Below, piece after piece: positions 1-64,000 of a stretch of DNA of 64,000 nucleotides. The DNA comes from Nostoc sp. NMS9 (GTDB lineage: Bacteria; Cyanobacteriota; Cyanobacteriia; Cyanobacteriales; Nostocaceae). Made by a program: the position numbers and the translations under genes. Within the stretch, counting starts at the first letter, position 1; each line of letters starts with the position of its first letter. The notes below the pieces were generated by a model that worked only from the letters and a program-made list of their open reading frames with translations, was not told where the DNA came from and searched no databases. The DNA is taken from positions 186,001-250,000 of the forward strand of contig NZ_JABXKL010000019.1 of NCBI RefSeq assembly GCF_017114995.1. The letters are read 5' to 3'.

Positions 1-1
1 A

Positions 2-1006
2 AACAAGATTACTGCTGAATTTGAAGAAGGAATAAAACAATTAACGCAAAGCAAGTATAGTATAGCAACTTCAAACGGAACGACAGCTTTATACTGTGGA
101 CTAAAAGCATTAAATATTGGTTATGGTGATGAGGTAATTGTACCGAACTTAACATTTGCAGCCTCATCCAATGCAGTCATTATGGCAGGGGCTAAACCTG
201 TCTTTTGCGAAATAAAAGAAGAGACGCTGTGTATTGATGTTGAGGCAGCAGCAGCATTAGTTACTGAGCGCACAAAAGCCATAATGCCAGTTCATTTATA
301 TGGGCAAAGTGCTGATATGGTAGCTGTAGAAGAATTTGCTCATAAGTTCAACCTGAAAGTAATTGAAGACGCGGCCCAAGGAATTGGGGTAAAGTTTAAA
401 GGAGAACAGGTAGGATTAAGAGGCGATGTTAGTGCTATTTCATTTTCTGGTAACAAAACAATTACTTGTGGTGAAGGAGGAATAATACTGACCCAAAGCG
501 ACACAATCGCCCAAGCTTGTCGTCGGTTAAAAACACAGGGACGCGATCACAGAGGAACATTTGTACACGAACATATAGGATTTAACTTTTCTATTACTGA
601 ACTACAAGCAGCAATTGGTATTGCACAGCTCAAAAAACTGCCAGAAATTATTCGGCGTAAGCAGGAAATTTATGATACTTACAGCAAAGGGCTAAGAGAT
701 ATACCTCAATTACAACTGCTCCCAGTAGATGAACGCTGTGAACCTGTATATTGGTTTACCTCCTATTATGCAGAAAATCGAGATGAATTAGAAAACTACT
801 TGTTAAATAACGAAATTCAGACACGGGGCTTTTTCTATCCGCTTCATATGCAGCCTTGCTACAAAGATTTCGTTAAGCCAAATGTTGAATATCCTATAAG
901 TACCAAGGCATACGAGCAAGGGATTTCATTACCATCAGCTTATGGATTAAAGCCGGAACAGCAAGCATACGTCATTGAAAAAATCCGTCAGTTTTATTTA
1001 GGGTAA
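2..1006 (+). CDS. DegT/DnrJ/EryC1/StrS-type PLP aminotransferase, 5' truncated by window edge
   Basis: The frame of ORF 182..1006 stays open to the window start (..TAEFEEGIKQLTQSKYSIATSNGTTALYCGLKALNIGYGDEVIVPNLTFAASSNAVIMAGAKPV). EDAAQG and SFSGNKTITCGEGG motifs match the PLP-lysine region. Confidence 0.88.
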   Translation, partial: NKITAEFEEGIKQLTQSKYSIATSNGTTALYCGLKALNIGYGDEVIVPNLTFAASSNAVIMAGAKPVFCEIKEETLCIDVEAAAALVTERTKAIMPVHLYGQSADMVAVEEFAHKFNLKVIEDAAQGIGVKFKGEQVGLRGDVSAISFSGNKTITCGEGGIILTQSDTIAQACRRLKTQGRDHRGTFVHEHIGFNFSITELQAAIGIAQLKKLPEIIRRKQEIYDTYSKGLRDIPQLQLLPVDERCEPVYWFTSYYAENRDELENYLLNNEIQTRGFFYPLHMQPCYKDFVKPNVEYPISTKAYEQGISLPSAYGLKPEQQAYVIEKIRQFYLG

Positions 1007-1956
1007 TGAGTACTTTTAAATTTCCTCAGTACCTAGAAAAACTTGTTTCTAAGCTTTCAGATTTGCCTGATGGCAAAATTTTAGCTGAAGCTTTGGCAAC
1101 AGGGAAAGATTTTATTACGCTACTTCAGCACCAGGAAGTTAAAGGCATTACAGATATTCGGACAATTGAAGGGCAAGCTCCTCAAAATATTATAGGAGAG
1201 CCTATTAATACTAACTTTTATGACTACATAGATAATATTATTCGGCCGCAAATTGCATCAGGAGAAATTTCTGATGGTAAACAAAGTAAATATGATGATA
1301 GAAAAGTCAGATGGTCTGGAGCAGGCGTAAAGGGAAACTGGTTCCGAAGAAATGAAGTTTTATACTTAGAAGTTGGGCCGACAACTTATCCAAGATATCG
1401 TCAAGACATTGAGAGAACTAAAGCAGAGTCTTTACAGTTGATGCTCAAAGGATTAGAAAAATATAACGAGCCCTTCGGATATTTTACACGGACAATCGGC
1501 GTCACTGTAATTCCTATATCTAAGCAGGGCAGCGTTTATATTGGAGAACGTTCGCCAAATGTTGATTGTCCGGGATTATTAAATTTTGTAGCTGGTCTTG
1601 CCACATTTAATGAAATACAAGCAAATATCAACTTCTATGCTGATGCTCAACGAGAGTTAGAAGAAGAACTCGGCATTTGTATGGAACTTAATAATTCTAA
1701 TACTCAATTTATTGGTATTGCTGGAAATCCTTTTACTAGCGAAAACGATCTAATTTTTATAGTTCAAACTTCTGTTTCTGAAGATCATTTTGAATCTCAA
1801 ATATTGACTGAACACTCGCGGCTTGTACGTTTAAAGAATAAGTCTGATGCTGAAAACCTGCTTGACCAAGGATTGTTACCTGGGGAAAATACAAAAAAAG
1901 CGATCGCCTACGCCTCTAGAATAGGACTAGAATATTTGGTTAAATATATTTTTTAA
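1006..1956 (+). CDS. NUDIX-hydrolase-like protein
   Basis: Start overlaps the stop of the upstream aminotransferase. C-terminal half has a degenerate NUDIX-box-like stretch (GLATFNEIQANINFYADAQRELEEELGI). Confidence 0.55.
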   Translation: MSTFKFPQYLEKLVSKLSDLPDGKILAEALATGKDFITLLQHQEVKGITDIRTIEGQAPQNIIGEPINTNFYDYIDNIIRPQIASGEISDGKQSKYDDRKVRWSGAGVKGNWFRRNEVLYLEVGPTTYPRYRQDIERTKAESLQLMLKGLEKYNEPFGYFTRTIGVTVIPISKQGSVYIGERSPNVDCPGLLNFVAGLATFNEIQANINFYADAQRELEEELGICMELNNSNTQFIGIAGNPFTSENDLIFIVQTSVSEDHFESQILTEHSRLVRLKNKSDAENLLDQGLLPGENTKKAIAYASRIGLEYLVKYIF

Positions 1957-1994
1957 AAATTTATACTAAGTATCACAATTTTCTTTATATTAGG

Positions 1995-2099
1995 ACTCAC
2001 GTCAACCAAACTCTAGGTGTGCCGAAAAATCGCATTTACATAGAGTTTGCAGATGCTAAGGGTGCAATGTGGGGCTGGAACGGCACAACTTTTGGCTAA
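1995..2099 (+). pseudogene. C-terminal remnant of a MIF/phenylpyruvate-tautomerase-like gene
   Basis: Intergenic frame reads THVNQTLGVPKNRIYIEFADAKGAMWGWNGTTFG*, matching the conserved MIF C-terminus. No upstream portion or start codon. Confidence 0.65.
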
Positions 2100-2178
2100 T
2101 TTCCCGTCTTCTTTAGTCAAGACTAACTCGATCTAGCAGGTGTAGGATAGAGATCCAACATCAACTCGTGATTTTTTT

Positions 2179-3270
2179 ATGTCTGCTACGCCTCTTGTAT
2201 CTCAGGTTGACTTCAACTCAGAAAAATCAGAATTAATCCCTCCCCTTCTAGGCGCTTCTCTGGCGGAGTTAAGCACTTGGGTGCAGCAACAAAGACAACC
2301 TGCTTACAGAGGAAAGCAACTGCATGAATGGATATACGACAAGGGGGTGCGATCGCTAGCTGATATTTCTGTCTTCTCCAAGCAATGGCGTACAGAACTA
2401 GCAGAAGTTCCGATTGGGCGCTCAATTTTACATTACCGCTCTGAGGCTCCCGATGGTACGGTCAAATATCTTTTACGATTAACAGACGGGCAAATTATAG
2501 AAACTGTAGGCATCCCTACCTTCGCAGAAAGGGGAGAAGGCCCAAAAGCCCGTCTGACAGTTTGTGTTTCTACTCAGGTGGGTTGCCCAATGGCGTGTGA
2601 TTTCTGCGCTACTGGTAAGGGAGGCTACAAGCGCAACTTAGCACGGCACGAAATTGTCGATCAGGTGTTGACTGTGCAAGAAGATTTTCAGCAACGGGTT
2701 AGCAATGTGGTGTTTATGGGACTGGGTGAACCGTTGTTGAATACTGAGAATGTCCTAGCAGCCCTAAAATCCCTGAATCAAGATGTCGGTATTGGGCAGC
2801 GATCGCTTACAGTTTCTACAGTGGGGATTCGCGATCGCATCCGTCAGTTCGCGCAAAACAATTTGCAAATCACTCTGGCTGTGAGTCTCCACGCCCCCAA
2901 CCAAGCACTACGAGAAAAACTCATCCCCAGCGCCCGCGCCTATCCTCTAGAAGATTTACTGGCTGAATGTCGGGAATATGTGGAAATCACTGGACGCCGC
3001 GTTACTTTTGAATATGTTCTTCTCGCTGGTATTAACGATTTACCAGAACACGCATTGGAACTCTCAAAATGCCTGCGAGGATTCCAAAGTCATGTGAATT
3101 TGATTCCTTACAATCCCATCCAAGAAGTAGACTATAAACGTCCCAACCGCGATCGCATTCAAGGTTTTGTGAACGTTCTCAAGCAGCAAAATACTGCTGT
3201 TAGTGTCCGTTATTCCCGTGGTTTAGAGGCTGATGCTGCTTGTGGACAACTCAGAGCAAGTAAAAACTAA
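2179..3270 (+). CDS. rlmN: 23S rRNA (adenine2503-C2)-methyltransferase, radical SAM
   Basis: [19 protein letters not shown] radical-SAM motif, [28 protein letters not shown]-terminus. Confidence 0.95.
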
Positions 3271-3414
3271 AATTTTTACACAGAGTTTTTTGAGCAACAC
3301 GTAGCTACAAGTTTAGGTTAAAGGAATCGTACTATTATACTTATAGTGCTTCCAAGTACGTATTTATATTTCTGCTTTTTTGTTTCTTACTAAGAATTTA
3401 GGGCTGCTATACCA

Positions 3415-4080
3415 ATGAATGAATCTACACTTCTTTACGATGAGAATTTTTTTAATAGCAAATATTTTCAAACTGATTATAAAACTATAGCTACGACGAT
3501 TTTCAACTTGTATCAACCAAAAAAAGTTGCAGATTTTGGTTGTGGCCCTGGCCATTTAAGTAGAGAGTTAGCAAAATTAGGTGTTAAAGTAACTGCTATT
3601 GATGGTTTTTCTCAGCCGGATTTTTCTGATTTAAATGTTGAATTTCATCTTGTAAATTTGAACGACTCAATTGCCATAACTAATATATTCACTAACAGAA
3701 CATTTGATATGGCAATTTGTTTAGAAGTAGCGGAACATTTAAATCCGTCAGTCTCATCAGAGTTAGTTACTTGGTTGACAAAAGTAGCGCCAGTAGTAGT
3801 ATTTTCTGCCGCAGTTTTGGGACAGGGTGGAGTTGGACATATTAATCTACAACCCCGTGATTTTTGGCATGGTCAATTCACCCAACACAGTTTTTTATGT
3901 GCTGATAGAATACGAGAACAATTACGTTTAGTGCCTAGTATTGCTCCTTGGTATCTTTATAACATTTTGGATTATGTTCACACACACCATCCTTTAGTAC
4001 CGCAAGCAGAGGATGTAATTCAACGCTTAATTGCATCTGAATCGGCAGCAACTAGTGCCTATTTTGGTTTATGGCGTTGA
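3415..4080 (+). CDS. SAM-dependent class I methyltransferase
   Basis: VADFGCGPGHLSRELAKLGVKVTAIDG motif I; FDMAICLEVAEHL motif. Confidence 0.8.
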   Translation: MNESTLLYDENFFNSKYFQTDYKTIATTIFNLYQPKKVADFGCGPGHLSRELAKLGVKVTAIDGFSQPDFSDLNVEFHLVNLNDSIAITNIFTNRTFDMAICLEVAEHLNPSVSSELVTWLTKVAPVVVFSAAVLGQGGVGHINLQPRDFWHGQFTQHSFLCADRIREQLRLVPSIAPWYLYNILDYVHTHHPLVPQAEDVIQRLIASESAATSAYFGLWR

Positions 4081-4368
4081 TGATTGCAGTATGAATGTAA
4101 CTAAACAAAGGAATAAAAAGGAGTCAGCCCCAACTCTTGGAGACGCTACGCGAACGGGGAAGTCAAAAGTCACGCATTCAAAAGTCAAAATTAATAATCC
4201 CCATAAATAAATTTCGGGGCAAGTAAACGGACGAGGAGTATCGTTATTCGCCCGCTATTTATCCCACGCTGCCCTATCGGGTCAGGGGTGGGACTTCTGT
4301 CGGTTCAAGCTAAAATAGATACTTCAGGATAAAGCGATCGCTCAACCCAACCAATCACAAATAACTAT

Positions 4369-4830
4369 ATGTTGAATCGATCATTGACGCTTAAACTATG
4401 GCTACTAGCGATTGTTCTTGCAAAAGCTCTGCCCATGAATTCTCCTGCTTATGGACAAATAATTAAACCGATTCCTCAGCAACCTGAGTTCTTTCAAGAA
4501 AGAATGAGACAACAACAAGAGGAACGAACTCAGCAAACACAAGAGCAATTGAAGGAAACATGGCTACGCCAAAACCTTCAACAACCACGACAACAACAAC
4601 AACAACAGCAAGAATTTACACGACAACGGCAAGAACTAATACGCCAGCAACAATTTAGACTACAACAGCAAGAAACAAGACTACAACAGCAACAATTTAC
4701 ACGACAGCAACAATTGAGAATACAAGATCAACAACTCAGACAAGATCAACAAATTAGACAACAGCAACAATTTAGATTACAAGAACAGAGACGACAGCAA
4801 GAACTTAGACAACAGAAAGAAAACCTGTGA
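4369..4830 (+). CDS. Secreted glutamine-rich protein
   Basis: Signal-peptide-like N-terminus (LKLWLLAIVLAKALPMNSPAYGQ) then a Q/R-rich low-complexity tail. Confidence 0.55.
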   Translation: MLNRSLTLKLWLLAIVLAKALPMNSPAYGQIIKPIPQQPEFFQERMRQQQEERTQQTQEQLKETWLRQNLQQPRQQQQQQQEFTRQRQELIRQQQFRLQQQETRLQQQQFTRQQQLRIQDQQLRQDQQIRQQQQFRLQEQRRQQELRQQKENL

Positions 4831-5265
4831 AGTGTTCAAAATTTCTGTTGAAGAAGAATTCAGGATCCAGAATAAGAAAGTCGGGAATACCCTGCGGCAT
4901 CTTGCTACTGAGTCGCCACTAAGGTAAGTAAACGGCTAAATCTTCTTTTTCAGAGACGTGCAAAGGACGACTTAGCGTATTTATTAAACATATTTCTTCA
5001 GAAGCTCTCTATGAGACGCTGCACTATCCACTAGTACTTCGACCCTTCTCTACGTTCGCGCAGCGTGTCGCAGACAGACGCTGCGCGTAGCTTGCTTCCA
5101 CGTTCGTGTAAATGTCCCGTAGGGAAGTGGTACAACAAGCTCAGAGCATCGCAAGTTCAGTAACCTTCCGACTCCAATTCATACTGAATTCTGACTTCTG
5201 ACTCCTGAATTCTGTTTTGATAAATAACTTTTTTATTAAAAATTAGAGAAAATCTTCTCCAATTT

Positions 5266-5463
5266 TTAATTTTTTCTTATTAGCTCGCGGTGTGCATGAA
5301 TGCCAGGGGCATACGCTTCAATTACTTTGCCAGTGCGAGTGCAACTAATCATCAAATAGTCACAACTTGGGCATTGTGTCCGAGTTAATTGACTATCAGA
5401 AATATAATAACGCTCCGCATGACTACCACAATTCGGGCAGTAAATCTTTTGTACTGTCTGCAT
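5266..5463 (-). CDS. Small zinc-ribbon protein
   Basis: 65 aa with CPNCGSH...CPSCDYL cysteine pairs. Confidence 0.6.
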   Translation of the reverse strand: MQTVQKIYCPNCGSHAERYYISDSQLTRTQCPSCDYLMISCTRTGKVIEAYAPGIHAHRELIRKN

Positions 5464-5921
5464 TTTAAAACCCCTGGTTGTAATTATTTTTTATTTGGTA
5501 AAGCTACTAGTTAAACCAGGAAAAAATCTGGTTCGACCCAATTTAACAAACTGCTGTAATATTGGCTGATTATTTTAAACAAAACTTCAGGTTTGATAAC
5601 TTTCCCATATCTTTATCTATTATTCTAGAATTTCAGTGATTTTACCCTCCTACTTTAGATACATAAATTGTTTTTCAATTAAATGCTGCTTAGAGATTTA
5701 CTGATCCCTATGATTAATGCCTTGAGAGAGCTTTGTTTATAGTCATTTCAGACGAATACAAAAAAAGCCGTTCTTGTATTCAAAAATTAAACAACATAAA
5801 TTACTGTATATTTAGTCACAAAATCTCTATCTTAAGATTTAGTTAATATTTGCTGGCAATATTTGTGAGATTAAATTCTGGTGAGATAATTTAATCAAAA
5901 CTTCCAAACTTCAGAAGTAAG

Positions 5922-5958
5922 GAGCGGCTTCCTTTACTCAAAACTTCAGGAGCCGCTC
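5922..5958. terminator. Hairpin downstream of uvrC
   Basis: gagcggct ... agccgctc stem. Confidence 0.4.
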
Positions 5959-6018
5959 AAAATTCTCTTCAAATTTTGTTTTCACCTCTTCTTCAAGGTG
6001 ACAATGGGAGTTGTCACT

Positions 6019-7896
6019 TCAAGCAGGATGAAAATAATCGTAAATTTCTTGAGCCAAACGCGGCCCAATTCCTGCTACTTCAGTGAGTTGCGTGGTTGTC
6101 GCTTGCCGAATATAGTCAACTGAGCGAAAATGCCCTAGTAGCTGTTTTTGTCGATGATGTCCTAAGCCAGGAATTTCATCTAAACGCGATCGCTTCAATT
6201 TATCACTGCGCTGCTGACGATGGAAACTCACTGCAAACCGATGCGCTTCATCCCGCAGCCGCCGCAACAACTGTACCCCAGGTTGTTCTGCATCAGTTGT
6301 TAAGGGTTTAGATTCTCCTGGTAAAAAAATCTCTTCTCGCTGCTTTGCTAAACTTACAACTCGCAAGTCTTCTAATAAATTCATCTCTTGCAAAACGGCG
6401 ACAACCGATGATAACTGACCTTTACCACCATCGATCATGATTAAATCAGGCCAGTCAGGATTACCCAAACGTGTTAATTGCTGATTTTCCCCATATTTAC
6501 GGAACCGCCGCTGGATGACTTCAGCAAGACTAGCAAAATCATCTGAGTGTCCTGCTGTCACCGTAGGATTTTTAATTTTGTAGTGGCGATAGTGCTGCTT
6601 TGCGGGTAATCCGTCGATAAAAACAACTTGCGAAGCTACTGCATTTGACCCTTGAATATGGGAAATGTCATAACCTTCAATGCGGTGAGGTACATCTGGT
6701 AAATCGAGAATGGCGGCTAAATCTTGCATTGCTTGGTGATTGCGATCGCCAAATTTCTGCATTCTTTGCAATTCATACTGAGCATTTCGCTCTACCATCT
6801 CAATTAATTCTGCTTTAGTTTGGCGTAAAGGAGTCAATATTGTGACTTTTTTGCCTTTACGTTGAGTTAAGACATCCGCCAATATCTCAGCATCTGGTAA
6901 ATCATGCTGTACCAAAATCTCTAAAGGTATTTCTACGGAATCAGCAGTTTGGTAATGTTCCTCTAAAGCTCGTTGTAAAATAGCTCCCGGTTCTGCGTGA
7001 GCATCCGCCACAAAGGCTAAACGTCCAACCAATTGCCCAGCGCGAATCTGGAATAGTTGAATGCAGGCGTGCTGTTCGTCGGCTGCCAGTGCGATCGCAT
7101 CCCGCGAAACTGTATCATCTGGTAAGGAAACTTTTTGGTCAGCTGTCAGCGACTTTAACCCAGAAATTTGATCGCGAATCCGCGCCGCTGACTCAAAATT
7201 CAAGTTCTCAGATGCTGCGTTCATCTGTTGGGTCAAAATATCAATCAGTTCCTGAGTTCGACCTTGAAAAACCATCGCTATTTTTTGGACAATTTTGCGA
7301 TATTCTTCTGGTGAAATCATCTGTTGACACACACCTGGACAACGCCCTAAATCAAAATTCAAGCAAGGACGGTCTTTAAAAAGTGGTTGAGGTCGTTGTC
7401 GCTGTGGAAAAATGCGCTTGCAGATACGGACGATTTCTCGCAATAAACCAGCATCAGTATAAGGCCCGTAAAATTTATCCTTTTCTTTACCGAATTGGCG
7501 TTTACGGGTAATAAAAATTCGCGGATAATCTTCTGACCAGGTAATGCAGAGATAGGGATATTTTTTATCATCTTTGAGCAGCACGTTAAAGTATGGTTGG
7601 TGCTGCTTGATCAAATTGGCTTCTAGCGCTAAAGCTTCGGCTTCTGTATCAGTGACGATGAATTCAATTTCTGTCACCAACTTGACCATTGTGGCGATAC
7701 GTTCACTCTTGTTGTAGCCATCCCGGAAATAGGAACGGACACGCGATCGCAACTTACGTGATTTACCTATATATATAATGCGATCGCTCGTGTCCCGCAT
7801 GAAATAAACCCCCGGTTCCGGTGGAATTTCGGCTAGACGGTTTTCTAGTCGTTCTAGCTCTTTAACCAGTGGTAATATTTGAGTAGATATTGTCAC
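6019..7896 (-). CDS. uvrC: Excinuclease ABC subunit C
   Basis: GIY-YIG N-terminus ([33 protein letters not shown]), [16 protein letters not shown] motif and C-terminal HhH. GTG start at 7896 (MTISTQ..) preferred over the longer ORF. Confidence 0.96.
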
Positions 7897-8557
7897 AACC
7901 AAAATTAGGTAATCTTTCTCTATTCTAAGAAAAATTATTTTTTCGTGCCGATTTAACAAATTATTTATCAAGTAAATATAAAGTAGCAGCCATGAGTGGC
8001 ATATACCAGAACAGATGAAAGAGGGGCCGGGGACTGGGGGAGAATAATAACTCCTAACTCAGCACCGATCAAGCCCTAGCTATCCGCTAACAGCATCAAT
8101 CCAGGTAGGCTTTTAGTCCGCACAAAAGTCTGCTGTAGTCACTTATTCGGCTTCCAAGCTAGAGGCTCGCCAGAAAACTTACTGCAAGCATTAAAACTTT
8201 GGAGCCGACGAGAGTTTGTCTAGCTGCAACCTTAGTCATTGGCTGCTACTGTCAGAATAAAAACTTTGCTTTTTGAATTTATAATTAATATTTTTAAATT
8301 CATAATACATTATTATCTGAAACTTTATATTTTAGATTCGATGATAATATTTTTGTATTGACATATATTTTTTATTAATAAACAATAGGCTTGTATATTG
8401 CTTGTATAAATATCACATAAGATTTTTATTTATTGATACTATTTATGTTTATTTTTTGAATTTGTAATATTAAGCGAATTAACTGATTTAGTCAGTTAAA
8501 TTTACGATTATGATTGAGAATATATTTATTATGATGATTTCAGACGAGAGCTAAATT

Positions 8558-8737
8558 ATGAATTTACAAGATTTTGAAATCCAGTATCGTGAGGCTATGG
8601 CTGAAACTCTCAATGAACTCCAAACAGCAGTTTTGTTATTAGCGCAAGTACAACAGAGAATTTCAACAATTGGCAGTTCTGTACAAACTCTTAGCGAGTG
8701 CGTTGAAGAGTTTATTGCTGACCAAAAAGCGGAATAA
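8558..8737 (+). CDS. Small hypothetical protein (59 aa)
   Basis: ATG..TAA ORF MNLQDFEIQYREAMAETLNELQTAVLLLAQVQQRISTIGSSVQTLSECVEEFIADQKAE, below the ORF-track size cutoff. Confidence 0.45.
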   Translation: MNLQDFEIQYREAMAETLNELQTAVLLLAQVQQRISTIGSSVQTLSECVEEFIADQKAE

Positions 8738-8758
8738 ATACACGCCTAGCAAAAAAGC

Positions 8759-9181
8759 TTATCTGTGGCGATAAGTAAGCTGTTCTTCAATTGCAAGGAT
8801 GAGATCCTTGAGTTTTAAAGGTTTGACAAAATAGCTACATGCACCCAAACTCAGAGCTAGTTCTTGATCTGCTTTAAAAGCAAAGGCTGAAACCACAATG
8901 ATAGGTATTTTTGACAAATCAGGTTTTTGCTGGACTTGTTTTAAGAGTGAATAACCGTCAATATCTGGCAATTTCAAGTCTAATAACATTAAATCTGGCT
9001 CGAATTTCTCTATGGTTGAGAAAAAAGCAGAGCCTTCTGATAAACTTTCGACTTCATACCCACAGTAACTTAGATAGTCACTAAGTAACATCCGATTGAG
9101 GTAATGGTCTTCAACTAGTAAAATTCGTCTAACTTTGTGTGACTGCAATGGCTGATTTATATTGAGTAATTGTACTGTCAT
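8759..9181 (-). CDS. CheY-like response regulator receiver protein
   Basis: ILLVEDHYLNRMLLSDYL, DLMLLDLKLPDIDGYSLL, VVSAFAF, YFVKPL receiver signatures. Confidence 0.9.
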   Translation of the reverse strand: MTVQLLNINQPLQSHKVRRILLVEDHYLNRMLLSDYLSYCGYEVESLSEGSAFFSTIEKFEPDLMLLDLKLPDIDGYSLLKQVQQKPDLSKIPIIVVSAFAFKADQELALSLGACSYFVKPLKLKDLILAIEEQLTYRHR

Positions 9182-9683
9182 TGCTACCTATTATCTGATT
9201 ATCTTAATTAAAAGCCAACAATTATTACCATAAACTAAAACAGTAGTGCATTTAAACAGTGAAACAAATAGAAATTATACTTAGTGTAATCTAATCAAAG
9301 ATATGAATAAATCAAATTTAGCTGCATTACAAAACTAAAACAATAGTATCATTAAATACAATTAAATCAAAAATTCAGCTTTTTTTTAGGAATTTTTTAT
9401 AATTTAGAGTATTCAGTTAACATCTGTTTTTACAAATTTAATTGCCTAAAATTTATAAGTAAAACTACTTAAGTAATACTGGAACTAATATTATAGTAAT
9501 TGCCCTTCCTAAGGATGTGAGGGTAAGTAATACCATTGTACGAAATCTATATTAAAAACAAATCAAGTTGGTAGAGGCATACTGATGTAAAATCTTGCAA
9601 TCGATTTATTTGTTGCAAGTATTTTTAGAAACAGTATAATCTAGAAGATTAAATTATCTTATAGCTGCAAGGAATTATTCATC

Positions 9684-9713
9684 AAAAAAGGGAGCTGTTA
9701 GCTCCCTTACTTA
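9684..9713 (-). terminator. Rho-independent terminator of the PEP-CTERM gene
   Basis: aagggagc-tgtta-gctccctt stem; T-run on the minus strand. Confidence 0.7.
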
Positions 9714-9737
9714 TTTTTTGGAATGGAAACCAGAGTT

Positions 9738-11366
9738 TCAACCAGATACTTTTTTTAACTTGCGTTGTGTAACAAAGATACCAGCAACACCTAAAATACC
9801 AAATACTACTGAGGGTTCTGGTACTGAGTGAGGGACATACTTAGGTGTTCTCCAAGTATAAATTGCACTGTAAGATACACCATCATCAGAAGCAGTAATA
9901 CCGGATGCAGTGGGGTTAAAGCTATAGGCATAGTAAGTTTGACCACCAGTAACTACCTTAGCAATTTCACTAGCTGCGATTTCACCTTGATATACATTTA
10001 ACGCAGCTTGCAGCGTCAGTACATCTTTAAATGATGTGAGTTGAGAAATTTGACCCGGTAGTTGATTTTTGAGAGTATTCAGTTGAGAGATTTGACCTGG
10101 CAGTGTCACATTTTTGAAAGTATTCAAGTCAGTAATTTGACCCGTCAGTTGAGTTTTAGTGGTATTCAGTTGAGAGATTTGACTCGTCAGTTGAGTTTTG
10201 CTGGTATTTAGTTGAGTGATTTGACCCGTCAGTTGAGTTTTGCTGGTATTTAGTTGAGTGATTTGATTCGTCAGTTGAGTTTTGCTGGTATTTAGTGGAG
10301 TGATTTGATTCGTCAGTTGAGTTTTGCTGGTATTTAGTACAGTGATTTGACTCGTCAGTGTTTGCCTTTTTACTGCATTGGCTGGAGTGTTAGGAGTTGT
10401 ATCTAGTTGTTTTTGCAGTGATGCAATTTGTCCAACAGTTGTATCCAGTTGTGTTTGCAGTGGTGCAATTTGTCCAACAGTTGCGTTCAGTTGTGTTTGC
10501 AGTGGTGCAATTTGTCCGGGAATTGCGTCCAGTTGTGTTTGCAGTGGTGCAATTTGTCCGGGAATTGCGTTCAGTTGTGTTTGCAGTGTGGTAATCTGTC
10601 CGGGAATTTTGTCCAGTTGTGTTTGCAGTGGTGCAATTTGTCCGGGAATTTTGTCCAGTTGTGTTTGCAGTGGTGCAATTTGTCCGGGAATTGCATCAAG
10701 TTTTGTTTGTAGCTGTGGAATTAAACTTTCAACTTGTGAAAGGGTTGGTGAAGTTGTTTGTTGAGGAAACTGTGATTTAATTGCATTCCACTTTTCATCA
10801 ACCTTAGTAGAAATAGTTGTTGCAAGTTTAGTCTTTACATCCAAGTGACCAACCAACTTCAGTTCCACACCGCCATTCTGACCGAATTGGAAACCACCAA
10901 TGTTAGGATCTCCCATTCCCAAGGAAGGAAAATAACTAGTTACTAGTGATTTGCTCTCAGCTGAAAACCCGTTCCATACTGGTTGAAATGGTGTGTAGCT
11001 ACTCAATAAATCGCCTAGCCATTGCGAACCAAAATTATTCCAGTCATCAGCAGTGACACTGCTAACGGTGGCTTTGTAGGTTCCTTTTGTGGCGGTGAAG
11101 CCAACGTTAGAATCTGGGGTTTCGCTACTATACCAAAGCTCGACGTTAGAGCTGGGGTCGTTATCTGTCAAAGCTTTGATGGCAGCTTTAGTACCACCTT
11201 GTGCATTCCCGTTAATGAAGGTACCATTTGAGCCACCAGTGTAAGTGTTAATTTCTCCTGTATTATTGAAGTCAAAGGATGTAGCGTGTGCTGGGGCAGT
11301 GGCAAGAGCGCTCACACCAATGGCCATTGAGGCACCAATTACAAGTTTGTGAAAAGTCATTTTCAT
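9738..11366 (-). CDS. PEP-CTERM sorted extracellular protein with long 14-residue repeats
   Basis: Signal peptide (MKMTFHKLVIGASMAIGVSALATAPAHA), C-terminal VPEPSVVFGILGVAGIFVTQRK, internal GQIAPLQTQLDxIP and TxQITQLNTSKTQL repeats. Confidence 0.85.
   Translation of the reverse strand: MKMTFHKLVIGASMAIGVSALATAPAHATSFDFNNTGEINTYTGGSNGTFINGNAQGGTKAAIKALTDNDPSSNVELWYSSETPDSNVGFTATKGTYKATVSSVTADDWNNFGSQWLGDLLSSYTPFQPVWNGFSAESKSLVTSYFPSLGMGDPNIGGFQFGQNGGVELKLVGHLDVKTKLATTISTKVDEKWNAIKSQFPQQTTSPTLSQVESLIPQLQTKLDAIPGQIAPLQTQLDKIPGQIAPLQTQLDKIPGQITTLQTQLNAIPGQIAPLQTQLDAIPGQIAPLQTQLNATVGQIAPLQTQLDTTVGQIASLQKQLDTTPNTPANAVKRQTLTSQITVLNTSKTQLTNQITPLNTSKTQLTNQITQLNTSKTQLTGQITQLNTSKTQLTSQISQLNTTKTQLTGQITDLNTFKNVTLPGQISQLNTLKNQLPGQISQLTSFKDVLTLQAALNVYQGEIAASEIAKVVTGGQTYYAYSFNPTASGITASDDGVSYSAIYTWRTPKYVPHSVPEPSVVFGILGVAGIFVTQRKLKKVSG
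10130..10720. repeat. 42-bp periodic tandem repeats inside the PEP-CTERM CDS
   Basis: Two successive arrays: ttgacccgtcagttgagttttgctggtatttagttgagtgat and gtgcaatttgtccgggaattgcgtccagttgtgtttgcagtg. Confidence 0.9.
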
Positions 11367-11732
11367 TGTTTTCAAGTCTCTGTCAGTTTGGAAGTTAAGT
11401 TTTAAACTACTGTCGTTTTTAGGCTTGGGCTTTCTTGACCACAGGCTTTTTGGCAATACAGATGCTTACCTGCATTGTTAGCCGTCTTTGGTATCTGAGC
11501 GTACAAACCCAGTTTAAGAAACGAGGAGACCTGATTGGGTAAAGTTACCCCTGATTATCAATAAAAAGATGAAGAATGTTTTGATATTTTTATACGTTTA
11601 ATTACTTGTTTTAACTAAAACGTATAGTTACAAAAAATACAGTATTTACTTTTTAGTTCAGTACAATACGGTGATTAGTAGGGACGTACAAATGTCATTG
11701 GTGTCAACTTAAGCTGAAACTCCTTTAAAACC

Positions 11733-12721
11733 CAATACGGTTTAGTTAAGGCTGAAAGACTGATTAGTGATATGAAATTTAAGAGCTTCAACTGGTTGTC
11801 CAGTACCTCTGTGTGTTGGCTTTTTAGAACGAAACTTTGATACAGGTTTTTTCACAACTCTGGGGTTATTACGTGAAACTCGTTCAGGTAATAAGGTATC
11901 TAAAATCTCTAGGGTTAGCCAATCGAAAAAAAAGGGAATTCTTCTGGTTGTAAGCGTTGAAACTTAGGAAGGGCACGACGGATGACTCGTAATGTTCCTG
12001 TAAAACCCAGACGTAATGGTGGAACCTCAGCACTGGTTGCAGCTTGAAACATTAATACCCTGACTGACCAATGCCCCAACAACCAGCCGTATACCTCTTG
12101 CACGACTTCCCGGCTTCTACTAATATGACTAATCTAACTTTGGGAAATGCTGCTTGTGTACCTGGACGACTACTGGGGCGACCAAAAACTCTTGCATTTT
12201 CATCGCTGTCTGGGACATCGAAAAAAGTACCATCAATGACTACAATTCTTAGCCCATTGAGAAACGCTCCTAATGTCTCCTGTGTCGCCATTGGTCGTAT
12301 TAACTGATGAAATAATTGGCTCATTACCCTTGCACCTAATCGCTGTCGGGCTTGTGTAATGGCTGACTTACAAGGTACTCGCCAATATTTACCAACCTTA
12401 ACCCATGATTCACTTAGTCCATCAATCAAGTTTTTCAGTACATCACGCATCGAGTCTTTAGACCAAAGACTCATTGCTATTACCAGACTAACCACTAATT
12501 GTGCTGGTAGCGATCGCCTGCGTTCCTCTTCGGTTTTGGTATTAGCGATCGCCTGTTCGATGGCAAAAGCTGGAATCGCTGTCTCGATTGCTTTCAGTAC
12601 GTCACTACTTTGTATATCTGGAGACACCAATAAGAAATCTTTGAGATGCACCACACGCTCATTTTCATTCTTGGGACAATGCTTAATTTACACGACTTTC
12701 AGCCTTAACTGAACCGTATTG
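11733..12721 (-). mobile_element. Internally deleted IS4-family element
   Basis: IRs caatacggtttagttaaggctgaaag / ctttcagccttaactgaaccgtattg, flanked by 10-bp direct repeat ctttaaaacc (11723-11732 and 12722-12731). Confidence 0.85.
11760..12654 (-). pseudogene. Defective IS4-family transposase (N-terminal part fused out of frame to C-terminal part)
   Basis: N-part ..VVIDGTFFDVPDSDENARVFGRPSSRPGTQAAFPKVRLVILVEAG; C-part in another frame SREVVQEVYGWLLGHWSVRVLMFQAATSAEVPPLRLGFTGTLRVIRRALPKFQ. Middle catalytic segment missing. Confidence 0.82.
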
Positions 12722-12971
12722 CTTTAAAACCTCGTTTCCAGTCTCTTGCTGGAAATGCTGCTCTTGGCGGCAGAGCCGCCAGCAAGGGAGGCGGAGCCTC
12801 AATGAGGGGCATTCCCAGTCGGAGACTGGGAACGAGAGAATATCTAAAAGCTTGTTTTAGGGCGGCTTTCACATTAAGTTGACACCAAATGCACAAATGT
12901 GAACCCCTACCGTGTGTTCCATTGGTAAACTTTGCCACCAAAAATCCTTGGCGTTCAGCTTGAGAAGAAAT

Positions 12972-14204
12972 TTAATGAAGAAACTCAGCGATTCTTTCTA
13001 CAGCAATTTCTAACAAAGGTGGCTCATGCACCAAGGCAAAACGGACATACCCTTCTCCAGATTTGCCAAAGCCAGCACCTGGAGAAACTGCTACACCAGT
13101 TTGTTTGACTAGCTGGGTACAAAATTCTACAGAGTTTTCACTCCAAGGTGAGGGCAATTCTGCCCAGATGTACATTGTGGCTTCGGGAGTGGGAACATTC
13201 CAGCCAATGCGGTGTAAAGCATTGATGAAAGCATCACGTCGCCCCTGGAAGGTAGCGACAGCAGATTTTACGCCAGATTGAGGGCCAGTTAGGGCAGCGA
13301 TCGCACCATTCAAAATTCCCCGATACTGATTAAAATCAACTGCGGCTTTGACCTGGCGTAAGGCGTTAATTAACTGGGCATTACCGATGGCATAACCAAT
13401 ACGGAAGCCGCCCATATTGTAGGACTTGGAAAGGGTGAAAAATTCAATCGAGACGCTTTTCTCTAGATCGGCTTGCAGAATTGAAGGGACTAAGGATTTT
13501 GGATTTTGGATTTTGGATTTTGAATTGGGAGAAGAATTTATCCACTCCCCAGTTTCTTTAAATACCAAATCTACGTAGGGGAAATCGTGAACCAGCACGA
13601 GATTGTGTTTTTGACAGAAGGCGACAGCTTCTTGGAAGAAAGATAAAGGTGCGATCGCAGCAGTAGGATTATGAGGATAACTTAAGACCATCATCCGCGA
13701 CTGGGCCAAGACTGGGGCGGGAATATCAGCAAACACTGGTAAAAAACCGTTTTCTGCCAGTAGTGGCATCGGGTAGATTTGACCACTGGCTAGGTAGACT
13801 CCCCCGGCATGGGAGGGATAGCCTGGATCGAGCAACAGGGCAAAATCTCCTGGATTGAGTATTGCTAGGGGTAAATGGGCAGTGCCTTCTTGAGAACCAA
13901 TTAGAGGTAGTACCTCTGTTTGAGGATCGACTTTGATGCCAAATTTTTGTTCGTACCAGTTGGCCGCGGCTTCGCGGAATCCGTGGGTACCGTTAAACAA
14001 CAGATAGCCGTGGGTACTGCGATCGCCAAGAGATTGGGCGATCGCCTCAATAACATGGGCCTCGGCTGGTAAATCAGAAGACCCCAACGACAAATCAATT
14101 ACCTCTCGTCCAGCGGCCAAAGCGACTGCCTTGGCTCTGTCCATATCAGCAAATACATTAGATTTTAGGGGTTGTAAACGTTTTGCAAACTGTATGTTAG
14201 TCAT
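12972..14204 (-). CDS. Class I/II PLP-dependent aminotransferase (DapL/DapC-like)
   Basis: SLGSSDLPAEAHV, LLDPGYPSHAGGVYLA, LSYPHNPTAAIAP, FTLSKSYNMGGFRIGYAIGN (PLP Lys). Confidence 0.85.
   Translation of the reverse strand: MTNIQFAKRLQPLKSNVFADMDRAKAVALAAGREVIDLSLGSSDLPAEAHVIEAIAQSLGDRSTHGYLLFNGTHGFREAAANWYEQKFGIKVDPQTEVLPLIGSQEGTAHLPLAILNPGDFALLLDPGYPSHAGGVYLASGQIYPMPLLAENGFLPVFADIPAPVLAQSRMMVLSYPHNPTAAIAPLSFFQEAVAFCQKHNLVLVHDFPYVDLVFKETGEWINSSPNSKSKIQNPKSLVPSILQADLEKSVSIEFFTLSKSYNMGGFRIGYAIGNAQLINALRQVKAAVDFNQYRGILNGAIAALTGPQSGVKSAVATFQGRRDAFINALHRIGWNVPTPEATMYIWAELPSPWSENSVEFCTQLVKQTGVAVSPGAGFGKSGEGYVRFALVHEPPLLEIAVERIAEFLH
13492..13530. repeat. Heptamer STRR (ggatttt)n within the aminotransferase CDS
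   Basis: aaggattttggattttggattttggattttgaatt. Confidence 0.9.
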
Positions 14205-14242
14205 TAGTCATTAGTCATTAGTCATTGGTCATTGGTCATTTG
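14196..14242. repeat. Heptamer STRR (gtcatta/gtcattg)n spanning the aminotransferase start
   Basis: gttagtcattagtcattagtcattagtcattggtcattggtcatt. Confidence 0.92.
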
Positions 14243-14256
14243 CTATGAACTATTGA

Positions 14257-14592
14257 CTAATTACTATTTAAGTGGGTATCTAGGAGAGCAAATAATTTCT
14301 CTTTGCCGATGACTCCCTCGGTGGATATCAAAACTTCCTGGCCTTGAAATAGTCTGAGGGCGGGTACACCTTCGACTTGGTACTGCTTAACAGTCAGTGG
14401 GTTGGGGTCAATTTCCATTTTAACGACTTTGAGGCGATCGCTATATTCGCTGGCAGCAGAGTTAATTGCGGGCGACATCAATTGACAAGGCCCACACCAG
14501 GAAGCCCAAAAATAAACTAATACAGGCTGCTCGGCTTTTAACACTTCGGTTTCAAACTCAGCATCGGTTATGGTGATTACAGCCTTACTCAT
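14257..14592 (-). CDS. Thioredoxin family protein
   Basis: VLVYFWASWCGPCQLMSP active site, VEGVPALRLF cis-Pro motif. Confidence 0.93.
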   Translation of the reverse strand: MSKAVITITDAEFETEVLKAEQPVLVYFWASWCGPCQLMSPAINSAASEYSDRLKVVKMEIDPNPLTVKQYQVEGVPALRLFQGQEVLISTEGVIGKEKLFALLDTHLNSN

Positions 14593-14773
14593 TGCAGTCT
14601 CCATCAGGTGGCGATCAAAGTTGGCACACACAATACTTTATCCCAAAGTCGTCAATAGTCCATAGTCAATAATTCATAGTTATTAGGACTGTTAACTGTT
14701 AATTATTGACTAATGACGTAAAATCCCACAGCCAACAGGCGTGGGACTGGTTCAAATAAGTTTTATGCAAATT

Positions 14774-15550
14774 TTACAGCTGATCCAATTGCTTGCGTAA
14801 GGAATCCAACTCGGCATCAACCACCTCATTAGACTTAGCAGCAGTGGTTTCTTGTTGCGGTGGCAGTTGGGCTTGACTTTGTGGAGTTGCGGGTGGTAAT
14901 ATTTGCGCTTTCAAGGCTGCTAATTCATCATCAACATCGCTACTACCTTCCAATCGGGCAAATTGGCTTTCTAAATCTGCTCCTGCTAACTCTCCTTGTG
15001 CTTGGGCCCTGGCTTCTTGCATCAACACCTTTTCTTCCATCCGCTCGAAGGCAGACATTGCACTGCTGGTATTCATTCCACGCACCATACCTTGGAGTTG
15101 CTCTTGGGCTTTGGCAGTGGTGATTCTAGCTCTGAGCATTTCTTTCTTGGTTTTAGCCTCAGAAATTTTGCTTTCCAGCTGGATTAAGTTGCGCTTGAGG
15201 GTTTCAACTTGGGTACTTTGGGTATCTAAACTAGCTTTGAGGGCTGTGCTGGTGTCAGTATAGGTTTTTTTACGCTCTAGAGCTTGTCGTGCTAGGTTTT
15301 CATCACCTTTTTGCAGCGCTAGTTGGGCATTGCGTTGCCACTTATTGATTTCATTTTGGGCATCATTGTACTGTTTCTCACTGCGTTTTTGCGAGGCAAT
15401 CGTCTGGGCTACTCCCTGACGCAGCTGCACCAAGTCTTCCTGCATTTCCAGGATGGCTTGCTCTAGCATTTTTTCGGGGTCTTCGGCTTTGTTAACTAGG
15501 TCGTTGAGGTTAGAACTAACTACTCGCTTAATGCGATCGAATAATCCCAT
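14774..15550 (-). CDS. PspA/IM30 (VIPP1) family protein
   Basis: MGLFDRIKRVVSSNLNDLVNKAEDPEKMLEQAILEMQEDLVQLRQGVAQTIASQKR. Confidence 0.92.
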   Translation of the reverse strand: MGLFDRIKRVVSSNLNDLVNKAEDPEKMLEQAILEMQEDLVQLRQGVAQTIASQKRSEKQYNDAQNEINKWQRNAQLALQKGDENLARQALERKKTYTDTSTALKASLDTQSTQVETLKRNLIQLESKISEAKTKKEMLRARITTAKAQEQLQGMVRGMNTSSAMSAFERMEEKVLMQEARAQAQGELAGADLESQFARLEGSSDVDDELAALKAQILPPATPQSQAQLPPQQETTAAKSNEVVDAELDSLRKQLDQL

Positions 15551-15713
15551 AACTTTGTTTTTCCTTGTGTGATTTACGCTTTTTGTTGGACAGTTAGCTT
15601 TTTTACTTTTTTATAGCTACCTATTTCAATGTAATCTTTCCAGTTTGAATCAGTACCTTCTAACAACTCTTAATTGTTAAGATATCGCCAAACTGGGGTA
15701 ATTTAGTAGAACT

Positions 15714-16466
15714 TCAAGAATCCTGAGTTTTGGGTAACTGCTGTTGGGGAGGCTGCTCTGCCTTTTGGCTCTCCTCAGTTAGGAGACTTTTGATCTGTGT
15801 GTTTTCTGACTGCTTGAAAACCTGCACCTTCATCGCTGCCAATTCGGTATCTACATCATTAGATTCCAAAGAAGTAAATTGTGTTTCCAAGTCGTCGCTA
15901 CTAAGTTGAGCTATGGCTTCTGATTGAGCTTCTATCTGTGAAACTTTTTCTTCCATGCGCTCAAAGGCATTCAGACTGCTAGTGGCAGAAACTCCGCCGA
16001 GCATTTCTTGGAGGCGATAAGACGCTTCAGCAGAACGGGCGCGAGCAATATACATATCTTTTTTTGTTTTCGCCTCGGAAATTTTTAACTCTAGCGATCG
16101 CATATCCTTTTTTAGCCTAGCAACTATCTCGTTTTGCTGCTCTATTTGCGAAAAGAGGGCTGTAGTGGTTTCTTTATAGGCTTGGCGCTTAGTCAAAGCT
16201 TCACGTGCTAGAGGTTCATTGCCTTGTTGCAGCGCCAATTGGGCGCGGCGATACCATTCTTCCGTTTGCGACTGAGCGGCCGCTGCTTGTCGTTGGGTGC
16301 GTTTCTGGGTAGCGATCGCTTGTGCTACACCCTGCCGCAACTGCACCAGATTTTCCTGCATCTCCAGGACAGCTTGCTCCAAAATCTTTTCTGGATCTTC
16401 TGCACCACCGATCAAACTATTGAGATTAGCGCGAATCACCCGCAGGATACGCTTGATTAATTCCAT
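15714..16466 (-). CDS. PspA/IM30 family protein (second paralogue)
   Basis: LIKRILRVIRANLNSLIGGAEDPEKILEQAVLEMQENLVQLRQGVAQAIATQKRTQRQ. Confidence 0.92.
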   Translation of the reverse strand: MELIKRILRVIRANLNSLIGGAEDPEKILEQAVLEMQENLVQLRQGVAQAIATQKRTQRQAAAAQSQTEEWYRRAQLALQQGNEPLAREALTKRQAYKETTTALFSQIEQQNEIVARLKKDMRSLELKISEAKTKKDMYIARARSAEASYRLQEMLGGVSATSSLNAFERMEEKVSQIEAQSEAIAQLSSDDLETQFTSLESNDVDTELAAMKVQVFKQSENTQIKSLLTEESQKAEQPPQQQLPKTQDS

Positions 16467-16502
16467 GTCGGCTCTCCATTCACGAAATCCAGTTCTGAGT
16501 GC

Positions 16503-16734
16503 TGTTAGCGGATAGCTAGGGTTTAGCCCGTGCTGAGTAATGAATTTAGTTATAGAGTGCTGAGTGCCTAGTTAAAGTCCTGAGTATAATAATATTTTTT
16601 GTCATAGAGCAGTTATGGAGTGCTGAGTGCCTAATTAAAGTTTTGAGTATAATATTTTTTGTTGTAGGGTCGTAAACAAACAATATTTTGTCTCTACCAC
16701 TCAGCACGGGCTAAACCCTAGCTATCCGCTAACA
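16503..16734. repeat. Foldback repeat with 36-bp perfect inverted arms
   Basis: Arms 16503-16538 tgttagcggatagctagggtttagcccgtgctgagt and 16699-16734 (exact reverse complement); internal direct repeat gagtgctgagtgccta(g/a)ttaaag. Confidence 0.9.
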
Positions 16735-16805
16735 CAACTCAGCACTTAGCACTTATTGACTCAGGACTGTTATCTCATAGTATCGTAGATTTTTGCAATT
16801 CATGG

Positions 16806-18161
16806 CTACTGAACTCGTGCCTTGATTCCCTTCGCTTCTAACAGTTTCATCTGTTGTTTTACTTGCTCTTTAGTTTTAAAAGCACCCAGATAAATCAATT
16901 CTTTGTTGGGCGATAAATAAGCATCAGGAATTACTTGCCGTGCTGAGGCAAAAGCTGCGCCTTTATTATCTATCACGACATGATAAAACCCATCTGTTCC
17001 TGGTTTGATTTCTGCATTTGGCTGTGGTGAGGTTGTGATTGGCTTAGGTGAGGTTTTTGTCGGTGAAGTGGGAGGTAAATTTAGGGGAGGCAAGGATTGT
17101 AGTGTCGGTACTGGTGCTAAGGCGATCGGGTTGGTCGGTTTTAGGGGTGTATTGGGGTCAGACAATGGCGCTTGAGGATTTGCGGGGTTTTGGGGAACAA
17201 CTGGATTAGGCACTACTGCGGGGGTTGGTTGGACTTTAGGTTTTAAGCCAACTACATCATTGGGATCTCTTACTTCAGGAAACTCTTCAGTAGCTAGATT
17301 GGGATATTTGGGCATAGATGTGCTTGGTGGCTGGATTTGAGGTTGGACATTACTCCCAACTTCCTCAGTATTTTCTGGTGTGGGAGAGGAGTTGCCGTTA
17401 AATAAATTGCCTAAATTCCATTGTGGCAAGCTTTTAGGATTGAAGACTACATAACCCAAGGTAAGACTTGCCACTAATAGCAGCAACATGGAGCCAATAC
17501 CCAAAGGTGATAACAGACTGTCGCTAGAATTGCTTGGTTTTTTGGTTTCTGGTTGTTCTTCTGTCAGACTTCGCAGCAGTGCTTCACTAGATTCTAAATA
17601 GTCATCTGGGTGCTTGGGGCTATCATCTGGCTGCAACTGATTTTCGCTTTTAGTATTTTTAACGATTGCTGGCACGATGCTGCTACTAAAGTTGGGTGGG
17701 GGTGGTGGAAGTTGAGTTTGTGTTTTAGCTGCATTGGAGGTGGAGGACACATTAAGATTATTCAATTCCTCAATTTTTGCCGTAGCTGGTGCTGGGTTCA
17801 TCTCAGGATTCACAACAGATGCGGGTGGTACATCAATTTTTGCTGTAGCTGGCGCTGAGTTCATCTCAAGATTCACGGGTACAGATGCAGGCGGTACGTT
17901 AGTTTTAATTTCCGTTGCTGATGACTGAGTTGCGCCCAATATTGTCGGAATAGCAGTTAACGGTTGGGGTTGTCCGCTCATGTAACTTGCAACACGCGAT
18001 TGGTTCGATGACACCAAACCAGTTCGCGTGCGTCGGTATCGAGCTAATTCTTGATCTAGCGGCACCTCTAAACTTGCTAGTGCTGCTGCTAGTAATGGTT
18101 TCAACCCAGGCGTTTTAGACGATTGATGAGTACCGGAGTCGTTCAGGGGGTTTTGAGTCAT
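16806..18161 (-). CDS. Proline-rich single-pass membrane protein with SPOR-like C-terminus
   Basis: One TM segment (GIGSMLLLLVASLTLGYVVF), proline-rich linker, C-terminal FYHVVIDNKGAAFASARQVIPDAYLSPNKELIYLGAFKTKEQVKQQMKLLEAKGI. Confidence 0.6.
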   Translation of the reverse strand: MTQNPLNDSGTHQSSKTPGLKPLLAAALASLEVPLDQELARYRRTRTGLVSSNQSRVASYMSGQPQPLTAIPTILGATQSSATEIKTNVPPASVPVNLEMNSAPATAKIDVPPASVVNPEMNPAPATAKIEELNNLNVSSTSNAAKTQTQLPPPPPNFSSSIVPAIVKNTKSENQLQPDDSPKHPDDYLESSEALLRSLTEEQPETKKPSNSSDSLLSPLGIGSMLLLLVASLTLGYVVFNPKSLPQWNLGNLFNGNSSPTPENTEEVGSNVQPQIQPPSTSMPKYPNLATEEFPEVRDPNDVVGLKPKVQPTPAVVPNPVVPQNPANPQAPLSDPNTPLKPTNPIALAPVPTLQSLPPLNLPPTSPTKTSPKPITTSPQPNAEIKPGTDGFYHVVIDNKGAAFASARQVIPDAYLSPNKELIYLGAFKTKEQVKQQMKLLEAKGIKARVQ

Positions 18162-18419
18162 TGCTTTTCTGCCTCAAACGTAGATTACTGGAATCAACTT
18201 TTAGATATATTTTGTGACAATAGTAGCGGAAATTATTTAAATAGATAGAGTGGGCATTGGGCATGGGGCATGGGGCATTGGGCACAAGAGGCAGAGGTGC
18301 GGAGGAGCAGAAGGGCAGAGGGGAAAGACTTACTGCTACTTCTCCTCTGCTCCCCTTCTCCCCTGCTCCCTTGCTCCCTTGCTCCCCTGCTTTCCACTCT
18401 TCACTCCCCACTTTGAATA

Positions 18420-18974
18420 ATGTCGTTGAAATCAATTAATGATGTTTTAAGGATTCTAGAAAAGCAGGCTAAATGGCAGGAGCAACCATTTCAACGCCTG
18501 CTCAAGTGTTGGGCAGAAGTTGTTGGCCCAGTGGTTGCCGCAAATACTCGACCATTGTCGATTCAGCGCGATGTTTTGTCGGTAGCAACTTCTAGTGCTG
18601 CTTGGGCGCAAAACCTGACTTTTGGTCGCACATCTCTACTTTTAAAGTTGAATAAAAAGCTGCCAACGCCTTTGGTTGATATTCGCTTCTCTACAGCTGG
18701 CTGGCAGAATCCGTCGGTGGAGAGAAAACAGCAACAATCGGTTTCGCCCTATGAACATCCCAGTTACCTTGGTGATGAGGTTAACCGCCCTGATGCTACA
18801 CCCACCAAGGATGTAAATGCGGCTTTTGGACATTGGACAAAGATTGTGCGATCGCGATCGCATGGCTTACCCCTTTGTCCCCAGTGTCAATCTCCCACGC
18901 CACCTGGTGAACTCCAGCGCTGGGAAGTCTGTTCTGTCTGTGCTGCTAAACAGTTTTCAAAGCAAAATAGTTGA
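18420..18974 (+). CDS. DUF721/DciA-like protein with C-terminal zinc ribbon
   Basis: LKCWAEVVGPVVAANTRPLSIQRDVLSVATSSAAWAQNLTFGRTSLLLKLN; C-terminal CPQCQSPTPPGELQRWEVCSVC. Confidence 0.7.
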   Translation: MSLKSINDVLRILEKQAKWQEQPFQRLLKCWAEVVGPVVAANTRPLSIQRDVLSVATSSAAWAQNLTFGRTSLLLKLNKKLPTPLVDIRFSTAGWQNPSVERKQQQSVSPYEHPSYLGDEVNRPDATPTKDVNAAFGHWTKIVRSRSHGLPLCPQCQSPTPPGELQRWEVCSVCAAKQFSKQNS

Positions 18975-19402
18975 ACTATTATCCGTTGAGCAGAATTTAT
19001 CCTGAAGTAACTTGCTGCCATTACATCAAATAGTTCTGAATCTTGAGAAAAGATATTATTTTACTGATAAAATCTGCCGAATGTGGTAAGCAAAGCAGAC
19101 TATTTATCTAAAATTCTATGCCTTAAGGATGGCTTAAGGAGGAAATTAAAAGGCTAGATAAATCAAAAGCTTTAGTTTTAGTCTTGATCCCTAATAAGTT
19201 TTAGACAATATCTGTATGTAACCGCTTTAACGATTATTTAAATATATAACAAGATTATAAAAATATCCTGAAGTTTATTTTTTCCTTGGGATCGCTGAAA
19301 CCTATAGAAAATAATGACTTTTTGGCTTTTCTCCGTCTTTATATATAGAAGCAGAATATAAAGATGAAATTCAGCCAGAAACGACACTAAAGATGAATCC
19401 GA

Positions 19403-19717
19403 ATGAAACCCATTAAAGTTTTAGCATCTGCCTGTAGATATTGTCGTCATTACCAGCCAGAAGGTCGCCGTGGTGGAACGTGCCAGCAATTGGGCGCACC
19501 AGTTCAAGCGACTTGGAAAGCTTGCTCTTTGGCACTTCCACCTTTTGCACCTTCTTGGGAAACCTTGGAAGATGCTTGGGGTTTACCAGATGCAGCTCCA
19601 GTTTTAACATCTTGTCAATCTTTAGCCTCAGATTTAGACAATGCTGCTCTTGCCCCTATAGAAGAAATAACGGCCTCTATATCTGAACAGGTAAAAACTA
19701 AAGCAGTGGTCATTTAG
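19403..19717 (+). CDS. Hypothetical cyanobacterial cysteine-containing protein
   Basis: Open frame with CRYCRHYQPEGRRGGTCQQLGAPVQATWKACSLALPPFAPSWE. Confidence 0.6.
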   Translation: MKPIKVLASACRYCRHYQPEGRRGGTCQQLGAPVQATWKACSLALPPFAPSWETLEDAWGLPDAAPVLTSCQSLASDLDNAALAPIEEITASISEQVKTKAVVI

Positions 19718-19805
19718 TCATCCATTATTACTGGACTGAGTTTGTAGTCTGCTTAAAATAAGATTTGTTTTTAAGATTTTTAGTGCTGTAAAAGTTGATA
19801 TCTAC

Positions 19806-19839
19806 AAAAATCGCCCCCCTTAAATGAGGTGCGATTTTT
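19806..19839. terminator. Bidirectional terminator between convergent genes
   Basis: aaaaatcgccccccttaaatgaggtgcgattttt. Confidence 0.65.
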
Positions 19840-19845
19840 GCAATT

Positions 19846-20679
19846 CTAAGGTAGCCAAGGAAAAGAGCGAAAATCTGGTGGACGCTTTTCAAGAAAGGCT
19901 TGTTTGCCCTCAGATCCTTCTTCTGTCATGTAATAAAGTAGGGTGGCATTGCCAGCGAGTTCTTGTAAACCAGCTTGTCCATCACAATCAGCGTTAAAGG
20001 CGGCTTTAAGACATCGAATTGCGATCGGACTTTTTTCTAAAATCTCTTGCGCCCATTGAATCCCTTCAGTTTCTAGTTCTTCGACTGGGACGACGCAATT
20101 AATTAAACCCATTTCTAGCGCTTGTTGTGCATCATATTGGCGGCATAAAAACCAAATTTCTCTAGCTTTTTTTTGTCCCACGATGCGGGCGAGATAGCTG
20201 GCTCCAAAACCACCGTCAAAACTGCCGACTTTCGGGCCAGTCTGTCCGAAAATGGCATTATCGGCAGCGATGGTAAGGTCGCAAATTAAGTGTAAAACGT
20301 GTCCACCACCGATCGCATATCCAGCTACTAGAGCAATCACCACTTTCGGCATGGAACGAATCAAACGCTGTAAGTCCAGCACATTCAAGCGAGGGATGCC
20401 AGTATCATCCACATAACCTGCATGTCCGCGCACACTTTGATCGCCACCAGAACAGAAGGCATATTTGCCATCAGTGTGTGGGCCATAACCAGTAAATAGG
20501 ACAACACCAATAGTAGTATCTTCACGAGCATTACAGAAAGCATCGTACAGTTCAAAGACGGTTTCAGGACGGAAAGCATTGCGTTTATGGGGACGGTTGA
20601 TGGTGATTTTCGCAATGCCATCAGTTTTTTGATACAGAATATCTTCGTAGGTTTTGGCAGTTTGCCAGTTAATTTGCAT
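19846..20679 (-). CDS. menB: 1,4-dihydroxy-2-naphthoyl-CoA synthase
   Basis: [81 protein letters not shown]. Confidence 0.96.
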
Positions 20680-20820
20680 TGGTATGGAGTGCGCTGTTGT
20701 GCTTGAGAATTTTATCGCGGACGTAGGGACATGCGATACCTGCGGTGGGCTACGCCTACGCTAAAATTGGTATCTCAAGCCTTTACGATCTGGTAATTGT
20801 CTGGGTGTTGAGGAATAAAA

Positions 20821-21693
20821 ATGCGACGTGACACCATCTTCTACAAATTATTTAAGCAATTTCCCGGTTTGCTGTTTGAATTAGTAGATGAACCACCTCC
20901 AGAAGCGGAAAACTACCAGTTTGAATCGGTTGAAGTGAAAGAAACCGCGTTTCGGATTGATGGAGTGTTTTTACCTCCCGCTAATGCAGTTTCCAAAACC
21001 GTCTTTTTTGCAGAAGTGCAGTTTCAGAAGGACGAAGACTTATATCACCGGTTCTTTAGTGAGTTGTTTTTGTTTCTCTACCGCCACTCTATCCGTTACG
21101 ATGACTGGTTTGGAGTCATAATTTTTGGTTCTCGCAGCCTGGAACCTTCTAACTCAAGGATTCACCGCGCTTTGTTGGAAAGCAGTCAAATCAGGCGGGT
21201 TTATCTGGATGAGTTGGGGGATTTGCGAGAACAACCTTTAGGATTAGGTTTGATGTTGCTGACAAATGTTACTTCTGAAACTGAAGCAGTGGAAGGGGCG
21301 CGGTTTTTACTGGAGCAAGCACGGCAACAATCGGAGCAAGCGATAATTGATTTAGTGACGACGATTATCGTCTACAAGTTTTCTAACCTTAGTCGAGAGG
21401 AGATTGCAGCGATGTTGGGACTGAATTTGGAAGAACCACGGGCGATTCTGGAAGCAAAGGAGGAAGGAAAGGTTGAAGGACGAGAGGAAGGAAAAGTCGA
21501 AGGAAAGGTTGAAGGAGAAAGAACGATCATTTTACGACTATTAAATCGGCGTGTGGGTAATATTCCTGATACGCTTCTGTCTCAGATTCAACAGTTATCG
21601 GTGGAACAGTTGGAAGCTTTGGGTGATGCTTTGTTGGATTTCTCTACTCTTGCTGATTTGGAAGGGTGCTTACAAGGTGAAATAAGCGGGTAA
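20821..21693 (+). CDS. Rpn/DUF2887-type putative nuclease with DUF4351-like C-terminus
   Basis: MRRDTIFYKLFKQFPGLLFELVDEPP..FRIDGVFLPP..FAEVQFQKDEDLYHRFFSELFLFLYR; EGxxEG repeats; RLLNRRVGNIPDTLLSQIQQLSVEQLEALGDALLDF. Confidence 0.85.
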   Translation: MRRDTIFYKLFKQFPGLLFELVDEPPPEAENYQFESVEVKETAFRIDGVFLPPANAVSKTVFFAEVQFQKDEDLYHRFFSELFLFLYRHSIRYDDWFGVIIFGSRSLEPSNSRIHRALLESSQIRRVYLDELGDLREQPLGLGLMLLTNVTSETEAVEGARFLLEQARQQSEQAIIDLVTTIIVYKFSNLSREEIAAMLGLNLEEPRAILEAKEEGKVEGREEGKVEGKVEGERTIILRLLNRRVGNIPDTLLSQIQQLSVEQLEALGDALLDFSTLADLEGCLQGEISG

Positions 21694-21734
21694 GTTTCAC
21701 CCAGAGAGGCAGAGAAGAAGAGCGATCCCTAAAA

Positions 21735-22046
21735 TTGGTATCTCAAATTGATTTAGTGACGACGATTATTGTCTACAAGTTTTCTAACCTTAGTCGAGAG
21801 GAGATTCAAGCTATGTTGGGACTGAATTTGGAAGAACCACGGGCTATTCGAGAAGCGAAGGAAGAAGGAGAAAGAAAGGTCGTTTTACGACAGTTAAACC
21901 GACTTGTGGGTGCAATTCCTGATGCGCTTCTGTCTCAGATTCAAGGCTTATCGGTGGAACAGTTAGAAGCTTTAGGTGATGCTTTGTTGGATTTCTCTAC
22001 TCTTGCTGATTTGGAAGGGTGGTTACAAGGTCAACTAAGCGGGTAA
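21735..22046 (+). pseudogene. Duplicated C-terminal part of the upstream DUF2887/DUF4351 gene
   Basis: IDLVTTIIVYKFSNLSREEI..AMLGLNLEEPRAI..LNRLVGAIPDALLSQIQGLSVEQLEALGDALLDFSTLADLEGWLQG nearly repeats 21348-21693; nuclease half absent. Confidence 0.75.
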
Positions 22047-22334
22047 GTTTTACCCAGATACGTAGAGGAAGAGGTTGATCGCACTCCGTAAAATAATTAT
22101 GGCTACAAATAAAGTTTCCCGAACTGAAGAAGCATTTGTAGACACGCGGGTATATCAGAAGTGGTGAAAGAAAAAGTGCGATCGCTCGTCCTCCGACTGT
22201 TAAAACGACTATTTGGTGAAATTGCTGAGGAACGTTGGAAGCGTTAGCTTTGGCGTTGTTGGAATTGAGATTGCGATCGCTTTTAACCTTCTAATTGATC
22301 TTGTAAGTTTAATAACCGAACTTTGAACCTAATT

Positions 22335-23468
22335 CTAAAACAGATTTAACTGCTGGATAGACATATCTAGCTCTAGCTGTTGAATTGCAGTTTCTTCTAA
22401 TAACTTTCCTTTCTGCTTCCCTTCATTTGCCTTTATTGGTATTGTGACTGTCTCTTTATTGTTTTTTTCTAGTATCCCCGTAAATAATAACCACCCTAGC
22501 ATTCTGCTGACATAATCTCCAGCTGACTTCGTAGCAATTGAATCAGGATATATATCAAATAGTAGTGGTAAATAATTTTTAAACCGCTTACTTTTATATT
22601 TATCTTCAGGATATACTTCCTTTATTAAAGTCTTTAGATATTCTCTACTAAAAGCCTCATTTGGTTTAAATTTTTTATAAAGTTTTTGTACTACAATGTG
22701 TTGATTGAGAAATTTAGCCAAATAATTAGCTATAATCATGTTTTCTGAATTTGCTAAATTTTGTAGTATGCTAACTTTTCCATCTTTAACTGTCACCATT
22801 TTAAAAAATTGCAAATCTGACAGTATATTAATAATTTTGCTTTCAGAATATTTATATTTTTTTTCAAACTTTCTGTAAATTATATCTTGGCAACCTTCTT
22901 TTTTTAAAAGTTCAAAAAACTCAATAACTACAGTAATTGAGTTTCTAATTCTATATTCCATAATACCTACAATCTCCAAAGGATGGAACGAAGGTGTATC
23001 TAAATTCGATAAATATTGACTTTCTAAATAATTAACTCTTAATGGAAAATGTAGACATTTATCCAACTGTAAGCGTGTTGGTAAATTCTCTAATAACCAG
23101 ATAGGAAAGTCTATACCATGAAAATTTTGGTGGTTGCGTGTGAGGACTGCACTACACCTCATAGATGTTGCACAGGCAATCTCTAACGCAGATTCAAAGT
23201 CTATCAAATTGAATGAGTTTGCCTGCTCACTTAATTCATAGTTTATAGCGCAGACTGTGATTTTTTTATATATGGCAGATATCAATTTTTTAGCTATCTC
23301 TGGGGAATATATATTCTCTGCTAAGGAAATAATTTTATCAAGCCCAGATTGTGTGATAAAAAATTGACATTGTTGATTTTCGATAATATTTCCTAACTCT
23401 TCTACTTCTTCTCGTTGTAGTAGTAAATAATCTATTACCAAGTCAGCATCAAGTATCACCTTCATCAT
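22335..23468 (-). CDS. PIN-domain protein with large uncharacterised C-terminal region
   Basis: PIN-like N-terminus (KVILDADLVIDYLLLQREEVEELGNII..NLIDFESALEIACATSMRCSAVLTRNHQNFHGI) followed by about 230 aa with helical/winged-helix-like character. Confidence 0.65.
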   Translation of the reverse strand: MMKVILDADLVIDYLLLQREEVEELGNIIENQQCQFFITQSGLDKIISLAENIYSPEIAKKLISAIYKKITVCAINYELSEQANSFNLIDFESALEIACATSMRCSAVLTRNHQNFHGIDFPIWLLENLPTRLQLDKCLHFPLRVNYLESQYLSNLDTPSFHPLEIVGIMEYRIRNSITVVIEFFELLKKEGCQDIIYRKFEKKYKYSESKIINILSDLQFFKMVTVKDGKVSILQNLANSENMIIANYLAKFLNQHIVVQKLYKKFKPNEAFSREYLKTLIKEVYPEDKYKSKRFKNYLPLLFDIYPDSIATKSAGDYVSRMLGWLLFTGILEKNNKETVTIPIKANEGKQKGKLLEETAIQQLELDMSIQQLNLF

Positions 23469-23797
23469 TAGTGCGCCCTCGACTCCAAAGATTGGTCACG
23501 ATTTTGTTGGTTTACTGAGACTGATTTAGGAGGATTTAAGCGGGCACGTATTTCTGCCAAAGAATCTGTTTTTACTGGTTTGGTATCTGCAACATACTCA
23601 ATAAGCTCCTCTGGTGTACAAGCAAAAATTTTGCACAGTTTGACTACTCTATCAATCCATTCCACGCTACTCCTGCCTGTTTCCCAATTGGCGACCGTAT
23701 TCTCAGTAATCTCTAAAAGGTCAGCTAGTTGGCGCTGGGTTAAGTTTTCTTTCTCACGAAGTATAGCTAGTCGTGAGACTGCTTTCATGTGTTCCAT
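23468..23797 (-). CDS. XRE-family HTH transcriptional regulator
   Basis: LAILREKENLTQRQLADLLEITENTVANWETGRSSVEWIDRVVKLCKIFACTPEEL; abuts the PIN gene start. Confidence 0.88.
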   Translation of the reverse strand: MEHMKAVSRLAILREKENLTQRQLADLLEITENTVANWETGRSSVEWIDRVVKLCKIFACTPEELIEYVADTKPVKTDSLAEIRARLNPPKSVSVNQQNRDQSLESRAH

Positions 23798-23839
23798 ACA
23801 CTTACTTATTGTGCTTACAACTCTTATTTTAGCACTTTT

Positions 23840-23932
23840 CCCTAAAAAAGCTTAGGCAATACTTGTTAACCTGTCCGTTTTAGGCTAAATTATATTCATG
23901 CCTAAAAAAATAAGCCTAAAAAGCTTTAGGTT
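23840..23932. promoter_or_regulatory. Cluster of CCTAAAAA/TTTTTAGG operator-like motifs in divergent intergenic region
   Basis: cctaaaaaagcttagg (23841-23856), gttttaggctaaa (23877-23889), gcctaaaaa (23900-23908), cctaaaaagctttagg (23915-23930). Confidence 0.55.
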
Positions 23933-23968
23933 ATTTTAACTAAGTATTAGCAAAATTAGGAGTAAACT

Positions 23969-24244
23969 ATGTCTAGCTATGACAAGATGCAATGGTCAAC
24001 CTATCAAGAACATCACTATCAAGCTCGATTGAGCTACGTTTTATCTTGTGTAGCGATTGCTGCTTCCATTAGCATGAGTTTATTAGCTGGTTTTCTCATG
24101 CTGTCAGGCAACGCTACTCAAGCTAATGTTACAGCAGTAACTGGACTTTTCTCTACTGGACTATATATTCCTCTATCAAGGGATGCAAATAGAAAGATCG
24201 AACGGTTGACAAAACTTACGAAGGATTACAGGTCACTTCGCTAA
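23969..24244 (+). CDS. Two-TM small membrane protein, possibly the cyanobacterial TRADD-N-associated TM type
   Basis: YQEHHYQARLSYVLSCVAIAASISMSLLAGFLMLSG..VTAVTGLFSTGLYIPLSRDANRKIERLTKLTKDYRSLR: amphipathic N-terminus, two TM helices, basic coiled C-terminus. Confidence 0.5.
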   Translation: MSSYDKMQWSTYQEHHYQARLSYVLSCVAIAASISMSLLAGFLMLSGNATQANVTAVTGLFSTGLYIPLSRDANRKIERLTKLTKDYRSLR

Positions 24245-25976
24245 ATTTACGCAAATTATCCTGTCGCCACTTGGCATCTTTTTTGCGATTTGTCTGCAAT
24301 TCCAAAACCCGAATTCCTGTATTTGGTAATGGGTTTAATCTTTGCTGCAATTGCTGCCAAGAAGTGATTAATTCATGCTGCACATTATAAGTAGCGCACA
24401 ACTGTGCAAAATTAATATCCTGGGGAGTGCCAAAAAACTCTTCAAATGGTGGGTCAAATTTGGCAATGGGTAACATTTCAAAAATACCACCGCCATTGTT
24501 GTTGATTAACAAAATTGTGAGATGTCCGACAAACTTATTGCGGATTAAAAAACCATTGGTGTCATGCAACAGAGCTAAATCTCCCGTTAACATCACACTA
24601 CTTTGCTGGCGATGGGCAATTCCTAAAGCTGTGGACAATGTGCCATCAATACCATTTGCACCCCGGTTAAAATACGATCGCACTTCTAAATTATTCGGTT
24701 TCCAGAAATATTCCACATCCCGCACAGGCATACTATTGGCAATAAACAGAGGCGTTCCAGCTGGTAAAATCTGAGAAATTAACCAAGCTGCTTTACTCTC
24801 AATGACTTCATCTATTTTCCCCATCGTCTGGTCAACAACTAACCTGACTTTAGCTTCCGCATCACACCATTGCTGCAAATAGTCTGAGGAGAAAGATAAA
24901 TTTATCTCCTCTGCTTTTATATCTTCTACAGATATCCGTAAATGCGTTGTCCTCCCGTGCAAAGGGTCGAGGTTTTGATCGCTCTTGTCGATTACCCAGC
25001 GTCGCGGTTGGGTTGCATTTATCCAGGTACGCAGTTCTTTACTCGTAGGCATTTCTCCCACCTGAATCACCATTTCGGGCGCTAGCTGCTTTGCTAGTTG
25101 CTGATTTCGCAAAATCAGGTCATAAGTGGAAATCAAATAAGGGTTGAGTTCGGCATAATTTCTCACTGGGGAAAGTCCCTCAGCTAGCACAGGCCATTTG
25201 AGAGTTTGGGAAAGTTGCGCGATCGCTCTACAATACTCTTCTGGTTGCGATGGTTGGGCAACACCTGCAATAATGATGCCGCGATCGCATTCTTTCCATT
25301 CTTTGGGCATGGGGCATGGGGCATGGGGCATGGGGCATGAGTTTGTTATTGCTGCGAAAAAGTCTTCTGGGTGAAACTGTGATTGCAAATAGCTCAAATC
25401 AGTTCCATCAGGCAGAGGCGCTAAGGGATCGCGAAAGGGAATATTCAAATGTACTGGCCCCTTTGTAGGAGTTTGCGCCCTTTCCCAGCTATGAATTACC
25501 GTTTGTCGCAGATAAGCTAGCATTCCCAGATCGGCGGAGGGTAAGGCTAACTCTGTTTGCCAATTTGGGTAGTTTCCATATAATCTCAATTGATCTACAG
25601 TTTGCCCAGAGTGACAATCTCGCAATTCTGGAGGTCTATCGGTGGTTAATATCAACAGTGGTACGCGACTATATGAGGCTTCAATGACTGCTGAATAAAA
25701 ATTTGCCCCTGCTGTACCAGAAGTACAAACTAGTACCACCGGGCGTCTGGTTGCTTTAGCTTGTCCCAAGGCAAAAAAGGCGGCGGAACGTTCATCGAGA
25801 ATGGAAATCGCTTCAATCTCAGGTGCTTGTTGAGCAAAAGCGATCGCTAGGGGTGTAGAGCGCGATCCAGGACAAATGATGGCACAAGTCAATCCCAACC
25901 GCTTTAGCGTCTCTGTTAAAATGTAAGCCCAAAGTTGATTAACATTCCTATAAGCGATCGGCATTAAATCAAACAT
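24216..25976 (-). CDS. menD: 2-succinyl-5-enolpyruvyl-6-hydroxy-3-cyclohexene-1-carboxylate synthase
   Basis: TCAIICPGSRSTPLAIAFA, DERSAAFFALGQAKAT, LLTTDRPPELRDCHSGQTVDQ, NRGANGIDGTLSTALGIA, LINNNGGGIFEMLP. Confidence 0.96.
   Translation of the reverse strand: MFDLMPIAYRNVNQLWAYILTETLKRLGLTCAIICPGSRSTPLAIAFAQQAPEIEAISILDERSAAFFALGQAKATRRPVVLVCTSGTAGANFYSAVIEASYSRVPLLILTTDRPPELRDCHSGQTVDQLRLYGNYPNWQTELALPSADLGMLAYLRQTVIHSWERAQTPTKGPVHLNIPFRDPLAPLPDGTDLSYLQSQFHPEDFFAAITNSCPMPHAPCPMPKEWKECDRGIIIAGVAQPSQPEEYCRAIAQLSQTLKWPVLAEGLSPVRNYAELNPYLISTYDLILRNQQLAKQLAPEMVIQVGEMPTSKELRTWINATQPRRWVIDKSDQNLDPLHGRTTHLRISVEDIKAEEINLSFSSDYLQQWCDAEAKVRLVVDQTMGKIDEVIESKAAWLISQILPAGTPLFIANSMPVRDVEYFWKPNNLEVRSYFNRGANGIDGTLSTALGIAHRQQSSVMLTGDLALLHDTNGFLIRNKFVGHLTILLINNNGGGIFEMLPIAKFDPPFEEFFGTPQDINFAQLCATYNVQHELITSWQQLQQRLNPLPNTGIRVLELQTNRKKDAKWRQDNLRKFSEVTCNPS
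25306..25340. repeat. STRR (gggcatg)n inside the menD CDS
   Basis: gggcatggggcatggggcatggggcatggggcatga encodes SCPMPHAPCPMPK on the minus strand. Confidence 0.92.
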
Positions 25977-26143
25977 AGCTATAAAACAATCTTAAATTTT
26001 AGATTTTGTCTAGGGAAATTCAATTTAAAATCCATCAATACGGTGATGGAATCCAACACCGCCACGCGAGTTTCTAGGAAAGAAAATCTCCAAGCAAACT
26101 TGCTTCACTTTCTACAAAATGCACAATTTGCTCTCAAATTTTT

Positions 26144-26512
26144 ATGGACTGCATTCATTTAACGGGAATTCGCGGCTATGGCTACACTGGGTATCTACCA
26201 GAAGAACAGGTGCTAGGGCAATGGTTTGAGGTGGATGTGAGGTTATGGTTGGATATCTCCACAGCGGCCAAGACTGACGCGATCGAAGACACTTTAGATT
26301 ATCGCAGCGTCATTAGCTTGATACAACATCTGATCAAAACGTCTAAATTTGCTTTGGTGGAGAAATTGGTAGCAACGATCGCAGATTCTCTCCTCCAAGA
26401 GTGCGATCGTGTAACAAAAGTCCAAGTCACTCTCAGCAAACCTGCTGCACCTATTCCAGACTTTGGTGGCAAAATTAGCATTGAACTGACTAAAATCAAG
26501 TCCAATATTTAA
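26144..26512 (+). CDS. folB: Dihydroneopterin aldolase
   Basis: LTGIRGYGYTGYLPEEQVLGQWFEVDVRL..DTLDYRSVISLIQ..LVEKLVATIADSLL..VTLSKPAAPIPDFGGKISIEL. Confidence 0.92.
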   Translation: MDCIHLTGIRGYGYTGYLPEEQVLGQWFEVDVRLWLDISTAAKTDAIEDTLDYRSVISLIQHLIKTSKFALVEKLVATIADSLLQECDRVTKVQVTLSKPAAPIPDFGGKISIELTKIKSNI

Positions 26513-27481
26513 TTCACAAAATGTGTTTTTTTTCAATATCTATCAGCTAGCAAAGAACAGGGGGTTTACGTGGAGCTTGGAAGTGTCTCACAATGAGAAT
26601 CTTTCCTGCCATTGTCCTTAGCACCTGCTAACTATCAAAAAGCTAAAAAATAGTGCGATCTGCTGATGAGCATTTAACTTGCATATTTTCAGAGGACAGG
26701 AATTGTGATTAAGTATTAACCAGAAGCTATAGGGCTAGTATTTGATTTGTAAAATATGCGTAGTGGCATGGCAAGGTTAAAATAGTGCATTAAAAATGTA
26801 TCAATTATTGAGATTTGAGAAACATAACTAGTTTTTCTATTGCACACATTTAGGCTTGCCAGGCTATTACAAGACTACTGATATTTTAAAAAAAACACTT
26901 TACGATTTTTATCTGAATATTTCTAAGTAATACGAGTTCACTCATCATTCAAGATTTCAGACATTTTTAGACCGGAATCTAGACCTAATCTGATATAAAA
27001 ACTATTTGTAGGTAAAGCAGCATTAAACTCTTTAATTACAGGTAAAAATTAATTATTAATAATAATTTAGTGAGTGTAGATTATTGTATTACATACAACA
27101 CACTCTAGATTTTTTAACTTATATTAAAGTAATATACTGGAATTTTATAAAATTTTCTTCTTGATTAATTTGTATATAGATATTATACTTAGTGTTTATA
27201 CTTTGCCAATACAAAATTATTGTATACATTTTAAAATCAGTTTTTGAGTGCTTGATAATTACATTCTAATTTGAATTTGATGTTAGTAGCATCATATTAG
27301 CTACATAAATTAATCAAAATTAGCTTTGACAAGCATAGAAATTGTCGTTACTCATTAGTCAGTATTAATATCAAGCAAGAATACAGGGTAGTTAGAAATT
27401 GTTTATGATAAGATAAGCACTTTTAACTTGAGTTGACACTGACAACAAGAATCTGAACCTTAGCAAACAGGTTATCGTAAC

Positions 27482-28765
27482 ATGTTCGCCCGCAAAATCC
27501 TAGTTGTTGAGGATGAAAAAAATATAGCCTCAAATATTAGAAAAAGTTTACAAAAATTAGGTTATTTAGTATCAGAAATAACTGAATCTGGTGAGGAGGC
27601 AATAAAAAAGGTAGCAGAAACTCATCCACATTTAGTATTAATTGATATCTGTCTAGCTGGAGAAATAGACGGTTTCCACGTAGCGGATATTATTCAGAAT
27701 CACTTCCATGTGCCTGTAGTATATCTAACGGAGTGTTCGGAATATAAAGCATTACATAAAAATCAGCTAAGTGAGCCTTTTAGTTACGTAGTCAAACCGT
27801 TTATTGAAAGTGATTTACATTTTATGATTGAAATGACCCTGTACAAACATCAGAGCAAAAAAATATTATACGAAGAAAAACAGAGGTTGATGGCAATTAT
27901 TAATAGTATGGGTTGTGCAGTAATTGTGACGTATGCAAATGGTTGTATTGAAATGATGAATCCCATAGCAGAACTAATCACTGGTTGGAAGCAAAGTGAA
28001 GCGTTCGGGAAAGATTTAATAGAAGTCGTTAACTTAGTCAATAAAGATGTAGGAGAAAAAATTGAAAATTTGGCCACTTATGTAATCGAAACAGGTGAAG
28101 TTTTCAATTTACCAGAAAACTGTACATTGATTACCAAAGATGGCAAAGAAATAGCGATTGGGGATAATGTTGCACCTATTTGCGATCGAGATGGGAATAT
28201 TACTGGCGCAGTTTTAGTTTTTCAAGACATCACCAAACGTAAGCAGACAGAGGTGCAACTGATCCGCAATGCATTTTATGATGGGCTAACAGAATTACCG
28301 AATCGTATTTTATTTTTAGATCGGCTCAGACAAACCATTGAACGTAGCAAACGCAGAAGCGATTATTATTTTGCAGTTTTATTTTTGGATTTAGATGGCT
28401 TCAAAGAGATTAACGATCGCTTTGGGCATGGAATAGGGGATGATTTTTTAGTAGCGATCGCTAGACGTTTAGAGTCATGCTTACGTAGTGGCGATACTGT
28501 AGCACGATTTGGTGGTGATGAGTTTACTGTTCTTTTGGAGGATATTAAAGACATTACCGACGCTACCAACGTTGCCAAACGTATTCAAGATTCCTTAAGA
28601 TTGCCAGTTAACCTGAATGGATATCAATTATCTACTACAGCTAGCATTGGTATTACTTGGAATTTTAGTAATTATGAGGAGCCTGCAAGTTTGCTGCGGG
28701 ATGCTGATATTGCGATGTATCGAGCTAAACGGCAGGGAAAAGCTACTTATGCCATATTTAGTTAA
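27482..28765 (+). CDS. REC-PAS-GGDEF response regulator/diguanylate cyclase
   Basis: ILVVEDEKNIASNIRKSL receiver; PAS segment; ARFGGDEFTVLLED. Confidence 0.93.
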   Translation: MFARKILVVEDEKNIASNIRKSLQKLGYLVSEITESGEEAIKKVAETHPHLVLIDICLAGEIDGFHVADIIQNHFHVPVVYLTECSEYKALHKNQLSEPFSYVVKPFIESDLHFMIEMTLYKHQSKKILYEEKQRLMAIINSMGCAVIVTYANGCIEMMNPIAELITGWKQSEAFGKDLIEVVNLVNKDVGEKIENLATYVIETGEVFNLPENCTLITKDGKEIAIGDNVAPICDRDGNITGAVLVFQDITKRKQTEVQLIRNAFYDGLTELPNRILFLDRLRQTIERSKRRSDYYFAVLFLDLDGFKEINDRFGHGIGDDFLVAIARRLESCLRSGDTVARFGGDEFTVLLEDIKDITDATNVAKRIQDSLRLPVNLNGYQLSTTASIGITWNFSNYEEPASLLRDADIAMYRAKRQGKATYAIFS

Positions 28766-29075
28766 TTAGTAATTTCTGCTGCCACTTCAACCTGATTTCG
28801 ACGTAAGAAAAAGTCTGAAAACTAGATAGAGTAACCTTTGTAGTAATACAGTCCTGTGTGTCTGTATGTCAATAAACTTTGATAAATGAGAATAAGTCTG
28901 GATTTAGGCACAGTTCGTACTTCAAGGAGTATGATGAATTTGTGATAAATTCATTAGTGATGAGTTGGTTGATTTTTAAGGAGATTAATATGACTCAAAT
29001 TATCTTGAAAAGGCTCAATCCCATCATTATAGAAAAATAGCAATCCTATTTGACTTGCTCTCTACCAAGAGGCTC

Positions 29076-29112
29076 AGATCCCCGACTTCTTCAATAACTC
29101 GGGGATCTTTTT
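29076..29112 (+). terminator. Stem-loop plus T-run
   Basis: agatccccgacttcttcaataactcggggatcttttt. Confidence 0.65.
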
Positions 29113-29195
29113 GTTGTTTTGATATGCATGAAATATGCTACTCTAGCCGCTACTAAGATATATCATGCACAACCAAGAAGCCCGATAATTCTGTC

Positions 29196-29756
29196 ATGGA
29201 AAAAACCGAAAAACAGAAAATGCTCGCAGGCGAATTATATTTGGCCGAAGATCCAGAATTGGCTGCCGAAAATAAGCTAGACAATCGTCTGTTGCGAAAG
29301 TACAATTCTACAACCGAAGAACAGCAAGAGCAACGGCAGCAAATTTTACAAGAATTATTTGGAAAAATCGGTCAAAAAGTAGCAATTGTGCCACCCTTTC
29401 ACTGTGACTATGGCAGTAATATTTTTGCTGGCGACAAATTGTATATGAACTATGGCTGTGTAATTTTAGACTGTAATACAGTTCACATTGGTGAAAATGT
29501 TTTGTGCGCTCCTTATGTGCAAATTTATACTGCTTATCATCCAACAGAGCCAGAAATTCGTCTTTCTGGTAGAGAATTAGCTGCCCCAGTTAACATTGGT
29601 AATAATGTCTGGATTGGTGGCAATACAATTATTTGTCCAGGTGTAACTATTGGTGATAACACAACCATTGGTGCTGGTAGTGTAGTTGTCAAAGATATAC
29701 CTGAGAATGTTGTCGCTGTTGGTAATCCCTGTCGCGTCATTCGGTACTTATCCTAG
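29196..29756 (+). CDS. Maltose/galactoside O-acetyltransferase family (left-handed beta-helix)
   Basis: [74 protein letters not shown]. Confidence 0.92.
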
Positions 29757-29759
29757 AGT

Positions 29760-30140
29760 TTAAAATTTATAACCTCTAGCAATCCAATAGAGCCAGTCTG
29801 CGATCGCTTCTTGAGTTTCACTATCAGCATCAATGACTGCTATTTCAGATAATTTGGCAGAATATACATCATCATCCTTACCATTAATATAAGCTACTTC
29901 GACAAACATATCTTTTAAGCACTCATCGTCTGGGGCCATTCCCAATACTTCGACTTGTTTCTCCTCGACAGTACCTGATTTGCGTCCCTTCTTAGTCCAT
30001 CTAGCCAAAAAGGGAAAATTTAGAGTCTCTTCGAGGTAGTAGTACCAACCCATAGCCCGGTCTTCTTTATCTTCAGCATCTACAATAATCTCTGTTTTTA
30101 TGCGATGCTCTCGATTTTCGTCGGCTTCAATACTAGGCAT
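29760..30140 (-). CDS. CcbP-like cyanobacterial calcium-binding protein
   Basis: Acidic protein with AMGWYYYLEETLNFPFLARW; resembles the CcbP/Calcium_bind family from memory. Confidence 0.6.
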   Translation of the reverse strand: MPSIEADENREHRIKTEIIVDAEDKEDRAMGWYYYLEETLNFPFLARWTKKGRKSGTVEEKQVEVLGMAPDDECLKDMFVEVAYINGKDDDVYSAKLSEIAVIDADSETQEAIADWLYWIARGYKF

Positions 30141-30501
30141 AAGATAACACTTTGCGTATAATTCATTTTGATAATACTATCAAAATGTTTCTAAAATCAT
30201 AGTTAAATATATCTATTATGTCCGCATAATTACTTATTCACCTCCCAGAACCCCACACGCCAGATGCTCCACTTGGGGAGACCCCAGACGCTCTCTACGA
30301 GACGCTAAAAGCGAACGCGGACTCGCTAATGCTGCGCTATCGCCCTTGGCGTCTCCCCTTCTCCCAAAGGGAGAGGCTAACGCCAAGGGAGAAGACCGCA
30401 CTGGCTCCCCTTAATCCCCTCTTTGCAAACTCTTAGGGCAAGGTGGGGTGCAATGACTGTGGGAATAATAACTAATTATCTGGAAATGATATAAATTCTA
30501 C

Positions 30502-30534
30502 AAAAAACCGCTTGTCAATGACAAGCGGTTTTTT
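30502..30534. terminator. Strong symmetrical terminator hairpin
   Basis: aaaaaaccgcttgtcaatgacaagcggtttttt. Confidence 0.8.
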
Positions 30535-30592
30535 AGTTATTGTTCTTAAGGGGAACTTATTCGTTGCACTAAGATGCAATATTCTTCAGAGA

Positions 30593-31576
30593 TTAAACAA
30601 GTCTCAAATCAGGATAATTTGCTAACACATCATCAGATGTCAGAGTATCATTTTCAGCTTGTGGAGTCCAAAGAACTTCAATTGCTAGAAGCTTGTCGCT
30701 AGGGATACTACCAATTTGCCGCAAAGCTTGACGTAAATCATCAGCACTATTAATCGCTGTGGGGATATCAAACTTACCTAGTGTCGCCGCCAGCAAGGTG
30801 ACGATAATGTATTCACCAGCGCCTTCGGTAAATAGGCGGGTGGGGTTGTCGAGTTCACCAGCCGGAGGTAAAGCATCTTTGGCAAGGGCTGCTCTTAGCT
30901 GATTGTTGACGTTAGAAAGAGTTTCTTCGCTAAACTTGCTGCGTTCTGCCAATGACAGCCGATTAAACTGACCCTCAGCTGAATTTAAACTGGCTTGTTG
31001 AGTGCCACCACCTGCATATACAAAGTATTCGGGATGGCGGAGTAAAGCGAGACTGGCTTCTTGGAGAATTTCTGTTCTGCCTTCTGGGGTGTTAGTATCA
31101 GCAGTTTCAGCAATGTGGTTGAGTTCATTTTGCAATTCACGAGCTTGAGCTAACAAACCTACTTGCAAACGAGTTACAGAAACAGGAGAGTTACTGCTGT
31201 AATCTGCTTCTCCAGTTTCACCGCTAGAGACGCGGCGGAAAGTTTGCAATAAGAAATTAGCGATCGCCAAGAAAATTAAGATGGTAAATATACCACCAAA
31301 TCCTCCTCCAATACCCCAGAAGGGAAGTAGGAAGGGAAAGCCAAAGCCACCACCAAAACCACCACCAGGATAGTATCCGCCCCCGCCAGGAGGTGCATAA
31401 GTGCGCGGTGTATAGGTGCGGCTAGAAGGCGCTCTAAAGGAGCCACCACCGATGCGACCCCCACTGCGGGCTGCTAATGCGCCGTCAGCATGACCAAGAG
31501 CCAAAGCTAACACCAAGCTTAGGGCTAAGAAGGTTTTTAACAGCGGTTTGATGGTTTGTTGTAGTTTTTTACGCAT
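30593..31576 (-). CDS. DUF1517-like membrane protein
   Basis: Signal/TM N-terminus, GRIGGGSFRAPSSRTYTPRTYAPPGGGGYYPGGGFGGGFGFPFLLPF, conserved cyanobacterial C-terminus. Confidence 0.75.
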   Translation of the reverse strand: MRKKLQQTIKPLLKTFLALSLVLALALGHADGALAARSGGRIGGGSFRAPSSRTYTPRTYAPPGGGGYYPGGGFGGGFGFPFLLPFWGIGGGFGGIFTILIFLAIANFLLQTFRRVSSGETGEADYSSNSPVSVTRLQVGLLAQARELQNELNHIAETADTNTPEGRTEILQEASLALLRHPEYFVYAGGGTQQASLNSAEGQFNRLSLAERSKFSEETLSNVNNQLRAALAKDALPPAGELDNPTRLFTEGAGEYIIVTLLAATLGKFDIPTAINSADDLRQALRQIGSIPSDKLLAIEVLWTPQAENDTLTSDDVLANYPDLRLV

Positions 31577-32686
31577 AAGATTATCGCTTGAAAAACGGAA
31601 TTATTATTTATGATTTTTCCCCATGTTGGAACCAGTGTTGCAGGATGTCACTAACACTAGCCCGTAACAAGCAAGTTTGTAGCATTCACGTAGCATACCC
31701 TTTTAGAGGCTACATATTTAATTTACCGCGTCTTATCTTCGGTAAGTAGCGATCGCAGGGGGGATTTCTCGACTGGGGAACCGTACCTGAAGACATGTTT
31801 ATCCTTAGAGAAATTTGCGATGTCTACGATGGGCTACGCCTACGGGCAATTGTTTGCTATGCCTTGGACTAGGAGTCTCACACTACAGTTTTGAATTATA
31901 CAGATGATTTTAATTTTTAGTGATTATTTTGACTAATTTTTTTAATTATTCACTGGAACAGTGTTGAGTAAAAATAGGACTTACGTAAACATCCGAGTAG
32001 CGAGTGAATCTGACTTTTCACGGAATTTGGAAAATCTCTCTTTTTCATATCTCTCCCTTCTAGCAGAGAGACTTTAAATTTTCTCTCTTCCCGACACAGC
32101 AAGGAGGTTAGGTTTTTTCTGGGCTTTTCCACATCACGTCAAAAGTCAGGAATATTTATTATAAGTACTCCTTTTTAACTGATTACTCATGATTTAGCAC
32201 TGGCTCAACGACCTGCCCCCATTAATAGCATTATTTAGTACATTCGTAAGCTTTAAATGTACGCGTACGTATAATAATAAGTGCCTGTGATGCTTGTAAT
32301 TCATCCCAGACAGACACTACCTTGCTGCTAAAAAGTTATAAAAATTTTTATCATTTTGGCACAATAGTTCAGGTATTTAGGATATTCTATTGAACGTAGC
32401 TAAATTTAGGAATTTTCGCAACAGTTGTTCACTGAGCAATTTCGCTACAAGTGCTAGCTTTTATTTATTGTTCATCATGCACATAAATTATCAAGTAATG
32501 AGAAATTTGCAACAAAAATAAAATCAACACAATTAAAAAACAATTTTCCCGGCTAATCTTCTAAAATAGGCTTCAAATTTGTCTACCAAATTCGTTTTAA
32601 AAGAAATAAAATAATAATGATGGCTTTGAAAGTAATCCTAATTGTAAATATTAAAAACTATTTGAAATATAGTCATCAACTTTATT

Positions 32687-33904
32687 ATGGAACATATTTC
32701 TCAACTAACAGCCGAAATCAGAGACAAAGCTGCATACCCAGATATCCTAGTCATATCCCGGATCTTTCTGCCGAAAGAAGCTGTAATTGGGGAATATATC
32801 TACAATCGCTGTCTCCAAGATCCAGAACGAATAATTGTGCTGGCAGCTAGTTGCTCAGGAGATCAAGTATTTGATAAGAGTCAACAGTTTCCTGTGTATC
32901 GCTGGTATTATCCTAAATATTGGCGTAGTGGCTATGTAGGAAATATCCTGAAGCCTTTGCTCAATATCGTCTGCTCATTTGTCCTAGCAATTAAACTCTA
33001 TTTTCGCTATCACTATCGTTACATAGAGTGGGCCCACGGCTATGATTTTCCTTCACTGTTGCTATTGAGCTATTTGTTACCTATTCGCTTTTTTATCTAT
33101 CTGCACGGCAACGATCTTCTTTCTACTTTACACAATCCCGTGCTGCGATCGCTATTTAAATTAACACTCAAACGCGCCGAAGGTATTGTTTGTAACAGTT
33201 ATTATACAAGAGACTACCTTAGAACTGCTTTCCGATTAAATACTCCTACCCACGTCATTAACCCAGTAATCAGACCAGAAAAATTTGGTAATAATGTAGT
33301 CAGTCCCAGTAGCCTTGATGATTTACGGGTTCGCGTGCGTCAGACGTACAACATTCCCGACACAGCAATAGTTATTCTCTCCATCGGCAGGGTAGTAAAA
33401 CATAAAGCTTTCGACCGAGTAATTGATAATATCCCAATACTGCTAACTTTTGGGGTTGATGTCCACTATATACTCTGCGGTCAAGGGCCAAGTGAGTCGG
33501 AACTGAAATCTCTGGCGCATCGTTTGCGAGTAAATAAGCGCGTCCACTTTGCTGGATATGTGCCAGAGCGAGAATTAGCAAGTTATTATGCAGCTTGCGA
33601 CATATTTGCCATGCTGACTTTATCGGATACTAAACCTAATAATATGGAAGGTTTTGGTATGGCTTATTTAGAAGCAAGTTACTTCGGTAAGCCTGTAATT
33701 GCCCCTCGTTTAGGCGGTGTTCTAGATACAGTTCAGCATGAAGAAAATGGCATACTGGTCAATCCTAATTCTGGTTATGAAGTGTTTCAAGCTTTCAATC
33801 GGTTGTGCCAAGACCAGCAACTACGCGAGCAACTTGGTCGCAAAGGTAAAGAATTAGCCAAGCGTAGAACCCTTCATCGATCGCTTTACAAGTCTGATTT
33901 GTAA
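32687..33904 (+). CDS. Glycosyltransferase family 4
   Basis: ILSIGRVVKHKAFDRVIDNIPILL..YILCGQGPSESELKSLAHRLRVNKRVHFAGYVPERELASYYAACDIFAML..EGFGMAYLEASYFGKPVIAPRLGGVLDTV. Confidence 0.92.
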   Translation: MEHISQLTAEIRDKAAYPDILVISRIFLPKEAVIGEYIYNRCLQDPERIIVLAASCSGDQVFDKSQQFPVYRWYYPKYWRSGYVGNILKPLLNIVCSFVLAIKLYFRYHYRYIEWAHGYDFPSLLLLSYLLPIRFFIYLHGNDLLSTLHNPVLRSLFKLTLKRAEGIVCNSYYTRDYLRTAFRLNTPTHVINPVIRPEKFGNNVVSPSSLDDLRVRVRQTYNIPDTAIVILSIGRVVKHKAFDRVIDNIPILLTFGVDVHYILCGQGPSESELKSLAHRLRVNKRVHFAGYVPERELASYYAACDIFAMLTLSDTKPNNMEGFGMAYLEASYFGKPVIAPRLGGVLDTVQHEENGILVNPNSGYEVFQAFNRLCQDQQLREQLGRKGKELAKRRTLHRSLYKSDL

Positions 33905-33917
33905 GACTTTATTACAT

Positions 33918-36900
33918 TCAAGGGCATACACTCAGTTTTTTCTTTTCATCAGGGTTAGTTACAAGGTAATCTTTAAGGCGATCGCACCCTTCATCCAGCA
34001 GTTCATTTAGTCCCCGGATACGCCACACAATTACCGTCTTGTCTTCACTGGCTGTAGCCAGCAGTTTACCATGCGGGCTAAAATCTGAACTATTAATATT
34101 GCCTTGATGATCTGTAAATTCTGCTACCTGTTGTCCTGATGATAAATTCCACAGCCGAATTTTGTTAGTAGCAGAAGCTGTCGCTAGGATTTTACCGTCC
34201 CATGTGAAACGTAATTGTGTAACCCTGCCTTGATAAGTCTTAAATTGTTTTAACTTATTTCCGAAATAATCCCATAAGATAACCGTCCCATCGTCTCCAG
34301 CTGTAGCCAGTTTATTTTCTTTGAGACTAAAATTGACTGTGTTAACATTGCCATTATGACCGATCAATTTTATAGACAACTTCTTGCTCTTGCTACTAAT
34401 ATCCCATAGAAATGCCTTCGTATTTTCTCCAACTATAGCTATAAGCTTGTCATCTGGACTAAATGTAACGCCGTTAACTTTGCCTTCGTGCGGAACTTCT
34501 TGCAACTTGTTTCCGTTGAGATCCCACCGTATCGGTTTGCCATCATCTCCAGCACTAACAAGCTCATTTCCTGCGGTATTAAAATTGATACTCCATATTG
34601 CTTGAGAATGCCCCTCAAAAGGTTTCCGACTATTTAACCAATCCCCAGTGCGCGTCCAGAGCTTTATTGTGCCATCTTTTCCACCTGTAACAATTAAGTT
34701 TTTTGCTTTGTCTGGGCTAAAACGTACAGTATTGACACCACTTTGACCGGCTTTGAATTTTTTTACCAGCTTCTCTTCGAGGTTCCAAATCCTAATATAG
34801 TCATCATCTGAAGCTGTAACCAGTAAGTTGCCTTCTGGGTTAAAACGAACACTACCAACAGCTTTTTCATGCCCCTCTAGTTTGATTAAGGGATTTTTGG
34901 GTTTGATTAATGATTTTCCTGGAACTGCCCAAAATTTCACCGTACCATCATCTTTTCCAGCAGTAGCAAGAGTATCGCCCTTCGTATTAAAGCGAATGCT
35001 GACAACACTGCCCTGATGACCCTTAAATTCTGCTTCCAGTGTTCTATTGAAATTTTTCCACAGTCGGACTTTGCCATCGCTACCTGATGTAGCAATCAGT
35101 TCATCATTGCTAATACGAACTGTCTCCACACCTTCAGGGTGAGCCTCAAATTTTTTTTCTGCCAGTTCTTTTCCTGAAAAATCCCACAGCCTGACGGTAC
35201 CATCATCTCCAGCTGTCGCAAGTTGTTTTTCTTTGGGGTGAAACCAGACGCTGTTAACACTACATTTTTTAGTGTCTTTGACATTGCATTGATGACCTTT
35301 AAATATTGCTATCGATTCTGTCTGATTGATATCCCAAAGCTTTGCCAGTCCATCCTCTCCAGCTGTGGCAAATTGCTGGTTATTATAAGGGTTGGGATTA
35401 AGGCTTTTGATACTACTGCTGTGAGCAGGTATTGTTTTAAAAAGTTGTCCTTGGAGAGTCCATAGTCTGACGTAGCCATCATCTCCAGTTGTTGCCAACA
35501 GGTTTATCTTGGGAAGAAAACGAACATTGTTAACACTACATTTATCACCCTCTTTTGCTAAGTCGTATTCTTTTATTTCACATTGATGATGTATAGATGT
35601 TATGGAAGGTGGAGACCAATTTTGATCTGCTGATAAAAAATTCCACATCTGTGAGACATCCCACAGTTTTACCCAACCATTACTTGTAGCTGTCGCCAAT
35701 ATTGTTTGATCTTCGTTAAAATCGATACTCTTGATACTGTTGTTGTGCAGTTTAGAATTTTTCAATGTTCTCAATGGCTTTCCCAGGAAATCCCGCCATG
35801 TGACTGTGCCATCTTCTCCACCGACAACAATTAATTCCTGTTGGTTATCCTTTTGAATAAAACGGATACTATTTACACCTCTTTGGTAAGTATTGATTTG
35901 ATTTGTTTGATGAATATTATCCAGAATCTTTTGCAAAGCTAGCAGAGGACTTGTAGCTGGACAGTCTTGCAAACATTGACTGTTCCAAAAAGCCATCTTT
36001 TTAACTTCTTGTCCGGCTTCCATTGCTGACATTAAAGCCTCCATTTCTCCAGCGCCAGACTCAAAATTTCTTAAAGCGGTGACTCCAGAGGCTTCAACTT
36101 CGGCTGTCCATCGCAGCCAAAATGCAACCATAGCTAAGATTGAGACTACTACTAAACCACCTGTCAGCCCAAATAGAGTCAGCTTGCGGCGGCGTTCTTT
36201 TTGCTGACGATCGCGATCGCGCAGTGCCGAACTCTGCTGGATGAAACCTTGCTCTGCTTGGCTCAACTCATCTCGGCGCTGCTTGAGCCAATTTTCTGCC
36301 TCCGCTAGGGGGACACCTCGCAGCAATGGCCCCTCATCTTGTCCGGCATTTTCCCACTGACGTATTCTTGTTCGCAATAATTCTTGCCAAGTGCGGAAAG
36401 AGCGATCGCTCTCCATCCAAACGTGCAGTCGTCCCCATTCCCGAATCAAGGTTTCATGGACAATCTCTACTGTTTCTTTACCAGCAGTTTCATCACGTCC
36501 AGTTACTACTAGCCGCGCATCAGCCAAACGCCTCACCAAATCCCAATTATTGTCTCCCACCTCATTTTTGGTAGCTAGTCTGCGGGTGTCTTCTGTGCCT
36601 TCCCCAGGCCGCACCAGTTGAACAAATATTTGCTGTGCTTGTTGTTGCTCCTCTGGATTGAGCCTAGTAAACTCAGCTTCTGCATGGTTCGCCAACGACT
36701 TTTCTACACCGCCGATCACTTCGTAAGCAGCATGAGTCATTTGGCGATTTTGCTGTTTTGCCCACAGTTGCGTCAAAGTAAATTCCAGTAATGGCAAATT
36801 GCCTGGTGAATCCGCCACTGCTCTGAGAATCCGCTCTGCAAGACCCTCTTCTAACCTTACTCCTTGCTTGTTTGCAGGTCGAGCGATCGCCTGCTGCAAT

Positions 36901-38153
36901 TCTTCTCGGTTCATCGGAGCAAGTTTTAAATCAGCATTCTGCAAAGCATCGGCGAAACGACGATCAGAAAGTGCATATCCCAGAAAGTCAGCCCGCAAGG
37001 TCAGCAAAAGGGTAAAATTCTGTACCAGTTTAGCCGCTTCTAGTAATTGATTTAAAAATAGCTGGCGCTCTTTAACATCTGAGCAAGAAGTATAAAGTTC
37101 CTCCAATTGATCGACCACCAGTAACAGGCGGTTATCCTCATTCTCCGACAAAACCTGCGATAAAAAAGTATGTCCTAGTTCTCCCTCTCGCAACGCACCA
37201 GCTAATTTTCTGGCATCAATATCTTGTTGTATCTTCGTTTCCTTTGGTTCACGCAGGCGCACAATTACTGCTGTTAATTCATCTACAGGATGAGTTTTTG
37301 GGCGAAAAGATTCGATCAGCCAATTACCTTGCTGGCGTAGATGCGGAATTAAACCCGCAAACACTACGCTAGATTTACCACTACCAGACGATCCAATTAC
37401 CGCTACCAATGATTGTTTTTGGACTGTATCTACTAGTTTTTGGGTGAAAATATCCCGTCCAAAGAAAAACCGTGTATCTGCTTCCCGGAAAGGAAATAAA
37501 CCGCGATAGGGACAAGAGGCAATAGCTTGGTCACGCAACACAGACCATGCACTCACCAACACTTGTGTGGGAATCATAAACCCAACTTTAGCTTCTGGTC
37601 GGTTGATGTCTACTGCTACTGCTATACCTGCTATACCCTGAAGCTCACCATCCCATATAGGCGCACCACTGAAACCAGGCTCTAGTCTATAACCTGGTTG
37701 TTTCACATCCTCTAGCTGCACCCAACTTTTAGCTGTGCGTCCACGTAAAACGCCAGTAGCCCAAACACCATCTGGTTGTCCTGCTGGAAAACCTAATACT
37801 CTCAAAGGATGTCCCGCCCAATCATCAGATGTAATTAATGGTGCGAGTAGAGCTTTATCTGGAGGAGAATGTTTTAATTCCAATCCAGCAATATCTTCTA
37901 GTGCCATACCAGGATTTACAGGTAGCCAGAAAACAACCTTAGCTTGGAGGAGTTGTTTAGCTGCCACTAGGGGAAAATCCAAGGTGATTTCTGCATCTGG
38001 CATTTGGACAGTATTCCTTGGAAGTCCCAAGGCATCAGCTACTACATGGGCGCAGGTGAGGATGTACTTTTGGGAAACTAAGAAACCAGCACCAATTACT
38101 TTGCCACCATTGGAGTAAATCCTGACAATAGATAACTCAAGGGGTGCTGCCAT
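33918..38153 (-). CDS. Trypsin-like protease - nSTAND-type NTPase - WD40 (14 repeats) protein
   Basis: GAGFLVSQKYILTCAHVV and GFSGAPIWDG trypsin motifs; CPYRGLFPFREADTRFFFGRDIFTQKL..VAVIGSSGSGKSSVVFAGL; LLLVVDQLEELYT; TM segment; 14 WD-type repeats. Confidence 0.88.
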   Translation of the reverse strand: MAAPLELSIVRIYSNGGKVIGAGFLVSQKYILTCAHVVADALGLPRNTVQMPDAEITLDFPLVAAKQLLQAKVVFWLPVNPGMALEDIAGLELKHSPPDKALLAPLITSDDWAGHPLRVLGFPAGQPDGVWATGVLRGRTAKSWVQLEDVKQPGYRLEPGFSGAPIWDGELQGIAGIAVAVDINRPEAKVGFMIPTQVLVSAWSVLRDQAIASCPYRGLFPFREADTRFFFGRDIFTQKLVDTVQKQSLVAVIGSSGSGKSSVVFAGLIPHLRQQGNWLIESFRPKTHPVDELTAVIVRLREPKETKIQQDIDARKLAGALREGELGHTFLSQVLSENEDNRLLLVVDQLEELYTSCSDVKERQLFLNQLLEAAKLVQNFTLLLTLRADFLGYALSDRRFADALQNADLKLAPMNREELQQAIARPANKQGVRLEEGLAERILRAVADSPGNLPLLEFTLTQLWAKQQNRQMTHAAYEVIGGVEKSLANHAEAEFTRLNPEEQQQAQQIFVQLVRPGEGTEDTRRLATKNEVGDNNWDLVRRLADARLVVTGRDETAGKETVEIVHETLIREWGRLHVWMESDRSFRTWQELLRTRIRQWENAGQDEGPLLRGVPLAEAENWLKQRRDELSQAEQGFIQQSSALRDRDRQQKERRRKLTLFGLTGGLVVVSILAMVAFWLRWTAEVEASGVTALRNFESGAGEMEALMSAMEAGQEVKKMAFWNSQCLQDCPATSPLLALQKILDNIHQTNQINTYQRGVNSIRFIQKDNQQELIVVGGEDGTVTWRDFLGKPLRTLKNSKLHNNSIKSIDFNEDQTILATATSNGWVKLWDVSQMWNFLSADQNWSPPSITSIHHQCEIKEYDLAKEGDKCSVNNVRFLPKINLLATTGDDGYVRLWTLQGQLFKTIPAHSSSIKSLNPNPYNNQQFATAGEDGLAKLWDINQTESIAIFKGHQCNVKDTKKCSVNSVWFHPKEKQLATAGDDGTVRLWDFSGKELAEKKFEAHPEGVETVRISNDELIATSGSDGKVRLWKNFNRTLEAEFKGHQGSVVSIRFNTKGDTLATAGKDDGTVKFWAVPGKSLIKPKNPLIKLEGHEKAVGSVRFNPEGNLLVTASDDDYIRIWNLEEKLVKKFKAGQSGVNTVRFSPDKAKNLIVTGGKDGTIKLWTRTGDWLNSRKPFEGHSQAIWSINFNTAGNELVSAGDDGKPIRWDLNGNKLQEVPHEGKVNGVTFSPDDKLIAIVGENTKAFLWDISSKSKKLSIKLIGHNGNVNTVNFSLKENKLATAGDDGTVILWDYFGNKLKQFKTYQGRVTQLRFTWDGKILATASATNKIRLWNLSSGQQVAEFTDHQGNINSSDFSPHGKLLATASEDKTVIVWRIRGLNELLDEGCDRLKDYLVTNPDEKKKLSVCP

Positions 38154-38475
38154 TTTGTGAATCTCTTTTCCACTTCAGGGTGATTTCATAGTTGACTTCA
38201 CTATTACCAGAAGCTACAACTGCTCCAAGTTGAGCGCTAATCTTGATGCCAAACTTGACTTCCACTTCATCTGCCGGTTGTTTGATGCTGCCTATTTTGG
38301 TAATAATTGCATTAGTGATCGGCTTGACGGTTTCTAGGGCTGACTCGAAAGTTTGTGTAGCTTTATCAACCACTTGGTCTCGCAAACCGATGCGATCGTC
38401 GATTTGTGCTGCTTCGTCTACTTCAACAAGAATGGATTCGCCACTTTCAAGAGGAAATTCTACTATGCGTTTCAC
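38137..38475 (-). CDS. Trypsin-co-occurring (Trypco1/CU044_2847-like) protein
   Basis: IVEFPLESGESILVEVDEA..VKPITNAIITKIGSIKQPADEVEVKFGIKISAQLGAVVASGNSEVNYEITLKW; overlaps the protease-NTPase-WD40 start. Confidence 0.7.
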   Translation of the reverse strand: MKRIVEFPLESGESILVEVDEAAQIDDRIGLRDQVVDKATQTFESALETVKPITNAIITKIGSIKQPADEVEVKFGIKISAQLGAVVASGNSEVNYEITLKWKRDSQNGSTP

Positions 38476-38668
38476 AACAAACTTATAAAATTGGGTATAA
38501 ATACGTAAAAATCAATTTACATTGATTGTAGAAGGTTTTTTATTACTTGAGGTTTCCAGATAATGGGACTTTTAGAATCTAACGACAATTTTGCAACCCC
38601 AAATAGGTTGATCAGAAATATGCCGAAAACCCTGGAGGTTGAAACAGATTAAAACTGGCTCAAATTAA

Positions 38669-38881
38669 CTAACCACCACCAACGATAGTTACCACTTCTA
38701 AGCGATCGCCTGGTTGCACTTTTGTTTCCGGCCAAAATTGGCGGTGTAAAATTTCGCCGTTATACTCCACAGCTAACAAGCGGGGGTTAAAACCCAACTG
38801 TTGGAGTAAGTCGGGTAAAGAAGTTTGAAACGAACAGCTATGGGTTTCCCCATTTACCTGAATCGTAATCTCGTTAGACAT
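38669..38881 (-). CDS. thiS: Sulfur carrier protein ThiS
   Basis: ITIQVNGETHSCSFQTSLPDLLQQLGFNPRLLAVEYNGEILHRQFWPETKVQPGDRLEVVTIVGGG, C-terminal GG. Confidence 0.94.
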   Translation of the reverse strand: MSNEITIQVNGETHSCSFQTSLPDLLQQLGFNPRLLAVEYNGEILHRQFWPETKVQPGDRLEVVTIVGGG

Positions 38882-38941
38882 AAATGTGGGGAATTGGGAC
38901 TAGGGAATGGAGTATTAGGTATTGGTTACTTACTTTGGACA

Positions 38942-38976
38942 AATGACAAATGACGAATGACAAATGACAAATGACT
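38942..38976. repeat. Heptamer STRR (aaatgac)n between thiE and thiS
   Basis: aaatgacaaatgacgaatgacaaatgacaaatgact. Confidence 0.9.
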
Positions 38977-38979
38977 CTT

Positions 38980-40095
38980 TTAGAGTTCTGGTTTAATGCG
39001 ATTGAGTTGCGAGAGCAAATATTGTGTCACGAGGGTAGGCTGTTCGGCTTGCATGAGCGATCGCACCACCGCTACACGTTCGGCTCCGGCATCGATCACA
39101 TCATTGATATTATTGGCATCTATTCCCCCAATTGCAAACCAGGGAATTGAGCAATTTTTGGCTGCATAGCTGACATATTCTAGCCCTGTTGCTGCTTTAC
39201 CTACTTTGGTGGGAGTTTCATAAACTGGCCCCACGCCAATATAATCTACACCTTCAGCAATTGCTGCTTGCATTTCTTCTTTATTTGTGGTAGAAAGCCC
39301 TATCAGACGCTGCGAACCCAGTAATTGTCGAGCAACAGCAATAGGCATATCTTGTTGTCCCAAATGCACCCCATCGGCATCGACAGCTAAAGCTACATCC
39401 ACGCGATCGTTAACAATAAACAAAGCACCATAGATGTGGCATAACTGCCGTAATTTTCTCGCTTGTTCCAGACGCAAAGAATCATCGGCGGTTTTGTCGC
39501 GGTATTGTAAAAGCGTTAATCCCCCTTTGAGTGCAGCCTCGACATTGTTCAACAAATTTTCACTAGGGGAAGTCACAAGATACAAATGCGATCGCCACAA
39601 CAATTGATGGCGCTGATGACCCATTAAATTACTTTCTAGGGTATAAACCTGATAGCGCATCTGCTTACAAGCTTTAGCCATATTTGGCAGGGTTAGCTTG
39701 CTGTATTCTTCCAACACCCGTAATGCTTCTTCTATTCGGCAAAAGTTAGCTTGCAATACCGATTTTATACTAGCTCGTTGTTCTTCTTGAGGATGGGTTA
39801 ACTCAGTCCCCGGATCGCCTGGTGTATCTCGCGCCGCCCGTAATTCTGGGGTATGCCACTTGGCTACCTCTTGTCGCAGCCGCTTGCATTCAAGAGCCAA
39901 CTGGGCATTATTCAACCCAAACCGACACCATTCCTCAATAATTCGCAAGCCCTCACGAGCGCGGTCTAAATTGGCATCTAAAATGCGGTAAACAACTTGC
40001 TGTATTTGCTCTTTTTGGCTGTATGGCTCGACCATTACAACAACCCCATTAGTGCTTTCATCGAAGTGTGAATTATCATAAGTCCTAGTAACCAT
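38980..40095 (-). CDS. thiE: Thiamine phosphate synthase with cyanobacterial N-terminal extension
   Basis: LLQYRDKTADDSLRLEQARKLRQLC, FIVNDRVDVALAVDADGVHLGQQDMP, IGLSTTNKEEMQAA..DYIGVGPVYETPTK, WFAIGGIDANNI. Confidence 0.93.
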   Translation of the reverse strand: MVTRTYDNSHFDESTNGVVVMVEPYSQKEQIQQVVYRILDANLDRAREGLRIIEEWCRFGLNNAQLALECKRLRQEVAKWHTPELRAARDTPGDPGTELTHPQEEQRASIKSVLQANFCRIEEALRVLEEYSKLTLPNMAKACKQMRYQVYTLESNLMGHQRHQLLWRSHLYLVTSPSENLLNNVEAALKGGLTLLQYRDKTADDSLRLEQARKLRQLCHIYGALFIVNDRVDVALAVDADGVHLGQQDMPIAVARQLLGSQRLIGLSTTNKEEMQAAIAEGVDYIGVGPVYETPTKVGKAATGLEYVSYAAKNCSIPWFAIGGIDANNINDVIDAGAERVAVVRSLMQAEQPTLVTQYLLSQLNRIKPEL

Positions 40096-40107
40096 AAGTT
40101 AATTAAT

Positions 40108-40311
40108 TTGCTTTTTTTTACTAATTTTTGCGGAATCTACGCAAAAAAACGCAGTAGTGAGGGTTACGGTAAATTATCCCATGTTCCTATAAACAGTGAT
40201 AAGGGTAGTTTGAGGCTACAGTTTCGCACTGAGCTTAGTCAAGTATTTTACGGTAAACAACAAGCTTGCAAAGGACTGCCAAAAGGTAATACACCAGAAA
40301 ATCCACAATAG
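40108..40311 (+). pseudogene. Possible N-terminal remnant of a cyanobacterial site-specific integrase
   Basis: VPINSDKGSLRLQFRTELSQVFYGKQQACKGLPKGNTPENPQ* resembles a G-x-LRLRF...LGLPDTPEN integrase N-terminus; truncated. Confidence 0.3.
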
Positions 40312-40611
40312 ATATATATATTAGTGAAAATCATGTAAAGACTAGCAGTGTTACCTCTCTACAAGGGTTTTGGATAACGCATATTTAATTTAACTCTTAT
40401 ATCTATTTAGATATGGGAGTTAAATTGACGTAGGCAAAATTCATGAATTGTGCGTACAAATGATTTTGGGCAACGCACAATTAATTTCTGGAGATGTTTA
40501 ATATCATTTATTACTATGTATTAAATATCGCCAATCGGTCAATATATGAGTAATATTATCGACATAATACCTCTAGAGAGTATAAGAATTTATGATTACT
40601 TATAAGGAGTC

Positions 40612-42597
40612 GTGTTAAATATGATTCTCCCTCGTGTGTTTCCTGGGTACCGTAGAGTAGATGTTCTGTTTGCAAAGCTGAAGTTTCTGAAATCAGCAAG
40701 GCTTTTATTTTTTAATTTTTCAGTATTATCTTTTACTGTAAGTATGGGGGCGGCAAGTATAGCATTCCTGGGTATAAGCCTCGATAGTGCGTTAGCAAAG
40801 CTCGCCGTTGGCGTACCCTTACAGGGAAGCAAGCTACGCGTTAGCGTCTCTGAAAGAGAAGCCTCTCGTAGAGAAGGCATCGCTCAAATTCCATCAACAC
40901 CAGATTCAGCGCCTCTGAATCAGAAAACACCTTCTCAGGCTAATATACTATTTGTCAATCCTGGTGTTGGAGATGACAAGGCAGGCAATGGCAGCGAATC
41001 CGCTCCTGTAAAGACGATTACCCAAGCGTTGCGATTAGCTAACGCCAATACTGTAATTATGCTTTCCACCGGCACTTATAGCGCCGAGACAGGGGAGGAA
41101 TTTCCCTTAATACTGAAACCGGGTATTTCAATTCAAGGCAATCCCAGCAATCAAGGTAAAGACATTATCATTCAAGGAGGCGGTGATTACCTAAGTCGGA
41201 GCTTTGCTGGTCAAAACGTCACAATTGTAGGGGCCAATCAAGTCTTGCTGACTGGGGTAACGGTGACGAACTCTAATCGCCGTGGTTACGGTTTATGGAT
41301 TGAATCTAGCAATCCGGTAGTCGCGGAAAATACATTTACTGGCAGTACTCAAGATGGGATTTCTGTCTGTGGTAATGCTGCACCCACCATTAGCAAAAAT
41401 TACTTTGATCGCAATGGAGCCAATGGCATCACAATTGCTGGTAACTCTAATCCCCAAGTGAAGGAAAATGTCTTTCACCAAACAGGTTTTGGCATTAATA
41501 TTGCCCAAAACGCCGCTCCTATAGTCATAAGTAATCAAATTCAGAACAATAGATCGGGAATTGTCGTGCAAGCAAATGCCCGCCCGATTTTGCGGAATAA
41601 TATTATTCAAGATAATAAAGAAGATGGTTTAGTTGCGATCGCTCAAGCAATGCCAGATTTGGGTAGTGCATCGGAACCTGGGGGTAATACATTTCAAAAT
41701 AATGCCCGCTACGACATTAACGCCAGTGCTGCTAAACAGGTGATTCCTGCTGCTGGTAACAACCTTGTGAGCGATCGCATCACTGGCAAGGTAGATATTA
41801 ATGGTACAACAGCACTAGCAACCCAAAATTCCCAACCCGCTCCCAACAACGTATTACGAGAAATACCACCAACCGGGGAAATCACCTTCTCATCTCCTGA
41901 AATTTCTGAAACTGCTAATAGGCAAACCAGCAACAGCATTGCAGCAAATAATCCTGTTTCTACACAATTAAACAGTCAACTGCTGCCATTAATCCCAGCC
42001 AATAATGTACCGCTTTCCCTGCCTATATCCAAACAATCACCCACTTCTAGAGTTGCCGGATTTCCTACTCCTAGCAGCTTGTCAGGTAGACAAATACCAA
42101 CTAACACTCAAATTGCAACTTCCAGTCCAGCACAGCCACCTGATACACCACAGTTAAATTATGTGCGGATCGATCCTAATACCATTGAGTTTACTGCCCC
42201 TGAGTCCCCATCCAATTCAGTTGGACAGAGGGATCAAACACAAAGGCCATTACCAATATTAGAAACTGCTGCTCCAGGTGCTTCAGAACTTTTACCACTT
42301 CCCGATCGCAATATCCCCATTGTTAATACTCGCAATCTGCAAACAAGTTCTGCAAGTATTCCCTATAGTGGTAAATCTGCAACACAATCTGGTGTGCGTT
42401 ATCGCGTAGTAGTGCCACTTGCAACCGATAAAGATCGAGATTTAGTACGATTCCTTGCTCCTGGCGCGTTTCCCACAGTTTGGCAAGGTCAAAGAGTTAT
42501 GCAAGCAGGAGTATTTAATAGTGAATATAACGCTAAAGAAATGCTCAAAACACTCTCTAATAATGGTTTAAGAGTCATTATGGAGCCGTTGAATTAA
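40612..42597 (+). CDS. DUF1565/right-handed beta-helix secreted protein
   Basis: LFVNPGVGDDKAGNGSESAPVKTITQALRLANANTVIMLSTGTYSAETGEEFPLILKPGISIQGN; parallel beta-helix-like repeats; C-terminal SPOR-like segment. Confidence 0.82.
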   Translation: MLNMILPRVFPGYRRVDVLFAKLKFLKSARLLFFNFSVLSFTVSMGAASIAFLGISLDSALAKLAVGVPLQGSKLRVSVSEREASRREGIAQIPSTPDSAPLNQKTPSQANILFVNPGVGDDKAGNGSESAPVKTITQALRLANANTVIMLSTGTYSAETGEEFPLILKPGISIQGNPSNQGKDIIIQGGGDYLSRSFAGQNVTIVGANQVLLTGVTVTNSNRRGYGLWIESSNPVVAENTFTGSTQDGISVCGNAAPTISKNYFDRNGANGITIAGNSNPQVKENVFHQTGFGINIAQNAAPIVISNQIQNNRSGIVVQANARPILRNNIIQDNKEDGLVAIAQAMPDLGSASEPGGNTFQNNARYDINASAAKQVIPAAGNNLVSDRITGKVDINGTTALATQNSQPAPNNVLREIPPTGEITFSSPEISETANRQTSNSIAANNPVSTQLNSQLLPLIPANNVPLSLPISKQSPTSRVAGFPTPSSLSGRQIPTNTQIATSSPAQPPDTPQLNYVRIDPNTIEFTAPESPSNSVGQRDQTQRPLPILETAAPGASELLPLPDRNIPIVNTRNLQTSSASIPYSGKSATQSGVRYRVVVPLATDKDRDLVRFLAPGAFPTVWQGQRVMQAGVFNSEYNAKEMLKTLSNNGLRVIMEPLN

Positions 42598-42849
42598 TTG
42601 GGCATTGGACATAGGGCAAAAGGGGTGGAGGGGAAAGACTTACATACCCTCCAGTCTTTTTCCTCAATTTTGAATTTTGATGTCAGGGCGATCGCGGGTC
42701 AAAATGATATCAATCGACTTGAGAGAGCGATCGCTTTCCTACTGTGGGAAGGCATCGCTCTTTTAGTCAAGGGGGTGAGATCGCGATTAGGCATAAGTTG
42801 AATTAGCGATCGCGTTCTTGTTTTAGAGAGCGATCGGGGAAAGCATCCT

Positions 42850-43288
42850 TTATCCATCACCTTCATCTAGATATTTCAGGAAAGAATGAACACCCAGTAA
42901 CTGAATGCTATAGCTTGCCATTACTGCTCTTAAATCATCATCAGCCCGCAAGTCATCATCTCCAGATACGATAATCCCCGCTTTGCCATCAATCGCTGTA
43001 GCCAACACAGGTAAATCTTTAGAATCTCGACAATTAGGCGGAACAGTTTTCAACTCAACCCATAAGGTGCGGTACTGCAATTGTTGTTCTAGGCGAATCG
43101 CCTGACTAGAATCAATCCGCTCTCTTAAACGGGGGCGATTCCAAACAAGATGGAGTTCTTCCATAAGGGGTTGACTCATATACCAACTGGAATTTATCCT
43201 CATTAAATGCTGCCAAAATCGGCAATGTAACTCGCCCTTTCAGCAAAATGCGAATCCAAATGTTGGTGTCGATGACCACTCGCAACAT
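42850..43288 (-). pseudogene. PIN-domain (VapC-like) toxin with frameshift
   Basis: MLRVVIDTNIWIRILLKGRVTLPILAAFNEDKFQLVYE.. then +1 shift to SQPLMEELHLVWNRPRLRERIDS...DLPVLATAIDGKAGIIVSGDDDL. Confidence 0.75.
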
Positions 43289-43527
43289 TAGACCTGCTGG
43301 GATTGCTGACGCACAGCTTTAATTTCAGCCCTGATTTTATCGTCTGTAATCTCATTCACGGGGGGTTCGGCATAAAGTTCTTGAATTAAAGCCGTCAAAT
43401 CTGAACGTAAATCTATTTGAATCAAGGCTCTAGCGACTTTTGCTCGTTCGTCTGGCTGCAACTGTTGTACCGCCGTAATGAGTTGTTCCAAAGTAATTGG
43501 GATCGATACCATGTCAGTACCCATCAT
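43288..43527 (-). CDS. Putative antitoxin partner of the PIN toxin
   Basis: Immediately upstream of and touching the PIN toxin; VSIPITLEQLITAVQQLQPDERAKVARALIQ. Confidence 0.65.
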   Translation of the reverse strand: MMGTDMVSIPITLEQLITAVQQLQPDERAKVARALIQIDLRSDLTALIQELYAEPPVNEITDDKIRAEIKAVRQQSQQV

Positions 43528-43648
43528 GATAGTTTCTTAAATTTTAGTGCGTTTGTGCGATCACTATCAGTCTTTTCAGCGGAATTTATAATTGACAAAA
43601 GCAATGTTATCCTAACTTGTCACGAATGAACCGATTTAATTTTATTCA

Positions 43649-43837
43649 ATGGTAAAAGGTATGGAACCGACCATCGAACAACTTAAAGCATTCTTTGACT
43701 TTTGTGTTCGGGCTAGTAATTTGTTTAGAGATATAGCATTGGTTAGATTTGATGAGAGGACAAGCCGAATCGTGATTTTGATAGGCGAAACCATCCAAGT
43801 AGAAATTCTTATTAATGCGGAGAACATTATCCGATGA
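43649..43837 (+). CDS. Small DUF6888-like protein
   Basis: EPTIEQLKAFFDFCVRASNLFRDIALVRFDERTSRIVILIGETIQVEI; stop overlaps the next start (ATGA). Confidence 0.6.
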   Translation: MVKGMEPTIEQLKAFFDFCVRASNLFRDIALVRFDERTSRIVILIGETIQVEILINAENIIR

Positions 43838-44013
43838 CAGACTATTTAACTCTTAATGAGCAAGAATTAAGACAATATGTGATATCAAACCCCCAGGATG
43901 AGGAGGCATTTCAGCATTACCTCAGCATCATGAGAGCGAAACCGGGGGTAGTGGTCAGCACTCCAGAACAATTAGAGGCTGAGTTAAAACGGCGTATTAA
44001 TCAAGCTAGTTAA
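43834..44013 (+). CDS. Small DUF6887-like protein
   Basis: MTDYLTLNEQELRQYVISNPQDEEAFQHYLSIMRAKPGVVVSTPEQLEAELKRRINQAS, translated directly (below ORF cutoff). Confidence 0.6.
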   Translation: MTDYLTLNEQELRQYVISNPQDEEAFQHYLSIMRAKPGVVVSTPEQLEAELKRRINQAS

Positions 44014-44020
44014 CATAGAA

Positions 44021-44053
44021 CCCGTTACTGACATTCCAGTAACGGGGTTTTTT
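44021..44053 (+). terminator. Rho-independent terminator
   Basis: cccgttactgacattccagtaacggggtttttt. Confidence 0.8.
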
Positions 44054-44171
44054 CAATTTAGCAGCTTGACTCAATGTGAATTTTGGGACTTGCCTTTATT
44101 CAGCAACGCCGATATTCCCGCGATCGCACACCCTTATATCTGCGCTGATTTGGCGACTTGCGTCTGGATAT

Positions 44172-47100
44172 TTAAGATTTTCGTTCATCTGTAATTCCCC
44201 AGATTAGTTGCTTCATGGGATCGGGTTCTGACTGGCGGAAATCAACCCACATCATGCCTTCTAGAAAAATTGGTAATTTTGGAGTTTGAACACAATCTGG
44301 AAGTAGTACAGGAATAACGGGACATCGTCGTCTAACAAATTCCCGCAAAAAAGCATCTAATTCTGCGTCTTGCCAGGGGCCAGTATTATTCTTTCCAATA
44401 AAGACAGCCGCAGCTTTTATATTCCTGATCTGTTCTTCCAATGCTCGTTGCCAGGGTAAACCGGGTCGGAGTTCCCATTCATCTAGCCAAGGCAAAATCC
44501 TAAATTCTTTAAGCTCTTGGCCAATGAGCTTGACATTTGGCTTATCATCGCTATTGTGGCAGAGAAATACGTCGAAGTCTTTTGTTGCAATTTTCCCTTG
44601 AACTGAAGAAGTCGCAGTTTCACGATTGCGTTGCAAGTTGGCAGTTTTATCCATTTCTGCAAGAGTGGATGCCTGTGTTTCTGTTATTTGCTCTGCCTGT
44701 TCTTGATCTATCAAAAAAATAGGAGTTTCACCACAAACGCTACAACCAATCCAGTCAAAACCACGTTCACGCCGCATCTGGATATGCTGTTCAGGAATTG
44801 TTGCACCACAATTATGGCAAGCAAGAGTGCGCCGCTGTTTGATACTTTCTGCTAACGCCCGTCGCTTCAAATGAATCAGGATGTAATCTTCAAATTGAGA
44901 GCGAGTTTGTTCATTTGCCGCTCTGTCAAAAAAGAGTGTTAATTCTCCCTTACCCTCTTGAACTTCCCGTAAGAACATACCGCATAATCCACCCACTTTT
45001 GCTTTGTAAGTTGCGGCATTTTTCCATAAGTCTTGTTTGATAAAAAATCCACTTCTTGTGAGCCTCACGGCTAAAGTTGCATAAATATTGAGAACTGCAC
45101 CTTCAAATTCAAAAATTACTGTTTGACCTTCTGGATTAGGTGCATCGGGCCATTCACGGGTAAATTGTGATGGAAATACCAAATACGCGACATCGTCCGC
45201 CGATTGGCGTAACACTAACTCGTGGTATAGTAACTCTTCAACCGTTGCAATTAGCAGTAGTTCTTCGAGCGCTTTATCCTTAATTCGCTCATCTTCTGAC
45301 ATCCGAAAACGCCCGTGTCGTGCATCTTCTTCAGCGATACTGCCTAAACCATCAGGTTCATCCTTAGCAGCATTAATTAGGGCAGAAGCGTAAGCATCTA
45401 GCAATTCGGGTTGCAGTAAAACATAATTTCCAAAAGAAATTCGTCGGATTAAGTCCCTCGACTCGACTCGTCCAATACAGATATCAAATTGGGAACGCAA
45501 CTTTTCTGTCTCGGTAGGAGCGTTTTCAGACTTTAGGAATGCACGATATAAGTCATCTACTGTAGATAACAATCGCTCGGCTTTTTTTTCTGCAATTAAG
45601 AAATCTTTGATTTGCTGGAAGAGTTTTGTTGAGCTGACGCTTGGCAAAGCTTTCCAATTAATAGCGTTGCGAATTGCATCGATTAGTTCTGGAATTTTCC
45701 ACCCCTCTCTGGCGCTAGTTTCAAAGTATCCATCAAAGCCTAATTCTTTTACCCATGTATCGATACGCTTTTGACTAACGCCGATACCACCGCGATCTGC
45801 ACGAGCAGCAACCAGAAATTTCTTTAATGAAGAAGTACTAGAAGACTGAAGCCGTTGTGCTTGAGTGAGCGCCCGATCCCAGTGACGCACTCCAGCGAAG
45901 GGATCAGTTTCACTACGAGTATCGAAGATAATGAGAGCAACAGCTACTTCGTTTAGGTGCAATTGATGAATCAAACGATAGCCTGGTTGCCCTGCCAGAT
46001 CCCATAGCATAGTTTCACGAGTCTTTGCTTGAGAACTTTCTACAATGCCTTGTTTATCGAACGTCCAAACTCGCCGTCCGTGAGTTGATTCCGTTGGCTG
46101 GAAGTGTTCGCCACTTAGCACTAAACCAAGTCCAGATTTTCCTACTCCGCTATCTCCTACTAAAACAACTTTGGCATTAGCATAATGAACCGAAGATGAA
46201 ACCGAAGGAACAGTCAATAAGGTAGGAAAGTCTAACTCCCAAATATGGATGATCGTGTCCTTTTCTCCAAGTGTGGCAAGAATAGGCAGCTTTGGATTGA
46301 AGGCAACGCTGGAGAGCCATTTAGCCGAAGTGGATTCATGGATAACTGCTATAGTTTCCCAAGTTTTGCAATTCCAGAGTCGAACAGAGTTATCCAGAGA
46401 TTTAGATACAAGAAATTTACCGTCGAAGGAAAAAGAAACATCAGTCACTGCATCTGCATGTCCTTCAAGAACCCTAGTTAGCGATCCAGTGGCAGTATCC
46501 CAGAGCATGATCGTACCATCAAGAATTGCTGATGCCAACACTTGACTATCCGGCGACCAGGCTATAGCAAGAAATTTGCTATTTTTTAAATTTATGGACT
46601 TGGAGGATGTTTGAGTTATGTAAGAAGCTACTAGCTGTAATTCATTTGTTTCGGCTAACTCGGCGTGCAACTCCCTTAACTCTGTCATTTGAACTTCTAT
46701 ACTTTCCTTGTTTTCAATCTCTTCGAGATTACTCAATATCTCGTTCCATTCTCGTTCTAATTGTTGCAGCTTTTCTAGCTGTTCTAGGTGCTTTTGGTGA
46801 GCAGCATGAATCTTGTAAAGACTAATGCTAGTTAGATTTTGATCTAATAAGGCTAGCATTTGCCCGCTTGAATCCCAAACAAGATTACCTAATCTTTTGT
46901 TTTCTAGTAATTCATCTAATAGCTCATCAAAAGATTGACGTTTATAATAATATGTTTTTGGAAATTTATTATTAATAATATTAATATCATTTCTAGAAAA
47001 AAACTGTAAGCTCTCATTACTATCAGAGTATATAACAAATGTTTCTTTATCAGGTCTATTGACCTTGTTGTCGCTAAAGAGATTCGCTATCTTTTTAGAA

Positions 47101-47735
47101 GTAAATTCTATTTTTCTAGAAAAACTTTTAAGTTTTTCCTCTATATCCTCTATTTTTTTTTCTGTTTGTGCATCCCAAAAATTAATTTTTGTAGGAAAAA
47201 TATTTTTTTTATTTATATATTTTTCTGTTTGTGCATCCAGCCACTCAAATTTTGCAGAAATTGTTTTAAGTTCTTTCTCCATTATTGTTTGTATTTGTGT
47301 ACCCCCCAAAACCTTAATTTCTTTATTATTATAGTAATCGCTATTTCTTGATGCAAACATTTTTCCAGATGGACACCATGCGATCGCATTACTGTTCTCA
47401 TTTTCAATTGCAGATCGTAGATCGCCTGTGTTGGTATTCCAAATCTTTATTGTGTCATCGCCAGAGACTGATGCTAAAACTTCTCCATCTGGCGACCATG
47501 CTATTCCAAATATAGTGTCTGTATGTCCTTCAAGTACGGACATAAGCTCTCCAGTTTCTGTATTCCAAAGCTGGATTGTATGGTCTTTGGAGGCTGAAGC
47601 AAGCTTTTTCCCATCTGCTGACCATGCAATTTGAGTGATGATGTCACTGTGTCCTTCCAGGGTATAGCGCAGCTTGAAACCTGAAGGTGGCGAGAGAACC
47701 GAATTTTCCTGCTCTGAACTTGCTACTTCAGACAT
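44172..47735 (-). CDS. WD40 propeller - Roc/Ras-like GTPase - Zn-ribbon - TIR protein
   Basis: WD repeats (LEGHSDIITQIAWSADGKKLASASKDHTIQLWNTETGE..); GTPase VVLVGDSGVGKSGLGLVL..LWDLAGQPGYRLIHQLHL; CHNCG..CSVCG; TIR KDFDVFLCHNSDDKPNVKLIGQELKEFRILPWLDEWELRPG. Confidence 0.92.
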   Translation of the reverse strand: MSEVASSEQENSVLSPPSGFKLRYTLEGHSDIITQIAWSADGKKLASASKDHTIQLWNTETGELMSVLEGHTDTIFGIAWSPDGEVLASVSGDDTIKIWNTNTGDLRSAIENENSNAIAWCPSGKMFASRNSDYYNNKEIKVLGGTQIQTIMEKELKTISAKFEWLDAQTEKYINKKNIFPTKINFWDAQTEKKIEDIEEKLKSFSRKIEFTSKKIANLFSDNKVNRPDKETFVIYSDSNESLQFFSRNDINIINNKFPKTYYYKRQSFDELLDELLENKRLGNLVWDSSGQMLALLDQNLTSISLYKIHAAHQKHLEQLEKLQQLEREWNEILSNLEEIENKESIEVQMTELRELHAELAETNELQLVASYITQTSSKSINLKNSKFLAIAWSPDSQVLASAILDGTIMLWDTATGSLTRVLEGHADAVTDVSFSFDGKFLVSKSLDNSVRLWNCKTWETIAVIHESTSAKWLSSVAFNPKLPILATLGEKDTIIHIWELDFPTLLTVPSVSSSVHYANAKVVLVGDSGVGKSGLGLVLSGEHFQPTESTHGRRVWTFDKQGIVESSQAKTRETMLWDLAGQPGYRLIHQLHLNEVAVALIIFDTRSETDPFAGVRHWDRALTQAQRLQSSSTSSLKKFLVAARADRGGIGVSQKRIDTWVKELGFDGYFETSAREGWKIPELIDAIRNAINWKALPSVSSTKLFQQIKDFLIAEKKAERLLSTVDDLYRAFLKSENAPTETEKLRSQFDICIGRVESRDLIRRISFGNYVLLQPELLDAYASALINAAKDEPDGLGSIAEEDARHGRFRMSEDERIKDKALEELLLIATVEELLYHELVLRQSADDVAYLVFPSQFTREWPDAPNPEGQTVIFEFEGAVLNIYATLAVRLTRSGFFIKQDLWKNAATYKAKVGGLCGMFLREVQEGKGELTLFFDRAANEQTRSQFEDYILIHLKRRALAESIKQRRTLACHNCGATIPEQHIQMRRERGFDWIGCSVCGETPIFLIDQEQAEQITETQASTLAEMDKTANLQRNRETATSSVQGKIATKDFDVFLCHNSDDKPNVKLIGQELKEFRILPWLDEWELRPGLPWQRALEEQIRNIKAAAVFIGKNNTGPWQDAELDAFLREFVRRRCPVIPVLLPDCVQTPKLPIFLEGMMWVDFRQSEPDPMKQLIWGITDERKS

Positions 47736-47882
47736 ACTGTTACTCCGTTCGGCACTAACTAAAGGATTCTAGAAGATTAAGGTCTACTGAGTTTTTTTCA
47801 CGCAATCAAATAGGACTCCTATAGTTGAATTATATTTATAATACTTTTGAGCGCGATCGCCTTTGCCGTAAGTTGGGTTGAG

Positions 47883-48176
47883 CTAAGGAAACCCATCATC
47901 TAATACTCCAACACGATGTTGAAGTACCTCAACACGACTTTGGAGTACCTCGACACGATGTTGAAGTACCTCAACACGACTTTGAAGTACCTCGACACGA
48001 TGTTGAAGTACCTCGACACGATGTTGAAGTACCTCAACACGATGTTGAAGTACCTCAACACGACTTTGAAGTACCTCAACACGATGTTGAAGTACCTCAA
48101 CACGACTTTGAAGTATATGTCGCTTATTTAAAGTAATTTTTTTGACAACCTGAATAAAAACTTCAGTACAATCCAC
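47883..48176 (-). CDS. Heptapeptide-repeat protein (RVEVLQ[H/S])n, uncertain whether expressed
   Basis: 97-aa ORF, mostly perfect 7-aa repeats; other frames also open because the repeat lacks stops. Confidence 0.4.
   Translation of the reverse strand: MDCTEVFIQVVKKITLNKRHILQSRVEVLQHRVEVLQSRVEVLQHRVEVLQHRVEVLQHRVEVLQSRVEVLQHRVEVLQSRVEVLQHRVGVLDDGFP
47911..48115. repeat. 21-bp tandem repeat, about 10 units
   Basis: acgatgttgaagtacctcaac / acgactttgaagtacctcgac units. Confidence 0.95.
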
Positions 48177-48299
48177 TAAAAATAATTAGGTCGATCTTAA
48201 TTTGCTTTAATTTTTCCGAATTATCTCTCAGAGAAGTTTATTGTTGCATTGGTTAGAGTACATGCAGTAATCCTATAACTTCCTTCAGGAGCGCATTTT

Positions 48300-48671
48300 A
48301 TGGCACGACTAAAACGCAGTTCACCGACTCTCGAAAAGGCTCTCCGTCGAATTGCAGGAATGCGATCAATTAGCCCGACGCTAGAATTTGGCAACGGATT
48401 AAATTTGACAGACTACGACAGCCGCATCCAAACCTTGCAAACCCAGCTATCTACCTACAACACTTTACTCTCTAGCATAGATGAAATGGCAGGTCGCCTC
48501 TCTCTAATTGAAGAAGAATTGGGCGGCTATTCTGAAAAGATGTTAATGAGTGTGGCAACGCATTATGGCAAAGACAGTTTGCAATATGTCCAGGCGGGAG
48601 GCAAGTCACGCAAGAAATTATCACGCCGTTCGAGCAACACCCAATCCCCATCTGATACCGTTTCACTTTAA
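48300..48671 (+). CDS. Hypothetical protein (123 aa)
   Basis: Open frame; MARLKRSSPTLEKALRRIAGMRSISPTLEFGNGLNLTDYDSRIQTLQTQLSTYNTLLSSIDE. Confidence 0.6.
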   Translation: MARLKRSSPTLEKALRRIAGMRSISPTLEFGNGLNLTDYDSRIQTLQTQLSTYNTLLSSIDEMAGRLSLIEEELGGYSEKMLMSVATHYGKDSLQYVQAGGKSRKKLSRRSSNTQSPSDTVSL

Positions 48672-48766
48672 GACTGATACAGATGGCAGGCAGGGGAGGC
48701 AGGGGAAGTAATTTGTATCAATAATTTAGTGAAATGGTATGAGAGTACAGCTAATCTCTCCACTCC

Positions 48767-49996
48767 CTATCCTGGCTTATGATCCAAACGAGTCGCTTGC
48801 TCTAGGGCGGCTTTTTCTTTGGCTCGGCGGACATAGGGTTGTAACTGAGTGCGATCGCAAGCTGTAAAAATACTCAGGTTTTCCAAGGTAATCCCCCGCA
48901 TTAACATTTCTACGCGCCAGGTTTGTTGTGCTTGGGCGATCGCTGGCGTTTGTCCTTGGGGAGTTAACAATCTCTCGCTCCATACTTGCCAACGTGTCTC
49001 AAGTTCTGATTCTGAAATAGGTGTGCCTGTATCATTTAGAAACATGGCTGTTTGAGCATCTTTACGACTTTTCAACCATTTGATTAAGGGATTATTAGTA
49101 AAGGAACCGTAGCGTTTGCCCAAAATCCATTGATTCAAAGGCACTTGACGGACAAATCCGGGAATTGTGATTTGCAGGAAGTGCCCTTGAGTATCGTAGA
49201 TTTGGTGCGATCGCTCCAAGCTAATTATTTCTGTGGCGGATAACCCAGACCCAAATAATACGTAAGCTAAGGCATAATCTCGTACTCCGAATTTCCTGGC
49301 TTGTTGCAGAATTTCGTGAACTAAAGTAGCTGGTAAATCAGCTATTTCTGTGGTGGTGAACCCTCCTTGTAAGGAGTTTATTGCTGATTCTGTTGAAGAT
49401 GACATGGCTCCATGTAAAAACAACTCCACCAAATTTTCCAGAAAATCATCCCGATCTTCCCAAAGTTCGTGAAATTCGCTGGTGAACTCAATTACTGCAT
49501 ATCCCAAAATCATCCCATTCAGCAAACTGGCTAATTTTTCTGCGGGTAAATAGGTATTTAGGTGTCCTTGCTGGATTACAGTAGCTAAATACTGAGCTAC
49601 ATAACGGTTTGCCTCTGTTACTCCCCTGCCTAGTGCGCGGCGATTTTCTGCCGGGAATTGGTCGGCTTCACCTACCACAGATCGGACGAACTCTGGTACT
49701 CGTTCTAATGCATGTAAGCTATCACTTGCATAATCTTTAAGAGCTTGGTAAACATTGCCGGGAGGTGTTGCCCGCCGTACCAGCGATTCACCTAAATCCT
49801 TGAAGGCTGCGGACTCTTCCAGCACAGCCAAAAGCAGTCCATGTTTATTGCCAAAATTCCGAAATAGAGTCACTTCGTTGACTTCGGCTTTTTCAGCAAT
49901 TTGGCGGGTTGTGGTAGCGCTAACACCCTGAGCAGAAAACAACTCAAGTGCAGCTTGAATCAGGCGTTGACGAGTGGAAATGAGTTGAGATGACAT
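48767..49996 (-). CDS. TetR/AcrR-type regulator with C-terminal tyrosine-recombinase-like domain
   Basis: N-terminal RQRLIQAALELFSAQGVSATTTRQIAEKAEVNEVTLFRNFGNKHGLLLAVL; C-terminal RKFGVRDYALAYVLFGSGLSATEIISLE..QQTWRVEMLMRGITLENLSIFTACDRTQLQPYVRRAKE. ATG at 49996 preferred. Confidence 0.78.
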   Translation of the reverse strand: MSSQLISTRQRLIQAALELFSAQGVSATTTRQIAEKAEVNEVTLFRNFGNKHGLLLAVLEESAAFKDLGESLVRRATPPGNVYQALKDYASDSLHALERVPEFVRSVVGEADQFPAENRRALGRGVTEANRYVAQYLATVIQQGHLNTYLPAEKLASLLNGMILGYAVIEFTSEFHELWEDRDDFLENLVELFLHGAMSSSTESAINSLQGGFTTTEIADLPATLVHEILQQARKFGVRDYALAYVLFGSGLSATEIISLERSHQIYDTQGHFLQITIPGFVRQVPLNQWILGKRYGSFTNNPLIKWLKSRKDAQTAMFLNDTGTPISESELETRWQVWSERLLTPQGQTPAIAQAQQTWRVEMLMRGITLENLSIFTACDRTQLQPYVRRAKEKAALEQATRLDHKPG

Positions 49997-50003
49997 AGAA
50001 AAA

Positions 50004-50067
50004 TGCAAGTGGCACTTGCAGGAAGTATCAGAGTTCTGCTAGCATAACAAATGTAAGTGATACTTGC
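50004..50067. promoter_or_regulatory. Paired palindromic operator candidates for the TetR-like regulator
   Basis: TGCAAGTGGCACTTGCA (50004-50020) and GTAAGTGATACTTGC (50053-50067), 48 bp centre to centre. Confidence 0.7.
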
Positions 50068-50169
50068 TTTACTCTACTGTAACGAACTAGTATACAGGGC
50101 GGGTAAATCTCTGTGGGATTATGCCCAAGAAAAAGCAAATCGCTTTCTCATCCATCAACAGGAATTTTT

Positions 50170-51051
50170 ATGACCGCAAATTTTGGGGCGTTCGCTAAAA
50201 GCGTTGGCGAAGCCATCGCCCCTGAGAGAGGCAACTCACCTCGACTCAGTTGGACAAATGTAGTATTTTTTACTACATTTCATGCTTTAGCACTTCTGGC
50301 TCCTTGGTTTTTCTCCTGGCCAGCATTAGGTTTGCTAGTGTTTCTCCACTGGTTATTCGGGAGCATTGGTATTTGCCTGGGATATCACCGACTACTAAGC
50401 CATAAAAGTTTCCAGGTTCCTAAGTGGTTAGAGTATGCGATCGCCCTGATCGGAGCGCTGGCTTTGCAAGGAGGGCCAATTTTTTGGGTAGGTGGACACC
50501 GCCAACATCACGCCCACACAGAAGATATCAATTTAGACCCCTATTCTGCTCAAAGAGGATTTTGGTGGAGCCATATATTGTGGATTTTCTACCCACGTCC
50601 AGAATTTTTTGACTATGACACCTATAAAAAATATGCTCCTGACTTAGCCAGACAACCCTTTTATTGTTGGCTAGATCGCTACTTCTTGCTATTGCAAATA
50701 CCCTTCGGGCTGCTGCTTTATGCTCTAGGAGGATGGTCTTTTGTATTCTACGGAGTGTTTCTCAGATGTGTCTTGCTTTGGCATTCAACCTGGTTTGTGA
50801 ACTCAGCATCACACCTATGGGGTTATCGCACCTTTGATGCTAATGATGGCGCTCGTAATCTTTGGTGGGTATCCCTCGTCACTTATGGAGAAGGATGGCA
50901 CAACAACCATCATACTTATCCCCACATGGCGAAATCTGGGTTGTCTTGGTGGGAAATTGATGTTACTTGGTGGAGCATCTTAGTGTTGCAGACTTTGGGT
51001 TTAGCTAAAAAGGTTGTCTCGCGTCCTCCTCAAGGTGCAACTCACGGCTAA
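50170..51051 (+). CDS. Acyl-lipid/acyl-CoA delta-9-type desaturase
   Basis: Histidine boxes GYHRLLSHKSF, GGHRQHHAHTED, GEGWHNNHHTYP. Confidence 0.9.
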   Translation: MTANFGAFAKSVGEAIAPERGNSPRLSWTNVVFFTTFHALALLAPWFFSWPALGLLVFLHWLFGSIGICLGYHRLLSHKSFQVPKWLEYAIALIGALALQGGPIFWVGGHRQHHAHTEDINLDPYSAQRGFWWSHILWIFYPRPEFFDYDTYKKYAPDLARQPFYCWLDRYFLLLQIPFGLLLYALGGWSFVFYGVFLRCVLLWHSTWFVNSASHLWGYRTFDANDGARNLWWVSLVTYGEGWHNNHHTYPHMAKSGLSWWEIDVTWWSILVLQTLGLAKKVVSRPPQGATHG

Positions 51052-51081
51052 ATTGCAACCAAATTATCATAAATTTGTTAT

Positions 51082-51104
51082 GCCGATTGCTTCTTGCAGT
51101 CGGC
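51082..51104 (+). terminator. Hairpin downstream of desaturase
   Basis: gccgattgcttcttgcagtcggc. Confidence 0.45.
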
Positions 51105-51172
51105 TTACTAATTTTTATCAGTAGTATTTCACGGTAAAATCTAACGGATTCAATCACCGTAGTGCATCAAGT

Positions 51173-52006
51173 GTGAAAACTGACAGCATTTTTTATCGCC
51201 TTTTTCAAGAATTTCCTGGGATCTTTTTTGAATTAATTGGCAATCCACCCCAAACGGCAGAGACTTATAAATTCTCCTCAATTGAAATCAAGCAAACTGC
51301 ATTCCGTATAGATGGTGTTTTTATCCCAACACAAGGAGAAGAAAATCCGATTTACTTTGTTGAAGTCCAGTTTCAAACTGACACAGAAATTTATTCACGC
51401 TTATTTTCAGAAATTTTTTTATACTTACGCCAAAATAAACCTCAAAATTCTTGGCGAGGAGTAGTTATCTATCCCAATCGCAGTTTAGATACAGCAGATA
51501 TCAAGAATTACAGTGAATTTTTCACTAGCCAGCGCATCAGTCGCATCTACCTTAATGAATTAGGTGAAACTGCATCATTGCCAGTTGGAATTGCTACGAT
51601 GAAATTAGTCGTCGATGAAGAGGAGACAGCAATTATAGCTGCTAGACAGTTAATAGACAGAACCCAGCAAGAAATCAACATCGAACCACAACGGCGGCAG
51701 TTACTAGAATTGATAGAGACAATATTAGTTTACAAGTTTCCGACGATGAGTCGAGAGGAGATTGAAGGTATGTTTGGGTTAAGTGATTTGAAACAAACAC
51801 GAGTTTATCAAGAAGGTAAACAAGAAGGCAAACAAGAAGGCAAGCAAGAAGGCAAGCAAGAAGGAGCGCGTGAACAAAAGTTTAGAATGATACCTTTGTT
51901 GTTGAGATTGGGATTGAGTTTTGAAGAAACTGCGAAAGAGTTAGGTTTGAGTCTAGAAGAGATTCAGCAAGAAATACAAAAACAGCCTCCAAGTCAGGAT
52001 ACGTAA
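51173..52006 (+). CDS. Rpn/DUF2887-type putative nuclease
   Basis: KTDSIFYRLFQEFPGIFFELIGNPPQTAETYKFSSIEIKQTAFRIDGVFIP..FVEVQFQTDTEIYSRLFSEIFLYLRQ; GTG start; KQEG repeats. Confidence 0.87.
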   Translation: MKTDSIFYRLFQEFPGIFFELIGNPPQTAETYKFSSIEIKQTAFRIDGVFIPTQGEENPIYFVEVQFQTDTEIYSRLFSEIFLYLRQNKPQNSWRGVVIYPNRSLDTADIKNYSEFFTSQRISRIYLNELGETASLPVGIATMKLVVDEEETAIIAARQLIDRTQQEINIEPQRRQLLELIETILVYKFPTMSREEIEGMFGLSDLKQTRVYQEGKQEGKQEGKQEGKQEGAREQKFRMIPLLLRLGLSFEETAKELGLSLEEIQQEIQKQPPSQDT

Positions 52007-52211
52007 CCTACAATTACAGCAGAATCCAGAATTCAGGAGCGGAGCCGGAGACGCTCCGCCCCGCTGCGCTAACAGAAGTAAAACAGGCTTTATACTTGGC
52101 TTTGAGACTTAGCTTGTGTACCTCACTAACTTGAAATTCGCTGCATCCTTTATCAAAGATTTACCTACATATTCTTGCTATTTTCCATTCCCATAATTTT
52201 TAATTTTTTCT

Positions 52212-53267
52212 ATGATTTCGCTCTCTCCTATTCTTCAAGCTAGACTCTCCCAACCCTTAAAGATTGGCTCTTTCGAGGTAAAAAGTCGGGTTCTCCAGTC
52301 GCCTCTATCCGGAGTGACAGATATGGTGTTTCGCCGTCTTGTGCGTCGCTATGCACCAGATTCAATGATGTATACCGAAATGGTGAATGCTACAGGGTTG
52401 CATTATGTCAAGCAGTTACCCAAAATCATGGAGGTAGATCCAAATGAACGCCCAATTAGCGTTCAACTATTTGATTGTCGTCCAGATTTCCTGGCAGAAG
52501 CAGCAATAAAAGCAGTTGCCGAGGGTGCTGATACTGTTGATATTAATATGGGTTGTCCGGTTAATAAAATCACTAAAAATGGTGGTGGTTCTTCATTGTT
52601 GCGGCAACCAGAAGTAGCAGAAGCAATTGTGCAGGAAGTGGTAAAAGCTGTTGATGTACCTGTGACAGTAAAAACCCGTATTGGCTGGAATGATAACGAA
52701 ATTACTATTCTCGACTTTGCCAAGCGAATGGAAGATGCCGGGGCGAAAATGATTACGGTACATGGACGCACCCGTGCCCAAGGGTACAATGGTAATGCCC
52801 GTTGGGAATGGATTACCCGTGTAAAAGAAGTGCTTTCTATCCCAGTGATTGGGAATGGAGATATTTTTTCCGTTGAAGCGGCAGTGAAATGTTTAGAACA
52901 AACTGGCGCTGATGGCGTCATGTGTTCCCGTGGGACTTTGGGTTATCCGTTTTTGGTGGGAGAAATTGATCGCTTCCTAAAAACAGGGGAGATATTACCG
53001 ACACCTACACCGATTGAGCGTTTGGAATGTGCAAGAGATCATTTACAAGCCTTGTGGGAATATAAAGGCGATCGCGGTGTACGTCAAGCCCGTAAGCACA
53101 TGACTTGGTATGCTAAGGGTTTCGTTGGTGCTGCCGAACTCCGAGGACAGCTAAGTTTAGTTGAAAAGGTAGATCAGGGTTTGGCAATGATTGATCAAGC
53201 AATTGAAAAATTGGCTAATGGTTATGAACTAGAGGAAGAAGCAGAAGGTAGTTTGGTAATGCTTTAA
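52212..53267 (+). CDS. tRNA-dihydrouridine synthase
   Basis: RVLQSPLSGVTDMVFRRLVRR, VDINMGCPVNKITKNGGGSSLL, VTVKTRIGW, VHGRTRAQGYNG. Confidence 0.95.
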   Translation: MISLSPILQARLSQPLKIGSFEVKSRVLQSPLSGVTDMVFRRLVRRYAPDSMMYTEMVNATGLHYVKQLPKIMEVDPNERPISVQLFDCRPDFLAEAAIKAVAEGADTVDINMGCPVNKITKNGGGSSLLRQPEVAEAIVQEVVKAVDVPVTVKTRIGWNDNEITILDFAKRMEDAGAKMITVHGRTRAQGYNGNARWEWITRVKEVLSIPVIGNGDIFSVEAAVKCLEQTGADGVMCSRGTLGYPFLVGEIDRFLKTGEILPTPTPIERLECARDHLQALWEYKGDRGVRQARKHMTWYAKGFVGAAELRGQLSLVEKVDQGLAMIDQAIEKLANGYELEEEAEGSLVML

Positions 53268-53425
53268 AAAGTTGATTTTATCACTAGCTTGGGGTGATAT
53301 TGCTGCTTCCTAAAAGTTACGCGATCGCTTGGATACTACTATTTCAGTTAGGGTTTAAATCTTCTTATGTAACTCTTTTGAATTTTGAATTTTGAATGTT
53401 TAACTAGCCAAAATGGAGGCTCACA

Positions 53426-53980
53426 ATGTTAGTTTCCAAACACAATGATGTTGTAATCATCCCCGAAATTCTCTCATTAGAAGACTTCATGGCAAATCCT
53501 CCAGAGGGGATGGAGTGGGTAGACGAGCAACTAGTAGAAAAAACAGGGATGACATTAAAACATAGTGAAATTCAAGGCAACATCTACTTTTACTGGAGAA
53601 GTTACATCAATTCCAATCAACAAGGCGGGAAAGTTTACACTGAAGTACCTTGTCGTACATATAAACAGGGTCGTCGTCCTGATGTAGCTTATCTAACGCC
53701 TGAGTTGGTAACTGAGTTTGGCGATGTTCCCACTTTGCCACAGAGTTTCCCGTTGATTGCTGAGATAATTTCACCCACCGATTTAGCTGAAGAATTATTT
53801 CTCAAAGCGCAGGAGTATTTACAGTCCGGTTGTGAGGAAGTTTGGCTGGTATTTCCTGAAAGTCGGTTAGTTTTTGTCATTACTGATAATCAGGTTTGCG
53901 GGTTTAAAGCTGGTGATGTGGTTAGCACTCAAAAAGTACTACTGGGTTTTAGTGTAGCTGTAGACGAATTGTTGGGTTGA
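53426..53980 (+). CDS. Uma2-family endonuclease-like protein
   Basis: EVPCRTYKQGRRPDVAYLTPE..LIAEIISPTD..YLQSGCEEVWLVFPESRLVFV. Confidence 0.9.
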   Translation: MLVSKHNDVVIIPEILSLEDFMANPPEGMEWVDEQLVEKTGMTLKHSEIQGNIYFYWRSYINSNQQGGKVYTEVPCRTYKQGRRPDVAYLTPELVTEFGDVPTLPQSFPLIAEIISPTDLAEELFLKAQEYLQSGCEEVWLVFPESRLVFVITDNQVCGFKAGDVVSTQKVLLGFSVAVDELLG

Positions 53981-54034
53981 AAAGGCGATCTATCTAATAA
54001 GGATATGAATATTGTTACAATAATGTACAGATAA

Positions 54035-54511
54035 TCACTTATACATATTTGCGACAGACTGCATCGCCTTAGTAATTGCTTCCGCGTTTGTTTGCGCCCT
54101 TCTTGTTAATGCTGCTAACTGCGGGTCTGTAGAAAAACCAGTGCAAACAGCATTTACTAACTGACTGTTTACTGTCCCCGACTGAGCTTGTATTGCTGGC
54201 ATATTCAATCGCTCATTTTTTGTTACCTGCCCGCTTTGATTGGCTTCGATTATCCAAGCGTACTGAATTGCATCAGTACCACAATCAGCCGCCATATATA
54301 TCCGAGTCGCAGATATGTTTCCTTGAGTGTGATCTATATGCACCCAAAAGCCATAAGCGGAACCACTCGACTGAATATCATTTTTATCAATGGAAAAAAT
54401 CTCACCTTGCGCTCCTTTGGCTACAGGTATCCATTGACTAGCGATCTGGGCATTAACGGGAAGGCAAACAGCAGAAGGCAAAAGACACAAAGCAATCAAT
54501 TTCTTAATCAC
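54035..54511 (-). CDS. Secreted hypothetical protein
   Basis: Signal peptide MIKKLIALCLLPSAVCLPVNAQ; surface-adhesin-like IYMAADCGTDAIQYAWIIEANQSGQV. Confidence 0.6.
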   Translation of the reverse strand: MIKKLIALCLLPSAVCLPVNAQIASQWIPVAKGAQGEIFSIDKNDIQSSGSAYGFWVHIDHTQGNISATRIYMAADCGTDAIQYAWIIEANQSGQVTKNERLNMPAIQAQSGTVNSQLVNAVCTGFSTDPQLAALTRRAQTNAEAITKAMQSVANMYK

Positions 54512-54607
54512 TGCTCTAAGTTAAATTTGATACCTCCATTATCAAAGGCAATCGCGCTCTGAAGCATCGGTAACTTTAGCAATTGATTGTAAAGACTTGA
54601 AAAACTC

Positions 54608-54644
54608 GTTTCAATCCCTAATAGGGATTTTATTGAATTGCAAT
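54608..54644. repeat. Single orphan CRISPR-repeat-like 37-mer
   Basis: gtttcaatccctaatagggattttattgaattgcaat, like known Nostoc CRISPR repeat classes, no second copy nearby. Confidence 0.6.
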
Positions 54645-54913
54645 TTCAAGGTTTAGTTGTGCGAATGAACGAATTCAAAACAAACAGAATAGTCATATCA
54701 CAAGATGCAAATCGCTGAAAACCACTCCCCATAAGGTGCGCGGATGGTTTGAAAGTACCATTGCCCTCAAAGTCTTGTATAGATGGAGCCTACAGCCTTT
54801 TTTGCCCCTTCTCATTTTGTACATCTACCCAGCCGCGCATTTGGTAAGAAAATTAGTCTGATTGGCGATCGCTACCACCATTAAAATAAGCGATCGCCTA
54901 ATCCTTGCACACC

Positions 54914-56005
54914 TTAATTTACCAAATCGGGGAACACCTCTTGCACAGCAGGATGCACTAAGCGATGGTTCTGCACGTTTACACCCTTAGCTAATGCTGG
55001 ATTAACCTCCAGTGCCATAATTCCAAAATTCGCCAACTGGACAACATAAGGTAATGTACTATTATTAAGTGCCTGAGTTGCTGTCCAAGGTACTGCTCCT
55101 GGCATATTGGGAACGCCATAATGCACCACACCCTCTTCAATGTATACCGGATTTGTGTGAGATGTCGGGTGTAAGGTTTCTATACAACCGCCTTGGTCAA
55201 CGGCTACATCAACTATTACTGAACCAGGACGCATTTGTTTGACCAATTCGCGGGATACTAGTATTGGCGCTCTACGTCCTAACACTAAAACTGCACCGAT
55301 GAGCAAATCGGCTTCTTTAACGGCGGCTTCAATATGAGCAGAGTTGCTGTAAAGCAATTCGACTCTAGAGCCAAAGAGTGTTTCTAAGTAAGATAAGCGC
55401 TCGACACTCACATCTAAAATCTGGACACTAGCACCCATGCCTACGGCAATTTTAGCTGCTTCTGTGCCGACAACGCCGCCACCTAAAATTACTACTTTAC
55501 CTGGTTGAACTCCAGGGACACCGCCCAAAAGCACACCTCTACCACCTTGTTGACGTTCTAAGAATCTCGCCCCAAATTGTACTGCTAGCCGACCAGCAAT
55601 TACACTCATGGGGGTGAGCAAGGGTAGTCTGTTTGCCCCAGGTTGTTCTACAGTTTCGTAAGCGATCGCAGTTGTGCCACAATCAATTAAATGCTCTGTC
55701 AACTTGCGATCAGCTGCTAAATGTAAATAAGTAAATAATATCTGCCCTTTTTGCAAAAATTTATACTCAGATGTTAGAGGTTCTTTGACTTTAACAACCA
55801 ATTCCCGATTCCAAGCCGTTTCTGATGTGGGAACAATTTCGGCTCCAGCACTTCTGTAGTCATCATCGGAGAATCCAGCACCATTACCTGCTTGTGTCTC
55901 GACGAAGATACTATGACCATTTTCTCGCAGTACCCGCACGCTAGAAGGACTTAACCCTACCCGAAACTCTTGATCCTTATTTTCCTTGGGAACGCCGATT
56001 TCCAT
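54914..56005 (-). CDS. ald: Alanine dehydrogenase
   Basis: MEIGVPKENKDQEFRVGLSPSSVRVL, GKVVILGGGVVGTEAAKIAVGMGA, VDQGGCIET..HTNPVYIEEGVVHYGVPNMPGAVPWTAT. Confidence 0.96.
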   Translation of the reverse strand: MEIGVPKENKDQEFRVGLSPSSVRVLRENGHSIFVETQAGNGAGFSDDDYRSAGAEIVPTSETAWNRELVVKVKEPLTSEYKFLQKGQILFTYLHLAADRKLTEHLIDCGTTAIAYETVEQPGANRLPLLTPMSVIAGRLAVQFGARFLERQQGGRGVLLGGVPGVQPGKVVILGGGVVGTEAAKIAVGMGASVQILDVSVERLSYLETLFGSRVELLYSNSAHIEAAVKEADLLIGAVLVLGRRAPILVSRELVKQMRPGSVIVDVAVDQGGCIETLHPTSHTNPVYIEEGVVHYGVPNMPGAVPWTATQALNNSTLPYVVQLANFGIMALEVNPALAKGVNVQNHRLVHPAVQEVFPDLVN

Positions 56006-56486
56006 ATATCGCCTCTGATAATTTTTTTGTTTAACTGTAGCCTGGCAATCTCAAGCTTGCTACTTCTATCTTTCTAGTTCCGTATTAGAGATAGCTGGAT
56101 TAGAGATACCTAATTTCTGTTCTAACTTTCTTAATTCAATCTGAGTAGCCCAAACTCTTACCCTTGACTATTGCCCCAGTATTTATACAATATATAAAGA
56201 ATAGTAACAATTTATTAAAAGAGTGATTGTATAGCTCCCTACTAAGAAGCTATTGCAGAATTTCTCAAGTCATCTTGGCATTCCAGCATTGCAATCAGCT
56301 TTTAAGTTAACTTGACTTTTCAACGTCATCTGAAAAATTCAAAGTCTTTTTCCTTCTAAGAGAGAGATTTAGAGAAAGGTTTTCCAGATACCAGGAAAAG
56401 CAAGTAGCGATTATACCCACTTTCTGCGACTTCTACCAGAAGTCTGATATCAAGTCCCATCTGCCAAAAATAAGGTTTCTTAAAAG

Positions 56487-56657
56487 ATGACACAAACACA
56501 ACCAACAATTACACCTAAACTAGCAGAGCCGAAATTTGGCTTTAACGAATACGCCGAACGCTTGAATGGTCGAGCTGCAATGATTGGCTTTGGTTTACTG
56601 CTGGTGATTGAATATGTCACCAATCAAGGGGTGCTATCATGGCTGGGTCTGAAGTAG
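56487..56657 (+). CDS. High-light-inducible (HLIP/SCP) chlorophyll-binding-like protein
   Basis: 56 aa: MTQTQPTITPKLAEPKFGFNEYAERLNGRAAMIGFGLLLVIEYVTNQGVLSWLGLK, with ExxNGRxAMIGF motif. Confidence 0.9.
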   Translation: MTQTQPTITPKLAEPKFGFNEYAERLNGRAAMIGFGLLLVIEYVTNQGVLSWLGLK

Positions 56658-57018
56658 TGCCATCAACAAGCACAATCTTGAAGTTGTAAGCTAGTAATTA
56701 AAAGAGTTTCAACCAGCTGGAACAACCAGTTGGTTTTGACTTCAATAATTGATAGCGGAGTAGTTTGCCCTACATAGATTAATTATACTTATTCATAAAT
56801 AACTGCCCTAGAATGTAAGCAAGAGAGGAATCGAAATACCTATTAGTGATTGAAATATCATAGACTTGCAACTAGTATATGCAAGGCGATTGATGAGTAA
56901 ATTTCCTCCCCTACTAAAAAAATCATAAATTAGTGTCTGCCTTGAATGAGAAAGGCAAATTATGGGTGAGGTATTCTTGGTAAATATACACAAAAGGTGA
57001 ACTGGAACCAACCAAGCT

Positions 57019-57315
57019 GTGATGAATGCTGTATTACCTCGTTTTTTGAAGTCAACCTACCGAAAAGAGCCACTAATCAGTGTATTGATGACAATGGGTG
57101 TTATGGATGCCCTGATTGGCGGATTGAATGATAGCTGGTCGTTGTTTGCTTTTGGTTTGGGAACGGCAGGGATAGCGCTAGGCTTTAAGTTGTGGCGTCT
57201 CCAGCAGCGTCGTTCTTTACCAGAGGAGCCTGTAGTGCAACATTATTTGCCCTCTCGTTCTTCTAGTGCGCCTTTACCAATGTTAAGCGTTTCTAAGAAA
57301 AAACCACCTCTTTAA
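57019..57315 (+). CDS. Hypothetical cyanobacterial membrane protein
   Basis: LISVLMTMGVMDALIGGLNDSWSLFAFGLGTAGIALGFKLWRLQQRRS. Confidence 0.6.
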   Translation: MMNAVLPRFLKSTYRKEPLISVLMTMGVMDALIGGLNDSWSLFAFGLGTAGIALGFKLWRLQQRRSLPEEPVVQHYLPSRSSSAPLPMLSVSKKKPPL

Positions 57316-57392
57316 AATGTGCAGAGTTATTTCAGTAATAACTCTGCAAAATTTATTGGGTTTAATTGTATCTATAAAAGTGAGGAAAAAGA

Positions 57393-58460
57393 GTGAGTAG
57401 TGAGGGAAGAGGTGGCGGTAATTTTCTGCGGCCGTATATTATCCTGGCATTTATGGCAGCTGTTGCCCTTCCAGTGATTACCAGGGAAGGGTTTTATATT
57501 CATCAAGCTCATGCTGCCATTGAAGTAACACCAAACTCCCCAGGTAACACTAACTTTGCTAATGCTCAACTACTTTACACACTCATCGGACATAACGGAA
57601 CCATTAAATCCCTCGCTTTCACTCCAGATAGCAGAATTCTTGTGAGTGGAGGTGCAGAAAACGAGGGTGTAATTCGCCTGTGGAATTTAGCAAAAGCCAA
57701 AAAGTTGGCGACTATTAACAAAGCGCACAAAGCAGCCGTAGAATCTTTAGTGATTTCGCCAGATGGACAAACCCTCGCTAGCTGTAGTGATGACAATACG
57801 ATTAACCTCTGGAGCCTGAAAAATTTAAAATTTAGCCGCTCTTTTGTCGGACATACCAGTAACGTATTATCTTTAGCTGTGTCTCCTGATAGTAAAGTTC
57901 TCGTCAGTGGAGCTTTAGATGGGATTCGTCTCTGGGATTTGCTACAGCAGCGGCCTCTAGGGACTATAGTACGCTTTGATAATTTGATTTATACTCTCGC
58001 TATTAGTCCTGATGGACAGACCTTGGCTAGTGGTGATAATAAGGGTGTAATCAAGCTGTGGAATTTGAGTACTGGTAAATTAATCAGTGAATTGGCAGCT
58101 CATTCTAGTGCTGTTAGCGCTGTGATCTTTACACCAGATGGACAAACATTAGTCAGTGCTAGCCACGATCGCACCATAAAACTGTGGAATATTAATACTG
58201 GAGAATTAGTCCGCACCCTTGCAGGACATAATAACTGGGTAAATGCGATCGCTCTTAATCCTGATGGACAAACTCTTGCTAGTGCTGGTAGAGATGGAAT
58301 TAAATTGTGGGATTTAACTACAGGCGAGTTAATAAATACACTGAGTGGACATACAGACTGGGTAAGTGCGATCGCTTTTAGTCCAAATGGTAAAATTCTT
58401 GCCAGTGGTGGATTCGATCGACAAATTAAGATTTGGGGGATTCCAACAAAACGTAATTAA
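57393..58460 (+). CDS. Exported WD40-repeat protein (7 repeats)
   Basis: N-terminal hydrophobic export-like segment then seven GH..WD-type repeats; GTG start. Confidence 0.9.
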   Translation: MSSEGRGGGNFLRPYIILAFMAAVALPVITREGFYIHQAHAAIEVTPNSPGNTNFANAQLLYTLIGHNGTIKSLAFTPDSRILVSGGAENEGVIRLWNLAKAKKLATINKAHKAAVESLVISPDGQTLASCSDDNTINLWSLKNLKFSRSFVGHTSNVLSLAVSPDSKVLVSGALDGIRLWDLLQQRPLGTIVRFDNLIYTLAISPDGQTLASGDNKGVIKLWNLSTGKLISELAAHSSAVSAVIFTPDGQTLVSASHDRTIKLWNINTGELVRTLAGHNNWVNAIALNPDGQTLASAGRDGIKLWDLTTGELINTLSGHTDWVSAIAFSPNGKILASGGFDRQIKIWGIPTKRN

Positions 58461-59256
58461 CAGCGATCTCACAAAATAATCGTCAAAGAGTAGACTATAT
58501 CCCCGACTTCTGAAAAGAAATTGGGGATATCATGTTGACCGAAAACGAAAAGGATACAAGCCCCTAAATTTATTTATGGGTGTCTTTAATTTTGAATTTT
58601 GAATTTTGAATTCGGAGCGTACCCCTTTGGGGAAGCAAGCTACGCGCAGCGTCTCGTAGAGAAGCGACGTGACGCTCCTTTCAAGGCTTTGTGAATCGCC
58701 ATAGCTCAAATTCTCACGTCATGTAGAAAGTCACGCTATCACTAACGCCGAAAAATTCCCCCAATCATTTCCCGTATCTGCTAAACTTTGGTCTTGCCTT
58801 TTTAGAGTTTTTGTAGTAAAAAATCAACCAAAGCTCAGATCAAATTTTGCTATAACTAGTCAAAATCAATGATGGTAGCAACCAATAACGATCCTAAATC
58901 TTGAAGAACTGTGAATACTTGATGAAAATACAGCCGAACTAATATCTTATCCAGCAAATTACTGTAAGTATAAACATAGGTAATTTAAAATCATCTGTGC
59001 AGTTACTTGCCCTCTAGATCGGAACAATTTCTGAACTTAGACAATCTTAGAAATGGTCATCGTCAGTAAATGCACTCAGTTAAAAGTCACGAACTCGTTT
59101 GAAGTCAAGGTTTGTAGCGCTTAACCGCTATTTTAAAGGTAGGATAACTTGCTACTTAAATGATGTTTAATTTTCCCGAACTGCTTTTGATCCCCATTTC
59201 GATAGAATGACTAGGCAGAACCCTAAAACTAAAAACCGCTTTTGACTGCGACGCTC

Positions 59257-60309
59257 ATGAATCAACTGAACAATGGTTTTACGCTATTTTTAAGTCTGCT
59301 AGTCGAGGCGATGCCTTTTTTGCTTCTTGGGGTTTTATTCTCCAGTTTGCTGCTGTTTTTTGTTGATGAGCGCAAACTAGTAGAAAAAATGCCCAAAAAT
59401 CCGCTGTTGGGTGCTTTAGTTGGCAGCATGATCGGCTTTTTGTTTCCGGTGTGTGAGTGCGGGAATGTACCGGTAGCGCGGCGATTCCTGATTCAAGGAG
59501 TACCCACACCAGTGGCAATTGGTTTTTTGCTAGCAGCACCAACAATTAACCCAGTTGTAATTTGGGCCACTTGGACAGCATTTCGAGATCAGCCAGAAAT
59601 AGTAGTCTTACGAGTCGTATTTTCCCTAACAATTGCCACAATTATCGGGTTTGTTTTCAGTTTTCAAAAGGACTTAAATCCCATAGTCCAACCTGCGATC
59701 GCTCGTTATATGAAGTTTAATCCACCCGCACAGCCTGAAACCAAACGCCGTGGTAAGCGTTACCAAGGACAACAGGAAGAAACAGTACCAAATCTGTTGC
59801 AATCGGGGACTTATATCTTAGGAGGAAAAGCAGGTATACCTCTACGGATAGATCCTAATTTAGTACTGCCTACCTCAGTCTCTACTGCTGATAAACCGCT
59901 GGCAGCTAAACTGCGCCTAGTTGTGGATAATAGCATTCAAGAATTGCGGGAATTGGGCGGAGTAATGGTTTTAGGAAGTGCGATCGCTGCTGCTATTCAA
60001 GTCCTAGCTCCCCGTGAATTAATTCTCAGTTTGGGTGCTGGGCCCATTACCTCAATTGTGGTCATGCTGATATTAGCAGTAATAGTATCAATTTGTTCTA
60101 CAGTCGATTCTTTCTTCGCCCTATCTTTTGCCTCGACCTTTAGCAGCGGTTCATTGTTGGCATTTCTGGTGTTTGGGCCAATGATTGACATCAAAAGTGT
60201 TGGTTTGATGTTATCGATTTTTAAACCCAAGACCATCTTTTACTTATTTGCTTTAGCAGCACAATTGACATTTGTCTTCACTCTTTTCCTGAACTTGCAC
60301 GTCTTTTAA
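59257..60309 (+). CDS. Permease (DUF318/UPF0718, ArsP-like)
   Basis: GFLFPVCECGNVPVARRFLIQGVPTPVAIGFLLAAPTINPVVIWATW; second half ICSTVDSFFALSFASTFSSGSLLAFLVFGPMIDIKSV. Confidence 0.88.
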   Translation: MNQLNNGFTLFLSLLVEAMPFLLLGVLFSSLLLFFVDERKLVEKMPKNPLLGALVGSMIGFLFPVCECGNVPVARRFLIQGVPTPVAIGFLLAAPTINPVVIWATWTAFRDQPEIVVLRVVFSLTIATIIGFVFSFQKDLNPIVQPAIARYMKFNPPAQPETKRRGKRYQGQQEETVPNLLQSGTYILGGKAGIPLRIDPNLVLPTSVSTADKPLAAKLRLVVDNSIQELRELGGVMVLGSAIAAAIQVLAPRELILSLGAGPITSIVVMLILAVIVSICSTVDSFFALSFASTFSSGSLLAFLVFGPMIDIKSVGLMLSIFKPKTIFYLFALAAQLTFVFTLFLNLHVF

Positions 60310-60379
60310 GAAAATATTTGTCATTAGTCATCTGTCCTACCCTGCGGGAAGCCGCTGGCGCGTCTATGTCCTTTGTTTA

Positions 60380-60432
60380 ATGACCAATGACCAATGACCA
60401 ATGACCAATGACCAATGACCAATGACTAATGA
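60380..60432. repeat. Heptamer STRR (aatgacc)n reaching the start codon of the next gene
   Basis: aatgaccaatgaccaatgaccaatgaccaatgaccaatgactaatgac. Confidence 0.95.
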
Positions 60433-61202
60433 CTAACAAAAATCCCAAATCTAAAATCCCAAATCTGTTACTCCCTTGGCTGGATGCTCTAGCAATTACT
60501 GCTTGGGGCATTTTGATGTTGAAATATTGGCTAACTAATAAGTTGAATCTGTTGATTCACCCAAATTACTTTTGGTTAGTGATTGTGACTGGTATCAGCT
60601 TCATCATTATTGGTTTGTTCAAGATGCAGGAACTTTGGCAACGGCGTCGCCGTGATGTGACGCCAAACACCCAGCATATTAGTTTATTTCCCCCCGGTTG
60701 GGGCAGTGCTTTATTGTTGACTACAGCGATTCTAGGTTTTATGATTACACCGCAAGTTTTTGCTAGTGACAAAGCACTCCAAAGGGGGGTGACGACTGAT
60801 CTATTGGGAAGCACACGTGTCAAACCCCAAGCCTTTCGAGCTACTGTTCGTCCAGAGGAGCGATCGCTTGTAGACTGGGTACGCACCGTCAATGTCTATC
60901 CTGAACCAGATACATATACAGGACAAAAAGTCAAGGTGCAGGGATTTGTGATTCACCCGCCCGATATAGGAAAAGAATATTTGTTTTTAGCACGATTTGT
61001 CTTAAGTTGCTGTGCAGCAGATGCTTACCCTGTGGGATTGCCCGTCAAACTACAAAATAATCAAGAGCTTTACTCTGCTGATACATGGCTAGAAGTAGAA
61101 GGACAAATGGTGACAGAAAATTTGGCAGGTAAACGCCAACTTACCATTGCCGCTACCTCTCTCAAAAAGATTCCTCAACCCCAGAATCCTTATAGTTATT
61201 AG
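60429..61202 (+). CDS. TIGR03943-like putative permease subunit (YcgQ-like)
   Basis: Downstream of the DUF318 permease; C-terminal GQKVKVQGFVIHPPDIGKEYLFLARFVLSCCAADAYPVGLPV. Confidence 0.82.
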   Translation: MTNKNPKSKIPNLLLPWLDALAITAWGILMLKYWLTNKLNLLIHPNYFWLVIVTGISFIIIGLFKMQELWQRRRRDVTPNTQHISLFPPGWGSALLLTTAILGFMITPQVFASDKALQRGVTTDLLGSTRVKPQAFRATVRPEERSLVDWVRTVNVYPEPDTYTGQKVKVQGFVIHPPDIGKEYLFLARFVLSCCAADAYPVGLPVKLQNNQELYSADTWLEVEGQMVTENLAGKRQLTIAATSLKKIPQPQNPYSY

Positions 61203-61218
61203 TCATTTGTCATTTGTA

Positions 61219-61268
61219 GATGCCCCATGCCCCATGCCCAATGCCCAATGCCCCATAACCAATGACTA
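61219..61268. repeat. STRR (atgcccc/aatgccc)n reaching the next start codon
   Basis: gatgccccatgccccatgcccaatgcccaatgccccataaccaatgac. Confidence 0.9.
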
Positions 61269-62761
61269 AATCTAAAGCATTTATCCAACCACTGGATCGT
61301 ATAGCGATCGCACTAATGCTACTGCTGAGTGTGCTGATTGGGTTAATCATCTTGCAAGGTGATGTGGTAACTGCTCGTGTCCGGGAATTTACTTGGCAAA
61401 ATCAACAAATTGGGGCAGAAGATAATTCCTTCACCCTCACCTTCAGCCGCCCAATGGAAGTAAAAAGCGTCGAGGATAACTTGAAAATCGAGCCACCCCT
61501 AGCAGGTAAATTCAGTTGGGCAGGGCGGCGGATGGTTTATACACTGGTGACACCAGCACCTTATGGCACAAATTATAAAGTGCAGTTACAAGGAGCTAAA
61601 GATAAATTTGCGGAGCAAGAGGGCAAAAATCGGCTGATACAGCCCTTTACAGGTAGCTTCCGTACACGCGATCGGGTCATCCTTTATATCGGAACCGATC
61701 GAGAAGAACAGGGACGGCTAGTTCTTTACAACTTAACCCAAGAGCAAAAAAGGGTACTTACCCCCAAAGACCTAATAGTAATTGACTTTGAGTCATTTCC
61801 TAATGGAGAGAAAATTTTATTTTCTGCTCGCGCTGCAAACAATCAAGACTTACTTTCAGCCCAACTGTATACAGTGACAACAGGCGTTTCTGCTAAATCT
61901 GGACAGAAAGCAGAACCAGAAGGCAAAGTTGACCTGACTTTAGATAGTAAAGATTATCAAAACCTGAAATTTGACTTATCACCTGATGGGCAAACTATTG
62001 TCATCCAGCGGGGAAATAAAACTAATCCTGGTGACTTTGGACTATGGTTTATGCCAGCAACCAGTGATGCTTCAGCAGAAAAACCCACCCCCAAACGTCT
62101 AAAAAGCCAGCCGGGAGGAGACTTTATGGTGACACCAGATAGTAAAGCCGTAGCAGTTGCTCAAGGACAGGGAGCAGCGATTTTACCACTGCAAGGTGAT
62201 GCCAGTAAACCTTTGGATTTTCTACCGCAGTTTGGTTTGGTACAAGCTTTCTCCAAAGATGGCTCTCAAGCAGCGATGGTAAAGTTTAATACAGATTACA
62301 CGCGGGATTTATTTTTGGTGACAAACCAAGGTGTGCAGAAACAACTATTAAAAACAACAGGTTCAATTCTCAGTTGCCAATTTGACATCGCCTCACCCAC
62401 GCTCTACTGCTTGCTAACACAGCTAGTATCCAAAGAACAATACATAGAACAGCCATATGTGGTGGCAATTGATCTGAAAACTGGGCAACAGAAACCACTG
62501 TTAGTGTTGCCTCCCGCTCAACGGAATGTGCAAATGAGTTTATCTGCCGACGGTTTGGGCTTGTTATTTGACCAAGTAGTACCGCAGACAAACACGACAG
62601 CATCATTACCCACAAACACTTTGAAAACTGATGATGGAGATGTTATTGCTACCAGTAGCCTGTGGTTAATGCCTCTGTTGCCCATCGCTGATGCTGCGAC
62701 TGTTGAAATTAGACCAGAACAACTCCCCTTAGCCGGATTTCATCCCCGATGGCTACCTTGA
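61262..62761 (+). CDS. Ig-like (SbsA/Big_5-type) domain protein with beta-propeller-like C-terminal part
   Basis: NQQIGAEDNSFTLTFSRPMEVKSVEDNLKIEPPLAGKFSWAGRRMVYTLVTPAPYGTNYKVQL. Confidence 0.7.
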   Translation: MTKSKAFIQPLDRIAIALMLLLSVLIGLIILQGDVVTARVREFTWQNQQIGAEDNSFTLTFSRPMEVKSVEDNLKIEPPLAGKFSWAGRRMVYTLVTPAPYGTNYKVQLQGAKDKFAEQEGKNRLIQPFTGSFRTRDRVILYIGTDREEQGRLVLYNLTQEQKRVLTPKDLIVIDFESFPNGEKILFSARAANNQDLLSAQLYTVTTGVSAKSGQKAEPEGKVDLTLDSKDYQNLKFDLSPDGQTIVIQRGNKTNPGDFGLWFMPATSDASAEKPTPKRLKSQPGGDFMVTPDSKAVAVAQGQGAAILPLQGDASKPLDFLPQFGLVQAFSKDGSQAAMVKFNTDYTRDLFLVTNQGVQKQLLKTTGSILSCQFDIASPTLYCLLTQLVSKEQYIEQPYVVAIDLKTGQQKPLLVLPPAQRNVQMSLSADGLGLLFDQVVPQTNTTASLPTNTLKTDDGDVIATSSLWLMPLLPIADAATVEIRPEQLPLAGFHPRWLP

Positions 62762-62869
62762 GCGAATAATTCGTAAGTCGTAATGACGCTCGTGACGCTC
62801 GATGACTCGCTAACGTAATTCGTAATTCTGAGTAGCGATTGCCTGAACGGGAGTATAACCTAGTGTGAC

Positions 62870-63045
62870 TTGAAAGCCAGCCTATAACAAGCTTTTAGAT
62901 ATTGTCTCGTTCCCAGTCGGAGACTGGGAATGCCGTCCTATAGGCCTCCGCCTCCCTTGCTGGCGGCTCTGCCGCCAGGAGCAGCATTTCCAGCAAGAGG
63001 CTGGAAACGAGGTTTTAAAAGAGTTTCAGCTTAAGTTGACACCAA
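62870..63045. mobile_element. MITE-like repeat, uninterrupted copy
   Basis: gtgtgacttgaaagcc..aacaagcttttagatattgtctcgttcccagtcggagactggg..ctggaaacgaggttttaaaagagtttcagcttaagttgacaccaa matches both flanks of the IS4 insertion at 11.7-12.9 kb. Confidence 0.85.
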
Positions 63046-63139
63046 TGGGCATTGCCGTGCCCCTACTGCCATATATTTTTTGGCGAGAAAAAGAGGCGAG
63101 ACTAGCTGTTTATCGCTGTCCAAACACCGGTTATCTGAT

Positions 63140-63575
63140 CTTGTGTGTAGTTGGGCAAATAGTGAGACAATCCGTTTTTAGCTATTTGAGCGATCGCATT
63201 TATAAAGCGATCGCAATCTTCTAATGTATTATATACAGCAAGGCTGGCTCGGATAATACTAGGAATGTTACGTCTAATTCCTCTATCTACTTCCTGAGCA
63301 ATCTCACAGTCTTGCTCGTCTAAAACATTCTTGAGTTTGCGAATGTATTCATAAGTGCAGAAAGCCCCAGCCCGAACGCCAATGCCGTATTCTTATGCCA
63401 AAATTTCTGCTACTAAGCATCCGTCAAATCCATCAATATCAAAGGGAATAACATGGGCTAAATTATCTCCGGGAATATGTATTTTGACACCAGGAATCAG
63501 CCCAAGCCGTGTATATGTAAATTCAACTAGAGAGTGTTCATACTGAGCAATGCGATCGCTTAGGATTAGAGAATT
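63140..63575 (-). pseudogene. C-terminal fragment of a class V aminotransferase/cysteine-desulfurase-like gene with in-frame stop
   Basis: Minus strand: SDRIAQYEHSLVEFTYTRLGLIPGVKIHIPGDNLAHVIPFDIDGFDGCLVAEILA*EYGIGVRAGAFCTYEYIRKLKNVLDEQDCEIAQEVDRGIRRNIPSIIRASLAVYNTLEDCDRFINAI. Confidence 0.75.
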
Positions 63576-64000
63576 ATCATTGAAGAGTAAATATTTGTAC
63601 GGATGTCTATATTTAAGTACTCAATAAGGCATTACAAAATGTATTTCAGGAGACAATCATAATTTATCTCTTAAGACAGATGCGATTATAAAAAATAAAG
63701 TATAAGGTTAGGCAGTTTTTTCATCTAAAAAAACTTCATCAGCCAGCCAATACAGTTTAATTTTTAACGTATCGGGTTTCTCCTCTCTCTCGCCTATCCT
63801 CAAAGGCGGCCAGAGTTCCCCTTCTACCTCTTCTTGACGGGGCAGAGCATCATAGTGTTATAACGGCATCAGTCTAGATACAAAATGGGGAACATCAATT
63901 GATGATTAATTGCTGGTGCTTGGAGAGAGTTAAACTTAGCTTCTAGAGCAAACCCTGATTAGACACAGTTTATAAGCAATGCTAATGCCAGCACTGCTGA

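Follow-up and report, generated by a model that had tools for sequence, protein, structure and literature searches.

A divergent Roc-COR protein of Nostoc sp. NMS9 with a WD40 propeller, a hypervariable in-propeller insert and a TIR domain, a candidate conflict receptor

The DNA stretch analyzed here (the window; 64,000 nucleotides of contig NZ_JABXKL010000019.1 from Nostoc sp. NMS9, positions 186,001 to 250,000) harbors, at 44172-47735 on the minus strand, a single open reading frame which begins with ATG, lacks internal stop codons and specifies a protein of 1187 amino acids. Pfam detects WD40 (7.5e-40), Roc/Ras (approximately 1e-15) and TIR_2 (8e-22) domains in this product, and an AlphaFold2 model was generated from an alignment of 35 relatives (mean pLDDT of 77, pTM of 0.74). 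Reading frame, Pfam and model together yield the layout WD40(x7)-Roc-COR-ribbon-TIR, which bears out both the uninterrupted gene and the sensor-switch-effector order reported in a first-pass annotation of this DNA; the features of the gene given below are all located on the minus strand. Immediately upstream of the gene, at 47909-48115, lie approximately ten 21-bp tandem repeats which are open in several frames. The window further encodes, at 33918-38153 (minus strand), a many-bladed nSTAND1-WD40 protein of 1411 amino acids whose N terminus gives weak protease-like matches; this represents a second conflict-type receptor, approximately 6 kb from the gene under study. A PIN_3-domain gene (42850-43527, minus strand), preceded by a small 79-amino-acid open reading frame, is positioned between the two receptor genes, and the PIN_3 gene and this small frame are likely to constitute a toxin-antitoxin pair.

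The AlphaFold2 model places seven sheets ahead of the GTPase, four-stranded with a few incomplete, whose strands span residues 20-58, 63-100, 106-131 plus 184-188, 285-308, 367-413, 419-455 and 460-501. Alignment and model assign blades 1 and 2 to residues 20-102 (47430-47678), the first three strands of blade 3 to residues 103-137 (47325-47429) and its outer strand, KINFWDAQT, to residues 183-191 (47163-47189), followed by blade 4 (residues 281-312; 46800-46895) and blades 5 to 7 (residues 367-502; 46230-46637). Because Foldseek aligns the model with seven-bladed propellers (7big; 487 aligned columns, TM by target of 0.88), the modelled ring is taken to be closed, two inserts looping out of it. 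The seven blades counted previously from the translation are thus recovered, and the propeller is predicted to close despite its inserts, an open ring having been named beforehand as grounds for rejecting the earlier reading.

Both alignment and model confirm the two positions, between blades 3 and 4 and between blades 4 and 5, at which the first-pass annotation had reported inserts, while the content ascribed to them is in part revised. The near-duplicated motif formerly assigned to the 3-4 insert does reflect a tandem copy, but one of propeller sequence rather than novel insert content: KINFWDAQTEK forms the outer strand (D) of blade 3, for which orthologues read EIEFWDAQTEK or EVKFWNARTGE, and residues 138-182 (47190-47324; 27% GC) repeat the end of that blade in tandem, with 67% DNA identity over 88 nucleotides, a duplication restricted to the window gene and its orthologue L029 (Nostoc S4). 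The 3-4 insert itself, residues 192-280 (46896-47162; approximately 24% GC), is hypervariable and mostly modelled with low confidence. The coiled coil previously described in the 4-5 insert (residues 313-366; 46638-46799) is retained as a predicted helical hairpin (309-337 and 343-361), although with only moderate confidence and with the qualification that it is absent from the orthologue L032.

The propeller is uninterrupted in most relatives, among them a 59% identical paralogue encoded by the same genome, and both inserts are limited to one small cyanobacterial group. Within this group, L032 (90% identity in the COR region) carries a small 3-4 insert alone; L028, L030 (Calothrix NIES-4101) and L031 (Tolypothrix FACHB-123) carry a larger 3-4 insert and the hairpin; and the window gene and L029 carry these together with the blade 3 tandem copy. 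As the sets grow in this manner from the insert-free paralogue, the inserts have been acquired stepwise.

The inserts form a hypervariable, AT-rich block with a mosaic history. Across residues 183-263, the window protein shares only 32 to 49% identity, with many gaps, with its counterparts in L028, L030 and L031, as opposed to 93 to 99% across Roc and COR. Informative sites within residues 180-359 group the window gene with L029 rather than with L028 by 120 to 9, whereas those within residues 420-1079 favor L028 over L029 by 47 to 23; in the core tree, too, L028 branches as sister to the window gene, with which it has chromosomal flanks in common. Since the block groups with L029 and the remainder of the gene, the core tree and the flanks group with L028, the insert block has been exchanged between copies. 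A diversity-generating retroelement was discarded as a source of this variation, as a search of the genome, within its sensitivity, found the insert region only once and hence no template repeat. It is also conceivable that the inserts are neutral, i.e., unconstrained AT-rich loop expansions on the propeller rim that vary since nothing depends on them, and we regard this as a plausible reading that nevertheless falls somewhat short of probable. Model confidence below a pLDDT of 50 at residues 134-182 and 222-280, a GC content of 24 to 27% compared to approximately 43% over most of the gene, and the lack of inserts in most relatives would all be in keeping with neutrality; set against it are the separate history of the block, mosaic with L029 and not with L028, and the preservation of reading frame and flanking blade in all copies. 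In the only securely aligned pair, values in the other pairs being inflated by alignment gaps, dN/dS reaches approximately 1.4 to 1.8 in the insert compared to approximately 0.2 to 0.4 in the neighboring blades, Roc and COR; this difference is founded on few changes and does not distinguish relaxation from selection.

The propeller is followed by a Roc GTPase domain (residues 519-694; 45654-46181), which scores 58.1 bits in Pfam against a cut-off of 27 and retains the P-loop GDSGVGKS (46134-46157), the switch I Ser-Thr, DLAGQ and TSA motifs, while the G4 position reads xRxD instead of NKxD, with R and D being invariant. The small GTPase of the first-pass annotation is, therefore, intact in its motifs, but it does not stand alone, belonging instead to a Roc-COR tandem whose second member, approximately 270 residues following the GTPase, had been overlooked. 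Pfam, at threshold, returns no match and thus no COR domain for residues 695-967 (44835-45653). In hhalign, a profile of this region nonetheless gives a colinear alignment to the COR part of classical LRR-Roc-COR proteins that related genomes encode (E value of 7.8e-5, 62% probability, 236 columns). A COR-only model (pLDDT of 87.5) retrieves 23 PDB matches at an E value of <0.001 in Foldseek, all of which are CtRoco, LRRK1 or LRRK2, with TM-scores of approximately 0.4 and with 3dpt as the best match (1.5e-9). Residues ~695-967 are, on the strength of these models and profiles, assigned to a distant COR domain, for which no other fold competes. A sequence profile of the region does not find COR among solved structures whereas a classical COR profile does, from which it follows that annotation pipelines would miss this domain; the L030 copy is annotated as a “WD-repeat protein”. 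This same invisibility to Pfam and to sequence searches of solved structures counts against reading the protein as a Roco receptor. Because a COR fold directly follows Roc, the window protein is considered a divergent Roco (LRRK2-type) protein. Pfam places its NTPase in the Roc/Ras class and not among STAND-type AAA+ NTPases, and the protein is NLR-like in its working at most, without being a member of the NLR/STAND group. The earlier suggestion that a GTPase substitutes for the STAND NTPase holds as to class, but the idea has already been published for AP-GTPase systems (PMC8195603).

Downstream of COR, a CxxC..CxxC ribbon (C973, C976, C998 and C1001; 44706-44834) and a predicted helical linker (residues 1019-1050; 44586-44681) lead to the TIR domain (residues 1053-1184; 44184-44579). 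The closest solved structures by sequence are BtTIR (7uwg) and AbTIR (8g83/7uxr), along with PdTIR, and W1121 and E1125 (44361-44363) align with the W...E motif of AbTIR and BtTIR, the glutamate of which is the catalytic residue in AbTIR. The catalytic glutamate on which the first-pass annotation had made its effector claim depend is thus present, and it is conserved in 69 of the 78 TIR-bearing relatives; NAD+ cleavage by the window TIR is predicted on this basis. In L034 (Calothrix MO_192.B10; 8039-8461), the fused TIR has tyrosine in place of this glutamate and a stand-alone, glutamate-bearing TIR is encoded 35 bp downstream, which provides a hint of TIR-TIR recruitment. L013 has likewise lost the glutamate, and three TIR genes adjoin the orthologue in L030. 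Such arrangements would fit a TIR that serves chiefly as a scaffold recruiting other TIR proteins, the enzyme being the neighbor; given the glutamate in the window protein and in the great majority of members, and a window copy with no TIR gene adjacent to it, we deem this role improbable for the domain described here.

A scan of the genome collection with the core recovered 302 encoded relatives, and the 79 best loci among them were retained. Its scores are bimodal, full-length relatives exceeding approximately 500 bits and ordinary Rocos, which match in the Roc part only, scoring approximately 60 to 80 bits. Relatives are patchily distributed among the Cyanobacteriota, Chloroflexota, Actinomycetota, Planctomycetota, Verrucomicrobiota, Acidobacteriota, Bacteroidota, several proteobacterial groups, Poribacteria, Nitrospirota and methanogenic archaea, and are mostly of the WD40-Roc-COR-TIR type, at least four blades being recognizable in 71, and a TIR domain in 78, of 88 members examined. 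In the wider family, Roc and COR have changed more slowly than propeller and TIR (e.g., 68% and 64% identity versus 41% and 40%). Besides the 59% identical paralogue, the genome of NMS9 encodes an ordinary LRR-Roc-COR protein and a TIR-WD40-Roc-COR-DUF4365 protein (L003; contig C51) with an N-terminal TIR and a C-terminal DUF4365 domain, while a relative in another genome (L024; G030) bears a calcineurin-like metallophosphoesterase on the Roc-COR core. As homologues bear a TIR, an N-terminal TIR, DUF4365 or a metallophosphoesterase, the effector, variable at the C terminus as in AP-GTPase systems, is exchanged on a constant Roc-COR core.

Several phyla are scattered across the core tree, a pattern which, given the genome bins and paralogues it includes, is suggestive but not conclusive of horizontal transfer. 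The three cyanobacterial copies in L029, L030 and L031 are at least 89% identical to the window gene, and their DNA resembles the window solely from approximately 25 nucleotides before the ATG (approximately 10 in L031) through the stop codon, so that 44170-47760 is common to all four within otherwise unrelated surroundings. The L030 copy resides on a 127-kb mobilizable plasmid, with a phage integrase gene on one side and TIR genes on the other. Universal vertical conservation, previously listed as an outcome that would speak against a conflict role, is not what was found: the gene moves horizontally, and its type occurs in 3, and its clade in approximately 14, of 145 sampled family genomes. 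No relative was detected among phage records or viral contigs, and carriage by phages or prophages was accordingly set aside. A stretch of approximately 42 nucleotides upstream of the gene (47782-47824) recurs in several other contigs of the genome, perhaps as a small dispersed repeat; it was rejected as a repeated mobile unit since it does not coincide with the boundary of the shared gene. The upstream stretch of L029 and L030 was sought in the genome of NMS9 and was not found there.

The uninterrupted paralogue lies head-to-head with a NACHT-NCH2 gene (contig C92, 22776-28682; L138, 10755-16685). Each of the ten cyanobacterial loci of the paralogue's group in the collection shows this divergent pairing, and in a family scan all eleven NACHT homologues with at least 56% identity adjoin the uninterrupted paralogue type; the two counts draw in part on the same genomes. 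No NACHT partner accompanies the window copy; the constant pairing in its sister lineage suggests cooperation between Roco and NLR receptors in bacteria. A 165-amino-acid protein (L029, 8103-8597; contigs C97, C31, C68 and C92 of the NMS9 genome), with no match in Pfam or NCBIfam, repeatedly abuts TIR genes; it adjoins several relatives, including that in L029, and a degraded copy is located next to the paralogue. It is possibly a TIR partner or inhibitor. The association with defense islands expected by the first-pass annotation receives a mixed answer, as only a few of 106 close neighbors of relatives match known defense families in PADLOC, a count made without a background control, and enrichment is not claimed. 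This scarcity counts against reading the protein as a conflict receptor. PADLOC matches the window protein itself only partially, in WD40 or TIR, and a known defense system was discarded as its identity.

We propose that the product of the gene is probably an intracellular receptor of the Roco class and of the AP-GTPase/Roc-COR type known from prokaryotic conflict, with a WD40 propeller replacing the usual leucine-rich repeats; the propeller would sense a ligand, GTP would open the Roc-COR assembly, and TIR would consume NAD+ or signal. The propeller and the variable 3-4 insert would bind an invader-derived or damage-derived ligand, leading to GTP exchange and, by analogy with CtRoco, to opening of the Roc-COR assembly; the freed TIR domains may then assemble together or with neighboring TIR proteins and consume NAD+ or produce a cyclic ADP-ribose signal, whereby the infected cell would be stopped. 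Specificity would be altered through exchange of insert blocks between copies, and the gene would spread to new loci. TIR activity generally requires assembly, yet CtRoco is monomeric with GTP, a contrast which counts against the proposal, as the coupling of GTP to TIR could run in either direction. In CtRoco, GTP binding rotates the repeat domain by approximately 135 degrees and splits the dimer (PMC11052575).

The same biochemistry could answer to another trigger in multicellular cyanobacteria, the protein acting as a receptor-controlled switch for cell death or development (e.g., filament death under stress) that is not specifically antiphage. Kaur et al. (2020, 2021) tie such systems to multicellular bacteria (PMC7159879, PMC8195603), and the evidence for the window gene is not phage specific; its very patchy occurrence, plasmid carriage and variable sensor, however, are better suited to conflict than to a conserved role in development, and we consider a developmental switch unlikely. 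The conflict-receptor proposal may be extended to a one-gene, GTP-switched immune receptor whose specificity is reset by recombinational exchange of a hypervariable in-propeller cassette, and which derives from a lineage paired with a divergently encoded NACHT receptor, Roco and NLR acting together; in this full form the proposal is doubtful. Roco proteins are known chiefly through LRRK2 and Parkinson's disease. The fusion of Roc-COR to a TIR with an intact glutamate offers an assayable output, NAD+ loss, which could make bacterial Roc-COR function and switching directly testable. Close copies with and without inserts, exchanged insert blocks, and a glutamate-deficient TIR beside an intact stand-alone TIR constitute a natural comparison series.

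A literature search, conducted mostly outside subscription papers and preprints, did not find the prokaryotic WD40-Roc-COR-TIR clade, the NACHT pairing or the hypervariable propeller insert. Among known systems, the AbTIR and BtTIR NADases share the TIR fold and W...E catalytic motif of the window protein, whose TIR, in contrast, is fused to a Roc-COR switch and a propeller and has an activity predicted from sequence. The NACHT-WD40 and nSTAND-WD40 NLR-like proteins of bacteria and fungi resemble it in propeller sensor, NTP switch and death-effector logic, while the window protein has a Ras/Roc GTPase in place of the STAND ATPase and arranges its domains in another order. Brown-algal LRR-ROCO candidate immune receptors (PMC11378527) likewise represent Roc-COR receptors with a reshuffled, diversified sensor part, but are eukaryotic and rely on LRR exon shuffling, as opposed to block exchange in a single bacterial gene. 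CtRoco, other bacterial LRR-Roc-COR proteins and LRRK1/LRRK2 have in common with it the Roc-COR tandem and, according to Foldseek, the COR fold; in contrast to all of these, its sensor is WD40, its effector is TIR (neither kinase nor absent) and DLAGQ stands at switch II of its Roc domain. In reviews, prokaryotic Rocos are presented as LRR-Roc-COR proteins (PMC11378527, PMC4104024), and Kaur et al. (2021) put forward as prokaryotic conflict systems AP-GTPase-COR proteins that combine LRR sensors with at least 24 effectors, TIR being one of them (PMC8195603). The window protein conforms to these in its Roc and COR switch, N-terminal repeat sensor, variable C-terminal effector and multiple paralogues per genome, and departs from them in possessing a WD40 propeller and no N-terminal leucine-rich repeats, a COR so divergent that Pfam misses it, a CxxC ribbon ahead of the effector and a hypervariable in-propeller insert. 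As the literature already presents Roc-COR proteins of the LRR type, bearing TIR or other effectors, as predicted conflict systems, the WD40 protein is regarded as a variant, and not a plain member, of the AP-GTPase systems.
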